The notes beneath the pieces were generated by a model that was not told where the DNA came from, ran no database searches, and saw nothing but the letters and a program-made list of their open reading frames with translations. From Halorubrum aethiopicum (lineage in GTDB: Archaea; Halobacteriota; Halobacteria; Halobacteriales; Haloferacaceae), in assembly GCF_001542905.1 (NCBI RefSeq), contig NZ_LOAJ01000001.1, forward strand, positions 992,001-1,056,000: DNA of 64,000 nucleotides, written 5' to 3'. Position numbers and translations under genes: made by a program. Positions 1 to 64,000 of this stretch are shown piece by piece. Numbering within the stretch: the first letter of the stretch is position 1; every line of letters begins with the position of its first letter.

Positions 1-667
1 CCCCTCCCACCGCTACAAGGCGGAACTGTCGCACAAGACGCTCGAGGACACCGACCTCGTCACCGGCGAGATCGTCGGGATCGAACACGACCCGGCGCGT
101 TCCGCGCCGCTCGCGGAGGTCGAGTTCGACGACGACGACCGGCGGCTCGTGCTCGCGCCGGAGGGCGTGCGCGTGGGCGAGACGATCCAGGTCGGCGTCT
201 CGGCGGAGATCAAGCCCGGGAACACGCTCCCGCTCGCGGAGATCCCCGAGGGGGTCCCCGTGTGTAACGTCGAGAGCAACCGGGGCGACGGCGGGAAGTT
301 CGCCCGCGCCTCGGGCGTCTCGGCGACGCTTCTCACGCACGACCGCGACGTCGCGGTCGTCCAGCTTCCGAGCGGGGAAGTGAAGCGGCTCGACCCGCAG
401 TGTCGCGCCACGATCGGCGTGGTCGCGGGCGGCGGTCGGACGGAGAAACCCTTCGTCAAGGCCGGCAACAAACACCACAAGATGAAGGCGCGCGGGACCA
501 AATACCCGCGCGTGCGCGGCGTCGCGATGAACGCCGTCGACCACCCCTTCGGCGGGGGCGGTCGCCAACACCCCGGCCAGCCGAAGTCCGTCTCGCGGGA
601 CGCCCCGCCGGGACGCAAGGTCGGTGACATCGCATCCAAACGGACCGGACGAGGTAGCAACAAATGA
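1..667 (+). CDS. rpl2: 50S ribosomal protein L2 (5' truncated)
   Basis: Core protein of the large ribosomal subunit, next to the peptidyl-transferase centre. The window opens inside the gene: the frame is open from base 2 with no start, and about 221 residues plus the stop are present, so roughly the first 20 of a usual 240 are missing. The C-terminal part carries the family signature [11 protein letters not shown] followed by [10 protein letters not shown], which includes the conserved His near the catalytic centre. The stop overlaps the rps19 start (ATGA), so the two are translationally coupled. Identification is secure. Confidence 0.96.
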
Positions 668-1089
668 GTTCCGAATACCGCATCGGCCGCGAGGGCGAGG
701 AGTTCGCCTACCGCGGTCACTCGCTCGACGAGCTGCAGGAGATGGACGTAGAGGAGGTCGCGGAACTGCTCCCCGCACGACAGCGGCGAAGTATCACTCG
801 AGGGCTGAGCGTCGAGAAGGAGAAGCTTCTCGAGAAGGCTCGAAGCCGCGACAAGGAGACGACCGCCGACGACCCGATCCGGACGCATCTGCGCGACATG
901 CCGATCCTTCCGGAGTTCGTCGGCATCACCTTCTCCGTGTACAACGGTCACAGCTTCGAGCGCGTCCAGGTCGAACCCGAGATGATCGGCCACTATCTGG
1001 GCGAGTTCCACCAGACTCGAAGCACCGTCGAACACGGTCAGGCCGGCATCGGCGCGACCCGGTCCTCGAAGTTCGTGCCCCTCAAGTAA
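664..1089 (+). CDS. rps19: 30S ribosomal protein S19
   Basis: Small-subunit head protein, 141 residues. The first ~60 residues form the archaeal/eukaryotic (S15-type) N-terminal part. The conserved S19 core follows from about residue 75, with the motif MPILPEFVG and the basic C-terminal segment [14 protein letters not shown]. The ATG lies inside the rpl2 stop. Only 3 bases separate its stop from rpl22. Length and position match the archaeal S10 operon order L2-S19-L22. Confidence 0.97.
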
Positions 1090-1092
1090 CCC

Positions 1093-1557
1093 ATGGGAAT
1101 CAACTACAGCGTCGAGGCCGACCCGGAGACCACCGCCAAGGGGATGCTCCGCGACCGGCCCATCAGCGTGAAGGACAGCAAGGAGATCTCCAGGGAGATC
1201 AAAGGCGAGACGGTCGCCGACGCCGAGGCGTACCTCCAGGAGGTCATCGACGAGGAGACCTCGGTGCCGATGCGCCAGCACAACGCCGGCGCGGGCCACC
1301 GCTCCGACATCGACGGCTGGGACGCGGGGCGCTACCCCGAGAAGGCCGCCAAGGACTTCCTCAAGCTCCTGGAGAACGTCAAGCACAACGCCGACGAGCA
1401 GGGCTTCGACGGCGACGAGATGGTGATCAAACACGTCGCTCCCCACAAGGTGGGCGAGCGGCCGGGACGGAACCCGCGTGCGGCGGGGGCGACCCAGTGG
1501 AACACCACGCTCGCGGACGTCGAACTGATCATCGAGGAGCCGGAGGCTGAGAACTAA
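1093..1557 (+). CDS. rpl22: 50S ribosomal protein L22
   Basis: Large-subunit protein whose beta-hairpin lines the nascent-peptide exit tunnel; 154 residues. The archaeal features are an N-terminal '[17 protein letters not shown]' segment and a C-terminal region running to [13 protein letters not shown], followed by an acidic end. It starts 3 bases after rps19, and its TAA shares one base with the rps3 ATG (TAATG). Well supported by sequence and operon position. Confidence 0.96.
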
Positions 1558-2507
1558 TGGCTGACGAACACCAATTCATCGAGGACGGCCTTCGCCGTTC
1601 ACAGATCAACGAGTTCTTCGCGGACGAGCTCGGCCGAGCCGGCTACGGCGGCATGGACGTCGCCAAGACGCCGATGGGCACGCAGATCGTCCTGAAGGCC
1701 GAGAAGCCCGGCATGGTGATCGGGAAGGGCGGGAAGAACATCCGCAAGATCACCACCGAGCTCGAGGACCGCTTCGACATGGACGACCCGCAGATCGACG
1801 TTCAGGAGGTCGACGAGCCCGACCTGAACGCCCAGATCGTCGCGGACCGGCTCGCGAACGCCTTAGAGCGCGGCTGGTACTTCCGGAAGGCGGGCCACAC
1901 CACGATCGACCGGATCATGGACGCCGGAGCGCTCGGCGCGGAGATCGTCCTCTCCGGGAAGGTCACCGGGGCGCGCTCGCGCGTCGAGAAGTTCAACCGC
2001 GGCTACATCAAGCACAACGGCGAGCCCGCGGAGGAGGTCGTCGACCACGGCAAGGGCGTCGCGGTGATGAAGCTCGGCACCATCGGGGTCAACGTCAAGA
2101 TCATCCCGCCGGGCGCGGAGCTGCCCGACGACTTCGGCGTCCGCGAGGACGCCGAGGTGCCCGAGGTCGACCAGGCCGACGCGGCCGGCGACGAGGGCGT
2201 CGAGTCGCTCCTCGAGGAGGAGCCGGAAGAGGTTCCGGACGTCGGGGACGACGACGAGGACGTGGCGGTCCCGGACGAGGACCCGGCCGACGTCATCGAC
2301 GAGGAGATCGTCGAGGAGGTCGTCGAGGAGACGGGCGAGACCGCGACGGAGGCGACGGACGCCCCCGCGGAGGAGCCGGTCGAGACCGGCGACGTCGACG
2401 AGGAGTCCGAGGAGCTCGACGAGCTCGACGAGGAGATCGAATCGGAGGCGGCCGACCTGGTCGCCGAGATGGAGGCGGCCGACGAGGAAGCCGAGGAGGA
2501 CGAATAA
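1557..2507 (+). CDS. rps3: 30S ribosomal protein S3
   Basis: Small-subunit protein at the mRNA entry channel, 316 residues. A KH domain lies near residues 15-95, with its GKGG loop at 56-59. The ribosomal S3 C-terminal domain follows to about residue 200. The last ~115 residues are almost only Asp, Glu, Ala and Val, a halophile-type acidic tail that makes the protein longer than non-halophilic S3 (~230). That tail is probably disordered in low salt. Start overlaps the rpl22 stop by one base. Confidence 0.96.
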
Positions 2508-2720
2508 ATGGCGATCCTCTACACCGACGAGATCCGCGACATGACCGCGGCGGAGCGGGAGGTCGAACTCGAGGAGCTCGAGACCGAACTCCTCAACACG
2601 AAGGCACAGCAGGCGGCCGGCGGGATGCCCGAGAGCCCCGGCCGCGTGAACGAGCTGAAGAAGACGATCGCCCGGATCAAGACGATCCAGGCGGAAGAAG
2701 GCGACTTCGACGACGAGTAA
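2508..2720 (+). CDS. rpl29: 50S ribosomal protein L29
   Basis: Small helical large-subunit protein near the exit tunnel, 70 residues. It has two helices, with the family pattern [19 protein letters not shown] followed by [17 protein letters not shown]. The ATG directly follows the rps3 TAA with no spacer. It is followed after 2 bases by rnp1. Length and position fit the family. Confidence 0.95.
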
Positions 2721-2722
2721 CG

Positions 2723-3187
2723 ATGATCTCCCCCGAAACGCTCGCACGGCACGAACTCGTCGGCCTCCCGGTTCGGGTGGCCGACGCCGACAGCGACGCC
2801 CACGTCGGGATCGCCGGTCGCGTGCTGTACGAGACGGAACGCACCCTCGTGGTGCGGACCGGATCGGGGGAAAGCGACAAGCGCGTGCCCAAGTCGGGCA
2901 CGACCTTCGAGTTCGCGGTCGTCGAGACGGCGACCGCACGCACAGATGAAGCCGCCGACGACGGCCAGTCGTCGGGGTCCGCGTCCCAACTCGGGTCGGA
3001 TACTGCGGGGGTCCGCCCCCGTCAGTCCGGCCCGTCCGGGTCCACACGCGTCGTCGACGGTGACGATGCGGATCCGGCGAGCCGGCGAGGCGAGTGCAAA
3101 GACGCGGTCTACGTAACGGTGGATGGCACGCGGCTGCGGGACCGGCCCGCCGAACGCACCGAACGAGGTGTCTCACAATGGCGATAG
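2723..3187 (+). CDS. rnp1: RNase P protein component 1 (Rpp29/Pop4 family)
   Basis: Protein cofactor of archaeal RNase P, which matures tRNA 5' ends; 154 residues. The Sm-like barrel signature is visible at the start (LVGLPVRVADADS, then GIAGRVLYETERTLVVRT) and at the C-terminus (YVTVDGTRLRDRPAERTE). Between them, from about residue 75 to 125, lies a low-complexity Ser/Asp/Arg-rich insertion that lengthens the protein relative to the usual 90-110 residues. Its location inside the ribosomal operon between rpl29 and rps17 is standard in archaea. Its 3' end overlaps rps17 by 10 bases. Confidence 0.92.
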   Translation: MISPETLARHELVGLPVRVADADSDAHVGIAGRVLYETERTLVVRTGSGESDKRVPKSGTTFEFAVVETATARTDEAADDGQSSGSASQLGSDTAGVRPRQSGPSGSTRVVDGDDADPASRRGECKDAVYVTVDGTRLRDRPAERTERGVSQWR

Positions 3188-3522
3188 GAATCGACGTACC
3201 CATGCCTCCGGAGCCAGACGACCCGGAGGATTACGACTACGAGAAGTGCCCGTTCTACGGGCAGCTTCCCGTCCGCGGCCAGCTCCGAGAGGGGACGGTC
3301 GTGTCGACGGATATGGAAAAGACCGTCATCGTCGAGCGAGAATACGACGTGTTCGTACCGAAATACGACCGGTACATGAAGCGTCGGTCGCGCATCCCGG
3401 CACACGTGCCGGGCGTGCTCGACTCGCTCGAGGAAGGTGACGAAGTGACGATCGCGGAGACGCGGCCGCTCTCGAAGACGAAATCACACGTCGTCGTCGA
3501 GAACCTGTCGGGTGATCAGTGA
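3178..3522 (+). CDS. rps17: 30S ribosomal protein S17
   Basis: 16S rRNA-binding OB-fold protein, 114 residues. The chosen ATG (3178) gives the archaeal start [13 protein letters not shown] and lies within the rnp1 3' end. The frame is open further upstream, but that part is rnp1 read in another frame. The core [26 protein letters not shown] and the C-terminal [15 protein letters not shown] are characteristic. The stop overlaps the rpl14 start (TGATG). Confidence 0.95.
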
Positions 3523-3920
3523 TGGAGGCGCTCAAGGCCGACGTCACGCAGGGGCTCTCGAAGGGCTCTCTCATCACGTGCGCCGACAACACGGGCGCGC
3601 GTGAGCTGAAGGTGATCTCCGTCGCCGGCTACTCCGGCACGAAGAACCGCCACCCGAAGGCGGGCATCGGCGACAAGGTGACCGTCTCGGTCACGAAGGG
3701 GACGCCGGAGATGCGGCGGCAGGTGCTGGAGGCGGTCGTCGTCCGCCAGCGCAAGCCGATCCGCCGTCCCGACGGCACGCGCGTCCGGTTCGAGGACAAC
3801 GCGGCCGTGATCATCGACGACCTCGACGAGCCGCGGGGCACGGAGATCAAAGGCCCCGTCGCCCGCGAGGTCGCCGAACGCTACGGGAGCATCGCGTCCA
3901 CCGCGACGATGATCGTGTAA
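3522..3920 (+). CDS. rpl14: 50S ribosomal protein L14
   Basis: Large-subunit beta-barrel protein at the subunit interface, 132 residues. Signature stretches are [18 protein letters not shown] and [18 protein letters not shown] three bases upstream is also in frame; the ATG at 3522 is preferred because it sits in a TGATG coupling with rps17. The gene ends 2 bases before rpl24. Secure identification. Confidence 0.96.
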
Positions 3921-3922
3921 CC

Positions 3923-4279
3923 ATGACGAAACAGCCACGCAAACAACGAAAACAGTCGGAGACCGCGCCGCTTCACGAGCGGCAACGGAAGGTCCGATCC
4001 CCGCTCACGCCCGAGCTCCGCGAGGAGTACGGCCAGCGGAACGTCCGCGTCAACGCGGGCGACACCGTCGAGGTGCTCCGCGGCGACGCCGCGGGGACCG
4101 AAGCGGAGGTCCTCTCGGTGGATCTGTCCGCCGAGCGGATCACCGTCGAGGACGTCACCGTCGAGCGAGCGGACGGGGAAGAGGCTCCCCGTCCGATCCC
4201 GGCGAGCAACGTCCGCGTGACGGAGCTGGACCTCTCGGACGACCGCCGCGAGGCGCGGCTCCAGGAGGACAACGAATGA
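3923..4279 (+). CDS. rpl24: 50S ribosomal protein L24
   Basis: Early assembly protein of the large subunit, 118 residues. It has a KOW motif near residues 42-70 ([21 protein letters not shown]) preceded by the basic archaeal N-terminus. The C-terminus is acidic. Its stop overlaps the rps4e ATG by 4 bases (ATGA), as expected for the operon. Confidence 0.95.
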
Positions 4280-5010
4280 CGCGACATCAGAAACGACTGG
4301 CGGTACCGAACTCCTGGCCGGTCGAGCGGAAGACCCAGACGTTCACCGTGAAGGCCGGCGCAGGCCCCCACGGCGAGGCTGGCGTCCCGCTCGTCGTCCT
4401 GCTGCGGGACGTGCTCGGCTACGTCGACTCGACGAAGGAAGCGCGCTACGCGCTGAACAACGACTCGGTCCTCGTGAACGGGGACGCGGTGTCGGACGAG
4501 CAGCGTCCGATCGGGATGTTCGACATCCTGGCGTTCCCCGTCCGCGGGGAGTACTTCCGCGTGTTCCCCGACGAGGGGGGTCGACTCGCGTTAACGCCCG
4601 TCGACGAGGAGTCCGCGGGCAGCCGGCTCGGGAAGGTGGCGAACAAGGCGGTCGTCCCCGGCGGGGACGTCCAGCTGACGCTTCACGACGGGACGAACGT
4701 CCGCGTGGACGCCGGCACCGAGTACGACACCAAGGACTCGATCGTCATCGACAACGAGTCGAAGGAGGTCGTCGCCCACTTCGAGTACGAGGAGGGTGCC
4801 CTGGTCACCGCCATCGCCGGCCAGCACGCCGGTCAGATCGGCGAGATCGAGGCGATCGACGTCACCCTCGGCTCCGGCTCCAACACGGTCGTCGTCGGCG
4901 ACGGCGAGGACCGCTACGAGACGGTCGAGGAGTACGTCGTCGTCATCGACGAGAACTTCACCGACGACGACACCGACGACGCCGACGAGGCGGGTGAGAC
5001 GGATGAGTGA
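4276..5010 (+). CDS. rps4e: 30S ribosomal protein S4e
   Basis: Archaeal/eukaryotic small-subunit protein absent from bacteria, 244 residues. In order it has the N-terminal S4e segment ([19 protein letters not shown]), an S4-type RNA-binding region near 40-100 ([23 protein letters not shown]), the central S4e domain and a KOW motif near 175-200 ([15 protein letters not shown]). The tail is acidic. It overlaps the start of rpl5 by 8 bases. Confidence 0.95.
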
Positions 5011-5527
5011 CGCCGAGAGCGCGTCCCACGAGATGCGCGAGCCGTACCTGGAGAAGGTCGTCGTCCACATGGGCGTCGGTCAGGGCGGGGAGCCGCTCGC
5101 GGACGCCGAGAACATCATCGAGGAGGTCACCGGCCAGCAGTCGGTCCGGACCACCTCCAAGCGCACCATCGCCGAGTTCGGGATCCGCAAGGGCGACCCG
5201 ATCGGCGTCAAGGTGACGCTGCGCGGCGAGGACGCCCACGCGTTCCTCGAGACGGCGCTCGATCTGGTCGACGTCTCGTCGAGCCAGTTCGACGACACGG
5301 GGAACCTGAGCTTCGGGGTCGAGGACCACACCGACTTCCCGAGCCAGGAGTACGACCCGAACATCGGCATCTACGGGCTCGACGTGACGACGACCATCGT
5401 CCGACCGGGCTACCGCGTCTCCAAGCGCGACAAGGTGACCCGGTCGATCCCGTCGAACCACCGGATGACCGCCGAGGACGCCATCGCGTTCCTCGAAACG
5501 AACTTCGACGTTGAGGTAACGGAATGA
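5003..5527 (+). CDS. rpl5: 50S ribosomal protein L5
   Basis: 5S rRNA-binding protein of the central protuberance, 174 residues. Family signatures are [41 protein letters not shown] and the C-terminal [17 protein letters not shown]. The ATG at 5003 is chosen because it overlaps the rps4e stop and gives the usual N-terminus; upstream in-frame codons belong to rps4e in another frame. Its stop overlaps rps14 (ATGA). Confidence 0.95.
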
Positions 5528-5697
5528 GCGAAGCGAACAACGAGACGGGCGAGCACGCGGCGAAACGCACCGGCCAGCAACACGAGTGCCGGCGCTGTGG
5601 CCGCGAGCAGGGGTTAGTCGGGAAGTACGACATCAACCTCTGCCGGCAGTGCTTCCGCGAGGTCGCTCGAGACATGGGATTCGAGAAGTACAGCTGA
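5524..5697 (+). CDS. rps14: 30S ribosomal protein S14 (zinc-binding type)
   Basis: Small protein of the 30S head, 57 residues. Its four cysteines (C-R-R-C and, 16 residues on, C-R-Q-C) form the zinc ribbon of archaeal S14. The C-terminal [14 protein letters not shown] is diagnostic. The start lies in an ATGA overlap with rpl5 and only 2 bases follow before rps8. Confidence 0.94.
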
Positions 5698-5699
5698 TC

Positions 5700-6092
5700 A
5701 TGACAGGAAACGATCCATTCGCCAACGCACTCGCCGGCATGGACAACGCCGAGAGCGTTGGCCACCTGTCGTACACGGTAGAGCCCGCTTCGAACATCAT
5801 CGGCTCCGTCCTCGAGGTCCTCTACGACCGCGGGTACGTCGACGGCTTCGAGTACGTCGACGACGGGAAAGCCGGGAGGTTCGAGGTCGAACTGAAAGGC
5901 GCGATCAACGAATGTGGCGCCGTCAAGCCCCGCTACTCGGCGGGCGCGGACGACTTCGAGAAGTGGGAGAAGCGATACCTCCCCGCCCGTGACTACGGGA
6001 CGCTGGTCGTCACGACGAGCCACGGCGTCATGAGCCACTACGAGGCCCGCGAGGAGGGCATCGGCGGCCAAGTGATCGCATACGTCTACTAA
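5700..6092 (+). CDS. rps8: 30S ribosomal protein S8
   Basis: 16S rRNA-binding assembly protein, 130 residues. It begins MTGNDPFANALAGMDNAES, typical of archaeal S8. The C-terminal signature is DYGTLVVTTSHGVMSHYEA. The ATG at 5700 follows the rps14 stop by two bases; the frame is open upstream only because it runs through rps14. Two bases separate it from rpl6. Confidence 0.96.
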   Translation: MTGNDPFANALAGMDNAESVGHLSYTVEPASNIIGSVLEVLYDRGYVDGFEYVDDGKAGRFEVELKGAINECGAVKPRYSAGADDFEKWEKRYLPARDYGTLVVTTSHGVMSHYEAREEGIGGQVIAYVY

Positions 6093-6094
6093 CA

Positions 6095-6628
6095 ATGAAC
6101 AGAGTCGAAATCGAGATTCCGGACGACGTCTCCGCCGAGACCGATCACCTCGAACTCACCGTCGAGGGTCCAAACGGGAGCGTCACGCGACGCCTCTGGT
6201 ACCCCGACATCGACGTGTCGGTCGAGGACGGCGCTGTCGTTATCGCCTCGGAGAACGAGGACGCGAAGACGAACGCCACGGTCGGCACCTTCGAGAGCCA
6301 CGTCTCCAACATGATCCACGGCGTGACCGAGGGATGGGAGTACACGATGGAGGTGTACTACGCCCACTTCCCGATGCAGGTCGGCGTGGAGGGCGAGGAG
6401 GTCGTCATCGAGAACTTCCTCGGCGAGAAGGCGCAGCGACGCACCCCGATCCGCGGAGACACGGACGTACAGGTAGACGGCGAGACGGTCACGCTGTCGG
6501 GCTCCGACAAGGAGGCCGTCGGGCAGACCGCCGCCGACATCGAACAGCTGACCAAGGTGACCGACAAGGACACGCGCGTCTTCCAGGACGGCGTGTACAT
6601 CGTCGAGAAGCCGACCGGAGGTGCCTGA
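6095..6628 (+). CDS. rpl6: 50S ribosomal protein L6
   Basis: Large-subunit protein near the factor-binding site, 177 residues. It contains the two repeated L6 domains: the first covers residues ~1-80 ([20 protein letters not shown]) and the second ~85-170 ([26 protein letters not shown], then [18 protein letters not shown]). The stop is separated by one base from the preferred rpl32e ATG. Confidence 0.96.
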
Positions 6629-6629
6629 C

Positions 6630-7337
6630 ATGGCAGACGAACTCGAAGACATCAGCGGCGTCGGTCCCTCGAAGGCGGACGCGCTTCGCGAGGCCGGCTA
6701 CGAGACGGTCGAGGACGTGAAGGCCGCCTCCCAGTCGGAGCTCTCCGAGGTCGACGGCGTCGGCAACGCGCTCGCCGCGCGCATCAAAGCCGACGTCGGC
6801 GGTCTGGAGGTCGACGAGGAGGCAGAAGCGGAGATCGAAGACGAGACCGACGAGGAGGAGGCGGCGGAGGCCGAATCCGACGAGACGGTCGAGACGGAGC
6901 TGCGTCCCCGCGGCCACGCCGACAAGACGCCGGATCTGGACGAGGAGACCGCTCGCGCGCTCGCACAGAAGCACCGCGAGGGGAAACCGCAGTTCAACCG
7001 GCAGGACTACCACAAGAAAAAGCGGATCCCGACCTCGTGGCGCAAGCCGCGCGGCGGGCTCTCCAAGCAGCGCCGTCGCATGAAGGCGAAGGGTCCCGTC
7101 GTCGAGGCGGGTTTCCGCTCGCCGACGGCGTCGCGCGACCTCCACCCGAGCGGCTTCGAGGAGGTCCGCGTCCACAACACGGACGACCTCGAGGGCGTCG
7201 ACGGCGACACGCAGGCGGTGCGGATCGCCTCGAAGGTCGGCGCTCGGAAACGCGAACTGATCGAGGACGAGGCGGAGGAGCGCGAGATCCGCGTGTTGAA
7301 CCCGACCTACGTCGAGGTGGAGGTGGACGATGAGTGA
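6630..7337 (+). CDS. rpl32e: 50S ribosomal protein L32e
   Basis: Archaeal/eukaryotic large-subunit protein, 235 residues. The first ~60 residues form a helix-hairpin-helix type extension ([22 protein letters not shown]), then an acidic linker, then the L32e core from ~105 with [21 protein letters not shown]. The fused N-terminal domain is usual in haloarchaea. The ATG at 6630 is preferred to the in-frame GTG at 6621 inside rpl6. The 3' end overlaps rpl19e by 8 bases. Confidence 0.94.
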
Positions 7338-7791
7338 CCTGAAAGCCCAGAAACGGCTGGCCGCGGACGAGCTCGACGTCGGCAAGGGCCGCGTCTGGCT
7401 CGACCCCGACGCCCAGGAGGAGATCGAGGACGCGATCACGCGCGAGGACGTTCGCGAGCTCATCGAGCAGGGAACGATCCGCGCGAAGGAGGCGAAGACG
7501 AACTCCCGCGGGCGGGCCCGCGAGCGCGCGGAGAAGCGCTCGTACGGCCACAAGACGGGTGCCGGCTCCCGGAAGGGGAAGGCCGGCGCGCGACAGAACA
7601 CGAAGGACGACTGGAAGGCGCGGATCCGCGCACAGCGGGCCCGCCTGAAGGAGCTGCGTGACGAGGAGGACGTCCTCGACGCCACGGAGTACCGCACGCT
7701 CTACAACAAGGCGAGCGGCGGCGAGTTCGAGGACGTCGCCCGACTGGAGGCGTACATCCGGACGCAGTACGGCTACGAGGTGAACGACTAA
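7330..7791 (+). CDS. rpl19e: 50S ribosomal protein L19e
   Basis: Archaeal/eukaryotic helical large-subunit protein that also contacts the small subunit; 153 residues. Typical are the N-terminus [21 protein letters not shown] and the basic central run [21 protein letters not shown]. The start overlaps rpl32e and the stop shares a base with the rpl18 ATG (TAATG). Confidence 0.95.
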
Positions 7792-8348
7792 TGGCGACAG
7801 GACCACGATACAAGGTGCCGATGCGGCGCCGCCGCGAGGTCCGGACGGATTACCACCAGAGGTTGCGCCTGCTGAAATCGGGCAAGCCTCGCCTGGTCGC
7901 CCGGGTGAGCAACGCTCACGTCAGGGCGCAGCTGGTCACCCCCGGACCCGACGGCGACGAGACCCACGCGGCCGCCTCCAGCGAGGACCTCGCTGAGTAC
8001 GGCTGGGAGGCCCCGACGGGCAATCTCCCCAGCGCGTACCTCACGGGATACCTCGCGGGCGCTCGCGCGGTCGAGGCCGGCCTCGAGGAGGCCGTCCTCG
8101 ACATCGGGCTCAACACGGCGACGCCCGGCAACAAGACGTTCGCGGTACAGGAAGGAGCGATCGACGCGGGCCTCGAGATCCCCCACAACGACGACGTGCT
8201 GGCCGACTGGTCGCGCACGCGCGGCGAGCACATCGCCGCGTACGCCGAGCAGCTCGACGAGCCGCTGTACGGCGGGGAGTTCGACGCCGGCGAGTTACCC
8301 GAGCACTTCGATACCGTGCTCGACGAGCTACAGGAGGACCATGAGTAG
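7791..8348 (+). CDS. rpl18: 50S ribosomal protein L18
   Basis: 5S rRNA-binding protein (archaeal L18/eukaryotic uL18), 185 residues. It begins [21 protein letters not shown] and has the characteristic [17 protein letters not shown] stretch. The C-terminal part is acidic. Its end overlaps rps5 by 8 bases. Confidence 0.95.
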
Positions 8349-8988
8349 ACACAACGACGGCTGGGAACCGCGAACGCGGCTCGGCCGCAAGGTACAGAAC
8401 GGCGACATCACGTCGATGGAACAGGCGCTCGACTCCGGCCTCCCGCTGAAGGAGGCCGAGATCGTCGACCAGCTCCTCCCGGGGCTCGAAGACGAGGTGC
8501 TGGACATCAACATGGTCCAGCGCATGACCGACTCCGGCCGGCGCGTGAAGTTCCGGTGTGTCGTGGCGGTGGGCAACCGCGACGGCTACCTCGGCTACGC
8601 GCAGGCGCGGGACGACCAGGTCGGCGGCGCGATCCAGAAGGCGATCGACGTCGCGAAGCTGAACGTCATCGAGGTCGACCGCGGCTCGGGCTCGTGGGAG
8701 GACCAGCCCGGCGGCACGAACTCGCTGACCCGGACGGCGAAGGGGAAGGCCGGCTCCGTCACCGTGGAGATCAAGCCCGCCCCGCAGGGGCTCGGGCTGG
8801 CCGCCGCGGAGACGGTGCGGAACATCCTGGAGCTCGCCGGCGTCGAGGACGCCTGGACGAACTCCGACGGCAACACCCGGACCACGGTGAACCTCGCGAA
8901 GGCGACGTTCAACGCCTTAGAGAACGCGGCGCAGTCCCGCACGCCCCAGCACGCGCGCCAGGTCCACTACGACGAGGTGAGCGAGTGA
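8341..8988 (+). CDS. rps5: 30S ribosomal protein S5
   Basis: Small-subunit protein at the mRNA entry site and accuracy centre, 215 residues. The double-stranded RNA-binding domain (~55-120) includes [20 protein letters not shown], followed by the C-terminal S5 domain with [20 protein letters not shown]. It is coupled to rpl30 by a TGATG overlap. Confidence 0.96.
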
Positions 8989-9452
8989 TGCAGGCGATCG
9001 TTCAGCTCCGCGGGGAGGTCAACGTGAACGAGGGCGTCGTCGACACGCTCGACATGCTGAACGTCGGGCGCGTCAACCACGCGACGTTCGTTCCGGAGAC
9101 CGACTCCTACCGCGGCATGATCACGAAGGTGAACGACCTCGTCGCCTTCGGCGAGCCGAGCGTCGAGACGGTGGCGGCCACCATCGAGCGGCGCGGCGAG
9201 CCCCTCGAGGGCGACGCCGACGTCGACGACGCGTGGGTCGCGGAGAACACCGACTACGACGACGTGGCGGCGCTGGCCGAGGCGATCGTCGCCGAGGAGA
9301 CGACCCTGCGCGAGCAGGGCGTCTCCCCGACGCTCCGCCTTCACGCGCCCCGCGGCGGCCACGACGGCATCAAACACCCGATCGTGGAGGGCGGCGAGCT
9401 CGGTCGTCACTCCACCGAGGAGATGGACGCGCTCCTGGAGGCGATGCGATGA
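8988..9452 (+). CDS. rpl30: 50S ribosomal protein L30
   Basis: Large-subunit protein of the archaeal (L7-like) long type, 154 residues. It starts [21 protein letters not shown]; the signature FVPETDSYRGMITKVNDLVAFG follows. The C-terminal extension ends in the conserved LRLHAPRGGHDGIKHP. The ATG at 8988 overlaps the rps5 stop; upstream open frame belongs to rps5. Confidence 0.95.
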   Translation: MQAIVQLRGEVNVNEGVVDTLDMLNVGRVNHATFVPETDSYRGMITKVNDLVAFGEPSVETVAATIERRGEPLEGDADVDDAWVAENTDYDDVAALAEAIVAEETTLREQGVSPTLRLHAPRGGHDGIKHPIVEGGELGRHSTEEMDALLEAMR

Positions 9453-9946
9453 CGGACAAGAACCGCAGACAGCGCGGCTCCCGGACGCACGGCGGCGGCA
9501 CGCACAAGAACCGGCGCGGTGCCGGTCACCGCGGCGGTCGCGGTGCCGCGGGCCGCTCGAAACACGAGTACCACAACTACGGCCCGCTCGGTAAACACGG
9601 CTTCAAGCGCCCCGAGGACTCCAAGACGGAGGTCCTCGAGGTCAAAGCCCAGAAGCTCGACGAGGACGCGGCGCTGTACGTCGCGGAGGGCCTCGCCGAG
9701 GAGGACGACGGCGCGTACGTCGTCGACGCCCGTGACGTCGTCGAGGACGGTCACGACGCGGACGTGGTGAAGGTGCTCGGCGGCGGACAGGTCCGCCGCG
9801 AGCTCCGCGTCACCGCCGACGCGTTCACGGCCGGGGCGGTCGAGGGGATCGAGTCCGCCGGCGGCGAGGCGACGCTCTCGGAGCGCGCCGAGGAGGCGGC
9901 CGACGAAGCAGAAAACACTTCCGACGACGAGACCGACGAGGCGTAA
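9449..9946 (+). CDS. rpl15: 50S ribosomal protein L15
   Basis: Large-subunit assembly protein, 165 residues. Its N-terminus is the usual Gly/Arg-rich unstructured segment (RQRGSRTHGGGTHKNRRGAGH). The globular part and an acidic tail follow. The ATG lies in an overlap with the rpl30 stop (ATGCGATGA). Two bases follow before secY. Confidence 0.95.
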   Translation: MTDKNRRQRGSRTHGGGTHKNRRGAGHRGGRGAAGRSKHEYHNYGPLGKHGFKRPEDSKTEVLEVKAQKLDEDAALYVAEGLAEEDDGAYVVDARDVVEDGHDADVVKVLGGGQVRRELRVTADAFTAGAVEGIESAGGEATLSERAEEAADEAENTSDDETDEA

Positions 9947-9948
9947 CG

Positions 9949-11427
9949 ATGAGTTGGAAGGAGGTCGCCGAACCGGTGCTCTCGCGGATGCCCGTCGTGG
10001 AGCGGCCCGCGGGTCACGTCCCGTTCAGGCGCAAGCTCATGTGGACGGCGGGGATCCTGCTCGTCTACTTCTTTTTGACCAACATCAATCCGTTCGGCCT
10101 CGCGGCCGGACAGGGGAGCGACTTCTTCGGGCAGTTCCGCTCGGTGTTGGCCGGCCAGCAGGGGTCGCTGCTCCAGGTCGGTATCGGACCGATCGTCACC
10201 GCGTCGATCGTCTTGCAGCTGCTCGGCGGGGCGAACCTGCTCGGCCTCGACACCGACGACCCGCGCGACCAGGTCCTGTACCAGGGGCTCCAGAAGCTGC
10301 TCGTGGTCATCGTGACCGCGTTGACGGCCGCGCCCATGGTGTTCACCGGCGAGTTCCTTCCAGCGGACCAGGCCGTCGGACAGGCGCTCGGGATCGGCGA
10401 GTTCGGCGTTCAGTTCCTGATATTCGCGCAGATCTTCGTCGGCGGCGTCCTCATCCTGTTCATGGACGAGATCGTGAGCAAGTGGGGCGTCGGCTCCGGC
10501 GTGGGGCTGTTCATCATCGCCGCCGTGAGCCAGCAGATCGTCGGCGGCTTCTTCAGCTTCTCGGCGCTCGGCGCGACCGGCTTCTTCGCGAGCTGGTACG
10601 GGATCGTCTTCGGTGACGTTCCCGTCTCGCTGTCGCCGTTCACGGCCGAGGGGCTCCAGAACCTGCTTTTCGCGCCCGGTAACGTCCTCGCGCTGTTCAC
10701 GACGGTGTTCATCTTCGGGATCGTCGTGTACGCGGAGTCGGTCCGCGTCGAGATCCCGCTGTCACACGCCCGCGTGAAGGGTGCTCGAGGGCGGTTCCCG
10801 GTGAAGCTCATCTACGCGTCCGTGCTGCCGATGATCCTCGTTCGCGCGCTCCAGGCGAACGTCCAGTTCCTCGGGCAGATCCTCTCCTCGCAGTGGGCGG
10901 GGATGCCCGCGTGGCTCGGCGAGTACAGCGACCAGGGCGAACCCCTCTCCGGGCTGTTCTACTACCTGAACCCGATCCAGGCGCGGACCGAGTGGATGTG
11001 GTTCCTCGGGGAGATCCCGGCGTCGGTCGAGCCGTGGATGATCGCCGTCCGGCTCGCCATCGACCTGACGTTCATGGTCGTCGGCGGGGCGGTGTTCGCG
11101 ATCTTCTGGGTCGAGACCACCGGCATGGGACCGGAGGCGACCGCCCAGCAGATCCAGAACTCCGGGATGCAGATCCCCGGCTTCCGGCGGAACCCGCAGG
11201 TCGTCGAGAAGGTCATGGAGCGGTACATCCCGCAGGTGACCGTCATCGGCGGCGCGCTCGTCGGACTGCTCGCCGTGATGGCGAACCTGCTCGGCACCAT
11301 CGGTCAGGTCTCCGGCACCGGGCTGCTGCTCGCGGTCTCGATCACGTACAAGCTGTACGAGGAGATCGCCGAAGAGCAGCTCATGGAGATGCACCCGATG
11401 ATGCGCCAGATGTTCGGCAACGAGTGA
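9949..11427 (+). CDS. secY: Preprotein translocase subunit SecY
   Basis: Channel-forming subunit of the Sec61/SecYEG translocon in the cytoplasmic membrane, 492 residues with about ten transmembrane segments. The plug and lateral-gate regions are recognisable (GSDFFGQFRSVLAGQQGSL; LQLLGGANLLGLD), as is the cytoplasmic loop VEIPLSHARVKGARGRFPVKLIY, which docks ribosomes and SRP receptor. It is the last gene of the ribosomal operon, starting 2 bases after rpl15. A T-rich stretch (CCGGTCGTTTTGGGCG, about 11443-11458) follows the stop and may terminate the operon. Confidence 0.96.
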   Translation: MSWKEVAEPVLSRMPVVERPAGHVPFRRKLMWTAGILLVYFFLTNINPFGLAAGQGSDFFGQFRSVLAGQQGSLLQVGIGPIVTASIVLQLLGGANLLGLDTDDPRDQVLYQGLQKLLVVIVTALTAAPMVFTGEFLPADQAVGQALGIGEFGVQFLIFAQIFVGGVLILFMDEIVSKWGVGSGVGLFIIAAVSQQIVGGFFSFSALGATGFFASWYGIVFGDVPVSLSPFTAEGLQNLLFAPGNVLALFTTVFIFGIVVYAESVRVEIPLSHARVKGARGRFPVKLIYASVLPMILVRALQANVQFLGQILSSQWAGMPAWLGEYSDQGEPLSGLFYYLNPIQARTEWMWFLGEIPASVEPWMIAVRLAIDLTFMVVGGAVFAIFWVETTGMGPEATAQQIQNSGMQIPGFRRNPQVVEKVMERYIPQVTVIGGALVGLLAVMANLLGTIGQVSGTGLLLAVSITYKLYEEIAEEQLMEMHPMMRQMFGNE

Positions 11428-11649
11428 GAACGGCCCGAACCTAACCGGTCGTTTTGGGCGTTCTCACGCCCCATTTATCGAAACCGCTGAGCCCGTTCTG
11501 CGATCGGTCCGATTCCGAGCAGCAGCCATCGCATCTCTCGCCTTTCTGGCGTCCGATAGCGCTCTTACCGTTTCGGTTCGGCCGCGTCGTTCGCCGCTCC
11601 GCCGTGCCCGGAGCGCGGGCCTTTTGTCCCGTATCGACGAAGCCGACCC

Positions 11650-12777
11650 ATGGACATCGAGGAGGGCGGGGTCACGGTCGAGGTCCCGGAGGCCCGCGAC
11701 GGCGCGAGCGAGGGGACCGGCGGCGGCGTCTTCTTCAACCCCACACAGGAGCTGAACCGGGACGTCACGGTCGCGACGTTGCGCGCCTACCGCGACCGCG
11801 AGCCGCGCGCGGCGACGTACCTCGACGCGATGGCCGCCTCGGGGATCCGGGGGGTCCGCGCCGCCGCCGAGGGGTACGACGTGACCTGCGCCGACGTCGA
11901 CGCCGACGCGGTCGACCTCGCCGAGCGGAACCTCGCGGTGAACGACTTCGACGGCGAGGCGGTCCACCGCGACGTCAACGCGCTGTTGTACGACGAGGGC
12001 CCCTTCGACGTGATCGATCTCGACCCGTACGGCACGCCGATCCCCTTCGCCGACGCCGCGTTCGCGAACGGGCGGAACCTCGTCTGCGTCACCGCCACCG
12101 ACACCGCGCCGCTGTGTGGCGCGCACCTCGCGAGCGGGATCCGCAAGTACGGCGCGGTGCCGCGAAACACCGACTACCACCCGGAGATGGGGCTCCGGAC
12201 GCTGATCTCCGCGCTGGTCCGGACCGCCGCGCGGTACGACAAGGCCGCGCGGCCGGTCCTCTCGCACGTCTCGCGGCACTACGCGCGGACGTACCTCGAA
12301 CTCGAGTCGGGCGCGCGCGCCGCCGACGACGCGGTCGAGGAACTGGGGTACGTCGACAACTGCGAGGACTGCCTCTGGCGGGAGCCGACTCCCGGGCTGA
12401 TCGCGGACCCCGTCGACGCCTGTCCGACGTGCGGGAGCGAGCGCGTGCTCACGGCGGGGCCGCTCTGGCTGGGGCCGGTCGCAGACGGCGAGTTCGCGCG
12501 CGCGGTCCGCGACCGCGTCACCGACGACATGGGCGAGGCGAAGCGCGCGCGGAAGCTGCTCGGGACCGTCGCGCGCGAGCTGGACACGCCGACCCACTAC
12601 GACCAACACCGGCTGTACAAGGAGTGGAGCGAGCCCGCCATCGGCATGGAGGAGTTCGTCGAGCGGCTCCGCGCGGCCGGCCACGAGGCGAGCCGGGCGC
12701 ACTACCGCGGGACGGCGGTCAAGTCGTCGGCGTCGATCCCGGAGATGCGCGAGGCGGTCCTCGGCGACGGGGCGTAG
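11650..12777 (+). CDS. trm1: tRNA (guanine(26)-N2)-dimethyltransferase
   Basis: SAM-dependent enzyme that methylates G26 of tRNA, 375 residues. The N-terminal segment [15 protein letters not shown]-like (here [16 protein letters not shown]) is diagnostic. The Rossmann SAM site is at ~55-80 ([17 protein letters not shown]), the catalytic DLDPYGTP loop at ~118-125, and a zinc-binding Cys set near 238-265 (CEDC...CPTC). It stands alone 222 bases after secY. A CCTTTTGT element 23-30 bases before the ATG is the likely TATA box, implying a very short leader. Confidence 0.93.
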
Positions 12778-12867
12778 CCGGACGGCGGGCGACGCTCCGG
12801 GGCGACGACGCCCCGGAACGGCGGTCGACCCCGGCGCGCTTTTGGTTCCGTCGGTCGAACCCCGGAC

Positions 12868-14175
12868 GTGTCCCGCCGTCAGACAGCCGCACTCGACACC
12901 GTCCGTCGCGTCGTCGACCTCGCGCTGGACCGACAGGTGACGTTCCTCGCGGCCGCGATCGCCTACTACGCGTTCGTCTCGCTCGTCCCCGCGCTGCTGT
13001 TGCTCGTCGTCGTCGCGAGCGCGGTGTTCGGCGAGACGATCGCCGCCGGACTCGTCGCGGCCGCGGGCGACTTCCTCACGCCCGCGGGCGAGGAGGCCGT
13101 CGCCGCGGCCGTCTACTCCGCCAGCGGCCGAACCGGCGCGGGAGTTTTGGGGGCCGTCGTCCTGCTGTGGTCGACGCTGAAGGTGTTCCGCGGGCTCGAT
13201 ACGGCCTTCGGCGCGCTCTACGGCGACGAGTCGCCGCCCGGCTTCCGCGATCAGGTCACGGACGCGGTCGCGGTCGTGCTCGGCGTGGGGGCCGGCATCG
13301 GCGTGATGGTCGGTCTCGGTGCGTTCCTCGCGGCCGCGGACGCGATCCCGGCGGTCGAGGCGGCGAGCATCCTCGCGTTGCCCGTCGTGCTCACGGTGGT
13401 GTTCCTCCCGCTCTACTACCTGCTCCCGGAGCCGGCGGTCGGCATCCGGGAGGCGCTTCCCGGCGCGGCCGTCGCGGCGGTCGGCTGGACGCTGCTCCAG
13501 GCCGGCTTTCAGGTGTACGCCGCGAGTGCCGGTCAGTACCAGGTGTACGGCGTCATCGGCGGCGTCCTGCTCCTCGTCACGTGGCTCTACCTCGCTGCCG
13601 TCGTCGTCGTCGGCGGCGGCGTGGTCAACGTCGTGCTCGCGGACCGGAACGTCGCGGCCGGGGTCGCCGGCGAGCGCGACCGCGCTCGCGACGCCCGTGC
13701 GCCGGACCGGCAGTTACAACACGACCGCGGCCGACCCACGGGTATGAACGGCGAGTCGGACGGTGCCGGGGACGCCGGCGACGCGGAACGCCCCCGCGGC
13801 GCGCCGGACGTCGCGGCGCTCGAGGAGGAGCTCGGCGAGTTGCGTGCGGAGTTCGACGAGTTCGAGACGGACGTCGAGGACCGCACGGTCGACAAACCGG
13901 AACTGGAGTCCGAACTGAAACGCTACGTCCGCGCGCGGATGCGTCGCGGCCACGCCCGCGGCTGGGGACCGTACCTCGTCCTGCTGTACGGGACGGTCCT
14001 GACGCTCGGGGCGTTCGCCTTCCTCCGGGGGATCTACGCGATCGCGGCGATACTCGTCCTCGGGCTGTCGACGCTGGGACTGTACACGCTCTTCGTCCTC
14101 GTCGGCGTCGGGCTCAACCTGATCGAGACCCCGGGAAAGGCGATCGACTACGCGCGCAACCGCGGGGACGACTGA
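12868..14175 (+). CDS. YihY/BrkB family membrane protein with extra C-terminal domain
   Basis: Polytopic membrane protein of the YihY/BrkB (formerly 'ribonuclease BN') family, 435 residues. Residues ~1-270 hold about six transmembrane helices, with family features LAAAIAYYAFVSLVPALLLL and LWSTLKVFRGLDTAFGALYG. After a hydrophilic linker a second part follows (from Met293, base 13744): an acidic coiled-coil-like stretch, then two more membrane helices. The usual family length is 260-300 residues, so this looks like two joined proteins. A GTTACAAC element about 30 bases before Met293 could serve an internal start. Function is not established; transport or envelope roles have been proposed. The GTG start is preceded by CTTTTGG. 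Confidence 0.8.
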   Translation: MSRRQTAALDTVRRVVDLALDRQVTFLAAAIAYYAFVSLVPALLLLVVVASAVFGETIAAGLVAAAGDFLTPAGEEAVAAAVYSASGRTGAGVLGAVVLLWSTLKVFRGLDTAFGALYGDESPPGFRDQVTDAVAVVLGVGAGIGVMVGLGAFLAAADAIPAVEAASILALPVVLTVVFLPLYYLLPEPAVGIREALPGAAVAAVGWTLLQAGFQVYAASAGQYQVYGVIGGVLLLVTWLYLAAVVVVGGGVVNVVLADRNVAAGVAGERDRARDARAPDRQLQHDRGRPTGMNGESDGAGDAGDAERPRGAPDVAALEEELGELRAEFDEFETDVEDRTVDKPELESELKRYVRARMRRGHARGWGPYLVLLYGTVLTLGAFAFLRGIYAIAAILVLGLSTLGLYTLFVLVGVGLNLIETPGKAIDYARNRGDD

Positions 14176-14182
14176 CCGGGCC

Positions 14183-15202
14183 GTGACCGGACTCGTCTCC
14201 GCGGAGCGCGGCATCGGCGGGACCGCCGTCGCCGACGCGCTCCCCGAGGTCGTCGTCGTCGTCTTCGCGGCCGTCACCCACCTCGCGGACCCGTGGTTCC
14301 TGTTCACGCTGCTCGCGGTGGGCTACTGGTTCGCCGACGACCGGCTCGCGGGCTCGCCGCGTCGAGCCGGCGCGACCGCCATCGCGGTCGTCACCTGCGC
14401 GTACGCCGCCGTCGCGGTCGCGAAGGCCGGCTTCGCGGTCCCGCGGCCGCCGGGCGCGACGGGCCCCGTCGACGTGCCGACGTGGCTCCCCGCCCTGCTC
14501 TCGGGCTGGTACGAGGCGCAGGTGCTCTCGGACGGCTTCGGCTTCCCGAGCGGCCACGCCACCGGCGGCGCGGCCGCCTACGGCGCGTTGGCGCTCGCGT
14601 ACGACCGCCTCTGGACGGGGCGGACCCGCGCGGCCGCGGCGGTCGCGCTCGCGGTCGCCGTGGCGGCCTCGCGGGTCGTCATCGAGGTCCACTACGCCGT
14701 CGACGTGATCGCCGGGCTGCTGCTCGGCGCGGCCGTCGTCGCCGGCGCGCTCGCGCTCGCCGGCGACCCGCGGCTCCGGCCGGGCGGGGACTCCGCCGCG
14801 GACGCCGCCGGCGATCCCACCGCCGACCCCACCGCCGACGACCCTACCGCCGCGCTCGATCCGACTCCCGCGTTCGTTCTCGCGGCGGTCGTCTCCGTCG
14901 TCGCCGCCGGGATCGCCGTCGCCGGGGGCCACACCGGCGAGGTGGTCGAGGCGGGCATCGGGATCGCCACCGGCGTCGGCGGCGCGGTCGGCTGGCGATT
15001 CGTCGACGGCGACGAGCCGCCGGTGCCGCTCCGGGTCGCCGTCCCGGCGCTCGCGGTCACCGGCGCGCTCTGGGTGGGCGCGTACGCGCTCGCCGACTCG
15101 CTTCCCGTCACGCTCGCCGCGACGACCGTCGCCGTCGTCGCCGTCGTCGCGCTGCCGGCGGTGGCCGACGGACGGGTCGGCGGGGTCGAGGGCGTCGTTT
15201 AA
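14183..15202 (+). CDS. PAP2-superfamily membrane phosphatase
   Basis: Integral membrane phosphatase of the PAP2 (type 2 phosphatidic acid phosphatase) superfamily, 339 residues, GTG start. The three catalytic motifs are visible: KAGFAVPRPPG (motif 1, K-x6-RP), PSGHATGG near residue 120 (motif 2) and SRVVIEVHYAVD near 165 (motif 3, SR-x5-H-x3-D). The C-terminal ~140 residues add several more hydrophobic segments, longer than a minimal PAP2 protein. Substrate unknown; lipid phosphates or isoprenyl pyrophosphates are plausible. It starts 7 bases after the BrkB-like gene, so probably one transcript. Confidence 0.85.
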   Translation: MTGLVSAERGIGGTAVADALPEVVVVVFAAVTHLADPWFLFTLLAVGYWFADDRLAGSPRRAGATAIAVVTCAYAAVAVAKAGFAVPRPPGATGPVDVPTWLPALLSGWYEAQVLSDGFGFPSGHATGGAAAYGALALAYDRLWTGRTRAAAAVALAVAVAASRVVIEVHYAVDVIAGLLLGAAVVAGALALAGDPRLRPGGDSAADAAGDPTADPTADDPTAALDPTPAFVLAAVVSVVAAGIAVAGGHTGEVVEAGIGIATGVGGAVGWRFVDGDEPPVPLRVAVPALAVTGALWVGAYALADSLPVTLAATTVAVVAVVALPAVADGRVGGVEGVV

Positions 15203-15229
15203 TACGCGACGCGCCGTGGCGTCGAAACG

Positions 15230-16207
15230 ATGCTCGACGGCTCCCTCGTGGAACTCGCGACGATCGCCGGGACCGTCCTCGGGCTCTGGATCGGCGCGCG
15301 CTCGCTGGTGGACGCGGTCGTCCGCGCCGCCCGGCGATTCGGCGTCTCGGAGCTGACGATCGGGCTGACGATCGTGGCGATGGGCACCTCGACCCCGGAG
15401 CTCGTCGTCTCGATCGACGCCGCGTTCGCGGGGCTCGGGGACGTCGCCGTCTCGAACGTGATCGGCAGCAATGTCTACAACGTCGCGTTCATCCTCGGCG
15501 TCGTCTCGCTCGTCCGGGTCGTTCCCGTCGAGCGCTCGCTCGTCCACCGCGACGGGGTCGCGCTCGTGCTCGCGACGTTCGCGGGGCTCGCCGCCCTCCG
15601 GGACGGCGTCGTGACGCGTCCCGAGGGACTCGCGCTCGCGCTCGGCTTCGCCGCCTACACGGTCTACCTGCTCCGCGACGAGCGCGGCGACCCCTCGATC
15701 GTCACGGAGTACCCCGACTCGCGGGTGACAGAGACGCTCGCGGATCACGCCCGGTTCCGCGGCCGCGACGCCGTCCTGCTCGTCGGCGGGCTCGCCTTGG
15801 TGTTGGTGTCCGGACACTTCATGGTGGAGGCGGCCACGTCGCTGGCGCGCGACGCCGGGATCTCGGAGTGGGTCATCGGCGGGACGATCGTCGCCGCGGG
15901 CACCTCGACGCCGGAGCTCGCGGTGTCGCTCGTCGCGATGCGGCAGGGCCACGTCGGGATGTCCGTCGGCAACGTCGTCGGATCGAACGTGTTCAACGTG
16001 CTCGGGATCATGGGCGTCGCCGCCGCGCTCCGCCCGCTCTCGGTGAGCGGCGCGGCGGCGGAGACGGGGGCGTGGCTCGCGGCCGTGACGGTCCTGATGG
16101 TCGCCGCGCTGTGGACCGGCCGCCGACTCTCGCGGATCGAGGGCGCGCTGTTCGCGGTCTCCGAGGGCCTCCGGTGGGTGCTCGGGCTGCTCCGGATCTT
16201 CGGGTGA
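15230..16207 (+). CDS. Calcium/sodium antiporter (CaCA family, YrbG type)
   Basis: Cation exchanger of the cytoplasmic membrane, 325 residues, about ten transmembrane helices. The two inverted alpha-repeats that form the ion sites are clear: VAMGTSTPELVVSI with GSNVYN, and VAAGTSTPELAVSL with GSNVFN. It lies 27 bases after the PAP2 gene on the same strand. Ion specificity (Na+/Ca2+ or K+-dependent) cannot be read from the sequence. The 3' end faces glnA. Confidence 0.9.
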   Translation: MLDGSLVELATIAGTVLGLWIGARSLVDAVVRAARRFGVSELTIGLTIVAMGTSTPELVVSIDAAFAGLGDVAVSNVIGSNVYNVAFILGVVSLVRVVPVERSLVHRDGVALVLATFAGLAALRDGVVTRPEGLALALGFAAYTVYLLRDERGDPSIVTEYPDSRVTETLADHARFRGRDAVLLVGGLALVLVSGHFMVEAATSLARDAGISEWVIGGTIVAAGTSTPELAVSLVAMRQGHVGMSVGNVVGSNVFNVLGIMGVAAALRPLSVSGAAAETGAWLAAVTVLMVAALWTGRRLSRIEGALFAVSEGLRWVLGLLRIFG

Positions 16208-16282
16208 CGCGGACGCGCCGCTCGGGGGTCGTCGACGCGGCGAAAAAACGGGGAACGTTCGACGGCCTCAGGATCGACGACC

Positions 16283-17653
16283 TCAGAACGTCTCGAGGTA
16301 GCGGTCCTCCTCCCACTGGGACACCTGGGTGAGGTACTCGCTGAACTCCTGGGATTTGGCCTCCGCGAACTTCTCGGAGACGTGCGGGCCGAGCGCGTCC
16401 TGGACGACCTCGTCGCTCTCGAGCGCCTCGACGGCCGCGCCGAGGTTCGGCGGCAGCGTGTCGATGCCGTACTCCTCGCGCTTCTCGTCGTCGAACTCGT
16501 AGATGTCCTCGCGGACCGGGTCGCCGGGGTCGGCGTCGTTCTCGATCCCGTCGAGGCCGGCGGCGATGAGCGACGCCATGCCGAGGTAGGGGTTACACGA
16601 CGGGTCCGGGCTGCGGACCTCGAAGCGCGCGGAGACGCCCGCCGCGTCGGGGACGCGGACCAGCGCCGAGCGGTTCGTGTCGGACCACGCGACGTAGATG
16701 GGAGCCTCGTAGCCGGGAACCAGCCGCTTGTAGGAGTTCACGGTCGGGTTCGTGACGGCCGTGAACGCCTGCGCGTGGTTCAGGATGCCGCCCATGAACT
16801 GGTAGGCCGTCTCGCTCAGGTTGAACTCGTCGTCGTCGTCGGCGAAGGCGTTGCCGTCCTCGTCGAAAAGCGAGATGTGGCTGTGCATCCCCGAGCCGTT
16901 GATCTCGGCGATCGGCTTGGGCATGAACGTCGCGTGGAGGTCGTGTTGGGCGGCGACCGCGCGGACGACGGCGCGGAACGTCGCGATGTTGTCCGCGGTG
17001 GTGAGCGCGTCGGCGTACTTGAAGTTGATCTCGTGTTGGCCCTCGGCGACCTCGTGGTGGGAGGCCTCGATCTCGAAGCCCATCTCCTCTAAGGTGAAGA
17101 TGATCTCCTTGCGGACGTCGCTCGCGAGGTCCTTCGGCGCGAGGTCGAAGTAGCCGCCGTTGTCGTGGGGGATCGTCGTCGCGTTCCCGTCGTCGTCGGT
17201 CTTGAACAGGAAGAACTCCGGCTCGGGGCCGATGGAGACGGTGTAGCCCATCTCCTCGGCTCTCGCGAGGACGCTCTTGAGCACCTGCCGCGGGCCGCCG
17301 ACGAAGGGCTCGCCGTCGGTGTCGACGATGTCACAGATGAGGCGGGCGGCGGCGGAGTCGTCGTCGCCGTTGCTGCGCCACGGGAGCACCGCGAACGTCT
17401 CGGGGTCCGGGACGAGCCGCATGTCGGACTCCTGGATGCGGACGAACCCCTCGATGGAGGAGCCGTCGAAGTAGATGCCCTCTTTGAACGCCTTCTCGGC
17501 CTGGTGGGCCGGCACGGAGACGTTCTTCACGACGCCGAGGATGTCGGTGAACTGTAACCGCAGGAAGTCGACGTTCTCCTCGTCGATCTCGTCGAGTACC
17601 GCCTGTTCTTCGGCCGTGAGGCCACCGTCCGGTTTCGGGTTCTCGCCGGTCAT
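16283..17653 (-). CDS. glnA: Glutamine synthetase type I
   Basis: ATP-dependent synthesis of glutamine from glutamate and ammonia; 456 residues, dodecamer-type (GSI). Signature segments: [16 protein letters not shown] at the N-terminus, FDGSSIEGF, the glutamate/ATP site [14 protein letters not shown], and [15 protein letters not shown] near residue 355. The adenylylation-site Tyr region of bacterial GSI-beta is absent, as in archaeal GSI-alpha. The ATG at 17653 is chosen because upstream in-frame codons run through the promoter: a CTTTATAC element lies 30-37 bases before it. Divergent from an Lrp-type regulator. Confidence 0.95.
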
Positions 17654-17779
17654 GTTTTGGACAGTTACGTCCTTATCTGCCAGTATAAAGGCCTTGTCGC
17701 TTGACGCATGAACCGCCGAGTCCCCGCAAGTAGTGGACGTTCGTAAAATTCTAAACCCCCCAAACCGTGATCGAACCCA
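17654..17779. promoter_or_regulatory. Divergent glnA / lrp promoter region
   Basis: 126-base spacer between two divergent starts. On the minus strand, CTTTATAC (17683-17690) is the likely glnA TATA box. On the plus strand, AATTCTAAA (17747-17755) lies 25-33 bases before the Lrp-type gene. The AT-rich GTAAAATTCTAAAC and the T-rich CATGTTTTGGACAG around the glnA start are possible operator positions. Binding by the adjacent regulator is inferred from location only. Confidence 0.65.
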
Positions 17780-18241
17780 ATGACGTACGAAAACCTCGAC
17801 GCCAAGCTCGTGAACTCGCTTCTCGGAAACGGTCGCGCCAGCCTCCGCAGCCTCGGAGACGAACTCGACGTCTCCGTGACGACGGTCTCGAATCACCTGC
17901 GGGACCTCGAGGACGAGGAGGTCATCCGCGGGTACAGCCCGATCGTCGACTACGACAAGCTCGGCTTCGACGTGACCGCCGTCCTCCAGTTGAAGGTGGA
18001 GGGGAGCGCGCTGCCGGAAGTCACCGAGAAGCTCCGCCAGCAGAAACAGATGATAAGCGTCTACGAGGTCACCGGCGACTACGACGTGATCGCGATCGGG
18101 AAGTTCACCGACACCGACGGGATGAACGACCAGATCAAGGAGATCCTCACCGACGCCGACATCCGCGAGTCGAACACCAGCGTCGTGCTCAACGCGGTGG
18201 TCGAGAACAAGCAGTTCGAACTCGACCTCAACGAGGAGTAG
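17780..18241 (+). CDS. lrp: Lrp/AsnC family transcriptional regulator
   Basis: DNA-binding regulator, 153 residues. A winged/helix-turn-helix covers residues ~5-55 ([20 protein letters not shown]), and the RAM ligand-binding, oligomerising domain covers ~70-148 ([18 protein letters not shown]). It is transcribed divergently from glnA. In haloarchaea the Lrp gene beside glnA is known to influence nitrogen and amino-acid genes, so control of glnA is a reasonable inference. Confidence 0.9.
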
Positions 18242-18293
18242 CCGGTCTCGAGGGACCGATTCGCCTCGTCGTGTCGATCCGGGACGGGCCGGG

Positions 18294-19568
18294 CTAGCTC
18301 TCCGCGAGCCGCCGGACCGCGTCCGTGATCACGTCGACGCCGAGGTCGATACACGCCTCGTCGACGTCGAAGTACGCGGTGTGGTGGCCGTCCGGGTTGC
18401 TCCCGCCGACGCCGAGATACGTCGCCGTCCCGCCCCGCTCCTGGACGCGCCGGATCAGGTAGGAGGCGTCCTCGCTGCCGCCGAACTCCTTCGTGATCAC
18501 GGAGTCGACCCCGTCGGTCGCGCCCGCGGCCGCCTCGACGACCTCCACGACCGACGAGTCGTTCTCGAAGGTCGTCGTCTTCCCGTAGAGGCTCGTCTCG
18601 TAGGTCACGTCGTGCATCGTCGCCGCGCCGTCGACGACCTCGCGGGCCCGTCCGAGCATGTACTCGTTGAGCTCGTGGGTCTCGCCGCGGACCTCGACGC
18701 GCATCGTCGTCTCCTCGCAGATGACGTTCTGGGCGTTGTCCGCGTTGACTCGTCCCACGTTGATCCGCGTCGCGCCGTCGCCGTGTCTGGCGATCCCGTA
18801 GAGGTTCCCGATCGCGGCCGTGGCCGCCTGGAGGGCGTTGCGGCCGGCGTGGGGCTCGCCCCCGGCGTGGGCCGGCGCGCCGGAGAAGGTCACGTCGAGT
18901 TTGGCGTTCGAGAGCGGCCCGTCGTAGCTCGAGACGACCGTGCCGGCCGGCTCGTCGAGCCCGACGTGGACCGCGAGCAGGTGGTCGACGTCGTCGAGGT
19001 GGCCCGACTCGGCCATGGGCTTGCCGCCGCGGCCGCCCTCCTCCGCGGACTGGAAGAACAGCTTGAGCGTGCCGTCGAAGCCGCCCTCCGCGAACGCGCG
19101 GGCCACGCCGAGCCCGATGGCGGCGTGGGCGTCGTGGCCGCAGGCGTGCATCTCGCCGGGGTGGACGCTCGCGAACCCCTCGGCGGCCGGCCGGTGGTCG
19201 TCGTCCATCGCCTCCTGGCGCTCCAGGGCGTCGATGTCGGTGCGGAGCCCGATCGTCGGGCCGTCCCCGAACGTGCGGGTCGCGATCACGCCCGTGATAT
19301 CGCCCATCCGGTCGAGGTACTCCGCGGGCGCGCCCTCCTCGCGGGCCCGCTCGCGGGCCGCGGCGACCTCGTCGGACGGGGGAACGCCCATCCGCGAGTC
19401 GGGATCGACGGTGTCCTCGCCGAGGAACACGTCGTATCCCAGTTCCTCGAGTTCGGCCGCGAGCAGCGCCGAGGTCCGGAACTCCTTCCAGCCGGCCTCC
19501 GCGTGTCGGTGGAGGTCGCGGCGGATCTCCGAAAGCGAACTGTCCGTGAACGTCGTCAGTGGCTCCAT
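18294..19568 (-). CDS. M20-family amidohydrolase (AbgA-like)
   Basis: Zinc-dependent amidohydrolase/peptidase of the M20D group, 424 residues. Metal-binding and catalytic motifs are visible: [13 protein letters not shown] near residue 160, the general-base Glu in [11 protein letters not shown] near 195, and a lid/dimerisation domain with [19 protein letters not shown]. The family includes N-acyl-amino-acid hydrolases and p-aminobenzoyl-glutamate hydrolase; substrate cannot be decided. ATG at 19568 gives [11 protein letters not shown], the natural length; codons upstream are non-conserved Arg-rich sequence. Confidence 0.87.
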
Positions 19569-19722
19569 ACGCTCTCCTCCGGGTCGAGCCGAAAAAGCGT
19601 TGAGTAAACGGAGAAACGCGCCTCGGCGGGACGGGGAGAGCCGTCGACCGACCGATTCGCGGAAATCGGTTCTCGTAGGGGAACGTTTATGAAACATTCA
19701 GCGGATCGACACGAACGAATCC

Positions 19723-20142
19723 ATGACACGTGTGCTGAAGGGGTCCGGATTTCTCGGACTGGCGGTCATGATGGCCGTCGGATTACATCAGTTCGTGATG
19801 CTGGCGAGCGGCAGCGTCGTGCCGCCGTGGATGATCGGCGGACACGCCCACCTCGGCGTGCTCTCCATCCTCGCGATCGTGATGGGCTTTGCCGTCCCCG
19901 CGCTGGGCGTGACGGGGACCGTCCGGACCGCCGTCACCGGCCTCTTCGTCGCCGGACAGTGGGGGATCCCCGGCATCGTCTGGCTCGGCGAGGGGTTCGG
20001 GCTGGCGTTCCTCATGCCGACCGGGTTCCTCTGGGGCGGTGCCCTGATCGTCTCGATGCTGGTCATGTTCTACTACTCGGTGACGGCCCCGACGGAGGGA
20101 GCCGGCGGCGGTTCGTCGAGCTTCGCGCCCGGTGACGACTGA
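19723..20142 (+). CDS. Small four-helix membrane protein, uncharacterised
   Basis: 139 residues with four predicted transmembrane segments (around 8-28, 43-62, 70-90 and 100-118) and a short hydrophilic Gly/Ser-rich C-terminus. I do not recognise a characterised family. It has its own gene unit, divergent from the M20 hydrolase. GTTTATGAA about 29-37 bases before the ATG (19686-19694) is a good TATA box. Confidence 0.7.
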   Translation: MTRVLKGSGFLGLAVMMAVGLHQFVMLASGSVVPPWMIGGHAHLGVLSILAIVMGFAVPALGVTGTVRTAVTGLFVAGQWGIPGIVWLGEGFGLAFLMPTGFLWGGALIVSMLVMFYYSVTAPTEGAGGGSSSFAPGDD

Positions 20143-20282
20143 GCGCCGGGAACGGCGGGGCGGTCGACGGCGGAGGCTCGGTTGGGCGTCTCTCGTTCGG
20201 AACGAGATCGCATGAGACGGCCGCTATATTTCGAGTGCTTGTAGAACGGGTGCTTCGATGGGGATTAAGGTGAGTAGAACAG

Positions 20283-20637
20283 GATCGTTGCTGGCGCGAT
20301 GAATTCTTTCAAAGCCCCAGCCGACTCCGGTCGAGGGCCTCGCTGCGCTCCTCGCTCACTTCATTCGCTGCGGTGTCGCCGGCGGCGGAGCCGCCGGCTG
20401 CCCGTGGCGCGTCGCGCCACGCTGCTTGCGTCGGCCGTCTTCCCGGAGTCGGCTGCCCCTTTGAGTCCCACCCCGCACAACCCCGCACCTCACACCTCCC
20501 CAGCCTCGCTGCTCATGGTTCGAAAATCGGAGATTTTCGTCATCACGAAAGACCGGAGGTCTTTCGAACGACTTCGTTCGCAGCGTCCCTCGCGGGCTCC
20601 TCGCGAGCCGATGGCTCGCTCGGAGGCGCGCCACCGC
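20283..20637 (+). repeat. Dispersed structured element, copy A
   Basis: One of four related non-coding elements in the window. Fixed segments in order: left end GATCGTTGCTGGCGCG, CAAAGCCCCAG, TGCCCCTTTGAGTCCCACC (20454-20472), CACACCTCCCCAGCCTCG, GCGTCCCTCGCGG and right end GGCGCGCCACCGC (20625-20637). Between them are three self-complementary arms. Arm P1 pairs 20319-20330 with 20443-20454 (12 bp) and CAAAG (20310-20314) with CTTTG (20459-20463), leaving a C-rich internal loop. Arm P2 closes with GCTGC/GCAGC (20508-20512/20580-20584). This copy's left palindrome is degraded (GCGATGAATTC). No credible protein is encoded. It lies between converging genes. Confidence 0.85.
20516..20572 (+). repeat. 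Nested double-hairpin module (in copy A)
   Basis: Two perfect hairpins joined by a fixed linker. Hairpin 1 (20521-20539) is CGAAAATC-gga-GATTTTCG; hairpin 2 (20546-20566) is CGAAAGACC-gga-GGTCTTTCG; the joint reads TTTCGTCATCACGAAA and the borders TGGTTCGAAA and TTTCGAACGAC. The same module, with different but still perfectly paired stems, sits at 50185-50245. Here it is in arm P2 of the host element. Confidence 0.85.
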
Positions 20638-20892
20638 AATCGGTCGCTCACTCCTTCGGCTGGAGTGAGCATCCGCGAGCGAAGCGAGCGGTTCACCGAC
20701 GGAGCCGTCGAAGACGGCGGAGTCGGCTTTTTCCCTCCAGGTTTTTCGAGGAGTGGTTCCCGAAGCGAACGCAGTGAGCGAGGGCACCCGACGATGAAAA
20801 AGGTGGCTGTGCTGACCGGAGTCGGACTCGAACGTACCTCTCACGGGAGATTTCAACGGGGGATCACGGACGAGTCAGTCGACGCCGGTCGG
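20638..20892. other. Non-coding flank of copy A with further hairpins
   Basis: 255 bases without a credible gene. The first ~20 bases (CGCTCACTCCTT) match the flank of copy B. Hairpins: GCTCACTCC/GGAGTGAGC (20646-20654/20662-20670) and GCCGTC-gaa-GACGGC (20704-20718). GGAGTCGGCT at 20719-20728, followed by TTTTT, repeats the right strand of arm P1 and could pair with 20319-20328 instead. Confidence 0.6.
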
Positions 20893-22119
20893 TTACGTCC
20901 CGCCGTCGTCCGCCTTCCGGAGCAGTTCGATCGCCGGCAGCGGCTCGCCGGTGAGCGCGCGGATGTACGCGCCGCCGGCGATGGAGACGTGCGAGAAGTC
21001 GTCCTCGTCCAGCCCGTACATGCCGATCGCCCGCGAGGTGTCGCCGCCGCCGACGACCGAGAAGCAGTCCGTCTCGGCGATGGCCTCGAGGACGCCGACG
21101 GTGCCGTCGGCGAAGCGCTCGTCCTCGAAGACGCCGAGCGCGCCCTTCACGAAGACGGCGTCGGACTCGCGGATGGGGGAGTCGTAGTCGGCGACGGTGT
21201 CGGAGCCCACGTCGAGGTACGCGTCGGTCTTCTCGTCGATGTCGGCCACGGGAACCTCGGCGCGGTCGCCGTCGGCGTCCTCGTAGGCGAGGTCGCTTGC
21301 GAGGCGGATCGCGTCGCCGCGCTCCTCGAGGATCGCCTCGACGGTGTCGCGGTTCGCCTCCCACTGCTCGTCGAAGAGATCCATCCCCTCGAGGTCGCGG
21401 CCGACCGGGTGGCCCGCCGCGCGTAAGAAGAGCTCGCCGGCGACGCCGCCGAGCAGGAAGCGGTCGACGCGGTCGCCGAGGGCGTCCATCACGCCGATCA
21501 CGTCGGTGGCCTTCGTCCCGCCGACCACCATCGTGACCGGGCCGTCGAACTCCCTGCGGGCGATGGCGGTGTTGGCCTCGTACTCCGTGGCCATCACGCG
21601 GCCGGCGTAGGCGGGCAGCGCGACCGGGAAGCCGACCAGCGAGGCGTGTTTCCGGTGGGCCGCCGAGTAGGCGTCGTTGACGTACGCGTCGAAGCGCGGG
21701 GCGAGCGTCCGGACGAACTCCGTGTCGGCCTTCTCCGTCGGCGACGCCTCGGGCAGCTCGTCCTCGCACATCCGCGTGTTCTCGAGGAGGAGCACCTCGC
21801 CCGCCTCGAGCGCCTCGATCGCCGCGAGCGCCTCCTCGCCGTAGGTGTCGGCGACGAACTCGACCTCGCGGCCGACGTGGTCGGCGAGGATCTCGGCGTG
21901 ACCCGAAAGCGACGTGAAGTCGTCGCGGCCGGGGCGGCCCTGGTGGGCTAAGAGGACGACGCGGTGGCCGGCGTCGGCGAGCTCGCGCACCGTGCGCGCG
22001 TGTCGCTCGAACCGGCGGTTGTCCTGCGGCTCGCCGCCCTCGATCGGGGAGTTCAGATCGAGGCGGACGAGCACGCGCGAGTCGGCCGGCAGGTCGTCGA
22101 TGGTCTGGAACGTGGACAT
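20893..22119 (-). CDS. pgk: Phosphoglycerate kinase
   Basis: Reversible transfer between 1,3-bisphosphoglycerate and ADP; 408 residues. N-terminal substrate segment VLVRLDLNSPIEGG, HQGRPG and NDAYSAAHRKHAS are diagnostic, as is the C-terminal nucleotide loop FSVVGGGDTSRAI. It follows gap on the minus strand with a 65-base spacer, the usual haloarchaeal gap-pgk pair. ATG at 22119 chosen because the frame upstream is non-conserved. Its 3' end faces copy A of the dispersed element. Confidence 0.95.
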   Translation of the reverse strand: MSTFQTIDDLPADSRVLVRLDLNSPIEGGEPQDNRRFERHARTVRELADAGHRVVLLAHQGRPGRDDFTSLSGHAEILADHVGREVEFVADTYGEEALAAIEALEAGEVLLLENTRMCEDELPEASPTEKADTEFVRTLAPRFDAYVNDAYSAAHRKHASLVGFPVALPAYAGRVMATEYEANTAIARREFDGPVTMVVGGTKATDVIGVMDALGDRVDRFLLGGVAGELFLRAAGHPVGRDLEGMDLFDEQWEANRDTVEAILEERGDAIRLASDLAYEDADGDRAEVPVADIDEKTDAYLDVGSDTVADYDSPIRESDAVFVKGALGVFEDERFADGTVGVLEAIAETDCFSVVGGGDTSRAIGMYGLDEDDFSHVSIAGGAYIRALTGEPLPAIELLRKADDGGT

Positions 22120-22184
22120 GGATGAGCCTGGGTGTATCGGTGTGTCCGTCGGCAGGGGTTGTGAATTCCGGGGAAACGCGGCGG

Positions 22185-23237
22185 TTACGCCTCCGCGTGG
22201 ACGTACGCGGCCATGTCGAGCATCCGGCAGGAGAAGCCGTACTCGTTGTCGTACCACGTGAGGACCTTGAGCAGGCCGCCGTCGGCGATGACGTTGGTGG
22301 ACGGGAGGTCGACGTAACTCGAGAAGGGGAGACCGGTGACGTCGCTCGAGACGACCTCGTCGTCGGTGTAGCCGAGCACGCCCGCGAGCGGCCCGTCGTC
22401 GGCGGCGGCGCGGAAGGTGTCGTTGACCTCCGTCTCGGTCACGTCCGCCTTGAGGTCGACGACGAACTCCGTGATCGAGCCGGTCGGGACGGGGACGCGG
22501 ATCGCCATCCCGTCGATCTTGCCGTCGAGCTGTGGGAGGACCTTCTGGGCCGCGCCGGCCGCGCCCGTCGAGGTCGGGACGATGTTCTCGGCGGCGGCGC
22601 GCCCGCGGCGGGTCTTCGCCTTCGGGCCGTCGATGAGCGCCTGCGAGCCGGTGTAGGCGTGGACGGTGGTGAGGGTGCCGGCCTCGATGCCGAACTCGGC
22701 GTCGAGCACCTTCGCGACGGGCGTGATGGAGTTGGTCGTACACGAGGCGTTCGAGACCACGTCCTCGCCGTCGTACTCGTCGTGGTTGACGCCGTAGACG
22801 AGCTGTTTGACCGGCTCCTCGCCCTTCGGCGGCGCGGAGATGACGACGGTGTCGGCCCCGCCGGCGAGGTGCGCGCTCGCGTCCTCCTTCGTCCGGAAGA
22901 TGCCGGTACACTCCAGGGCGACGTCGACGTCGAGGTCGTCCCACGGGAGGTCAGCGGGGTCCTGGACGTTGAAAAGCGGCACCGACGTGCCGCCGATCGC
23001 CAGCTCGTCGTCGACGAGCTCGACCCCGTCGAGCCGTCCCATGACGGTGTCGTACTTCGCGAGGTAGCCCATGTCGTCGAACTCCATCACGTCGTTGATC
23101 CCGGCGAGCTCGATCCGGGGATCCTCCAGCACCGCGCGGAAGACGTTGCGACCGATCCGGCCGAACCCGTTGAGCCCGACTCGAACGACCTCCTCGTCGG
23201 GTACCTCGTCGCCAGCGGACAGATACGATTTACTCAT
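22185..23237 (-). CDS. gap: Glyceraldehyde-3-phosphate dehydrogenase, type I
   Basis: Bacterial-type phosphorylating GAPDH, 350 residues. It has the dinucleotide site GLNGFGRIGRNVFRA near residue 22, the catalytic Cys in SNASCTTNSITPVAK near 165, and the conserved STGAAGAAQKVLP. This type differs from the archaeal type II enzyme and is usual in halophiles, where two paralogues split glycolytic and gluconeogenic roles; which one this is cannot be told here. The TATA box GATTTAAG is 25-32 bases before the ATG at 23237. Upstream of pgk. Confidence 0.95.
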   Translation of the reverse strand: MSKSYLSAGDEVPDEEVVRVGLNGFGRIGRNVFRAVLEDPRIELAGINDVMEFDDMGYLAKYDTVMGRLDGVELVDDELAIGGTSVPLFNVQDPADLPWDDLDVDVALECTGIFRTKEDASAHLAGGADTVVISAPPKGEEPVKQLVYGVNHDEYDGEDVVSNASCTTNSITPVAKVLDAEFGIEAGTLTTVHAYTGSQALIDGPKAKTRRGRAAAENIVPTSTGAAGAAQKVLPQLDGKIDGMAIRVPVPTGSITEFVVDLKADVTETEVNDTFRAAADDGPLAGVLGYTDDEVVSSDVTGLPFSSYVDLPSTNVIADGGLLKVLTWYDNEYGFSCRMLDMAAYVHAEA

Positions 23238-23261
23238 ATACGAAAAAGCGGTGCGCAGACA

Positions 23262-23269
23262 CTTAAATC
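23262..23269 (-). promoter_or_regulatory. gap TATA element
   Basis: GATTTAAG on the minus strand, 25-32 bases before the gap ATG. The spacing implies a leaderless or nearly leaderless gap-pgk transcript. Confidence 0.6.
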
Positions 23270-23375
23270 CGCCCGAGTCGCGTGAGCCCGCCGCGGAGCG
23301 GGTCTCACACGGTCGATCCACGGGAAATCGGCCGTCGACAGAAGGCTTATCGGGGAGACCGCCCTCACACGAAGC

Positions 23376-23753
23376 ATGGACAGAGACGACCGAGACGACC
23401 CGTTCGGCGACTTCTTCGAGGAGATCGAACGGATGATGAACGAGATGGCCGGGAGCGGACACGGGACCGACGACGCCGGCTTCGGGTCGGAGACGCACGT
23501 CGACGCGTACGCCACCGAGGAGTCCGTCCGACTCGTCGCCGACCTCCCCGCCGTCTCGAAAGAGCAGCTCTCCCTGCAGTGTGACGGCGAGGCGCTCACC
23601 ATCTCGGCGGCCTCCGACCGACGCGAGTACGACGAGACCGTCGAACTCCCCGCGACCGTCGACGAGCGGTCCGGCGAGGCGACGTTCAACAACGGCGTGC
23701 TCGAGGTCGAGTTCGAGCGCGACGACGATTCCGCCTCCATCGACGTCGCGTAA
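23376..23753 (+). CDS. Hsp20/alpha-crystallin family small heat-shock protein
   Basis: ATP-independent chaperone, 125 residues. After a ~45-residue N-terminus rich in Asp and Gly comes a compact alpha-crystallin domain (HVDAYATEESVRLVADLPAV, then LTISAASDRREYDETVELP and FNNGVLEVEFER), the last strand carrying the typical NGVLEV motif. No C-terminal I-x-I extension is visible. Divergent from gap; a GCTTATCG element about 30 bases upstream is the likely TATA box. Confidence 0.87.
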   Translation: MDRDDRDDPFGDFFEEIERMMNEMAGSGHGTDDAGFGSETHVDAYATEESVRLVADLPAVSKEQLSLQCDGEALTISAASDRREYDETVELPATVDERSGEATFNNGVLEVEFERDDDSASIDVA

Positions 23754-23765
23754 CCCCGTCTCCCG

Positions 23766-24668
23766 CTACCCGTTCTCCGCGACCCGCCGGATCAGTCCCG
23801 CGAGCCGGTCGTAGAACTCCGGCTCGTACTTCGTCGCCGCGTCGACCGTCGGGCGGGCGTTCGTCTCGTTGATCAGGTATCCGTCGTCGGTCTCCAGCAG
23901 GTCGACGCCGAGGTAGTCGATCCCGAGCGCCGCCGCCGCCCGCTCGGCCAGTTCGCGACCCTCCCCGTCGAGGTCGACGCCGCGCGCGTCCGCGCCGCGG
24001 TGGACGTTGTGTTTCCAGCGGCCGGCAGCGAGCGCGTCGACCGGAAGCTCGCGGCGGACCGCGCCCGCGTAGGTCCCGTCGACGACCATCGCCCGGTAGT
24101 CGCGCGCGCCGGGGAGGAACTCCTGGATCAGGTACGACTTGTCGCCGGTCGCGCGGTAGTCGTGCGCGAGATCCAGGTAGTCGACGACCCCCAGAAGCGA
24201 GTCGAGGTCGGTCGCCTTCGCGACGCCGACGCCGCGAGTGGCCGAGTTGGGCTTGACCACCACGGGGAACTCGAAGTCGGCGGCCGCCTCGGCGACGACC
24301 GACTCGTCGACCGGGTTGGATATCAGCGTCGTCCGCGGGACGGGGAGTCCGGCCGCCGAGAGCGTCGCGAGCACCCCCGCCTTGTTCCGGGAGGTCACGA
24401 CCGCGTCCCGGCCGTTCACCCACGGGACCGACAGCCGCCGGTCGAGGACCGCCCCCTCCATGAGCCGCGACGGGTAGACGAAGCCGACGTCGAACCCGTC
24501 CGCCGGGATCGCATCTGTCACCGTCCCGCCGTCCGTCCGATCGAGTCGAAACGCCCGCTCCTTGGCTGGGACGTGGTCGACGTCGATCCCGCGGTCCGCG
24601 AGCGGCTCGCGGACGCGTTCGTACGTCTCCGCGGCGGTGGTCATCGCGAGCCGGATGGGATCGGTCAC
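23766..24668 (-). CDS. RimK-like ATP-grasp ligase
   Basis: ATP-grasp enzyme, 300 residues, that would join a carboxylate to an amine. N-terminal pre-ATP domain, then SRNKAGVLATLSAAGLPVPRT, the ATP loop VVKPNSATRGVGVAKA near 140-155, and the metal-binding YLGVDLLETDDGYLINETNARP near 245-275. Closest in type to RimK/LysX, which modify ribosomal S6, glutamate side chains or lysine precursors; the substrate here is unknown. GTG start; an ATG at residue 9 is possible. Its 3' end is 12 bases from the hsp20 stop. Confidence 0.82.
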   Translation of the reverse strand: MTDPIRLAMTTAAETYERVREPLADRGIDVDHVPAKERAFRLDRTDGGTVTDAIPADGFDVGFVYPSRLMEGAVLDRRLSVPWVNGRDAVVTSRNKAGVLATLSAAGLPVPRTTLISNPVDESVVAEAAADFEFPVVVKPNSATRGVGVAKATDLDSLLGVVDYLDLAHDYRATGDKSYLIQEFLPGARDYRAMVVDGTYAGAVRRELPVDALAAGRWKHNVHRGADARGVDLDGEGRELAERAAAALGIDYLGVDLLETDDGYLINETNARPTVDAATKYEPEFYDRLAGLIRRVAENG

Positions 24669-24733
24669 GGTCGATGACGGCCGCTATCGGGCCTCGAGGG
24701 GAGCGAGCGGCCGCCGTGGCGGCGCGGCCGCGC

Positions 24734-25024
24734 TCACTGGAGGTGGCCCTCCTCGCGGAGCTGCTCGGCCTCGCTCTTCTCGTAGCGCCAGGAGATGTCG
24801 GCCTTCTCGTCCTGCCAGTCCCACGGCTCGACGAGGACGATGTCGTCCTCGCGGATCCAGACGCGCTTTTGCATTCGCCCCGGTATCCGAGCCGTCCGTT
24901 CCTTCCCGTCCGCACAGCGGACCTTCACGCGGTTGGCACCGAGCATCTCGACGACCTCCGCGAACACCTCGTCGTCGTCGGGCATCCGGAGGTCGCGCCG
25001 GCCCTGGCCGTCTCCGTCGGTCAT
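24734..25024 (-). CDS. eif1a: Translation initiation factor eIF-1A
   Basis: Archaeal IF1 homologue binding the 30S A site, 96 residues. The OB-fold/S1 core is clear: [29 protein letters not shown] then [32 protein letters not shown] at 25024 gives the usual short acidic N-terminus. A GCTTTTATC element lies about 27-35 bases before the start. Nothing else appears to be co-transcribed. Confidence 0.95.
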
Positions 25025-25144
25025 GCGTGGCGGGTGATACGCGTCCCACCCGATAAAAGCCCCACTCTCCGGCGCGGCGGTCCCGATCCGACGCGGCGGT
25101 CCGGAGACGCCTCGTTTAAGAGGCGGCGGACGGTGACGCCTGAC

Positions 25145-25324
25145 ATGCGAGACACGCTCGGACTGGAGGGGATCGCCGGCGTCGTGGTCGTGGTCCTCGC
25201 GATCGCGGTCGTGACGCTTCGAGACCCCGTGATCGGCGGGGGACTGATGCTGCTCGTCGCCGGCCTGGCGCTGATCGCGAAGGGCGTCGCGACGTCGACG
25301 ATGCGCGCGTTCGGCCTGAAGTGA
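25145..25324 (+). CDS. 59-residue membrane protein, uncharacterised
   Basis: Two transmembrane segments (about 10-27 and 30-50) joined by DPVIGGG, ending in a short basic tail. Of unknown function, but the start is well supported: TTTAAG (25115-25120) lies 25-30 bases before the ATG, indicating a leaderless message. The frame is open upstream, but that region is eIF1A and its promoter. Confidence 0.7.
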
Positions 25325-25400
25325 GACCGACGCGGAGAGTAGAGCGACTGACACGGGGAAAAGAGACTGACGCGGGGAAAAAGACCGACGCGGGTGACGG
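25325..25400 (+). repeat. Short degenerate tandem repeat, period 18-21 bp
   Basis: Four units beginning GACCGAC or GACTGAC at 25325, 25346, 25365 and 25383, each followed by GCGGGGAAAA-like sequence. It fills most of the gap between two small membrane-protein genes. Non-coding as far as I can see. Confidence 0.7.
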
Positions 25401-25453
25401 CGACCGACCGCGCGGCCGAAAGGGCTATAATCGACCGTCGCGGCCGCTTCGAC

Positions 25454-25699
25454 ATGGCACGGATCCCCGAGTTCGCGGTCGAACTGTTCGAACTCCTCGC
25501 GCTCGTCGTCGGGTCGGGCGTGGCGTCGGTCATCGGCGTCTCGCTGGAGCGCGTCGGCGTCGCCGGCCTCGCCGGCGGCGACCTCGCGGTCGGGCTGTGG
25601 GCGCTCGCGATGGGGCTCGTCGCGTTGTACGTCGGCGTCGTCGCGCTCGGGTACGAGCAGGTGCTCCCCCGCCTTCGCGCGCTCGCCGGCAGCGCGTGA
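25454..25699 (+). CDS. 81-residue membrane protein, uncharacterised
   Basis: Begins [22 protein letters not shown] and has two predicted transmembrane segments with Gly-rich turns. The ATG at 25454 is chosen because CTATAATC (25425-25432) lies 22-29 bases upstream, again suggesting a leaderless message; codons further upstream are in the tandem-repeat area. I do not recognise a characterised family. Its stop is 29 bases from the photolyase stop. Confidence 0.68.
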
Positions 25700-25728
25700 G
25701 GCTGCGGCGGCGACCCGGCAGCACGAGG

Positions 25729-27360
25729 TCACAGCTCGCCGGCGGCGGCCAGCTCGCGGACGCGGGCCGCGCGCTCCCGGATCGCCTCCCGCTCCTCCCC
25801 GTCCTTGTTGTCGACGTGTGAGTACATCAGTCCCATCCGACCGGTCCCGCGGAGCGTCCCCTCGTGTTCCATCAGGAAGTCCCAGTAGAGCGCGTTGAAG
25901 GGGCAGGCCCCCTCGCCGGTCGTTCGGGAGACGGCGTACGGACACGACGCGCAGTGGTCGCTCATGCGGTTCACGTAGCTCCCCGAGGCGGCGTACGGCT
26001 TCGACGAGAGGACGTCGGTCCCGAACGATCCCATCGCGACCACGTTCGGCGTCGTCACCCAGTGGTACGCGTCGACGAACCCGAGGTGGAACCACTCGTT
26101 GAGTTCGGCGGGGTCGACGCCGTGGATCGTCGCGAAGTTCGACAGGACCATCAGCCGCTCGATGTGGTGGGCGTAGCCGTGCTCGCGGACGTGGCCGACC
26201 GCCTCCGACAGACACCGCATGTCGGTCTCGCCGTCCCAGTAGAGCGGCGGGAGCGCTCGCTCCTGGTCGAGCCGGTTCGCGTCAGCCAGTTCCGGCATCG
26301 CCTCGCGGTAGACGTGACGGACGAACTCGCGCCAGCCGAGCACCTGCCGAACGAACCCCTCCGCCGCGTTGAGCGGGACCGGCGGGAGGTCGGCGGCGGT
26401 GCCGTCCCCCTCGCCGTCCGTCGCGAACGCGTCGAGCGTCGTCTCCGACCCCGCGGGGCCGACGTCGGGATCGAACGCCCCCGGTTCGACGTCGCGCGTC
26501 TCGTAGGCCGCCTCGACCGCCCGGACCGGCTCGCGCGGGTCGAGGAGCCCGAGGTTGATCGCGGGCGAGAGCAGGGAGTGTGCGAGGAACGGCTCGCCGC
26601 CGACCATGGCGTCCTGATAGCGACCGAACGCGGGGAGCCCGCGGGCGACGAACGCGTCGAGCGCCCGCAACGCCTCCCTCCGGGTCACGGGCCACGCGAA
26701 CCCCTCGAGCGAGCCGTCGCCCCACGTGTCGAACCGGTTCCGGACCCACGCGTGGGTCTCGCGGGTGAGCTCGTCCGGCTCGAACCGCGGACGCTCCGGC
26801 GGCGTCCACCCGTCCGGCGGCGTCTCGCGGTTCCGGTCGTCGTAGTTCCACTCGCCGCCTTCGGGCTCGTCGCCGTCCATCAACACGCCCGTCTCCCGGC
26901 GAACGTGGCGGTACCAGTCCTCCTGGCGATACGTGCGGTCGTCGTCCGCCGACTCCCCGGTCCACGCACGCCAGTCGGCCGGCGTCGTCCAGAACAGCTC
27001 GTTCTCGAGAAGCTCCAGGGACCCGCCGCGCGCCTCGACGATCCCGCGGAGCCGCTCGCCCGCCCCGTGGCTCGCGGGTCGCATGAGCTCGAGGGCGGCG
27101 TCCGGTCGCTCGGCGAGGAACGTCGCGACCCCCTCGCCGAAGGAGTCCGCCTCGAGGTAGGTCACGTCGTGGCCGCGGTCGCGGAGGTCGTCGCGGAAGT
27201 GACGCATCGCCGAGAAGACGAGCGTCAGCTTGTGTGCGTGGTAGCGTCGGCGGGCCGCGAACCCGTGCGCCTCGATCAGGAGGACGCCGTCAGCGGCCTC
27301 GAGCGCGTCCAGATCGGGATTGAGCTGGTCGCCGAGCAGCCAGAGGGTGGAGTCGCTCAC
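25729..27360 (-). CDS. Cryptochrome/photolyase-related protein, iron-sulfur type
   Basis: Flavoprotein of the FeS-BCP/CryPro photolyase group, 543 residues from the GTG at 27360. It starts [14 protein letters not shown], with [23 protein letters not shown] typical of the antenna-type Rossmann domain. The C-terminal catalytic half has [11 protein letters not shown] and [20 protein letters not shown]. The 4Fe-4S ligands are visible in DHCASCPY and [13 protein letters not shown] plus an earlier Cys. Known members repair (6-4) photoproducts or act as light sensors. A second GTG at 27372 is possible. It has a ~45-residue acidic insertion near 285-330. Confidence 0.88.
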
Positions 27361-27511
27361 GCCCGATCGCACGGGAGCGAGTCACATAGCTCCGGGGTCG
27401 GCCGTCCCATAGCTCCGGGGTCGACCGCTTCGGTTTGACCGCGCTCGTCCGGGAGCGGGCTCCGGGGGAGGAACACCCGCCTTTTTATCCGCCGTCGACG
27501 ACGGGCGGGAC

Positions 27512-27709
27512 ATGGACGAGATCCTCACCAACTGGCTTCTCGGGCTGATCGCCGCCCTCCTGGCCGTGCTCGTGCTCGACTCGACCGGCCAGCCGTTCCT
27601 CGACCCGCTCTCTCCGGTCGCGAACGTGCTCGCGCTCGTGACATTCCTCGCGTTCGTCATCCTCACCGGGGCGTTCCTCGTGTACACCGCGTCGTTCCGC
27701 AGGGAGTGA
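27512..27709 (+). CDS. 65-residue two-helix membrane protein
   Basis: Starts MDEILTNWLLGLIAALLAVLVL and has two hydrophobic segments (8-22 and 38-60), ending in a short charged tail. Unknown function. CCTTTTTATCC lies 23-31 bases before the ATG, a good TATA element. Next gene downstream on the same strand is an aldo/keto reductase with its own promoter element. Confidence 0.68.
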   Translation: MDEILTNWLLGLIAALLAVLVLDSTGQPFLDPLSPVANVLALVTFLAFVILTGAFLVYTASFRRE

Positions 27710-27774
27710 GCGGGCGACCCGGCGGATCGAGCGACCCCACGAACACTTTTGCTCGCGGCCGCCCACGCCGACCC

Positions 27775-28749
27775 ATGGAGTACACGACGCTCGGGAACAC
27801 GGGCACGACCGTCTCGAAGATCTGTCTCGGCTGTATGAGCTTCGGCGACCGTGACTGGCGCGAGTGGGTGCTCGACGAGGAGGAGGGGAAGGCGCTCGTC
27901 GAACGCGCGCTCGAGCTCGGGATCAATTTCTTCGACACCGCCAACATGTACTCGAACGGCGAGTCCGAGCGGATCCTCGGGGAGGCGCTGGAAGGTCATC
28001 GCGAGGAGGCGGTCGTCGCCACGAAGGGGTACTTTCGGATGGACGAGTCGAACCCGAACTCCGGCGGGCTCTCGCGGAAGGCGATAGAACAGGAGCTCGA
28101 GAACAGCCTCGACCGGCTCGGGATGGAGACGGTCGACCTCTACCAGATCCACCGGCTCGACCCGGAGACGCCGATCGAGGAGACGCTTCGCGCGCTCGAC
28201 GACGCGGTCCGGCGCGGGAAGGTCCGCCATCTCGGAGCCTCCTCGATGTGGGCCCACGAGTTCGCCGAGGCGCTCCACGCGAGCGACCGGCTGGGGCTCG
28301 ACCGGTTCGCCACGATGCAGAACCACTACAACCTCGTCTACCGCGAGGAGGAACGCGAGATGCTCCCGCTGTGTGAGAAGGAGGGGATCGGCGTGATCCC
28401 GTGGAGCCCGCTCGCGCGCGGCTATCTGGCGCGCCCCGACGACGACGTCGACGCGACGAGACGCGGCGAGACCGAGGAGCACCTCTACCGACACCCCTAC
28501 CGCGAGGGCGGCGGTCCCGCGGTCAACGCCCGCGTCGCGGAACTGGCCGACGAGAAGGGCGTCAAGATGGCGCAGATCGCGCTCGCCTGGCAGTTCCACA
28601 AGGAGCCGGTCGACGCGCCGATCGTCGGCACGACGAGCGTCGAACACCTGGAGGACGCGGTGGAGGCGCTCGATATCGATCTCTCCGACTCCGACATCGA
28701 GTGGCTCGAGGAGCCCTACGAGCCGGTCCGCGTCTCCGGACACGACTGA
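27775..28749 (+). CDS. Aldo/keto reductase
   Basis: NADPH-dependent carbonyl reductase of the AKR (voltage-gated K+ channel beta-subunit-like) type, 324 residues, TIM barrel. The catalytic tetrad is present: Asp and Tyr in FFDTANMYSNGESE, Lys in VVATKGY, and His in LYQIHRLD. The cofactor motif near the C-terminus is IALAWQFHKEPVDAPIVGT. Substrate unknown. An ACTTTTGC element lies 22-29 bases before the ATG; a start further upstream in frame is not needed. Confidence 0.88.
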   Translation: MEYTTLGNTGTTVSKICLGCMSFGDRDWREWVLDEEEGKALVERALELGINFFDTANMYSNGESERILGEALEGHREEAVVATKGYFRMDESNPNSGGLSRKAIEQELENSLDRLGMETVDLYQIHRLDPETPIEETLRALDDAVRRGKVRHLGASSMWAHEFAEALHASDRLGLDRFATMQNHYNLVYREEEREMLPLCEKEGIGVIPWSPLARGYLARPDDDVDATRRGETEEHLYRHPYREGGGPAVNARVAELADEKGVKMAQIALAWQFHKEPVDAPIVGTTSVEHLEDAVEALDIDLSDSDIEWLEEPYEPVRVSGHD

Positions 28750-28823
28750 CTCCCGACGCGTATTCGGTGTATTAGGGCATATATAGGCAACGTACTTACC
28801 GTGCGAGTGAATATCACCCTCAC

Positions 28824-28979
28824 ATGACCGACGACGGCGACGAGGCCTCGGTCCGGTCGAGCACCGAGTACGCGCGTAGCCGGGTCCGCTGTCCGAACTG
28901 CGGGGACCACGTTCCGGCGGTCGGCCGGGACGCCGGGGCGACGGAGTGTCCGAACTGTCGAACGCTGGTTCGTAACTGA
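28824..28979 (+). CDS. 51-residue CPxC-type zinc-finger protein
   Basis: Small protein with two Cys pairs, CPNCG (near residue 24) and CPNC (near 43), of the rubredoxin-like/zinc-ribbon kind common among haloarchaeal 'micro-proteins'. The N-terminal 20 residues are acidic and Ser-rich. Possible roles include nucleic-acid or protein interaction; nothing specific can be assigned. CATATATAGG (28779-28788) is a strong TATA box 36-45 bases before the ATG. Confidence 0.8.
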   Translation: MTDDGDEASVRSSTEYARSRVRCPNCGDHVPAVGRDAGATECPNCRTLVRN

Positions 28980-29054
28980 CCGCTCGCCGGAGGCGACCGC
29001 GCCGCCGCGTCCGGAGCGACAACCCTTTTCGGCCGGGCTACCGAATCGGGGCGT

Positions 29055-29510
29055 ATGCCAGACGACGACTCCACCGACTCCGAGGCGGGCGACGGACGGG
29101 CCGACGACGGCGAACAGGCCGACGGCGGCGAGGGAGCCGACGACGAGGAGAAGTCCTTCCGCGAGCGCGTCGAGGAGATCCGCGAGCGACGCGAGCAGGA
29201 GCGCGAGGAGGGCGACCGGCCCGACCCCGAGGAGATGATGGGCGGCGGTGGCGGCGGTCCGCCGGGCATGGGCGGCGGTGGCGGCGGCAACCCCTTCGCG
29301 CAGATGATGTCCGGCATGATGGGCGGCGGCGGCCCCGGCGGTCAGGGCGGCCCGCCGGGCATGGGTGGCGGTCCCGGCGGTCGCGGCGAGGGCGGCGGCG
29401 AGGAGGTCGGCAACGAGGAGCTCGTCCGCGAGGTGCGACAGCTCCGCGACGAGGTCCGCGACGCGACCCGCCAGCTCCAGCGCATCGCGCAGGCGCTCGA
29501 GGACGACTGA
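29055..29510 (+). CDS. Gly/Met/Pro-rich low-complexity protein with coiled-coil ends
   Basis: 151 residues in three parts: an acidic N-terminus with a charged helix (EEIRERREQEREEG), a central run (~60-118) of Gly, Pro and Met with repeats like PPGMGGG, and a C-terminal heptad-like helix (ELVREVRQLRDEVRDATRQL). No catalytic motif. The layout suggests a disordered or self-associating linker between two coiled coils. CCCTTTTCGG lies 23-32 bases upstream. Function unknown; downstream lies copy B of the dispersed element. Confidence 0.7.
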   Translation: MPDDDSTDSEAGDGRADDGEQADGGEGADDEEKSFRERVEEIRERREQEREEGDRPDPEEMMGGGGGGPPGMGGGGGGNPFAQMMSGMMGGGGPGGQGGPPGMGGGPGGRGEGGGEEVGNEELVREVRQLRDEVRDATRQLQRIAQALEDD

Positions 29511-29587
29511 CCGGCGTCGATCACCTTCTCAGCGTTACCCCGAAGCTCACCAGTGGCGAGACCGATCCTCGGTTCGGTCAACATAGG

Positions 29588-29810
29588 AAGGAGTGAGCGA
29601 TCGCCGGAGCGGTGGCGCGCCGGTGAGTGCTCGGAGGGCACGAACCCGACCGCGAGGGACGCGGCGAGCGGTGAAACCGCGAGCCGCGAGGCTGGGGAGG
29701 CGTGAGGTGCGGGGCGGTTGCGGTCGGGTGGGACTCAAAGGGACAGTCGCGAGCGCGTCTTCGCCCTCGCGATTGGGGCTTTGGCGGTGGTCACCGCGCC
29801 AGCAACGGTC
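29588..29810 (-). repeat. Dispersed structured element, copy B (shortest)
   Basis: Minus-strand copy, the most compact at about 220 bp. Right end GCGGTGGCGCGCC at 29609-29621; core GCGAGGCTGGGGAGGCGTGAG (complement of the fixed segment) near 29687-29706; left palindrome GCGGTG-gt-CACCGC near 29784-29797. On the plus strand arm P1 pairs AGTCGCGAG (29745-29753) with CTCGCGATT (29766-29774), plus CAAAG/CTTTG at 29736-29740 and 29779-29783. Arm P2 closes with GCGGC (29661-29665) and GCCGC (29683-29687), a compensatory change from copies A and C. Lies between converging genes. Confidence 0.85.
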
Positions 29811-29933
29811 GCGTTTCTGTCAGAATATGACCACCTGTAACACCCACTCAACAAGCAGTCTTCGACGAACCGTCCGATCCAGCGTCTCGAAGCGAAGCGA
29901 GCCGACGAAGCAGAAAAGGAACGCAACGCTACC

Positions 29934-32900
29934 TCAACACTCGGACCAGCCGCAGGACTCGCACGTCTTACAGCCCTCCGAGAAGTAGAGGTTCATCCCG
30001 CCACACTCGGGACACTCGGGGGATTCGCCCGCGGCGATGAGGTCCTGGGTGACGTCGCCGTCGGCGTTTCCGCCGGAACCACCGGTCGGTTCGGCGTCTG
30101 CCGCCGGTCCGACGTCTGCCGGCTCCTCGGTCGAACTCGCGCCGGCGACCGCGCCGCCGTCGGTCTGACTCGGCGGGTCGGCCGCGGCGTCGCGACCCGC
30201 CGCGTCGCCCTCGACGTCGTCGAGGCTCTGCTGTTGGGGGATCCCCTTGTCGATCTCGTCGTCGAGGTAGCGCCGGAGCGCGGTGCCGATCGCGTCCGGG
30301 ATCGACTGGATCTGCTCGCCCTTGTCCCAGGCGACCTTCGGGCTCCGCGTGCCCTGGAGCTCGTCGACGATCTCCTCGGGGTCGACGCCGGAACGGAGCG
30401 CGGTCGAGATGACCTTCGCGAGCGCCTCGGTGAAGGAGTTGGTGTAGCCGCCGGAGTGGCCGATGTTCGCGAACAGCTCGAACGGGCGGCCGTCCTCCTC
30501 CTCGTTGATGGTGACGTACAGCTTGCCGTAGCCCGTCTCGACGCGCTGGGTCACGCCCGACAGCGAGTCGGGACGGGGCCGGGTCTCCGTGTACTCGACC
30601 GCCGGCTGGTCCGCGGACTCGAGCAGGTCCGATATCTCCGCGTCGACGGCCGCCCTGACGTCCTCGTTGTCGAGGAACGCCTCCACGCCGCCGAAGACCT
30701 CGCGGATCTGCTCGACGATCGTCTCCGCGGCCTCCGACTCGTCGGCGAACTCCGTGTTCTTCGCGCGGGTGGTGAGCACCTGCTTCGAGCGGGTGCCGTC
30801 GCGGTAGACGGTGACGCCCTTCCCGCCGTGGTCGTAGATGTAGCGGTACACCTCCTCCATGTCGGCGGCGGTGGCGTCGTTCGGGAAGTTACACGTCTTC
30901 GAGATGGCCGAGTCGACGCCCTCCTGACACGCGCACTGGACCGCGGCGTGTTCGATACCCGAGAGGTCGCCGGTGACGACGAACAGCTCGCCGATCGCCG
31001 CCGGAACCGTCTCCAGCCCCTCGACGCCGTCGAACTCGTTTTCGGCCATCTGCGCCTGTGCCTCCTCCTTCACCGCGTCGACGTCGACGTCGTTGGCCTC
31101 CAGCGTCCGCAGGAAGTAGTCGTCGAACTCGACGAGCATCTCGTCGCCCTGGACGTCGTCGGAGACGTTCTTGTAGAACGCGACGTTGTAGATGGGCTCA
31201 CAGCCGCCGGTCGTGTTGCCGATCATCGACGTGGTTCCCGTCGGCGCGATGGTCGTCGTGTTGTGGTTGCGGATCGGGAACCCGTCGGCCCACTCGTCGG
31301 CGTCGAGGCCGGTATGGTGTTCGAACCACTCGCGGTACGCGGTCGGGTCCGCGAACTTCGAGTCGGCCCAGTCGTCGAAGACGCCGCGCTCCTCGGCGAG
31401 CTCGTGGGAGATCAGCTTCGACTCGTGGTTGATGTGGGTCATCAGCTGGCGGGCGATCTCGTTGCCCGCCTCCGAGCCGTACCGGACGCCGAGCTGGATG
31501 TACAGCTGGGCGAGCCCCATCACGCCGAGGCCGATCTTCCGCATCTCCCGCACCTTCTCCTCGATCTCGTCGACCGGGAAGTCCGACATCGTGACGACGT
31601 TCTCCAGGAAGCGCGTGCCGTACGCGATCCGGTCGTCGAACTCCTCGAAGTCGATCGCCTCCGCGAGGAAGGCGTCGACGGCGGCCTCGTGGGAGTCGTA
31701 CTCGTCGGCGTGCTCCTCGCTCCAGACGCGCCAGTCCGGCGCGTCGAAGGACGCGAGCGTCGAGAGGTTGATGTGACCGAGGTTACACGCCTCGTACTCC
31801 TCCAACGGCTGCTCCCCGCAGGGGTTCGTCGCGAGGATCCTGTGGTCCGGGTTCTCCTCCACGTCGAAGGAGTGTTGCTTGTTCACCCGTTCGAGGTAGA
31901 TGACGCCCGGCTCGCCGTTCTCGTACGCGCCCTCGACGATGTGGTCCCACAGCTCCGCGGCCGGGATCGAGAGGGTCTCGCCGACCTCGACGTGCTCGCC
32001 GAGCCCGAACATGTCGTAGAGCTCCTTCGTCTCCGGGGTGGCGACGTGGGGCTCCTCGGTCCGTGGGTTGGTGAACGTGAACTCCTCGCCCGCGTACAGC
32101 GCCTCCATGAAGTCGTCGGTGATGCCGACGCTGATGTTGAAGTTCGAGAGGTGGCCCTCCACCGCGTTCCGGAGGTGCTCCGGGACGCGCCCCTCGTCGT
32201 CGATGAGCTCGCGGGCCTCCTCTAAGGCGTCCGCGAAGGAGTTGTGCGTGAAGTCGTCGGGGTCGTTCAGCCGCAGCGAGTGGGCCAGCGAGACGTCCTT
32301 GTTCTTCGCGTGGATGAACTGGATCACGTCGGGGTGGGAGACGCGCATCACGCCCATCTGCGCGCCGCGTCGCGCGCCGCCCTGCGCGATCGTCTCGCAC
32401 ATCTGGTCGAAGGTGCGCATGAACGTGATCGGCCCGGAAGCGATCCCGCCGGTGGAGCCGACCGCGTCGCCGTAGGGGCGCAGCTTCCAGAAGGCGTACC
32501 CCATCCCGCCACCGGACTGGAACACCTCCGCGGCCTCCTTCGCGGTCTGGTGGATGTCGGTGATGTCGTCGTCCGGCGAGTCGACGAAGCAGGCGGAGAG
32601 CTGCTGGAGTTCGTCGCCCGCGTTCATCAGCGTCGGCGAGTTCGGCATGAAGGAGAGCGACTCCATCCCGTCGCGGAACGTCGCCGCGGTCTCCTCGACG
32701 TGCTCGCGGACCCCGTCGGGGAGCTCCGGGACGACCGTGTCGTAGGCGAACTTGTTGACGTTGTGGGCGGTGAGTGCCGTCTCCGCCTCGTCGTCGGCGG
32801 TGACGCCCGCTCCGAAGACCTCCTCCGCGAGCTCGTCCCGGCGCGGGTGGTCGGGTTTGAGCTGGTCCGGCGTGACGGTGACCTCGACGTCCCGCTTTTC

Positions 32901-33119
32901 CGCCTCGAAGACCGCCTCCGCGAGCGCGACGTTTCGCGCGACGCGGTCGAACAGCTCCTCCTGTTTCTCGACGGGCTCCCCGTTCGCGTCCTTCCGGAGG
33001 TAGCGTGCGGGGAGGATGTTGTGGTAGGCGTTGGCCGTGAGACGCTCCTCCAACGTCTCGCCGGTGGTGCGTTTGATCGGCAGTTCGAGCTCGTCCGCGG
33101 AGACGCCGTCGCTGCTCAT
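29934..33119 (-). CDS. nrdJ: Adenosylcobalamin-dependent (class II) ribonucleotide reductase
   Basis: Makes deoxyribonucleotides without oxygen, using coenzyme B12; 1061 residues. Catalytic cysteines fit class II: Cys177 (SACFVD) and Cys445 (ACNLG) form the redox pair, and Cys434 in NPCGE would carry the thiyl radical. Other signatures are FQSGGGMGYAFWKLRP and APTGTTSMIGNTTGG. The C-terminus has an acidic/Gly-rich linker and a four-Cys zinc ribbon (CPEC...CKTCESCGW) ending in Cys, likely the reductant-exchange tail. No intein is present. The 3' end faces copy B. Confidence 0.94.
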   Translation of the reverse strand: MSSDGVSADELELPIKRTTGETLEERLTANAYHNILPARYLRKDANGEPVEKQEELFDRVARNVALAEAVFEAEKRDVEVTVTPDQLKPDHPRRDELAEEVFGAGVTADDEAETALTAHNVNKFAYDTVVPELPDGVREHVEETAATFRDGMESLSFMPNSPTLMNAGDELQQLSACFVDSPDDDITDIHQTAKEAAEVFQSGGGMGYAFWKLRPYGDAVGSTGGIASGPITFMRTFDQMCETIAQGGARRGAQMGVMRVSHPDVIQFIHAKNKDVSLAHSLRLNDPDDFTHNSFADALEEARELIDDEGRVPEHLRNAVEGHLSNFNISVGITDDFMEALYAGEEFTFTNPRTEEPHVATPETKELYDMFGLGEHVEVGETLSIPAAELWDHIVEGAYENGEPGVIYLERVNKQHSFDVEENPDHRILATNPCGEQPLEEYEACNLGHINLSTLASFDAPDWRVWSEEHADEYDSHEAAVDAFLAEAIDFEEFDDRIAYGTRFLENVVTMSDFPVDEIEEKVREMRKIGLGVMGLAQLYIQLGVRYGSEAGNEIARQLMTHINHESKLISHELAEERGVFDDWADSKFADPTAYREWFEHHTGLDADEWADGFPIRNHNTTTIAPTGTTSMIGNTTGGCEPIYNVAFYKNVSDDVQGDEMLVEFDDYFLRTLEANDVDVDAVKEEAQAQMAENEFDGVEGLETVPAAIGELFVVTGDLSGIEHAAVQCACQEGVDSAISKTCNFPNDATAADMEEVYRYIYDHGGKGVTVYRDGTRSKQVLTTRAKNTEFADESEAAETIVEQIREVFGGVEAFLDNEDVRAAVDAEISDLLESADQPAVEYTETRPRPDSLSGVTQRVETGYGKLYVTINEEEDGRPFELFANIGHSGGYTNSFTEALAKVISTALRSGVDPEEIVDELQGTRSPKVAWDKGEQIQSIPDAIGTALRRYLDDEIDKGIPQQQSLDDVEGDAAGRDAAADPPSQTDGGAVAGASSTEEPADVGPAADAEPTGGSGGNADGDVTQDLIAAGESPECPECGGMNLYFSEGCKTCESCGWSEC

Positions 33120-33554
33120 TCGACGGTCACCCCGCTCGGGTGGCGTGTGGTCTGGCTCATGTATGTGTATCCCTACTGGCGAAGCGGGCCCTTTTGTGTT
33201 CCGCTCCCGGCCCGAATTGGTGGCGATCTATTCGATCCGTTATGTGATCGTCTGCCCGCCGATCGACTACGGTTCGAGTACGGTACCGATCCACGCCGTC
33301 CGGACACATAAGAATAGGTAGACCGCGGTGAAACTGATTCGTGAGTGGTGAGATCGGGGGACGAAAGCGGTATCTACACCGGAACAGAAGGGGTGTCAGT
33401 TCGGCATCCGGAGCCGGCGATCGGGTGTGACGGATCGGGTACGTCAACGGTGTTCGATCCACGATCACGGATTGATCGGACGGAAGTATCAGGATTCGTA
33501 CTCGTACGGTGGCTTCCCACCAAGCTTATGCCCCGCCTCGTCGTGGAAGTGGTC
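33120..33554. other. 435-base gap upstream of nrdJ, no gene recognised
   Basis: Divergent region between nrdJ and a small membrane-protein gene. Near nrdJ there is TATGTGTATCCC and CCCTTTTGTGTTCC (33189-33202). The middle (33230-33330) is comparatively AT-rich with TTATGTGATCG and ACACATAAGAATAGG. An untranslated RNA or a control region is possible; no riboswitch core that I know (for example a B12 box) could be identified. Confidence 0.5.
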
Positions 33555-33761
33555 ATGACCGCACTCACGACCATCGCGGCCGCGCTCGGGCAGGCGGGCG
33601 TCCTCGGCGACCCGATCGGCCAGCTCCTCGTCGCGCTCGTCGTGGCCGCGATCGTGATCGTCGTCGGCAAGTTCGTGTTGAAGCTCGCGTGGCGGCTCAT
33701 CACGATCGGGATCCTCGTCGTCGCCGTGTTCTACGGTCTGTCGGTCGCGGGACTGGTCTGA
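33555..33761 (+). CDS. 68-residue two-helix membrane protein
   Basis: Begins MTALTTIAAALGQAGVLGDP and has two hydrophobic segments (about 18-40 and 43-64) joined by a short basic turn. The ATG at 33555 is preferred to one nine codons upstream because GCTTATGC (33524-33531) sits 24-31 bases before it as TATA box. Function unknown; its stop is 44 bases from the cdc48 stop. Confidence 0.7.
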   Translation: MTALTTIAAALGQAGVLGDPIGQLLVALVVAAIVIVVGKFVLKLAWRLITIGILVVAVFYGLSVAGLV

Positions 33762-33805
33762 GGAACCGAGCGAAAAACGGAACGGCTGAGTCCGGGTCCC
33801 GGCGC

Positions 33806-36079
33806 TTACTGGAACGCGCCGAACTCGGCTTCCGCCGGGTCGTCGACCTCGGACCGTCGGAACTGTTTTTCGATCTCCTCGTAGCGCTCGCGGGTCTCCG
33901 GGGTGACGCTCGGGTTCACCTCCTCGAGGGCGTCCTCGAAGTGGGCCATCGTCACGCGGACGTTGCCGACGGACTCGCCGACCTCCTCGCGCGAGACGCT
34001 GGCGATGAACTCCCTGGAGGCGTTCATCGACGCCTCGCGGGCCACCGCCTCGAGGTCCGCGCCGACGTACCCCTCGGTCTTGCGGGCGATCGCGTCGAGG
34101 TCGACGTCGTCCGCGAGCGGCTTCTCGCGGGTGTGGACCTCGAGGATCTTCCGCCGGGCCTCCTCGTCGGGCACCGGCACGTGGACGTGCCGGTCGAGGC
34201 GACCGGGCCGGAGCAGCGCCGAGTCGATCAGGTCCGGGCGGTTCGTCGTCGCGATCACGACGACGTCCTCCAGCGACTCGAGCCCGTCGAGCTCCGTCAG
34301 GAGCTGGGAGACGACGCGCTCGCCGACGCCGGAGTCGGTCGCTCCCGACCCGCGCTCGGTCGCGATCGAGTCGATCTCGTCGAAGAACACGATCGTGGGC
34401 GCGTTCTCCCGGGCCTTCGAGAACACCTCGCGGACGCCCTTCTCGGACTCGCCCACGAACTTGTTCAGGAGTTCGGGCCCCTTGATCGAGATGAAGTTCG
34501 ACTCGCTCTCGTTGGCGACCGCCTTCGCGAGCAGGGTCTTCCCCGTGCCGGGCGGACCGTACATCAGCACGCCCTTCGCGGCGGCCATGTCGAGCTGGTC
34601 GAACACCTCGGGGTACTCGAGCGGCCACTGGATCGTCTCGCGGAGCCGCTCTTTGGTGTCGCCGAGCCCGCCGACGTCGTTCCAGGTGACGTCCGGCACC
34701 TCGACGAACACCTCCCGGAGCGCGGAGGGCTCGATGCCCTTCATCGCCTCCTTGAAGTCGCCCTCGGTGACCTGGATCGAGTTCAACACGTCCGCGTCGA
34801 TCTCGTCGCTCTCTAAGTCGAGTTCGGGGCGGATCCGCCGGAGCGCGTGCATCGCCGACTCCTTGGCCAGCGACTCGAGGTCGGCCCCGACGAAGCCGTG
34901 GGTGTTCTCGGCGTACTCGTCGAGGTCGATCCCCTCGGCCAGCGGCATGTTCCGCGTGTGGACCTGGAGGATCTCCTTGCGGCCGTCGCGGTCGGGGACG
35001 CCGACCTCGATCTCGCGGTCGAAGCGGCCGCCGCGCCGGAGCGCGGGGTCGATGGCGTCGACGCGGTTGGTCGCGCCGATGACGACGACCTCGCCGCGCT
35101 CCTCGAGCCCGTCCATGAGCGAGAGCAGCTGGGCCACGACGCGGCGCTCCACGTCGCCGCCGGCCTCCTCGCGTTTGGGCGCGATCGAGTCCAGCTCGTC
35201 CATGAACACGATCGCGGGGGCCTCCTCGGTGGCCTCCTCGAAGACGTCACGGAGCTGCTCTTCGCTCTCGCCGTAGTACTTCGACATGATCTCCGGGCCG
35301 GAGATCGTGTGGAAGCTGGCGTCGATCTCGTTGGCGACCGCCTTCGCGATCAGGGTCTTCCCCGTCCCCGGCGGGCCGTGGAGCAGGACGCCCTTCGGCG
35401 GGTCGATGCCGAGCCGCTTGAACAGCTCCGGGTGCCGCATCGGCAGCTCGATCATCTCGCGGACCTGCTCCAGCTCGTCGTCGAGCCCGCCGATGTCCTC
35501 GTAGGTGACGTCGGGGGAGCCGTCGGCGGCCGCGCCCTCCGGCGCGCCCGCGCCGCCGACGATCTCCTCCGCGGGCTTCTCGGAGATCTCGATCTCCGTC
35601 GAGTCGGTGACCACGACGGTCCCCGACGGCGACGTGCCCGCGACCTTCAGCGGGACCGCCTGCGACTGCCCGCCCATGAAGCCGAAGCCGAGCGGGAGCT
35701 GGACGTTCTGCCCCTCCGTGACGGGCTGGCCGCCGAGCTCGCGGCGGATCAGCGCGTCGATGTTGCCGCGGATCCCGAGCCGCTGGGGGAGGGCGATGGT
35801 GATCCGCTCCGCGGGCTCGACGTCGACCTGCTCGACCGTCACGCGGTCGTCGATGCCGACGCTGGCCTCCTGGCGGAGCTTCCCGTCGATGCGGACCACG
35901 CCGGTCCCGTCGTCCTCGGGGTAGCCCGGCCAGACGCGCGCGATCGCGGCCCCGTCGGAGCCCTCGACGCGGATGAAGTCCCCGCCGGAGAGCCCGAGCT
36001 CCTCGGCCGCGACGCGGTCTATCGCCGCGAGCCGGCGGCCGGCGTCCTTCTGTTTCAGGGGTTTGACGGTGAGTTTCAT
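33806..36079 (-). CDS. cdc48: CDC48/VCP-like AAA+ ATPase
   Basis: Hexameric unfoldase, 757 residues. An N-terminal double-psi barrel/substrate domain (1-185) precedes two AAA domains. D1 has Walker A GPPGTGKT at 235-242 and Walker B DELD at 294-297; D2 has Walker A at 508-515 and DEID at 567-570. Both arginine-finger regions look intact. In archaea CDC48 can feed substrates to the proteasome. It overlaps the upstream small gene by 4 bases, so the two are co-translated. Confidence 0.96.
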
Positions 36080-36327
36080 CGGTCACCCTCGATCGTCAAC
36101 ACGCCGTTCGTCACCGAGGCGCTCCGGGCCTCGCCGGGCAGTTCGAACTCCGATTCGGCCGGCTCGCCGTCGCGCTCGATCACGACGATCGCCGTGTCGC
36201 CGACGGTGTCGACGCTGATCGACTCGTCGTCGACGCCGACGTCGGCGGCGACGACCCACCCGTCATCGTACTCGTACCGGCGAAGGAGCGAACCGTCGCC
36301 GACCGATCGGGTCTGTCTGGTAGTCAT
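36076..36327 (-). CDS. Small HSP20/CS-like beta-sandwich protein upstream of cdc48
   Basis: 83 residues. The sequence reads like a short alpha-crystallin/CS fold: [28 protein letters not shown] and a final strand [10 protein letters not shown] matching the NGVL(E/T) signature of Hsp20 proteins. It overlaps cdc48 by 4 bases, suggesting a partner or adaptor of the ATPase (inference). ATG 36327 is preferred to GTG 36336 on the basis of the TATA box. I believe it belongs to a conserved haloarchaeal DUF family. Confidence 0.75.
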
Positions 36328-36350
36328 CCTAACCACAAGTTAGGTGCGAG

Positions 36351-36362
36351 AGTATATAAACT
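36351..36362 (-). promoter_or_regulatory. TATA box of the cdc48 operon
   Basis: AGTTTATATACT on the minus strand, 24-35 bases before the ATG of the small beta-sandwich gene. One of the strongest TATA elements in the window, consistent with high expression. Confidence 0.65.
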
Positions 36363-36468
36363 AATCGGATAAAATCGCAAGACGTGAGAATAGAAACGCG
36401 TGAACGGTGGTATTGCGGTTCGGGTCCGTTTCGTCACGTCCGGAGGGATCGCGGAAGGCGGGCCCCTC

Positions 36469-36530
36469 GTCGGATCTCCCCCGCTTCCCGTCGGATCCTC
36501 CCGCTTCCCGTCGGATCCCCTCGTTTCATC
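36469..36530 (+). repeat. Short tandem repeat, period 20-21 bp
   Basis: Three units starting GTCGGATC at 36469, 36490 and 36510, separated by CCCGCTTCCC-like sequence. Sits directly upstream of the alpha/beta hydrolase gene. Confidence 0.7.
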
Positions 36531-36554
36531 CCGCCCGCGTACGGGGATCGGCCA

Positions 36555-37355
36555 ATGGAGCCCACGGACCGAGCGGAACCCGCGGACCGAGTCATCCACC
36601 ACGACCGCGCGACCGCGTTCCGCCGCTTCGACCGGGGCGGCGACGGGCCGACCGTCTGTTTCGTCCACGGAAGCGGCGGGAACGCCGGCGTCTGGACGGC
36701 GCAGGCACGGCTCGCCGACCGGTTCCCGGTCGTCGCGCTCGACCTCTCCGGCCACGGCGAGAGCGACGACGTGGGGACGCCCGCCGGGGAGGCGACCCTC
36801 GAGGCGTACGCCGACGACGTCGTCGCCGTCGCGGAGGCGACCGACGCCGACGCGCTCTGTGGCAACTCGCTCGGCGGGGCCGTCGCGCTGTGGACCGCGC
36901 TCGAACGCGACCTCGAACTCGACGGACTCGTCCTCGCGGGCACGGGCGCGAGACTCGCGGTGAGCGAGGGGCTGTTGGAGATGCTCGCGGACGATTTCGA
37001 CCGCGCGGTGTCGTGGCTCCACGGCCCCGACCGGCTGTTTCACGACGCGTCCGCCGACCTCCTCGAGCGCTCGCGGACGGCGATGCGGGAGTGCGGCCGG
37101 GCGGTGACCGAACGCGACTTCCGGACCTGTCACGGGTTCGACGCCCGCGACCGGCTGGGCGAGGTCACCGTCCCGACGCTGGCGGTCGTCGGCGAACGCG
37201 ACGCGCTCACGCCCCCGCAATATCACGAGTTCCTCGCGGACCGGATCCCGGACTGCGAGTACGTCGCGATCGACGACGCCGCCCACCTCGCGATGCTCGA
37301 GCGGCCGGCCGCGTTCAACGCGGCGCTCGCGGGGTTCCTGGAACGCCTCGACTGA
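36555..37355 (+). CDS. Alpha/beta-fold hydrolase
   Basis: 266 residues. Oxyanion-hole motif CFVHGSGGNAGVW near residue 37, nucleophile Ser in CGNSLGG near 105, acid Asp in VVGERDALTPP and His in IDDAAHLAMLE near the C-terminus complete the triad. Esterase, peptidase or C-C hydrolase activities are all possible. The ATG at 36555 gives a normal family length; the preceding ~150 bases contain short tandem repeats. Confidence 0.85.
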   Translation: MEPTDRAEPADRVIHHDRATAFRRFDRGGDGPTVCFVHGSGGNAGVWTAQARLADRFPVVALDLSGHGESDDVGTPAGEATLEAYADDVVAVAEATDADALCGNSLGGAVALWTALERDLELDGLVLAGTGARLAVSEGLLEMLADDFDRAVSWLHGPDRLFHDASADLLERSRTAMRECGRAVTERDFRTCHGFDARDRLGEVTVPTLAVVGERDALTPPQYHEFLADRIPDCEYVAIDDAAHLAMLERPAAFNAALAGFLERLD

Positions 37356-37410
37356 TCCGCGACGGACGGGCTCCGGACATCCTTTTGTCCCCGAGGAGGA
37401 GTCCGAGGGT

Positions 37411-38112
37411 ATGGGAACCGACGACGAACGGGGATCCGGAGGGACGGTATCGGAGCCGTCGGCGGCGACGACGCCGACGACGCCGGACGGGGAGAACCCC
37501 GACATCGACGACCTCCTGCGGAAACTGGACTCGCTCGAGGAGACGGTCGACGACGAGGACGAACGCGAGAAGGTCAGACAGACGATCTCGCTGGTCGAGC
37601 GCATGCCGGGAAGCGACGCGTTCACGACGCGGATCAGCAAGTACACGACCCGGGACATCGCCCAGTCGTTCGTCGGCGGGATCGTCTTCGCGCTCCCCCT
37701 TCTCGTCGAGGGCGGGGTCTTCGAGATCGCCGCGTGGTTCGCGGCGGCGCGGGTCGCCGGCCTTCCTATTTATCTCGCCGGCCACGTCTGTTTCGTCGTC
37801 GGCGTGACCACCGGGCTGTTGTACTACGCCGACTTCCGGGACGTCCAGGTGTACCGGCCGATCCTCGGGATCGTCCCCCGCCGGCTCGTCGGCGTCCTGA
37901 CCGTCGCGTTCCTCGTCTCCGCGGGGCTGATGGCGCTGTGGGGCCGGCTCCTCGCGGAGGACCCGACGACGCTGGAGGCGTTCGCCAGGGTGACCGTCGT
38001 CTGGGGCGGGGCGGCGTTCGGCGGCGCGCTCGGCGACATCCTCCCCGGGGAGTCGACGGGGCGGGACGTGAGCGAGCACTTCGAGGAGCTCGGCGACGTC
38101 TTCGACGACTGA
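37411..38112 (+). CDS. Membrane protein, probable DUF2391 family
   Basis: 233 residues: an acidic ~80-residue cytoplasmic N-terminus with a short helix (DIDDLLRKLDSLEETVDDE), then about five transmembrane helices from residue ~90, including QSFVGGIVFALPLLVEGGVFEIA and GHVCFVVGVTTGLLYYADF. The pattern resembles the DUF2391 (TIGR02587-like) group; assignment is from memory of the family and not certain. CCTTTTGTCC is 21-30 bases upstream. Function unknown. Confidence 0.65.
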   Translation: MGTDDERGSGGTVSEPSAATTPTTPDGENPDIDDLLRKLDSLEETVDDEDEREKVRQTISLVERMPGSDAFTTRISKYTTRDIAQSFVGGIVFALPLLVEGGVFEIAAWFAAARVAGLPIYLAGHVCFVVGVTTGLLYYADFRDVQVYRPILGIVPRRLVGVLTVAFLVSAGLMALWGRLLAEDPTTLEAFARVTVVWGGAAFGGALGDILPGESTGRDVSEHFEELGDVFDD

Positions 38113-38186
38113 CTCCGTCGGGCGTCCGCCCCGGCCCGTCGAACGGGTACCACAGGTTTTTCGCCGCGGCGACCGTACGACGTTCC

Positions 38187-38600
38187 ATGTCAGCGTTACG
38201 CGACGCGCTCCGGGACCTCCCGGACGCGGTGTTTGCGGACCTGCTCGAGTCCGACGACGGGTACGTCCTGCTCGTCGACCTCCCCGGCGCGACCGCGGGG
38301 ACCACGGAGGTCCTCTTCGAGGACGGCCGGATCGTCATCGAGGCCCGCCGCGAGAAGTCGACGCCGGAGGGGTTCCGCTACGTCCGGGAGGACCGGCCCC
38401 TGTTCCTCGACGCCGAACTCCCGCTGCCGCCGGACGCCGACGGGGACGACGCCGACGCCGAGATGGACCGCGGCGTCCTCGAGGTGACGCTCCCGAAGCG
38501 CGCCGACGCCGACGCCCACCGGATCCCCGTCGAGGGGAGCGACGACGACGGCGGAAGCGACGATGGCGGGGTCGACGACGGGGACGAGGCCGGCGCCTGA
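38187..38600 (+). CDS. Hsp20-like protein with acidic tail
   Basis: 137 residues. An alpha-crystallin-like region (GYVLLVDLPGATAGTTEVLFEDGRIVIEARR, then MDRGVLEVTLPKR) is followed by a ~25-residue Asp/Gly tail. The first ~25 residues replace the usual long N-terminal oligomerisation arm. Probably a cytosolic chaperone or a chaperone-derived protein. A GGTTTTT element lies about 27-33 bases before the ATG. Three bases separate it from the UbiB-type gene. Confidence 0.75.
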   Translation: MSALRDALRDLPDAVFADLLESDDGYVLLVDLPGATAGTTEVLFEDGRIVIEARREKSTPEGFRYVREDRPLFLDAELPLPPDADGDDADAEMDRGVLEVTLPKRADADAHRIPVEGSDDDGGSDDGGVDDGDEAGA

Positions 38601-38603
38601 CGG

Positions 38604-40280
38604 GTGATCACGCTGGTCAACCTCCGCGCCTACTGGCGTTTCTTCGTCGTGATCCGGCGGTTCTCACCGCTGATCCTCGCCTACTGGCGGGACCGGAAGC
38701 GGTTCCTGCTGTTCGGGCGGAGCCGCGAGGTTGACGCGGCCACCCAGCGCGAACGCGCCGACGTCCTCCTCGACATCCTGCTCACGCTCGGCCCGACGTT
38801 CATCAAGCTCGGCCAGCTGCTGTCGACGCGGCCGGACATCCTCCCGCCCGCCTACATCGACGTGCTCGAGGGGCTCCAGGACGACGTCCCGCCCGCCGAC
38901 TGGACGGAGTCGAGGCGGGTGTTGGAAGACGAGCTCGGCCCCGTCGACGAGACGTTCGACGACTTCGACACGGAGTCGATAAGCGGGGCGAGCCTCGGGC
39001 AGGTGTACACCGCGCGGTTCGAGGGGGAGGACGTGGCCGTGAAGGTTCGCCGCCCCGGGATCGAGTCGCTCGTCGAGGCCGACCTTCGAGCGATCCGCTG
39101 GTCGCTGCCGATCGTCAGACGGTTCATCGGCGGCGGCCGGGCGTTCTCGATCGAGAACCTCTCCGAGGAGTTCGCGAAGACGATCCGCGAGGAGATGGAC
39201 TACCGGCGCGAGCGGGAGATGCTCGAGGAGATCAAGGCGAACTTCGCGGACGACGACCGCATCCGGATCCCGGAGGTGTACGAGGTCGCCTCGGGGCCGC
39301 GCGTGCTCACCATGGAGTACATCGGCGGAACGAAGATCAGCCGGGTCGACGAGCTCGACGCGGCGGGGATCGACCGGACCGCGATCGCCGAGACGCTCCA
39401 GGAGGTGTACCTCCAGATGATCATCGACGACGGCGTCTTCCACGCCGACCCGCACCCGGGGAACCTCGCCGTCGACGCCGACGGCGCGGTGGTCTTCTAC
39501 GACTTCGGGATGTCCGGCCGGGTCGACCCGTTCGTCCAGGAGAAGATCGTGGAGTTCTACGTCGCCGTCGCGAGACAGGACACCGACGCGATCCTCGACA
39601 CCCTGATCTCGATGGGGACGCTCTCGCCGGAGGTCGACCGCGACGTGATGGGCGAGGTGATGGATCTCGCCATCGCTGACGCCCGCGGCGAGCAGATCGA
39701 GCAGTACCGCGTCAACCAGATCATCGAGCAGGTGGAATCGACCATCTACGAGTTCCCGCTGCGGCTCCCCCGCAACCTCGCGTTGGTCCTCCGGGTCGCC
39801 ACCGTCGTCGAGGGCGTCTGCGTCACGCTCGATCCCGAGTTCGACTTCATCGAGACCGCGACGAACTACCTGGAGGCGGAGGGGTACTACGAGCAGACCG
39901 CCCGCGAGATCGCCGAGGACGCCGGCAGACAGCTCCAGCGGACGACGGAGTCGCTCTTCACCGTCCCGCCGAAGGCCGAGTCGTTCCTCGACCGGGCGAA
40001 CCGCGGCGACCTCCACGTCGACGTCACCATCGAGGACGAATCGCGGGTGCTCGACAAGCTGGCGATGCGGATCGCCTACTCCGTGCTGCTCGCGGTCGGC
40101 GTCCTCTCGGCGACGATCCTCTACTCGTTCGCCGAGGAGTGGCGGCTCGCGGCGATCGTCCTCCTGCTCGCGACGCCGCTCGCGGTCGCGTTGTACCGAT
40201 CGTTCCGCAAGAAGCGGCGGACGATCCCGGGGAACCCGCAGTTCACCAGACAGGGAATGCGGGAGCGGCGCGACGACTGA
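38604..40280 (+). CDS. ABC1/AarF/UbiB-type atypical kinase
   Basis: 558 residues, GTG start. Atypical protein-kinase-like fold: the KxGQ motif (K68-L-G-Q71), the Ala-rich loop ISGASLGQVYTA, the ATP-site Lys in VAVKVRRPG, HADPHPGNLAV and the DFG in VVFYDFGMSG. Two hydrophobic segments near the C-terminus (~500-540) would anchor it in the membrane. Family members support quinone biosynthesis or membrane-lipid metabolism, so a menaquinone link is plausible. It follows the Hsp20-like gene by 3 bases. Confidence 0.9.
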   Translation: MITLVNLRAYWRFFVVIRRFSPLILAYWRDRKRFLLFGRSREVDAATQRERADVLLDILLTLGPTFIKLGQLLSTRPDILPPAYIDVLEGLQDDVPPADWTESRRVLEDELGPVDETFDDFDTESISGASLGQVYTARFEGEDVAVKVRRPGIESLVEADLRAIRWSLPIVRRFIGGGRAFSIENLSEEFAKTIREEMDYRREREMLEEIKANFADDDRIRIPEVYEVASGPRVLTMEYIGGTKISRVDELDAAGIDRTAIAETLQEVYLQMIIDDGVFHADPHPGNLAVDADGAVVFYDFGMSGRVDPFVQEKIVEFYVAVARQDTDAILDTLISMGTLSPEVDRDVMGEVMDLAIADARGEQIEQYRVNQIIEQVESTIYEFPLRLPRNLALVLRVATVVEGVCVTLDPEFDFIETATNYLEAEGYYEQTAREIAEDAGRQLQRTTESLFTVPPKAESFLDRANRGDLHVDVTIEDESRVLDKLAMRIAYSVLLAVGVLSATILYSFAEEWRLAAIVLLLATPLAVALYRSFRKKRRTIPGNPQFTRQGMRERRDD

Positions 40281-40290
40281 CGCCGGCGAC

Positions 40291-41175
40291 TCACCCCCGA
40301 CAGACCCAGACGTCGCCGCGCTCCTCCACGCCGTAGCCGCGTTCCGAGAGCCACGACCGGAGGGCGTCGGCGCGGTCGTCGCCGGCAGCCGGCGAGTCCC
40401 CGCCGCCGTCCTCCGACGGGTCGTCGCCGGTGGTTCCGTCGTGGACCTCGACGACGAGCAGCGGCCGGTGGGTCCGGACCGTCGCCGCCGCCCCGCGCAA
40501 CACCGCCAGCTCGTGGCCCTCCACGTCGACCTTGATCGCGTCGGGCGGTGGGACCGGGTCGCCGGCGGCGGTGTGGTCCTCGACGACCGCGTCGTCGGTC
40601 GTCGCTCCGGCGGCAGAGCCGACGGCTCCGGCGGCTTCGTCGCCCGCGGCGACCCCTTCGACCAGGTCGTCGAGCCGGAAGACGGGGACCGTCTCGATCG
40701 CGGCGACGCGCGCGCCCCAGCGGGTTGCCCGGTCACGGTCGAACGCGGAGCACTTCGAGAACGTCGAGCGGTAGAACGGCAGCGACCCGCGCTCGTCGCC
40801 GAGGCCGGCCCGACGGAGGTCGATCCCGCGATCGCTCCCGACGTCGAGCCCGTTTCGGGCGGCGTTCCGGGCCAGCCGGTCCGCGCTCTCGCCGTTGGGC
40901 TCGAACGCGACGACCCGGCGGTCGGTGGCGGCGGCGAGCGGGATCGCGTGCTCGCCGACGTGCGCGCCGACGTCGAGGAGAGTCGCGTCGGCCGGCAGCC
41001 GGGAGAGCGCGGCCAGACCGGGATCGTCGCCGTGGGGGTTCGTCGGCTCGAAACTCCAGTACGTTCCGGCGACGGTTCGCTTCGGCGTGGCGATCCCGAG
41101 GGCGTACGTCAGGTCCGCGAGCCGGTAGAGCGTCCGGAACCCGAGCCGTTCGAGCCGCACGCGGGGATCGAGCAT
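40291..41175 (-). CDS. FkbM-family methyltransferase
   Basis: SAM-dependent methyltransferase, 294 residues. SAM motif I ATLLDVGAHVGEHAIPLA near residue 65-80, motif II VVAFEPNGESADRLARN, and the FkbM signature IKVDVEGHELAVLRGAA near 215. A ~45-residue Gly/Ala/Asp insertion (~170-210) and an acidic stretch near 250 are halophile-type additions. FkbM proteins often methylate sugars or lipids; substrate unknown. 10 bases after the site-2 protease gene on the same strand. Confidence 0.85.
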   Translation of the reverse strand: MLDPRVRLERLGFRTLYRLADLTYALGIATPKRTVAGTYWSFEPTNPHGDDPGLAALSRLPADATLLDVGAHVGEHAIPLAAATDRRVVAFEPNGESADRLARNAARNGLDVGSDRGIDLRRAGLGDERGSLPFYRSTFSKCSAFDRDRATRWGARVAAIETVPVFRLDDLVEGVAAGDEAAGAVGSAAGATTDDAVVEDHTAAGDPVPPPDAIKVDVEGHELAVLRGAAATVRTHRPLLVVEVHDGTTGDDPSEDGGGDSPAAGDDRADALRSWLSERGYGVEERGDVWVCRG

Positions 41176-41185
41176 CGGCGGGGGA

Positions 41186-42337
41186 TCAGGCCGACACGAT
41201 CTGTATCGGGACGAGGAGGAAACAGAGCGCGCCCGCCCCGAACGTGAGCACGCCGACGGCGACGCGCGGCCAGCCGAGCCGCGCCTCGTCGTCGGGATTC
41301 GCCGGGCCGTTGAAGGCGATGAGCAGCGAGAAGACGCCCCAGAACGCCCAGAGGCCGACCGACTCGTCGAGCCCGAGCCCGCGTCCGTAGTGGAGGTACG
41401 CGGCGATCGCGAACAGCGCCCCCGGCACGAGCGACGCGATCGTCTCCTGCCGCGGCCCGACCATCGCCCGGACCATGTGGCCCCCGTCGAGCTGGCCGAC
41501 CGGAAGCAGGTTCAGGAGGGTGAAGAACATCCCGACCCAGCCGCCGATGATCACCGGGTGGACCGCCCGCGTCGGGTCCGGGTACGAGGTCGGCTGCCCG
41601 ATCGCCCCGGCGATGAGGCTCAAGAGCGGCGGATTGTTGAACCGGATCATCGTCCCGGAGCCGGTCGCGAGCTCCGCGGGAACCCGGATCGGGTCGAGCG
41701 AGAGCCCGACGGCCGTGACGATCACGGTGGCGACGAGGCCGGCGATCGGGCCTGCGACGCCCACGTCGAAGAGCGCCTTCCGTGAGGGCATCCGGCCGCG
41801 CATCCGGATGACCGCGCCGAGCGTCCCGAACGGGAAAATGAACGGGATGACGTACGGCAGCGACACGTCGACGCCGTGGTACCGGCCGGCGACGTAGTGG
41901 CCCAGCTCGTGGGTCATCAACACGCCGAGGACCGCGGCCGTGAACGGCCACGCCTGAAGCATCGTGAGGGGGTTCGCGCGGATCTCCGCGAGCGGGACGT
42001 AGTACCAGCCGTACGCGCCGACGAACAGCGTGGAGAGCACCGTCGCGAGGAACAGCCCCACGTTCACCCACGGGATCCCCTCGCGCCCGTGGCCGAACGG
42101 GGTCGCGACGACGACGTGGCCGTCCTCGACGGTCTCCACCTCGACGTCGTAGCCGGCGTCGCGGAACGCCGGGACGAGCTTCCGGAGGAGCGTCCGCTCG
42201 GGGATGTACGACTCGCCCACGTACCGGACGCGTCCGTCCTCGCGGCGGACCTCCTCGACGCGGAAGAACGTCCGGAGCGGGTCGGGACGGGGGACGTCGG
42301 ACGCCGCCGACGCCGTCCCGTCCTCGCGTTCTGGCAT
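41186..42337 (-). CDS. Site-2 protease family (M50) membrane metalloprotease
   Basis: Intramembrane zinc protease, 383 residues, about seven transmembrane helices. Active-site HELGH at 143-147 and the third ligand in LDGGH at 283-287. A soluble N-terminal part (1-90) resembles the haloarchaeal S2P leader. Such enzymes cut membrane-bound regulators; the substrate is not evident here. GGGTTTATAC lies about 24-33 bases before the ATG. The FkbM gene follows after 10 bases. Confidence 0.9.
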   Translation of the reverse strand: MPEREDGTASAASDVPRPDPLRTFFRVEEVRREDGRVRYVGESYIPERTLLRKLVPAFRDAGYDVEVETVEDGHVVVATPFGHGREGIPWVNVGLFLATVLSTLFVGAYGWYYVPLAEIRANPLTMLQAWPFTAAVLGVLMTHELGHYVAGRYHGVDVSLPYVIPFIFPFGTLGAVIRMRGRMPSRKALFDVGVAGPIAGLVATVIVTAVGLSLDPIRVPAELATGSGTMIRFNNPPLLSLIAGAIGQPTSYPDPTRAVHPVIIGGWVGMFFTLLNLLPVGQLDGGHMVRAMVGPRQETIASLVPGALFAIAAYLHYGRGLGLDESVGLWAFWGVFSLLIAFNGPANPDDEARLGWPRVAVGVLTFGAGALCFLLVPIQIVSA

Positions 42338-42532
42338 CGTGGGCCGTTGGCCGTCGCCGAGTATAAACCCCGCGTCACCGGACGCGGAACGAACCGGCCC
42401 GCGGCCGACGGCGGGGGCCGGTGACCGGATACGGTCGGCGCGAAGAGAACGAGGGTTCGACGGAGGCGATCCGCGTTCGCGGAAGCGATCCGTCAGCGGG
42501 GACGCGCGAGCGCGTCCGGTTCGGGGACCGAT

Positions 42533-42793
42533 TCAGGCGGACTCGACGCGCCAGGTCGTCGCGCCCGTGTACGACCACTTCTCGACGGTGAGCTCGGTTG
42601 CGGACTCGCTGAGCTTCACCATCAGCGCGCCGATCTCCTTCGGCGAGAGGTCGACGTCGTCCGAGATGAACTTCCCTTTGAAGTACATCTCGCCGTCTTC
42701 GGCGCGTTCGAGCAGGTACCGCTTCAGCCGCTCCTCCTTGGAGAGGTCGTCGGTCGTGCCCGCGTTCGTGGAGGGGTTCGCAGTCGCGCTCAT
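42533..42793 (-). CDS. 86-residue probable winged-helix protein (DUF7123-like)
   Basis: Small soluble protein. After a Thr/Ala-rich 20-residue start, the sequence DLSKEERLKRYLLERAEDGEMYFKG and DLSPKEIGALMVKLSES reads as helix-helix-turn-helix, followed by a beta pair (LTVEKWSYTGATTWRVES), consistent with a small winged helix. I recall it as a conserved haloarchaeal DUF; DNA binding is inference. GTTATAAAGA (42823-42832, minus-strand TCTTTATAAC) is its TATA box. Confidence 0.72.
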   Translation of the reverse strand: MSATANPSTNAGTTDDLSKEERLKRYLLERAEDGEMYFKGKFISDDVDLSPKEIGALMVKLSESATELTVEKWSYTGATTWRVESA

Positions 42794-43268
42794 GGTACAT
42801 CCACTCCATGGCGACGGGGGATGTTATAAAGAGGAGACCGTTGGTCGGCATTCAGGGGGTTTCAGCTCCTTTCAGGCGTCAAACGAGCGGTAAAACGTCC
42901 TCAACGACGTTTTATGATCGTTCGAGAGGTACGTAGACCGTTTATACGTTCCTTAGATCCGTTCGATCTGATCCCGCCGGATTCGGCATCGGGGAGGGGC
43001 GTGCGAACGTCGCCTCCGGCTTTTAACGGAATATTTTGCCTAAATCCTGACGAGCGGGCCGTCCAAGCGCGGTCGAGCGCGGACCGCGTGCGGAGTCGCT
43101 CGGTGGAGGATCCACTTCGGACCGGCCCCGGATCGGGCCCGGATCAGCCCGGACCGACCCCGGATCGGTTCCGGATCGGTTCCGGATCGGTTCCGGATCG
43201 GGCCCGCTCCGAGTCGGATCCGGACCGCGGGTCACGGCGACTCGCTCGGGGGCGATCGACCGAGTGGT
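42794..43268. other. 475-base gap with AT-rich patches and a tandem repeat; no gene
   Basis: The first part (42840-43045) is unusually AT-rich for this genome, with GTTTTATGATCG, CCGTTTATACG (42949-42959) and GGAATATTTTGCC. It contains a TATA-like element facing right without an obvious protein after it. The second part is GC-rich repeats of GGATCGGTTCC. A small RNA or a decayed gene could lie here; I cannot show either. Confidence 0.5.
43155..43200 (+). repeat. 11-bp tandem repeat (GGATCGGTTCC)
   Basis: Units of GGATCGGTTCC recur at 43163, 43174 and 43185 with diverged neighbours (GGATCGGGCCC, GGATCAGCCC) on both sides. Lies upstream of nothing coding on the plus strand and beyond the moaE stop. 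Confidence 0.7.
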
Positions 43269-44096
43269 TCACGGCCGCTGATGGAGCCAGAACTCCTCGG
43301 ACTCGGTGGTCTCTTTCTTGAAGATCGGCACCTCGTCTTTGAGCCGGTCGATCCCGTCCTCGACCGCCCGGAACGCCTCCGCGCGGTGGCCCGCGAGGAC
43401 GACCACGAAGACGATGTCCTCGCCGGCCTCGATCACGCCCGTCCGGTGGTGGAAGGCCACCTCGAAGACGCCCTCCCGGTCGGTCAGTTCCGCGGCTATC
43501 GCGTCCATGCGCTCGCGGGCGACGCCATCGTACTTCTCGAAGGCGAGGTGGGTCGTCCGGTCGTCGTCGGGGGCGTCCCGCGCGCGGACCCGACCGGTGA
43601 ACGTCGCGATCGCGCCCGACCGCTCCGCGTCGGCCGACCGCTCGACGCGCTCGACGAGCAGTTCGCGGGTGATCCACGGCTCCGCGCGCTCGAGCGCCGC
43701 GAGGAGGGCGTCGACGTCGACGTCGTCGGGGCGCTCGCCGCTCGCGATCACGTCTCCGGGAGTGTCGTCCGGACCGGCGTCGGGACCGAGGAGCACGGTC
43801 GGCACCCGCAGACGGTCGTAGCCGACCGCGACGAGGTAGTCGTGGTCGGGCGCGAGGTCGTCGAGGAGCGCGTCGAAGCTGTCGACGGTCCCCCGTCCGG
43901 TCCAGCTCCCGTCGGGGGCGAGCGCGAGGGTCGTGTCGCCGGCGGGAGTGCCGTCGACGGTTCCGGGCTCGTCCGACTCGTCCGGCCCGCCGGCGTTCTC
44001 CTCCCGCCGAACGACCGCGACCCGGCCCGCCAGCCGCTCCGCGAGCGTCCCGGCGAGGTCGTCCGCGCCGGGACCGAGTATCGAGATCGGGTGCAT
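43269..44096 (-). CDS. moaE: Molybdopterin synthase catalytic subunit MoaE with MobB-like N-terminal domain
   Basis: 275 residues. The C-terminal half (~135-275) is MoaE, which inserts sulfur into precursor Z: GAIATFTGRVRARD, FEKYDGVARERM, VAFHHRTGVIEAGED, and the catalytic Lys pair in VPIFKKETTESEEFW. The N-terminal half resembles MobB (GTP-binding, cofactor guanylation), but the P-loop position reads GPGADDLAGT and lacks the GKT, so nucleotide binding is doubtful. Such fusions occur in haloarchaea. Single gene, downstream of the hydroxyacyl-CoA dehydrogenase unit. Confidence 0.88.
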   Translation of the reverse strand: MHPISILGPGADDLAGTLAERLAGRVAVVRREENAGGPDESDEPGTVDGTPAGDTTLALAPDGSWTGRGTVDSFDALLDDLAPDHDYLVAVGYDRLRVPTVLLGPDAGPDDTPGDVIASGERPDDVDVDALLAALERAEPWITRELLVERVERSADAERSGAIATFTGRVRARDAPDDDRTTHLAFEKYDGVARERMDAIAAELTDREGVFEVAFHHRTGVIEAGEDIVFVVVLAGHRAEAFRAVEDGIDRLKDEVPIFKKETTESEEFWLHQRP

Positions 44097-44140
44097 GCCC
44101 GAACGCGGGCGGCGAGCGGCTTAGGCGTTTCCCGGTCGAC

Positions 44141-44998
44141 TCACTCGTAGACGTGGAACCCCTCGCCGGTCTTCTTGCCGAGGTCGCCGGCGGCGACCTT
44201 GCGTTTCAGGAGGTAGGCGGGCTTGTATCGGTCGCCGAGCTCCTCGTGGAGCGTCTCGCTGGCGTCGAGGACCACGTCGAGCCCGATGTGGTCGGCGAGC
44301 TCGAGGGGACCCATGGGAACGTTCGTGCCGAGCCGCATGCCGCGGTCGACGTCCTCCCGCGTCGCGACGCCCTCGTCGTACGCGCGGATCCCCTCGTTTA
44401 TCCACGGCATCAGGATCCGGTTGGTGACGAATCCCGGCTTGTCGTCGGACTCCCACGTCTCCTTGCCCAGCTCGGCGGCGAACGCGTGGGCGAACTCGAC
44501 GACCGCCTCGGCGGTGTGCTCGCCCACGACGACCTCGACGCCCTCCATCACGGGGACCGGGTTCATGAAGTGGAGGCCGACGACCCGGTCCGGGCGGTCG
44601 GTCGCGCCCGCTATCTCCGTGACCGACAGCGTGGACGTGTTGGTCGCGAGGACGACGCCGTCGTCGACGATCCCGTCGAGGTCGGCGAAGACGTCCCGTT
44701 TCACCGCCATCTGCTCCACCGCCGCCTCGATCACGAGGTCGGCGTCCGCGAGGTCCGCGAGGTCGGTGGTGCCCGCGATCCGCGAGCGGATCGTCGCCGG
44801 CTCCTCGTCGAGCGCGCCCTTCGCGGCGAGCCGCTCGAGGCTCGAATCGATCTCCTCGAGGCCGCGGTCGACGTACTCGGGTTCGAGGTCGCGCATGGTC
44901 ACGTCGTAGCCGGCGGTCGCGGCGACCTGCGCGATGCCGTGGCCCATCGTTCCCGCGCCGACCACGCCCACCGTCTCCACGTCGGATGGCTCGTACAT
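44141..44998 (-). CDS. 3-hydroxyacyl-CoA dehydrogenase
   Basis: NAD-dependent oxidation of 3-hydroxyacyl-CoA, in beta-oxidation or butanoate-type metabolism; 285 residues. Rossmann motif VGVVGAGTMGHGIAQ at the start, catalytic His in GLHFMNPVPVME near residue 140, and the C-terminal helical domain with NRILMPWINEGIRAYDEGVA. The ATG at 44998 fits the family; a GTG at 45046 would add 16 residues and overlap the sensor-kinase gene. Next to that kinase without clear functional link. Confidence 0.9.
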   Translation of the reverse strand: MYEPSDVETVGVVGAGTMGHGIAQVAATAGYDVTMRDLEPEYVDRGLEEIDSSLERLAAKGALDEEPATIRSRIAGTTDLADLADADLVIEAAVEQMAVKRDVFADLDGIVDDGVVLATNTSTLSVTEIAGATDRPDRVVGLHFMNPVPVMEGVEVVVGEHTAEAVVEFAHAFAAELGKETWESDDKPGFVTNRILMPWINEGIRAYDEGVATREDVDRGMRLGTNVPMGPLELADHIGLDVVLDASETLHEELGDRYKPAYLLKRKVAAGDLGKKTGEGFHVYE

Positions 44999-45023
44999 GG
45001 GATCCGCTGGCGCGGGGGCGGGA

Positions 45024-46703
45024 CTAAGCGTTGTGGTCCGGGACACCGCGCCGACGGACGGGGACCGTCGCCGTGACGACCGTCCCCGTGGGGTCGTTCG
45101 ACTCGAACGTGACCGAGCCGTCGATCACCTCCGTCCCCCACTTCACGAGCCAGAGGCCGAGGCCGCTCGCGTGCCGGAGCGGGGTCTCGGTGCCCGAGTT
45201 CAGGACGTCCAGCTCGTAGTCGTCGATCCCCGGTCCGTTGTCGACGACTCGGAGCCGGGCGCGGTCGTCGTCGAGCTCCGCCGTCACGGTGACGCGCCGG
45301 TCCTCGCCGTCGTTGTGGAGCGCGGCGTTCTCGATCAGGTTGTTCAGGACGACGGAGAGGCCCTCGGAGACGGCGGCGTCCTCGGCGGGGTACTCGAGTT
45401 CGAACTCGACCGCCGGGAACGCGTCGCGGGCGTCGTCGAGGCTCCGCTCGAGCAGGCCGACGAGCGACGTTCCACCCCGGTCGTTCACCGTGTCCTCGAA
45501 GAGGTCGATCGCGTCGCGGCCCTTCTCGCTGATCTCGACGATGCGCGCCGTGCGCTGTGTGATCGTCTCGGCCGTCTCTCCGGAGGTGCGCTCGGCGTAC
45601 CCCTGGATGATGTTGGTCTCGGTGCGGATGTTGTGGCGCAACACGCGGTTGAGCACCTTCAGGCGCTGCTGTTGTTGGAGGTACCGCGTGACGTCGTGGA
45701 GGGTGAACACGTAGCCGAGCGTCCCCCCGTGCCGGTCGGTGAGTTCGCTCACGCCCACGTCGTACGACCGCGACGCCGACCCGGTGCCGACCGTCAGGAG
45801 CTCGCGTTCGCCGTCGGTTCGAAACGGTTCGCTCAACGGGAGCATCTCGGTTCCCCGTGACCCGACCGCCCGCTTCACGTCCACCTCGAGGGTCTCCGCG
45901 GCGGCCCGGTTCATCTCGACGATCGTGTCGTGTCCGTCGACGACGACGACGCCCTCGTGGATGTGGTCGAAGAGGAACTGCTTCGCGCGCCAGGCGGGGG
46001 CCGGGTTGGCCCCGAACATCCGGAACCGGTCGATGGCACCCAGGTACGCGACGCCGGAGATCGCGAACGCGATCGGCGTCGGGTCGATGCCCACGTTGGG
46101 GAACGCCCCCAGGTTGTAGAGGACGTTCGTCGCCCACGGCGTGACGACCCCCACGATCAGCGCCGCGCTCTGCCCGCGGAACGCGGTCGCCCCGCTCGAG
46201 AGGAGCCCCAGTATCGGGACGATCCCGAGCACGGCGAGCAGGTAGGTGTAGCCGGCGGCGACCACGTACCAGATCCCCCCCTGTTCGACGAGCACGGACC
46301 CGCGGGCGGTGACGCCGACCTCCCGCACGTACAGGAGGCCGTGATACTCCTCGGTCAACGCGAGAGCGACCGTGAGCGCCGGAATCACGGCCAACAGCGC
46401 GACGTTCCGGCGGGTGAGGTACTCGTCGCGTCCCGTGTACTCCAGGGAGAACAGGATCCACGCGACGGGGACGGTCATGACGCCGACCCAGCCGACTCGC
46501 GTCCAGAACACCGCCTCCGCGGCCGTTCCCGCGGAGAGGCTGAAGACGATGCACGTCGACCACCACGACTGCCCGGCCAACAGCCACACGAGCGGCATCG
46601 CCCCCGGATTCGGCCGCGCCCGCCACGCGAGGATCGCGGCGCTGACCCCGATGGCGACGGAGCCGAACAGGAGGGGGACGGCCGCCGAAGTCGGGGGAAA
46701 CAC
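45024..46703 (-). CDS. Membrane sensor histidine kinase (7TM-PAS-HK)
   Basis: 559 residues from the GTG at 46703. About seven transmembrane helices (1-220) of the HisKA_7TM type, a PAS domain (~235-345, FDHIHEGVVVVDGHDTIVEMN), the phospho-acceptor region RVLRHNIRTETNIIQGYAE, and an ATPase domain with NLIENAALHND and DNGPGIDDYE. No receiver domain, so a separate response regulator is needed; none is adjacent. The signal is unknown. The start is chosen because ATTCATATG lies ~30 bases upstream; the frame is open to 46760. Confidence 0.87.
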   Translation of the reverse strand: MFPPTSAAVPLLFGSVAIGVSAAILAWRARPNPGAMPLVWLLAGQSWWSTCIVFSLSAGTAAEAVFWTRVGWVGVMTVPVAWILFSLEYTGRDEYLTRRNVALLAVIPALTVALALTEEYHGLLYVREVGVTARGSVLVEQGGIWYVVAAGYTYLLAVLGIVPILGLLSSGATAFRGQSAALIVGVVTPWATNVLYNLGAFPNVGIDPTPIAFAISGVAYLGAIDRFRMFGANPAPAWRAKQFLFDHIHEGVVVVDGHDTIVEMNRAAAETLEVDVKRAVGSRGTEMLPLSEPFRTDGERELLTVGTGSASRSYDVGVSELTDRHGGTLGYVFTLHDVTRYLQQQQRLKVLNRVLRHNIRTETNIIQGYAERTSGETAETITQRTARIVEISEKGRDAIDLFEDTVNDRGGTSLVGLLERSLDDARDAFPAVEFELEYPAEDAAVSEGLSVVLNNLIENAALHNDGEDRRVTVTAELDDDRARLRVVDNGPGIDDYELDVLNSGTETPLRHASGLGLWLVKWGTEVIDGSVTFESNDPTGTVVTATVPVRRRGVPDHNA

Positions 46704-46784
46704 GTGAGGGCGTAACGGAACCCCGACATATGAATTATCCGGGAGACGCCGGGAAAACAAGGAGGATCGGCGGTGGCGACCGGA

Positions 46785-46860
46785 CGGATCGGGGGCGTTC
46801 GGGGACGGATCGGGGACGTTCGGAGAGGGATCAGGGGCGTTCGGAGACGGATCGACGGCG
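46785..46860 (+). repeat. 21-bp tandem repeat, ~3.5 units
   Basis: Units CGGATCGGGGGCGTTCGGGGA begin at 46785, 46806 and 46827, with a partial unit at 46848; copies differ at a few positions. They lie between the kinase start and the UbiA stop. A second GGTCGCGGTCGGTC run follows near 46915-46945. Confidence 0.75.
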
Positions 46861-46962
46861 GTGTCGGGCGAACGGCGGACGACGGCGACGGTTCACGGAG
46901 CAAAAAAGACGGGTCGCGGTCGGTCGCGGTCGGTTCGGTCCGATCGCGGTCGATCCGGTCGC

Positions 46963-47901
46963 TCAGATCCCCGTCGTGAACACGAGGAGGAGCGCGAACA
47001 CCACGAGGTGTTTCGCCTCGCCGGCGATGGCGAGACGCCCCGGTGCCGCGTTCCGGCCCACGAACCACGCGAGAACCAACGCGTAGCCGAGGCCGACGAG
47101 TATCGCCGCCGCGGCCGCGGCCGGCAGTATCCCGAGGGATAGCGCGGCCACGACGAAGGCGACGAGCGCCAGGTCGAGTCCGTACAGGATGTGCCGGGTC
47201 CGTCGAACCCCGAAGACGACCGGAAGCGTCGAGACGCCGACGGCCTCGTCGGCCTCGACGTCCCGGACGTTGGGGATCTCCGTGTTGACGAACGTGTCGA
47301 CGAGGAAGTAGACGAACACCACCGCCGCGAGCGGCGTCACGGACGCCTCGGCGAACGCGAGCGGCAGGCCGACGACCGCGATCGCCCACGCCGAGGCGAC
47401 GATCGTCGAGTTCACGATCAGGACCCGCTTCAGCCGCTTGAAGTAGGACCCGAGCGACGGCAGCCAGTCGGAGGCGTAGAGGATCCAGAAGCCGCCGGGA
47501 AGCAGGGTGATCGCGAGCGCGAGCGGCCCGCCGGTCAGCGAGAGGGCGATCGCGAGACCGTACGTGATCGCCGTGAGGACCGACAGCAGCGTGCGGTGGC
47601 GCGTCACGAACGCGCTCCGTTCCGGACTCGACACCTCGTCGTCGGCCGCGTCGGCGATCCGGTCGCCGGCGTACACCGCGAAGGTGACCAACCCGACCAC
47701 GATCGGGGCGGGGTTTGGCGGTATCGACAACACGATGTGTACCGTCAGGACCTCGATCATCGCGATGAACACGAGGTACGTCGAACTATACGTCAGGACG
47801 TCTCTGATCCGGCATCCGACGTCGACGACCGATTCGGGCACGTCGGCGTGCCACGGAACCGCGTCCGTGGATACCGGGGTTTCGTTCGTTTTGCTAGCCA
47901 T
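46963..47901 (-). CDS. UbiA-family prenyltransferase
   Basis: Integral membrane prenyltransferase, 312 residues, about eight to nine helices. The first Asp-rich site reads VYAGDRIADAADDE (the usual leading Asn is replaced) and the second is NVRDVEADEAVG. Family members make ether lipids, quinones or chlorin/heme derivatives; which product is made cannot be told. ATG 47901 (MASKTNETP) is preferred; the 33 codons upstream are Arg/Ala-rich and look non-coding. Divergent from fba. Confidence 0.85.
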   Translation of the reverse strand: MASKTNETPVSTDAVPWHADVPESVVDVGCRIRDVLTYSSTYLVFIAMIEVLTVHIVLSIPPNPAPIVVGLVTFAVYAGDRIADAADDEVSSPERSAFVTRHRTLLSVLTAITYGLAIALSLTGGPLALAITLLPGGFWILYASDWLPSLGSYFKRLKRVLIVNSTIVASAWAIAVVGLPLAFAEASVTPLAAVVFVYFLVDTFVNTEIPNVRDVEADEAVGVSTLPVVFGVRRTRHILYGLDLALVAFVVAALSLGILPAAAAAAILVGLGYALVLAWFVGRNAAPGRLAIAGEAKHLVVFALLLVFTTGI

Positions 47902-48186
47902 GGGTTCGGCGGCGACCGCCGGACGGCCGATCCGCCGGCGATCGCCGGATCGACCGTCGGCCCGCGCGATCCTCAAAGCAGGGGTCGAGACGGGCGTCAC
48001 ATGGCGGCCGTCGCCCCGGATAGCGCCCCGATCTCCTCTCCGGCAGCCCGTTTACTATTTCGATAGTTAGTTATTCACAACCTGTCGAGGTAGAGACCCT
48101 ACGGCCGGGTAATACGGGGGTTTCGGGTCGACCGATCGCCGAGCGACCATAGCCCTTTTTGGTAACGTAACTGGAACTACGTACCG

Positions 48187-48990
48187 ATGCTCCCACACGC
48201 CGCCGACGAGATATCCAGGGACGGAAAGTCGCTCATCCTCGCGTACGACCACGGGCTCGAACACGGGCCGGTCGACTTCGAGCCGAACCCGGCGACGGCC
48301 GACCCGGAGCGGCTGTTCGAGCTGGCGACCCACAGCGCGGTGACGGCGCTGGCCGTCCAGAAGGGGGTCGCCGAGGCGTACTATCCCGACTACGCCGACG
48401 AGGTGAACCTGCTGTTGAAGCTGAACGGGACCTCGAACCTGTGGCGGGGCGAGCCGGACAGCGCGGTCAACTGCTCGGCCGAGTACGCCGCCGAGCTGGG
48501 TGCCGACGCGATCGGCTTCACCGTCTACGGCGGCTCGAACCACGAGGTCGAGATGGCCGAGGAGTTCCGCGAGGCTCAGGAGGGGGCCCGCGAACACGAC
48601 ATGGGCGTCGTCATGTGGTCGTACCCGCGCGGACAGGGGCTGCGCAACGACGGGAGCCCCGAGGTGATCTCCTACGGGGCGCGGCTCGGGCTCGAGCTCG
48701 GCGCGGACCTGGTGAAGGTGAAGTATCCGGGCTCCGCCGAGGCGATGGGCGACGCCGTGGAGATGGCCGGCCCGACGCAGGTGGTAATGTCCGGCGGGAC
48801 GATGCGCGACGACAAGGCGTTCCTCCGGAACGTCGCGGACGCCATCGACGCCGGCGCGACTGGACTTGCCGTCGGCCGAAACGTCTTCCAGCGCGACGAC
48901 CCCGAGCGCATCCTCGACGCGCTCGAGGCCGTGGTCTTCCAGGAGGTCGACCCGGCCGAGGCGCTGGCCATCGCCGAGAGCGACGACTGA
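48187..48990 (+). CDS. fba: Fructose-1,6-bisphosphate aldolase, archaeal class I
   Basis: Schiff-base aldolase of the DhnA/DeoC-like archaeal group, 267 residues, TIM barrel. Visible motifs are LILAYDHGLEHGPVDF near the N-terminus, the catalytic Lys in DLVKVKYPG near 178, and VVMSGGTMRDDKAF and GLAVGRNVFQR for phosphate binding. It directly precedes fbp with a TGATG overlap, forming a gluconeogenic pair. A CCCTTTTTGG element lies 26-35 bases upstream. Confidence 0.93.
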   Translation: MLPHAADEISRDGKSLILAYDHGLEHGPVDFEPNPATADPERLFELATHSAVTALAVQKGVAEAYYPDYADEVNLLLKLNGTSNLWRGEPDSAVNCSAEYAAELGADAIGFTVYGGSNHEVEMAEEFREAQEGAREHDMGVVMWSYPRGQGLRNDGSPEVISYGARLGLELGADLVKVKYPGSAEAMGDAVEMAGPTQVVMSGGTMRDDKAFLRNVADAIDAGATGLAVGRNVFQRDDPERILDALEAVVFQEVDPAEALAIAESDD

Positions 48991-49910
48991 TGGCCGACCC
49001 CGACCCGGTCGTCGAGGCCGTCTTCGACGCGGTCGCGGCGACGGCCCCGACGATCCGCGACGCCTTACCCGGCCGGCGCGTCGAGAGCGGGACGGAGAAC
49101 CCCTCCGGCGAGACGGTGCTGGCGGGCGACGTGTACGCCGACGAGCTGCTCTTGGAGGCGCTCTCCGCGGTCGAGGGCGTCGGCTCGTTCGTCAGCGAGG
49201 AGCGTCCCGAGGCGATCGACGTGGGCGGCGCGGTCGGCGAGGACGGCGAGGACGGAGCGGGCGCGTACGCGGTCGCGATCGACCCCCTCGACGGCTCCTC
49301 GAACCTGCGGTCGAACAACGCGATGGGGACCGTCGTCGGGATATACGACGCGCCGCTTCCGGCCACCGGTCGGGATCTCGTCGCCGCCGGCTACGTCCTC
49401 TACGGCCCGATCACGACGATGGTCGTCGCCGACGGGTCGGGCGTTCGAGAGGAGGTCGTCGAGCGCGGCGACGGTGACGCCGCCGACGGCTCCGGCGTCA
49501 CCCGCTCCGTCGTCGAGGACGACCTCACGCTGCCCGACGAGCCGACCGTCTACGGCTTCGGCGGCCGGGTGCCGGACTGGCCCGACGCGTTCCGCGAGTA
49601 CGCACGCGAGGTCGAGGACGAACTCAAACTGCGGTACGGCGGAGCGATGGTCGGCGACGTGAACCAGGTGGTGACCTACGGCGGGGTGTTCGCGTACCCC
49701 GCGCTGGTCGACGCGCCCGACGGGAAGCTCCGGCTCTCCTTCGAGGCGAACCCGATCGCGCACGTCATCGAGTCGATGGGCGGGGCCTCCTCGAACGGCT
49801 CGAGATCGATCCTCGACGTCGAGCCCGAGGGGATCCACGACCGCGTCCCGCTGTACGTCGGCAACGAGGAACTGATCGACCGGCTGGAAGCGGCAATCGA
49901 CGAGGAGTAG
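48990..49910 (+). CDS. fbp: Fructose-1,6-bisphosphatase
   Basis: Final committed step of gluconeogenesis, fructose-1,6-bisphosphate to fructose-6-phosphate; 306 residues. The metal site DPLDGSSNLRSNN near residue 95 and FVSEERPEAI upstream are typical of class I FBPase in the inositol-phosphatase superfamily. KLRYGGAMVGDVNQVV and ANPIAHVIESMGG near the C-terminus fit FBPase better than plain IMPase. Start overlaps the fba stop. Element copy C lies 28 bases past its stop. Confidence 0.92.
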   Translation: MADPDPVVEAVFDAVAATAPTIRDALPGRRVESGTENPSGETVLAGDVYADELLLEALSAVEGVGSFVSEERPEAIDVGGAVGEDGEDGAGAYAVAIDPLDGSSNLRSNNAMGTVVGIYDAPLPATGRDLVAAGYVLYGPITTMVVADGSGVREEVVERGDGDAADGSGVTRSVVEDDLTLPDEPTVYGFGGRVPDWPDAFREYAREVEDELKLRYGGAMVGDVNQVVTYGGVFAYPALVDAPDGKLRLSFEANPIAHVIESMGGASSNGSRSILDVEPEGIHDRVPLYVGNEELIDRLEAAIDEE

Positions 49911-49937
49911 AGAGAAGCCGTCGTTTTCGTGTTCTAA

Positions 49938-50300
49938 GCGGTGGCGCGCCTCCGAACGGCCGAAGGCCGCGAGGAGCCCGCGAGGGACGCTGCGAACGCA
50001 GTGAGCAGCGAGGCTGGGGAGGCGTGAGGCGCGGGGCTGTGCTGTTGCGGGGTGGGATTCAAAGGGGCAGCCGCGATTCCCGCGAGCGTAAGCGAGCGGG
50101 AAGTCGAGAGACGAAGTCTCTCGGAAGGACGAAGCTCGGCGACGCAAGCACCGCAGAAACGAGCGCAGCGAGCGACGAGGAGCGTGGTTCGAAACGGCAG
50201 AGCCGTTTCGTCATCACGAAAGGCGCTTTGCGCCTTTCGAACGACAGCGAGCCGCGCGAGTCCTCGCGACTGGGGCTTTGGCGGTGTTCACCGCAGTTGT
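49938..50300 (-). repeat. Dispersed structured element, copy C (longest arms)
   Basis: Minus-strand copy. Right end GCGGTGGCGCGCC at 49938-49950, fixed segment GCGAGGCTGGGGAGGCGTGAG near 50009-50028, GGTGGGATTCAAAGGGGCAG at 50051-50070, and left palindrome GCGGTG-tt-CACCGC at 50281-50294. On the plus strand arm P1 closes with CAAAG/CTTTG (50060-50064/50276-50280) and AGCCGCG/CGCGACT (50069-50075/50265-50271), then branches into several triloop hairpins, for example CGAGAGAC-gaa-GTCTCTCG near 50105. P2 closes with GCTGC/GCAGC (49989-49993/50005-50009). No credible protein. Between the converging fbp and a small membrane gene. Confidence 0.85.
50185..50245 (+). repeat. Nested double-hairpin module (in copy C)
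   Basis: Same borders and linker as the module in copy A (TGGTTCGAAA, TTTCGTCATCACGAAA, TTTCGAACGAC), same strand although the host elements are in opposite orientation. Stems differ but pair perfectly: CGAAACGGC-aga-GCCGTTTCG (50190-50210) and CGAAAGGCGC-ttt-GCGCCTTTCG (50217-50239). Here it lies in arm P1. Confidence 0.85.
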
Positions 50301-50319
50301 CCCTTCGTATCGAATCGGA

Positions 50320-50556
50320 TCAGACCCTCATCACTACCACGGCGGCGACCGCGAGGACGCCGATGTGTGTCGCGTTGACCAGCCCACTCGTTTCGGTCCG
50401 ACCCACGATCACCGGCAATACGTCCAGATACGGTGCCCATGAAGGTGCTCCCGCATGCGGTGCGAGGAAGTTCCACGCCGCCAGCAGCACCACTCCAACC
50501 GCGGCGTACCGGATGCCGTTTCGGACGTGCCGAGCGGGTCCGACACCGGTGCTCAT
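50320..50556 (-). CDS. 78-residue two-helix membrane protein
   Basis: Starts MSTGVGPARHVRNGIRYAAVGVVLLAAWN; two hydrophobic segments (about 16-32 and 55-75) flank a loop with YLDVLPVIVGRTET. The ATG at 50556 is preferred to a longer frame because a pyrimidine-rich TTACCTTTTTCACC lies 20-35 bases upstream. Function unknown. Its stop is about 20 bases from copy C. Confidence 0.65.
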   Translation of the reverse strand: MSTGVGPARHVRNGIRYAAVGVVLLAAWNFLAPHAGAPSWAPYLDVLPVIVGRTETSGLVNATHIGVLAVAAVVVMRV

Positions 50557-50725
50557 GTGACCGCCGTCACGTTCGCCGGTGAAAAAGGTAATCCAGCCGA
50601 GACGTTCTCGGAGCTCACCCGTCCTGACGCGGACGCGTTCGTAACGGAACGGCGGTTTCACACGAGCGTCACCGAGAGAGTCGAAAATCGGCGTACGAAC
50701 GCCATCTACACCGACCTATATCCAC

Positions 50726-51751
50726 CTACTCCGGCGGTTCGGACATCCCGTTCCCGGAATCCATCGGCTCGTATCCCACCCGCTCGCGGGCGTGTTCGAT
50801 GTCGAACCACGAGTTCGGGTTGTCACTGATCCCGTAGAACACCTCGAAGGCCCCGCCGGCGAGGGTGCTCGGGTTCAGGTCGTCCACGCCCCGTCCGTCG
50901 TCTCCGTCTTCACCCTCACCGCCGTCACCCAGCCCGTCCCGCAGACACGCGTCCACCAGCCCCGCGCAGTCCCGTCGCGAGAGCCAGGTACACCGCATCC
51001 GCGCGACGGTCTCCCGATACTCGTCGTCGCCGCGCTCGCAGTCGCCGCGCGCGACCGCCTTCTCCGCGTCGCCGAACGGGTGGTCGTGGCTCGGGTTCCG
51101 GACCGAGCCGATCCGGAGCGCGTAGCAGTCGACCCCCTCCCGTTCGGCGTAGAGCCGGCACCACGCCTCGCCCGCCGCCTTCGACGCGCCGTAGTCCGAG
51201 TCGGGCCGCAGCGGGCTCTCGTGATCGACCGTCAGCTCGTAGTCGGGGTCGTACAGCGACGGCGCGTGCTGCTCCTCGTACATGCCGACGGCGTGGTTCG
51301 AGGAGGCGAAGACGACCGTCCCGACGCCCGCCCGCGAGGCGGCCTCGAGGACGTTTCGCGTCCCCCGGACGTTGTTGCGCTCGACGCCCTCGTAGGGGGT
51401 CGAGACCGCCGGCTCGCCCGCGAGGTGGACGACGGCGTCGATCCCGCGGTCATCCATGACCGCCGCGAGCGACGCGGGGGCGTCGGGCTCGCCGACGTCG
51501 AGGACGACCGTCTCGCGGTCGCGGTGCGGGTGCGGCGTGCCGTCGCCGAGCTCCGCCGGCGGCTCCGCCCGGTCGTGGAGGACGTAGTCGGCCGCCGAGT
51601 GCGCCGTCACCGCGGTGCCGACGGTGCCGTGTGCGCCCGTGAGAAGCACCGTGGCGGTCTCGAGGGGGTCGTCGCCCGCGGGGGGGTCGTCGCCCGCGGG
51701 AGCGTCGTCGCTCACGGGAGAGGCGTCGCCCGCGGACGAGCCGTGACTCAC
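50726..51751 (-). CDS. NAD-dependent sugar-phosphate dehydrogenase, Azf-like (extended SDR)
   Basis: 341 residues, GTG start overlapping the upstream gene by 4 bases. Extended short-chain dehydrogenase: cofactor motif LLTGAHGTVGTAV near residue 38, HLAGEPAVSTPYEGVERNN, VVFASSNHAVGMYE, and catalytic YGASKAAGEAW. These stretches closely resemble the haloarchaeal NAD-linked glucose-6-phosphate dehydrogenase Azf. The N-terminal 30 residues and a ~30-residue Asp/Gly insertion near 260-295 are extra. Could be Azf itself or a paralogue such as uronate dehydrogenase. Confidence 0.8.
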   Translation of the reverse strand: MSHGSSAGDASPVSDDAPAGDDPPAGDDPLETATVLLTGAHGTVGTAVTAHSAADYVLHDRAEPPAELGDGTPHPHRDRETVVLDVGEPDAPASLAAVMDDRGIDAVVHLAGEPAVSTPYEGVERNNVRGTRNVLEAASRAGVGTVVFASSNHAVGMYEEQHAPSLYDPDYELTVDHESPLRPDSDYGASKAAGEAWCRLYAEREGVDCYALRIGSVRNPSHDHPFGDAEKAVARGDCERGDDEYRETVARMRCTWLSRRDCAGLVDACLRDGLGDGGEGEDGDDGRGVDDLNPSTLAGGAFEVFYGISDNPNSWFDIEHARERVGYEPMDSGNGMSEPPE

Positions 51752-52419
51752 GAGGAGGCCCCCTCGTCGTCGCCCGCCGTCCAGCGGCGCGCGCCGGGGA
51801 GTATCCCGACCAGCTTCGTCACGTAGCCGAACTTGAAGAGGCCGAGCTGGGAGAGCCCGCCGAGGACGAACATCGCGAGGAACGGGAGCGCGGTGGGGTC
51901 GAAGAGCAGCGGCTCGACGGTCAGCTCCTCGGCGGCGGTCGCGAACGACGCCGGCGTCAGCGACCGGGACGCGAGCGCCGCGCCGATGAACGCCGTCGAG
52001 ACCACGAGCGTCGTGCGCGTGAGGACGAACCCGAACAGCGCGCCGACGGCGACGCCGGCGAGCGTCGCGCCCACGAGCAGCGCGGTCCCCTGGATCCCGA
52101 CCGCGTCGGCCGCGTAGAGCGGCCCGACCGCGAACCGTCCGGCGAAGCCGCCGACGACCCCACCGATCGCGAGGACGGCGAAGGAGAGGCCGGCGTACGC
52201 GAGGAAGCCGCCGATCGCGCCGCCGAGCAGGACGCCGGCGGCCGAGAGCACCAGCCCGTCGACGGCGATCAGTCCGGCGAGGTTCGGGACGGCGAGGTAG
52301 CCCGCGCCGGCGCCGATCAGAAAGCCGGTCAGCGACACGGCGTAGACGGAGACTGCCGCGCCGACGAACGCGAGCAGGAGGCCCGCGACGACGACCCCCG
52401 CGTTGAGTGGCGTGAACAT
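51748..52419 (-). CDS. Polytopic membrane protein, uncharacterised
   Basis: 223 residues with about six to seven transmembrane helices rich in Gly and Ala (FLIGAGAGYLAVPNLAG, AIGGVVGGFAGRFAVG). The layout resembles DUF4203/TMEM198-type proteins, but I cannot confirm it. The stop overlaps the Azf-like gene start (GTGA), so the two are co-translated; a functional link is not obvious. Confidence 0.7.
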   Translation of the reverse strand: MFTPLNAGVVVAGLLLAFVGAAVSVYAVSLTGFLIGAGAGYLAVPNLAGLIAVDGLVLSAAGVLLGGAIGGFLAYAGLSFAVLAIGGVVGGFAGRFAVGPLYAADAVGIQGTALLVGATLAGVAVGALFGFVLTRTTLVVSTAFIGAALASRSLTPASFATAAEELTVEPLLFDPTALPFLAMFVLGGLSQLGLFKFGYVTKLVGILPGARRWTAGDDEGASS

Positions 52420-52500
52420 GGACGCACGTGTGCCGCCGTTCGTCTTAAAGGGTCGGCGTGTCGGGAGACCGTGGCCGGGAACGTGGGTCGTCCTCGATCC

Positions 52501-52779
52501 TCACCGCGCCCGGCGTTCCGCCTGCCGATCGACGTGGCGCGTGTAGCCGCCGACGGCGAGCCCGAAGCCGACGACGAGGAGCAGGAAGCCCGCCAGCCGG
52601 GTTGTTCCGATCGTCATCAGCGCGAGGATCGCGCCGAAGACGAACGCGAAGACCCCGGCGACGACGATTCCGGCGTCGACGAGCGGCGACGGTTGGACCG
52701 CCTCGCAGTGCGGACAGATCCGGGCGTCGCCGGGGATCGGCTCGCGGCAGTCGACGCAGTGGACGCGGTCGCGGGACAC
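52501..52779 (-). CDS. Zinc-ribbon membrane protein
   Basis: 92 residues. An N-terminal zinc ribbon with CVDC and CPHC (residues ~8-26) precedes two transmembrane helices (~33-55 and 60-78) and a basic tail. Zinc-ribbon plus membrane-anchor proteins are common in haloarchaea and of unknown role. It lies between the MFS gene and the polytopic membrane gene on the same strand. Confidence 0.75.
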   Translation of the reverse strand: MSRDRVHCVDCREPIPGDARICPHCEAVQPSPLVDAGIVVAGVFAFVFGAILALMTIGTTRLAGFLLLVVGFGLAVGGYTRHVDRQAERRAR

Positions 52780-52827
52780 GTCGGCCGTTCGGGCGGGGGC
52801 GGTTTATCGGGTTCGCTCGCGACGGCG

Positions 52828-54144
52828 TCAGTCGTCCGCGGCCGCCCCGCCCGCGGCGTCGGTCGTCTCCAGCGTCTCCTCGACCTGCGTCATCACCAGC
52901 GCGAGCGCGACGATCGCCAGCACCGCCCCGACGGCGAAGGGGACGACGAAGCCGAAGCCGACGAGCCAGCCGGACGCGAGCGGGCCGAGCGCGACGCCGA
53001 AGCCGAAGCCCATGGTGAGCACCGACAGCGTCGTCCCCGACTCTCCCTCCCGCGCGAGGTCGCCGGCGAGCGCGAGCGACGGCGCGAAGACGAAGGCGAC
53101 GGCGACGCCCTGGCCGAGGCGAACGATCGTCATCAGGAGCGGCGAGAGGACGATCCCCTGTAACAGCGTCGTGGGCGCGAGAAGCAGGAACCCGGCCACC
53201 AGAAACGGCCGCCGGCCGATCCGGTCGCTCGCGCGCCCGACGGGGACCTGGAGGGCCACGTTCGCGATGGTGACCGCCGCGAACTGGACGCCGAACCAGA
53301 CGGGCGGCTGGTCCAGCCGGAGGTTCACCTGGTTCTGGAGCGTCGCGTACAGCGCGATACACAGCCCCATCGCGACCGTCGCGATCCCGAGCACGAAGAC
53401 GGGGTCGAGCAGGCGGTCCTCGCCGCGGACCCGGATCGAGAGGTCGTCTCCCGCCTCGGCCGCGTCGGCGGCGTCGTGGACGAGGAGGTAGACGAGGAGG
53501 AAGCTGAGGTACGCGCCGAGACAGGCGGCCGCGAAGGCGGCGTCGAAGCCGTTTATTACGGGGAGCCCGACCGCGGAGAGGTCGTAGGGGCCGTTGTCGA
53601 CGACGACGCCGGCGAGAACGGGGCCGAACCCGAACCCGATCAGCCGGAAGGTGTTGAAGACGCCGAAGTTCCCCCCGCGCTGGTTCGCGCTGCCCGCGTA
53701 CTCGTTGACGAGCGCGACCGTCGCGGGGATCGTCAACGCCGCCCCGAACCCCTGGATCGCCCGGAGGACGACGAGGATCCAGTAGGCGTCCGCGAGCGTG
53801 TAGAGCGCGCTCGCGGTCCCCAAGAGCAAGATCCCGGCGAGCACGAACGGCCGCCGGGTGGCCAGCCGGTCGGAGAGACGCCCGGTGAACGGCTGGGAGA
53901 AGCTGTTGAGGAAGCCGAAAAGCGAGAGGACGAACCCGATGAGCAGCGGCTCGGTGAGCGTCACGCTCGCGGCACCGACCCCGACGCTCGCGCCGAGGAG
54001 CGCGTCGATGTCGATCAGGTCGCTCGCGACGTAGAGGGGAAGGACGACGATGAGAAACGAGTTGCCGACCGCGCCGACCATCCGCGCGAGCGCGAGGACG
54101 ATCACGCGGCGGTCGGTCCCGAGAATCTCCGAGAGGGACCCCAT
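52828..54144 (-). CDS. MFS transporter
   Basis: 438 residues, twelve predicted transmembrane helices in two six-helix halves joined by a hydrophilic loop (~190-215, VHDAADAAEAGDD). The characteristic motif A appears as GRLSDRLATRRPF after helix 2 and GRASDRIGRRPF in the second half. Features fit the drug/metabolite efflux branch, but the substrate is unknown. Single gene; downstream partner is the zinc-ribbon protein. Confidence 0.87.
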   Translation of the reverse strand: MGSLSEILGTDRRVIVLALARMVGAVGNSFLIVVLPLYVASDLIDIDALLGASVGVGAASVTLTEPLLIGFVLSLFGFLNSFSQPFTGRLSDRLATRRPFVLAGILLLGTASALYTLADAYWILVVLRAIQGFGAALTIPATVALVNEYAGSANQRGGNFGVFNTFRLIGFGFGPVLAGVVVDNGPYDLSAVGLPVINGFDAAFAAACLGAYLSFLLVYLLVHDAADAAEAGDDLSIRVRGEDRLLDPVFVLGIATVAMGLCIALYATLQNQVNLRLDQPPVWFGVQFAAVTIANVALQVPVGRASDRIGRRPFLVAGFLLLAPTTLLQGIVLSPLLMTIVRLGQGVAVAFVFAPSLALAGDLAREGESGTTLSVLTMGFGFGVALGPLASGWLVGFGFVVPFAVGAVLAIVALALVMTQVEETLETTDAAGGAAADD

Positions 54145-54232
54145 TCGGTCCGGCTTCGACCCGGGTCGTGAAGGCCCTTGCGGACGGCGGGAGGCGATCC
54201 GGTTTCTCGCCGCGCGCGACGCGACGATCGCT

Positions 54233-54300
54233 TACTCGAGGACCGCCTACTCGAGGACTGATTACTCGAAGACCGCCCACTCGAGGACCGACTACTCGAC
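54233..54300 (+). repeat. 15-bp tandem repeat at the 3' end of the sensor-kinase gene
   Basis: Five units of TACTCGAGGACCGCC, exactly 15 bases apart at 54233, 54248, 54263, 54278 and 54293. The last unit holds the kinase stop codon. On the minus strand each unit reads as five codons ending in Val-(Leu/Phe)-Glu then stop or Trp, so the gene's terminal codons and stop have been duplicated in tandem. Confidence 0.8.
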
Positions 54301-56088
54301 GAGCGGCCGTACGGGACGGTCGGAACCGCGGACCTCGAAGCGGGCACCGCCCGCCTCCGGCTCGACCGCCGCGATCTCCCAGCCGTGTGCGGTGACGATC
54401 TCCTTGACGATGGCCAGCCCGAACCCGGTGTTGCCATCGGCTCCGCTCTCGCCGGGCTCGAACAGGTCGTCGCGGATCGCTTCCGGGACTCCGGGACCGT
54501 CGTCGGCGACGTAGAAGCCGTCCTCCAGGTCGCCGACCCGGATCGTGACGTCGTCGCCGTCGACCGAGCCGTGTTCGATCGCGTTCCTGAAGAGGTTCTC
54601 GAACAGGTTTCTGAGCCGGTCCGGGTCGGCGAGGACGCGCCCGTCGAGGTCGACCTCGAGGGTCGCCCCGTCGGTGTCGACGGTTCCCCAGCTGTCGTCG
54701 ACCAGCTCCGCGAGGTCGACCGGCTCCGGGTCGCCGACGGTCTCCCCCTCGCGGGCCAGCGTCAACGTGTGCTCGACTATCGACTCGATCCGGTCGAGGG
54801 CGTCGGCCGCGGCGGTGAGGTGGTCGTTCCCCGTCTCCTCGCGGGCCAGATCCACGCGGCCGCGGGCGACGTTGAGCGGGTTCCGGAGGTCGTGGCTGAC
54901 GATCCCGGCGAACTCGTCGAGCCGCTCGTTCTGCCGGCGGAGCGCCTCCTCGCGCTCTTTGAACGCCGTGATGTCCTCCTGGAAGCCGACCCAGCCGGTG
55001 ACGCGGTCGTCGTCGCGCTCGCGGATCGGCGCGACACTGACGCGGTTCCAGAACGGCGTGCCGTCCCTCCGGTAGTTCAACAGCTCGACGCTCGCGGGCT
55101 CCTCGGCGTCTATCGCCTCCCGGAGCTCGGCGACCGCGACCTCGTCGGTGTCGGGCCCCTGGAGGAACCGGCAGTTGATCCCGACCGCTTCCTCGCGGTC
55201 GTAGCCGGTCATCTCGACGAACTCGTCGTTGACGTACACCATCGGATTGTCCGCCAGGCTCGGGTCGGTGATGGTGATCCCGACGGGGGCCTCCTCGAGC
55301 GCCCGCCGTTTCGTCTCCAGCTCCTCCTGGCGGGCCGCCTCCACGGAGACGTCCCGGAGGATCCCCACGCTGCCCTCGAACTCCTCGCCCTCGTAGGGGA
55401 GGACGGCCATGTGGTCGCGACACGGGATCGGGTCGCCATCCTTCGGGTCGATCTCGACGCGGAACCGCTGGATGTCCGGGCCGTCACTCGAGAGGATCGA
55501 GCCGAGCCGGTCTTCGGCCTCCAGAACCGCCGTCTCGTCCTTTATCAGGTCGGGCGTGCTCCCGACGATCTCCTCGCGGTCGTAGCCGGTCAGATCGGTG
55601 AACGGCTCGTTGACGAAGGTGAACGTCCCCGTCTCGTCGACGACGTACACCGGGTAGCCGAGCGCGTCGATGACGGTCGAGTAGCGGTCCGCGATCTCCC
55701 TGGTGCGGTGTTCCTCGACCGCCTGCTCGACCCGGTTCGCGAGCCGCTGGAGCTGTTCGGGCCCGCCCTTCTGGAAGTAGCCCGTGACGCCCGCGTTGAG
55801 CGCCCGGCTCGCGATCTCCTCGGATCCCTTCCCCGTGTACAACACGAACGGGACGTGCGGGTGGTCCTCCCGCAGCGCCTCGAAGAACGCCAGTCCGTCC
55901 ATGTCGGGCATGTCGTAGTCGCTGACGACGCAGTCGAACGAGTCGACCTCGAGCCGGTCCAGCCCGGCCGCCGGCTCCGTCACGCTCGTCACCGACGCCG
56001 ACGCCAGCTCGCGGTCGAGATACGCCTCGGTGAGGTCGAGCACCGAGGGGTCGTCGTCGACGTGTAACACGTCGATCCGTTCCGTCAT
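54292..56088 (-). CDS. Receiver-PAS-PAS hybrid sensor histidine kinase
   Basis: 598 residues, cytosolic, no membrane segment. In order: receiver domain (1-120) with phospho-acceptor Asp57 in VVSDYDMPDMDG and Lys in LYTGKGSEE; PAS 1 (~133-255); PAS 2 (~268-390) with the LOV/PAS-like NCRFLQGPDTDEVAV stretch; HisKA with the His in GIVSHDLRNPLNVARG; ATPase with NLFRNAIEHGS and ADDGPGVPE. NCRFLQG resembles the flavin-binding GRNCRFLQG of LOV domains, so blue-light sensing is possible. Output partner unknown. Confidence 0.88.
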   Translation of the reverse strand: MTERIDVLHVDDDPSVLDLTEAYLDRELASASVTSVTEPAAGLDRLEVDSFDCVVSDYDMPDMDGLAFFEALREDHPHVPFVLYTGKGSEEIASRALNAGVTGYFQKGGPEQLQRLANRVEQAVEEHRTREIADRYSTVIDALGYPVYVVDETGTFTFVNEPFTDLTGYDREEIVGSTPDLIKDETAVLEAEDRLGSILSSDGPDIQRFRVEIDPKDGDPIPCRDHMAVLPYEGEEFEGSVGILRDVSVEAARQEELETKRRALEEAPVGITITDPSLADNPMVYVNDEFVEMTGYDREEAVGINCRFLQGPDTDEVAVAELREAIDAEEPASVELLNYRRDGTPFWNRVSVAPIRERDDDRVTGWVGFQEDITAFKEREEALRRQNERLDEFAGIVSHDLRNPLNVARGRVDLAREETGNDHLTAAADALDRIESIVEHTLTLAREGETVGDPEPVDLAELVDDSWGTVDTDGATLEVDLDGRVLADPDRLRNLFENLFRNAIEHGSVDGDDVTIRVGDLEDGFYVADDGPGVPEAIRDDLFEPGESGADGNTGFGLAIVKEIVTAHGWEIAAVEPEAGGARFEVRGSDRPVRPLVE

Positions 56089-56178
56089 GGACGATCCAAC
56101 GGAGCCGGAGATAAACCCGTATCGCCTCGAGTATCACGACCGGATCCGAATCCGTGGCGTGTCCCGCTCCGCGACGAC

Positions 56179-56810
56179 TCACTCCCGCTCCGCCACGATC
56201 GTCTCGCCCGCGCGGACCGAATCGCCCTCGCTCACGAGGAGGTCCTCGCGGTCTACGTCCGCCGGCAACACCACGTCGGCGCGCGATCCGAACGAGACGT
56301 GGCCGACGCGCTCGCCCCGCTCGACGCGGTCGCCGGGCTCGACCGCGGGGTGGATCCGGCGGGCGAACCAGCCGGCGATGACGAGCAGCTCGTACTCGCC
56401 GAAGTCGATCGCGACCTGCTCGTTGCGCTCGGACTCCTTGTCGAACGCCGGGCGGTTCGCGCCGGGGCGGTGCCGGACCTCCCGCACCTCCCCGGCGATC
56501 GGCGCGCGGTTCACGTGGACGTCGGCCGCGCTCATGTACACCCCGACGCGGAGCCGCGTCCCCTCCTCGCGCACGACGCTCACGGTGCCGTCGGCGGGCG
56601 AGACGACCGCCCGATCCGGATCGGGCGGCGTCCGCTCGGGGTCGCGGTGGAACCAGAGGACGCCGAGCGCGAGCGCGGCCAGACCGATCCCGGCCGGGGG
56701 AGGAAGGGACCCACGACGGCCGCGGCGATCGCGGGCACGAGCGCCAGCCGCCAGGCGTCGTCGACCACCTCGAACGGGAGGACGCGGGCGAGCGGCGGGC
56801 TCCGGCTCAC
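56179..56810 (-). pseudogene. asd: Archaetidylserine decarboxylase, broken by one frameshift
   Basis: Two frames together make one phosphatidylserine-decarboxylase-type protein of about 210 residues. The 5' part (GTG 56810) gives SRSPPLARVLPFEVVDDAWRL and a membrane segment; the 3' part gives LWFHRDPERTPPDPD, VVSPADGTVSVVREEG, ADVHVNRAPIAGEVREV and the self-cleavage site VSFGSRADVVLP that creates the pyruvoyl group. The frames meet at a run of five G (56696-56700); one more G would restore an intact gene. Start overlaps the RFC gene stop (GTGA). Either a sequencing error or a real lesion. Confidence 0.85.
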
Positions 56811-57868
56811 GGTTCGGCCTCCGCGGGCTCGGGCTCGTGGAACGCGGCGTGGAGGTCGGTCCGGCCGGCCGCCCACGCCGCGAGCAGGTGGGTGAGGTGG
56901 AGCCGGTCGTCGAGCCCGTCGGTCAACGCGAGGTCGGCCTCGCCGGCGAGCTTGTGGAGCCGCGCGAGGTCGTCGCCGCCGTACGCGGAGCCCGCCCGCG
57001 CGACACGCAGCGTCTCGCGGAGCAGCCCCGGCCCGTCGTACCCGCCCTCGTCGAGGAGGTCGTCGAGGGTGCTCCGGGCGTCCTTCAGCTCGCCCTCGCG
57101 GGCGGCCGCGAGCGCATCGCGGATCGCGTCGTCGTCGCCCACCTCGCCGAGCGTCTCGTAGGCGGTCGTCATGGTGATCTCCTCACCCTCCACGGCCGTC
57201 GTCTGCGCCGCGAGGATCGCGCGTCTGAGGTCGCCGCCGGCCGCGCTGGCGACGAACTCCAGCCCGTCGGCGTCGTAGTCGACGCCCTCGCGGTCGCAGA
57301 TCGTCTCCAGCACGTCGATGGTCTCGTCGGTCGTCGGCGCGCGCAGCCGGATCGGGAAACAGCGCGACCGGATCGGCGCGATGAGCTTCGAGGGCTGGCG
57401 CGTCGCGATGACGAACTGGGTCGTTCGGTGGTGTTTCTCCATCACCCGCCGGAGCGCCTGCTGGAAGTCCTCGCGGATGGACTCGGCGTTGTCGAGAAGC
57501 ACCGTCTTGTACTCGCCCGACATCGGCGCGTAGGAGGCCGACTCCGTCAGCACGCGGTTTATCATGTCACGTTTCGCCATCCGGCTTCTCCCCTGGAGGA
57601 ACCCCTCGAAGCGGGGATCGGTCCGGATCTCCTTTTTCGTCCGGCCGAAGAAGTCCGCGACGTTGATCTCGATCAGGTCGCCCTCGGGGTCGGCGTGCGA
57701 CTCCCGCGCCAGCGCCCGCGTCGCGGCCGTCTTCCCGGCTCCCGGCGGTCCCTGAACGACGAGGTTCATCGGCTCGTCGACCGCCCGCTCGAGCCGGTCG
57801 CGGGCGTCGGTCTGCCGGATCTCCGACAGCTCCGGCGCGTGCGTGTCGATCCACAGCGGTCCGTCCAT
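56807..57868 (-). CDS. rfcC: Replication factor C small subunit (RfcC-like)
   Basis: Clamp-loader ATPase, 353 residues. Walker A GPPGAGKT near residue 40, sensor region RQPSKLIAPIRSRCFPIRL with the SRC arginine finger, and a C-terminal helical collar domain. Walker B reads LLDNAES where most RFC subunits have DEAD-like residues. Lid segment AGGDLRRAILAAQ is standard. Haloarchaea carry two small subunits; this looks like the second, more divergent one. No intein. Overlaps asd by 4 bases. Confidence 0.88.
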   Translation of the reverse strand: MDGPLWIDTHAPELSEIRQTDARDRLERAVDEPMNLVVQGPPGAGKTAATRALARESHADPEGDLIEINVADFFGRTKKEIRTDPRFEGFLQGRSRMAKRDMINRVLTESASYAPMSGEYKTVLLDNAESIREDFQQALRRVMEKHHRTTQFVIATRQPSKLIAPIRSRCFPIRLRAPTTDETIDVLETICDREGVDYDADGLEFVASAAGGDLRRAILAAQTTAVEGEEITMTTAYETLGEVGDDDAIRDALAAAREGELKDARSTLDDLLDEGGYDGPGLLRETLRVARAGSAYGGDDLARLHKLAGEADLALTDGLDDRLHLTHLLAAWAAGRTDLHAAFHEPEPAEAEP

Positions 57869-57894
57869 TACCCTCCCGTCCGGGCCGCGCGCTC

Positions 57895-57965
57895 AAGAAA
57901 CGGTCGGTCCGGCCAGTCCCGATCGGAGCGGGCGGTCCCGATCGGTCCGGGCGGTCCGGTCGGCC
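57895..57965 (+). repeat. Degenerate repeat (GGTCCCGATCGG-like)
   Basis: Near-repeats AGTCCCGATCGGAGCGGGC and GGTCCCGATCGGTCCGGGC at 57915 and 57934 in the gap upstream of rfcC, with further CGGTCCGG units on both sides. Confidence 0.55.
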
Positions 57966-57999
57966 ACCTCTCCGACCGTAGCCCGAGTCGATCCCCTGG

Positions 58000-58419
58000 T
58001 CACTCCCGGACGCGTTCCAGTTCGCGCTCGACGGTCCCGCGGATCCGGGCGGCCACGTCGCGGTCGCGGTCCGCGACCTCCGCGTCCTCCGTCTCGAGCA
58101 GGCGGTCGAGCCGCCGCTCGAACTCGCGTTCGTCTATCTCGCCGCGGGCGTAGCGCTCGCGCAACGCGGCGAGCGCGGGGTCGATCTCGGCTCCCCGCTC
58201 GCTTCCCCCGTCCTCACCGTCCGACGACGGCAGCGGCTTCGCGAGGGTGTGGAGCACGGGGAGGACGACGAACAGGCCGAGGAACCAGACGAGCGGCAGC
58301 GTCCACCAGAGGTCGGTGAGGAGGGGCGCGAGCACGCCCGCGCCGACGACGCAGAGCGCGAACACCCGCCGCCAGCGGTACCGGAGGTTCCAGGCGGCGC
58401 GTCGGAGGGGACCGGTCAT
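58000..58419 (-). CDS. SHOCT-domain membrane protein
   Basis: 139 residues. Two transmembrane helices in the first half (~18-34 and 38-58), an acidic linker, then a SHOCT motif ALAALRERYARGEIDEREFERRLDRLLE (~83-110) and a charged helical tail. SHOCT proteins are widespread and poorly understood; oligomerisation is a suggested role. Separate from its neighbours. Confidence 0.8.
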   Translation of the reverse strand: MTGPLRRAAWNLRYRWRRVFALCVVGAGVLAPLLTDLWWTLPLVWFLGLFVVLPVLHTLAKPLPSSDGEDGGSERGAEIDPALAALRERYARGEIDEREFERRLDRLLETEDAEVADRDRDVAARIRGTVERELERVRE

Positions 58420-58485
58420 ACGCGGTCGGACGCGAGCGAGGCGTGAAAGGGTTTCGTCGGGGGTCGGAGCACCCCGTCGAGCGGC

Positions 58486-58965
58486 TCAGGGCAACTCGAA
58501 CCGGAGTTCGTCGCCCGGCTCGATCCCGTTGTCGGCGCTCCACCCTCTCGGGACCTCGAGGACGTATTTTCCCGTCCCCTCGTAGGTTCTGAGCGGGCGC
58601 GACTCGGGTTCCGCCTCCCGGATCTCCGTGATCTCGCCGTCCTCGGCGACGAACACGATGTCGATGGCGAAGGCCATATCGCGCATCACGTAGCCGTGCT
58701 CGCCGGACTCGCGGTGGACGAACAGCATCCCCTCGTCGTCGGCGAGTTCGTTCGTCGTCGAGAGGCCGACGTAGCGTTTCATCGGGCCGTCGGCGATCCG
58801 GGCGTCGACGGTCGCGAGGGTCTCGCCCGTCTCGGCGTCGACCGCCTCGACCGTGGTCGTCTCGTAACCCGGGATCAGGACGGAGGGCGCGGTGGCGACC
58901 ACGAGTGCGGCGAGGACGAAGACGACGATGGCGGCGGCGGTCAACGCGGGAAAGCGACGGTTCAC
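58486..58965 (-). CDS. DUF192 family protein with N-terminal membrane anchor
   Basis: 159 residues from the GTG at 58965. One N-terminal hydrophobic segment (~8-27) would export or anchor it, followed by a compact beta-rich DUF192 domain (~45-155) with DGPMKRYVGLSTTNELADDEGMLFV, MRDMAFAIDIVFVAEDGEI and KYVLEVPRGWSADNGIEPGDEL. Function of the family is unknown. The next gene upstream is tRNA-Val on the other strand. Confidence 0.85.
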   Translation of the reverse strand: MNRRFPALTAAAIVVFVLAALVVATAPSVLIPGYETTTVEAVDAETGETLATVDARIADGPMKRYVGLSTTNELADDEGMLFVHRESGEHGYVMRDMAFAIDIVFVAEDGEITEIREAEPESRPLRTYEGTGKYVLEVPRGWSADNGIEPGDELRFELP

Positions 58966-59025
58966 GCCCGGGGTTCGCAACCGAGACAGAAACCGTTTTC
59001 CGCTCGCGGCGGCTGGTCTCGACGA

Positions 59026-59099
59026 GGGCTCGTGGTCTAGCTGGTTATGACGCGGCCTTTACAAGGCTGAGGTCGGCGGTTCGAACCCGCCCGAGCCCA
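59026..59099 (+). tRNA. tRNA-Val (anticodon TAC)
   Basis: Cloverleaf can be drawn by hand: acceptor GGGCTCG/CGAGCCC, D-arm with AGCTGGTTA, anticodon stem CGGCC/GGCTG with loop TTTACAA (anticodon TAC, valine), and T-arm GGCGG/CCGCC with loop TTCGAAC. Discriminator A at 59099; CCA is not encoded. No intron. It is followed at once by an 11-bp inverted repeat and by duplicated copies of its own 3' end. Confidence 0.93.
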
Positions 59100-59345
59100 T
59101 ACCCGCGGCGAGCAACTCCGCGAGCCGCGGGTATGGCGCGGGTTCGAATCAGGGAGCGGGAGGTGAGCGAGCACCGCGAGCGAACGGGAGCGACCGTGGT
59201 TCGAACCCGCCCGAGCCCGTTTCTGGGACGAACGAAGTGAGTCACAGAAATGTATGCGAGGCGGGTTGAATTCTATCGGTCGCGCGCAGCGAAGCGAGCA
59301 CGTCCGATTTCGGTTCGAACCCGCCCGACCCCGGTTCGACCCCTC
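59078..59345 (+). repeat. Repeated tRNA-Val 3'-end fragments (possible integration scars)
   Basis: TTCGAACCCGCCCGAGCCC, the T-loop to acceptor end of the tRNA, occurs in the gene (59080-59098) and again at 59200-59218. A diverged copy ending CGACCCC is at 59314-59332, a GTTCGACCCC remnant at 59335, and a weak GGGTTCGAATC at 59136. The main units are about 120 and 114 bases apart. Immediately after the tRNA, ATACCCGCGGC (59099-59109) pairs with GCCGCGGGTAT (59124-59134). No integrase lies nearby. Repeated tRNA 3' ends usually mark attachment sites of integrated elements. Confidence 0.75.
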
Positions 59346-59387
59346 GATGACGAGCCTTTTTGAGCACGTTCTCATCGCTTGAACCGA

Positions 59388-59722
59388 GATCGTTGCCGGC
59401 GCGGTGAACGCTCTAAACCTTCAGCCGCTCGGCTCTACATGGTTGCTGACGTGGTGAACACCGCCAAAGCCCCAGCCGGGAGGACTCGCGCACCTCGCTG
59501 CGGTCCTCAGTCGCTCGCGCTGCTCGCTCCCTGCGGTCCTTACATCGGTGGGCTTCGTCCTCCCGGCTGCCCCTTTGAGTCCCACCTCGCACAGCACCGC
59601 CCCGCACCTCACGCCTCCCCAGCCTCGTCGACTGCCCTCCGCTTCGCTCCGGCCAGCCGACTCCCTCGCGCGGTGCCGTTCGCGGCCGCCGAGGGCGGCC
59701 GCTCACGGGCACGCGCCACCGC
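59388..59722 (+). repeat. Dispersed structured element, copy D
   Basis: Plus-strand copy. Two left ends occur in tandem: GATCGTTGCCGGCGCGGTGAA (59388-59408, over 20 bases only across the full match) and GGTTGCTGACGTGGTGAACACC near 59441-59462. Arm P1 pairs AGCCGGGAGGAC (59474-59485) with GTCCTCCCGGCT (59557-59568), 12 bp, plus CAAAG/CTTTG (59465-59469/59573-59577). The fixed CACGCCTCCCCAGCCTCG follows, then arms P2 and P3 (GGCCGCC-gag-GGCGGCC) and the right end CGCGCCACCGC (59712-59722). It lies between tRNA-Val and the metX 3' end, 42 bases from the metX stop. Confidence 0.83.
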
Positions 59723-59763
59723 ACCGCGGGTCTTCGTTCCTCCGTATCCGACTCTCCCTCGGT

Positions 59764-61056
59764 TCACCCGCCGAACAGGCTGGAGTGGACCGGGGCGTGG
59801 TCCGGGTCGCGGTCGGACTCGGGGTCCTCGTCGTCTCCACCCGCGTCGTCGACGGCCCGGCCCTCCACCCCGTCGGCGAGGAAGTCGCGGAGCGGCGGGC
59901 CGACGCGTTCGGGCTCGACGAGGAACGCGTCGTGGCCGTGGTCGGAGTCGATCACGTGGTGGGCGACGGGGACGTCTCGCTCGCGGAAGGCGGTCGCGAC
60001 CGACGCCGACTGCTCGACGGTGAAGTGCCAGTCGCCGGTGAAGCTCAAGAGGAGTGCCTCGCCCTCGAAGGCGGCGAGCGCGTCGGCGTCGGAGCCGTAG
60101 CCGGCGGCGAGGTCGTACTCGTCCATCGCGCGCGTGAGATAGAGGTAGCTGTTGGCGTCGAACCGCTCCGCGAACCCCTCCGCCTGGTAGTCGAGGTACG
60201 ACTCAACCTCGCGGTACGGGAAGAAGGCGGCCGCGGGGTCGGCCTCGAGCCCCAGATCGCCCTGCTCGCGGCTCAGCGAGTCTCGACCCGCCGAGCGCCG
60301 GCCGAACTTCTTCTCCATCGACGCCTTCGAGAGGTACATCACGTGGCCGATCTGTCGGGCCATCGCGAGCCCGGTGTCGGGCGAGTCGCGACCCTCGCCG
60401 TAGTAGTCGCCGCCGTTCCAGTTCGGGTCCGCGCGGATCGCCCGGCGCGCGATCGCGTCGAGTCCGAGACACTGCGCGTCGAGCCGGGCGGCGGCGGCGA
60501 TCGGGACGATCCGGTCCACGTCGTCCGGGTAGCGCTTCGCCCACTCGAGGACGTTCATCCCGCCGACGCTCCCGCCGACCACGGCTCGAAGCCGGCCGAC
60601 GCCGAGGTGGTCGAGCAGCCGGCGCTGCGCGCGCGTCCAGTCCTCGACTTGAACCGGCGGGAACGCCGTCCCCCAGCGGTCGTGGTCGGGCTCGTCCGCG
60701 AGATCGAGGTCCGCGGGCCGCTCGCTGGCCGGTCCGGAGGTGCCGTAACAGGAGCCGGGGACGTTCGCGCAGACGACGTAGTACTCGGTCGTGTCGATCG
60801 CCTTTCCGGGGCCGACCACGTCGTCCCACCACGCGCGGGCCTGGCCGGCCTGGCCGGCGTCGGCGTCGCGCTCCGGCGTCCGGGCGACGTTCTGGCTGCC
60901 GGTGAGCGCGTGACACACGAGGACGACGTTGTCGCCGTCGAACTCGCCGTACGTCTCGTAGGCGACGCGCAGGTCGGGGATCGACCGGCCGCACTCGAAG
61001 GTGAACTCCCCGAGCGCCGCGACGCCGGCCTCGGTGGGCGTCGCCGCCATGTTCAC
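59764..61056 (-). CDS. metX: Homoserine O-acetyltransferase
   Basis: Activates homoserine with acetyl-CoA for methionine synthesis; 430 residues, alpha/beta-hydrolase fold. [25 protein letters not shown] at the N-terminus, nucleophile Ser163 in [12 protein letters not shown], Asp in LLSFTGDW and His in [11 protein letters not shown] are diagnostic. Start GTG 61056 overlaps the metY stop (GTGA); ATG 61050 is an alternative. The C-terminus has an acidic extension. Downstream is element copy D. Confidence 0.93.
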
Positions 61057-62381
61057 CGCCCCTCCTCCGGCGCTCCGCCGTTCGTCCCGGCTCGGTCCGT
61101 CCCCGCGTCCTCCGCCGCCTCCAGCGCGGCGTCGAGGTCGGCGATCACGTCCGCGGACTCCTCGATGCCGACCGAGAGCCGGACCATGTCCTCGGTGACG
61201 CCCGCGGCCGCCCGCGCCGCCTCGTCGAGCTGTGCGTGCGTGGTGGAGGCGGGGTGGATAACCAGGGTCTTCGCGTCGCCGATGTTCGCGAGGAAGCTCG
61301 CGAGGTCGACCGACTCACACAGCGTCTTCGCGGCCGCGTACCCGCCGGCGGTCCCGAAGGTGACCATCCCGCCGTACCCCTCCAGATACGCGCTCGCGTC
61401 GTCGTGGGTCGGGTGGTCGCCGAACCCCGGGTACGTCACCCAGTCGACGCGGTCGTCCCCGCGGAGGAACTCCGCGACGTCGCGGGCGTTCTCGCAGTGA
61501 CGCTCCATCCGGAGCGGGAGCGTCCCCACGCCCTGGAGCGTTTGCCAGGCGTCGAATGGGGACTGCTGGCTCCCCGTGGGTCGGACCGCCCGCTGGCGGA
61601 CGACGTTCGCGAAGGCGGCGTCGCCGAACCGCTCCACGAAGTCGATCGGGAACGCCGGCGACTCCCCGGAGAGCTCCTCGTACTCCGCGTCCGGGTGGTC
61701 CCACGGGAAGGTGCCGCCGTCGACGACGATCCCCCCGACCGTGGTGCCGTTGCCGGTGATCCACTTGGTCGTCGACTCCCAGACCACGTCCGCGCCGTGC
61801 TCGATCGGCCGGCAGAGCGCGGGGGTCGCGAACGTGTTGTCGACGACGAGCGGGACCGCGCGGTCGTGGGCGATCCCCGCGAGCCGCTCGAAGTCGGGCG
61901 TGACGAGCGAGGGGTTCGAGAGCGTCTCCACGTGGACGAAGGCGGTGTCGTCGTCGATCGCCTCGGCGTACCCCTCGTAGTCGGTAGTGCCGACGAGGCG
62001 GGTCTCGATCCCGCGGCGGTTCGCGACGGTGGTGAGGTGCGTCGCGGTGCCGCCGTACATCTCCTCGCTGGCGACGACGTTGTCGCCGGCGCTCGCGAGC
62101 ACCGTGGTGATCGCGTCGAACGCGCCCATCCCCGAGGCGGTCGCGACCGCGCCCGATCCGCCCTCCAGGTCGGCGAGGCGGTTCTCGAGGGCGCGAACGG
62201 TCGGGTTCGAGACGCGGGAGTAGACGTCGCCGTCGGCCCGGAGCGCGTACAGGTCCGCCGCCGAATCGGCGTCCTCGAACGCGTACGAGGTCGTCTGGTG
62301 GATCGGCATCGCGCGAGCTCCGGTCGCCGGGTCGGCGGTCGACCCGGCGTGGAGACTCCGGGTGTCGAACCCACGTGTCAT
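61053..62381 (-). CDS. metY: O-acetylhomoserine aminocarboxypropyltransferase/sulfhydrylase
   Basis: PLP enzyme making homocysteine from O-acetylhomoserine and sulfide; 442 residues. Cys/Met metabolism fold with N-terminal [18 protein letters not shown] and [21 protein letters not shown] Lys206 in [12 protein letters not shown], and the extended ~420+ residue length typical of MetY versus cystathionine synthases. First gene of the metY-metX operon; the stop overlaps metX. Confidence 0.93.
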
Positions 62382-62394
62382 GTGTGTTGCGCAT

Positions 62395-62413
62395 ATATCT
62401 ACGAATATCTATA
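62395..62413 (-). promoter_or_regulatory. metYX promoter with 10-bp-spaced direct repeats
   Basis: Minus strand reads TATAGATATTCGTAGATAT upstream of metY. AGATAT occurs twice with a 10-base period (plus-strand ATATCT at 62395-62400 and 62405-62410), i.e. on the same helix face. The distal one (24-32 bases before the ATG) is placed as a TATA box; the proximal one lies between TATA and start, an obvious repressor position. Regulation is inference. Confidence 0.5.
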
Positions 62414-62506
62414 ACTGTCAGTTACGGCAAGCCCTGCCGGACCCGTGGCGGTCCGCCCCCCTGCCGCCGGCCGAACGCCTTTGCGCCCGGCGGCCCACGG
62501 TCCGGC

Positions 62507-64000
62507 ATGGCCACGGACGACGCCGTATCCCGGCTGGTCGAGGCGCTCACGCTCGAGGAGGCGGGTCGACTCGTCTCCGGCACGACGGACCCGGCCGGCC
62601 GCGCGACGGGCTACCTCGGTGGAGTCGACCGGCTCGAGGTTCCTCCGTTGACCCTGGTCGACGGGCCGCTCGGGGTCCGGATCCCGGGCGAGTCGGCGAC
62701 CGCCTTTCCCGCCCCGATCGCGCTGGCCGCGACCTTCGACGCCGACCTGGCCCGCGAACACGGGGCCGCGCTCGGCCGCGAGACGAGGGCGGCCGGGGCC
62801 GACGCCCTGCTCGCGCCGGGGACGAACCTGATCCGGGTCCCGCAGGGCGGGCGGAACTTCGAGTACTTCGCGGAGGACCCCGTGCTGTCGGCCGCGACCG
62901 CCGCGGGCGTCGTCGAGGGGATCGAGTCCGCGGACGTGATCGCGACGCCGAAACACTACGTCGCGAACTCCCAGGAGACGGACCGCGCGACGGTCAGCGC
63001 CGAGATCGGCGAGCGCGCGCTCCGCGAGCTGTACCTCCCGTCGTTCCGCGCCGCGGTCGCGGCCGGTGCCGGATCGGTGATGTCGGCGTACAACCGCGTG
63101 AACGGGACCCGGATGAGCGACCACCGCCGACTGCTGACGGACGTGTTGAAGGAGGAGTGGGGGTTCGACGGCTACGTCGTCTCCGACTGGTACGGCACCG
63201 AGGGCGCGGTCGACGCCGCGGCCGCCGGTCTCGACGTCGAGATGCCGGGCGTCCCGATGGGAGACGAGGCGGACGGGGCGGACGAGCCCGGAGACGACGG
63301 CGACGACGTGGAGGCCGGCGACGACGGGACCGACGGGGCCGACGGAGACGACCCCGCCGACCCGCTCCCGCCCGAGATCGCCCGCGGGATGCCCGACCCG
63401 GAGACGTGCGAGCCGTTCGACGAGGCGCTCCCCGCCGCGGTCAGGGACGGGTCGCTCCCGCGGGAGCGGCTCGACGACATGGCGGCGCGCGTCCTCCGGA
63501 CGATGGACCGGGTCGGCCTGCTGGACGGGGACCGAGCCCCCGCTGACGTCGACGCCGACGCCCACCGCCGGCTGACGTTTCGGGTGGCGACGCGGGGGTC
63601 GGTCCTCCTGGAGAACGACGGCGTCCTCCCGCTTCCGGCCGACGCCGACGTCGCGCTCGTCGGTCCCGCGGTCGACGAGGCGGTCCTCGGCGGGGGCGGC
63701 TCCTCGGAGACGACGCCGGAGACGACCACGACGCCGCGGGAGGGCCTCGAGGCGCGCGCGGACGGAACCGTGACCGTCGCGCCCGGTCACCCGCCGGTCG
63801 AGGGGATCTCGATGTTCGACTTCCTGGGCGGTGACGACGTCGGCGGCGACGGCGGCGACGGGGAGAACGAACCCGGCGAGAAGGAGACGCGCGAATCGGA
63901 CGACTCCGCGGACGACCCCGCGACCGACGACGCCGCGGACCTCGACGCGGCGGTCGCGGCCGCCGAGGTCGCGGACGTCGCCGTCGTCGTCGTCCGCGAC
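62507..64000 (+). CDS. Glycoside hydrolase family 3 protein (3' truncated)
   Basis: 498 codons are open to the window edge. GH3 (beta-glucosidase/N-acetylhexosaminidase-like) N-terminal TIM barrel: LVDGPLGVR, IALAATFDADLAREHGAALGRETRAAGADALLAPGTN, ATPKHYVANSQET (the KH motif at 149-150), and nucleophile Asp227 in VVSDWYGTEGAVDA. The C-terminal alpha/beta sandwich begins near 350 (LLENDGVLPLP). Two acidic Asp/Gly-rich insertions (~248-285 and ~445-480) are halophile-type. No signal peptide is evident. The rest lies outside the window. Confidence 0.88.
   Translation, partial: MATDDAVSRLVEALTLEEAGRLVSGTTDPAGRATGYLGGVDRLEVPPLTLVDGPLGVRIPGESATAFPAPIALAATFDADLAREHGAALGRETRAAGADALLAPGTNLIRVPQGGRNFEYFAEDPVLSAATAAGVVEGIESADVIATPKHYVANSQETDRATVSAEIGERALRELYLPSFRAAVAAGAGSVMSAYNRVNGTRMSDHRRLLTDVLKEEWGFDGYVVSDWYGTEGAVDAAAAGLDVEMPGVPMGDEADGADEPGDDGDDVEAGDDGTDGADGDDPADPLPPEIARGMPDPETCEPFDEALPAAVRDGSLPRERLDDMAARVLRTMDRVGLLDGDRAPADVDADAHRRLTFRVATRGSVLLENDGVLPLPADADVALVGPAVDEAVLGGGGSSETTPETTTTPREGLEARADGTVTVAPGHPPVEGISMFDFLGGDDVGGDGGDGENEPGEKETRESDDSADDPATDDAADLDAAVAAAEVADVAVVVVRD

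Follow-up and report, generated by a model that had tools for sequence, protein, structure and literature searches.

In bacteria, much work has been done on extragenic palindromic repeats, of which REPIN and REP elements are mobilised by RAYTs, which are Y1-type transposases (PMC3116915, PMC2817692). Among haloarchaea, palindrome-associated transposable elements (PATEs) of Haloquadratum have been described; they are without inverted ends or target duplications and have IS605-type relatives, and haloarchaeal MITEs and SMRs are known as well (PMC3119063). In this work, we describe an archaeal counterpart of the bacterial repeats, which occurs in 72 of the 84 sampled haloarchaeal genera and reaches 194 copies per genome. 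The exact text of its motif was absent from a collection of 5.39 million open-access papers, and topic searches returned only reports on PATEs, MITEs and SMRs, and REPINs; an archaeal counterpart at such a scale appears to be undescribed in the open-access literature searched. The analysis followed up a first-pass annotation of a 64-kb stretch of Halorubrum DNA (hereafter the window), in which four copies, A to D, of a hairpin called P1 had been noted.

Like REPIN and REP elements, the repeat consists of high-copy extragenic hairpins with conserved ends and a variable middle carrying compensatory changes, and the inverted doublets of those elements have a counterpart here in genera other than Halorubrum. 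It differs from them in its stem of about 13 bp, its conserved 3x3 internal loop and its further conserved loops, as well as in the Halorubrum arrangement, where P2 and P3 follow a single P1. Additionally, the Y1/RAYT gene is absent from the repeat's own genome and from several high-copy relatives, and because this partner is absent, we regard the repeat as REPIN-like but do not file it as a REPIN. With PATEs it shares the character of a non-coding haloarchaeal mobile element defined by palindromes, including the nested insertion of small repeats. The two are nevertheless set apart by description, since inverted ends and near-duplications mark the intact Halorubrum copies, and the repeat does not depend on Y1 genes. 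Similar to MITEs and SMRs, the copies are short and transposase-free, and some have the inverted ends of autonomous IS5-type elements and an 8-bp target duplication; in contrast to them, the structured core is far better kept than the ends, and the same P1 occurs in genera without such ends. Finally, the repeat resembles the structured RNA families of Rfam in its multiple hairpins, covariation, invariant internal loops and purine-rich non-canonical motifs on one strand, although it has no match in Rfam 15 and its RNA form is putative. An Rfam scan of the window returned a tRNA as the sole match.

Architecture, distribution and genomic setting

All four P1 arms lie where the first-pass annotation had placed them and have the arm sequences quoted there. 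Copy A is encoded on the plus strand and begins with a 5' flank (20213..20309) that holds TATA-like boxes and a GATCGTTGCTGGCGCGRTGAA leader, as delimited by column conservation over 51 copies; these features are common to about half of the own-genome copies and form the inner part of a long terminal-repeat arm. Its P1 hairpin (20310..20463) combines a 5-bp closing helix, a CCC/CCC internal loop and a 13-bp variable helix, above which stands a long upper rod with nested palindromes inside. The conserved linker (20464..20506, AGTCCCACC...CCTCACACCTCCCCAGCCT) leads to the P2 hairpin (20507..20585, CGCTGC-TC...TC-GCAGCG, with a nested hairpin insert inside), the P3 hairpin (20591..20630, CGCG..TCC-TC...TC-GGA..CGCG) and the conserved 3' end of the core, CCACCGC (20631..20637). 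Copies B and C are on the minus strand. In copy B, the short-armed P1 occupies 29736..29783, and the linker end, P2, P3 and 3' end occupy 29609..29700; in copy C, a P1 with nested hairpin inserts inside spans 50060..50280 and the remaining parts span 49938..50022. Copy D is again on the plus strand, with P1 at 59465..59577 and the linker end, P2, P3 and 3' end at 59614..59722. The loop flanks had been quoted correctly for copies A, C and D, but in copy B the 3' side reads CTGTCCC instead of CTGCCC, and its loop is CCC/TCC. When up to three mismatches were allowed, the 3' motif TGCCCCTTTGAGTCCCACC gave four matches in the window against 0.01 expected.

Several other repeated sequences adjoin these copies. 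A nested insert of the form TTCGAAA..hairpin..CGTGATGACGAAA..hairpin..TTTCGAA, whose own arms vary and stay paired, is found at 20519-20570 within P2 of copy A and in P1 of copy C, as well as in P1 or P2 at five further loci (L015, L017, L030, L032 and L218). A second hairpin-rich repeated tail, GAGTGAGCATCCGCGAGCGAAGCGAGCGGTTCACCGACGG...TTTTTCCCTCCAGGTTTTTCGAGGAG, lies at 20655-20790 and also follows the copies at L010, L014, L016, L055, L067 and L093; it may be a separate repeat. The region 59026-59337 contains a tRNA-Val gene followed by two partial copies of the tRNA 3' end (GGTTCGAACCCGCCCGAGCCC, near 59199 and 59313), which resemble old attachment sites of integrated elements, with copy D just downstream.

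The same order of parts characterizes nearly every own-genome copy: a leader usually ending in CNCC, P1 with its CAAAG/CTTTG closing helix, AGTCCCACCC, a variable C-rich linker, CCTCACRCCTCCCCARCCT, P2, TCCCTCGCG, P3 and GGCGCGCCACCGC. RNAalifold, unaided, produced the same P2 and P3 helices and added a CGCG/CGCG base to P3. Outside Halorubrum, the form is GAAAG-CCC-C..G-CCC-CTTTC-AGTCCCACC, in which the closing pair has changed from C-G to G-C (CAAAG/CTTTG to GAAAG/CTTTC) and the CA/TG above the loop to CC/GG, while CCC/CCC is unchanged. In several of these genera, P1 hairpins occur as inverted pairs that face each other, either at a spacing of about 20-30 nt (G104, G225, G342) or across a P2/P3-like core (G058-G067), whereas Halorubrum copies carry a single P1 with P2 and P3. 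No GTAG or CGTC tag was present at the foot of P1 in the copies read, where P1 is preceded by CNCC, ACCGC, CACCTC or ACAGCCA.

In the own Halorubrum genome, TGCCCCTTTGAGTCCCACC has about 105 matches, divided 47 to 58 between the two strands, whereas the reversed control has 2. The 96 loci read in this genome contain 103 motif matches, 101 of them with a recognisable P1, and the 19-nt P1 motif is perfect at 53 places. The motif was detected in 51 of 52 Halorubrum genomes, at 1-194 copies each, and in 127 of 151 genomes of a family-level survey. Three genomes (G025, G041 and G049) have 0-1 copies, and three others (G021, G036 and G048) have 175-194. Across Halobacteria, 317 of 391 genomes contain it, with 0-2 matches per strand and genome for the reversed control, although the class-wide pattern is short and counts of 1-2 in single genomes may be due to chance. 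Among the non-haloarchaeal relatives sampled in the phylum, nearly all counts were comparable to the control. An exception is G527, a genome from this phylum but not from the haloarchaeal order, with 7 matches against a control of 0, for which horizontal spread or a misplaced bin is a possible explanation. A search of 2.9 million viral contigs gave 0 exact matches.

For 90 copies, genes were called both to the left and to the right, and each of these copies is intergenic. By rough gene calls, 27 of them lie between convergent, 51 between co-directional and 12 between divergent genes, against a baseline of 18/46/25. A function as a terminator or at convergent genes was considered and rejected; divergent spacers are avoided, but the preference for convergent ones is not strong.

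Covariation and the probable folded strand

The initial claim that P1 stems change in a compensatory manner around a conserved C-rich loop holds for a much larger sample, in which nearly every helix pair has changed on both sides. Pair counts and shuffles were used here in place of R-scape. Among 60 divergent P1 arms from many genera, 12 of the 13 upper-stem pairs change on both sides, 95.6% of cells are paired, and 343 cells are double-changed against a shuffled mean of 113. The covariation score is 0.755, compared with 0.159 after shuffling and at most 0.124 when the partners are slid. For P2 and P3 in 54 own-genome copies, 97.1% of cells are paired, 196 are double-changed against 62 in shuffles, and the score of 0.560 compares with 0.179 shuffled and at most 0.087 slid. 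In neither set did any of 500 shuffles reach the observed score; the shuffles ignore relatedness and the structures were read from the same sequences, which the slid controls and the spread over many genera answer in part. Watson-Crick pairing reaches about 90% or more at pairs 0-4 and 8-16 of 272 distinct P1 arms, with position 11 at only 77-84% in Halorubrum.

An A.C mismatch on one strand corresponds to a G.U wobble on its complement. In the four window copies, the wobble-type positions had seemed to disagree on which strand is folded, a conflict that the larger counts largely resolve. At P1 pairs 8-20 of the CCC strand, A.C outnumbers G.T by 124 to 33 (47:16 in the own genome, 60:11 in other Halorubrum, 17:6 in other genera), with positions 11 and 19 holding much of the excess, so that without both the ratio is 48:27, and 14:13 in the own genome. 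P2 and P3 give 19:4, and all three hairpins together 143:37. Because of this excess of A.C on the CCC strand, wobbles appear to be tolerated mainly on the G-rich strand.

TC/TC and CCC/CCC pair poorly on the CCC strand. On the minus-strand complement, the TC/TC loops become tandem G.A mismatches (GA/GA) and CCC/CCC becomes GGG/GGG. Predicted folding is also better on this strand: the consensus of just six arms from the own genome gave -76.2 kcal/mol as minus strand vs -65.1 as plus strand, and that of 33 arms from outside Halorubrum gave -54.4 vs -48.7 kcal/mol. Single folds of copy D gave -56.2 vs -49.5 kcal/mol for P1 and -62.0 vs -49.0 kcal/mol for P2/P3. Since the loop chemistry, the better minus-strand folds and the A.C excess agree, the folded strand is probably the G/A-rich complement of the CCC strand, as RNA or as single-stranded DNA, a moderately supported assignment.

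Mobility, terminal repeats and transposases

The intergenic site of copy B, beside a ribonucleotide reductase gene, was compared with its orthologues in thirteen relatives. It is empty in five (G014, G008, G002, G039 and G013) and filled in five others, several of them with different arms (G012, at a contig end, G035, G051, G044 and G027), while remnants persist in two (G022 and G043). In one species, the whole element and its flanking TATA-like arms are inverted relative to the others (L287, G018:C40:14900-16200). The repeat is therefore mobile, with empty, filled and inverted orthologous sites, and this coming and going of elements affects genome annotation and comparison.

Some Halorubrum copies have recognisable termini. 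A complete 588-bp copy at another site (L313 in G002) is bounded by perfect 16-bp inverted ends, GGCTCTGTTGAAATCC, and a target duplication matching at 7 of 8 positions. Two further copies (L144 and L029) have GGCTCTGTTGAAATCC-like inverted ends with 8-bp near-duplications and resemble MITEs in part. Autonomous elements that encode an IS5-family transposase (NF033579, E 1e-64) have these ends too, and perfect 8-bp target duplications flank two elements with IS5-type ends (L306 and L307). Of 212 Halorubrum copies, however, just 4 have two recognisable ends (a null with reversed patterns gave 0), and IS5 gene number is unrelated to copy number across 52 Halorubrum genomes (Spearman 0.05); in one genome (G021) with 194 copies, no IS5 homologue passed the cut-off. 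Around the paired P1s of other genera, a search for inverted ends revealed no more than 9-10 bp in common, either adjoining P1 or confined to one locus. The IS5 transposase was dropped as a general driver because of the rarity of the ends and the lack of correlation, for which reasons we also regard IS5-type ends as one vehicle and not as the reason for the conservation of the core.

A Y1/RAYT partner was dropped as well. The PF01797 family has 0 members in the own genome and in four relatives (G014, G018, G028 and G044) despite 72-105 copies, a PF01797 gene is present in a genome with 0 copies (G025), and Y1 transposase number is unrelated to copy number in the 52 Halorubrum genomes (Spearman 0.04). 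Among the Y1 and IS5 transposases of these genomes, no partner protein was found.

The GGCTCTGTTGAAATCC ends are found around other sequences too. Two elements (L298, G000:C2:31380-32205, and L299, G000:C1:1849407-1850976) have these ends, no transposase and small secreted-lipoprotein-like genes, and elsewhere the ends enclose other small genes (L303, L304 and L310). For two cargo genes between IS5-type ends, no Pfam family scored above the cut-off. IS5-type ends seem to move varied cargo in trans.

A proposed mode of action and its alternatives

We give about an even chance to a joint reading in which the family is a mobile hairpin repeat that works as a folded G/A-rich single strand and is recognised by a protein. 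The repeat family itself, with its distribution, mobility, covariation and invariant loops, is shown by the data: P1 is part of a mobile, non-coding and hairpin-rich repeat spread across haloarchaea, the arms of which evolve by compensatory change while the unpaired loops are kept. The unit is P1-AGTCCCACC-linker-P2-P3 in Halorubrum and often an inverted P1 pair in other genera. The G/A-rich strand would fold when single-stranded, forming tandem G.A mismatches and a GGG/GGG junction, and a trans-acting protein may recognise the folded shape during spread or maintenance, by analogy with the use that REPIN hairpins are thought to have. IS5-type terminal repeats have carried some Halorubrum copies without being a general explanation. 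We infer single-stranded DNA rather than RNA as the working form, and likewise the recognition by a protein and the role of the element. Somewhat short of an even chance, and thus tentative, is the fuller proposal of an undescribed class-wide family whose purine-rich strand forms a rod in which short helices alternate with tandem G.A mismatches and a GGG/GGG junction, used single-stranded (as DNA or RNA) by a partner unrelated to the Y1 transposases of REPINs.

Paired arms alone are insufficient as a sign of selection on folding, which had been claimed from the window, since template switching can re-perfect palindromes. According to a neutral alternative, such switching, together with arm-to-arm gene conversion, keeps the arms complementary, and it agrees with the very few one-sided intermediates (counted on the CCC strand), the nested palindrome inserts and the block of paired changes by which the orthologous copy-B sites of G035 and G044 differ, which looks like conversion. 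In one own-genome copy (L093, CAAAGCCCCAG..CTGGGGCTTTG), GGG has even replaced CCC on the 3' side of the P1 loop, erasing the loop and leaving a perfect palindrome. Correction of this kind should remove the loops, yet CCC stands opposite CCC at P1 positions 5-7 in about 270 of 272 arms, including genera where most neighbouring pairs differ, and the TC/TC loops of P2 and P3 are kept in 54 of 54 own-genome copies each. We regard this survival of unpaired loops beside changed helices as the chief evidence for selection on shape. Because the loops persist where palindrome correction would erase them, selection likely acts on the hairpin shape, and we consider the neutral account improbable. Invariant loops amid changing pairs provide thousands of natural variants with which to identify whatever protein or process reads the fold and to tell selection on structure from mechanical palindrome correction, with L093 as a natural loop-closed variant of P1. 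Less probable still is an ordinary IS5-family MITE, in which the ends matter and P1-P3 are passive filler. The three copies with GGCTCTGTTGAAATCC-like ends and near-duplications, and the autonomous elements sharing these ends, speak for it; the scarcity of such ends beside 53 perfect P1 motifs, their absence around the paired P1s of other genera and the independence from IS5 copy number speak against it.

Compared with these two, a dispersed family of non-coding RNA genes remains a serious rival to the folded single strand of a mobile repeat, although we hold it to be doubtful. In that case, a minus-strand transcript would fold as P3-P2-P1 with tandem G.A mismatches and be bound by a protein, and mobile elements would be only its carriers. 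The covariation of all three hairpins, their purine internal loops on one strand and the better RNA folding of the minus strand are in keeping with such genes, whereas the missing Rfam match and the 100-190 divergent copies, with inverted copies and inverted pairs, look more like mobile DNA. TATA-like boxes flank the core at a distance of 20-25 nt and face inward from either side (L313 and orthologues), but of the two sides in the own genome, the one that would drive plus-strand transcription has the better box. Consistent with an RNA form, G-U makes up 6.2% of helix pairs in 28 tRNAs from the same loci and about 3.5% on the P1 minus strand.
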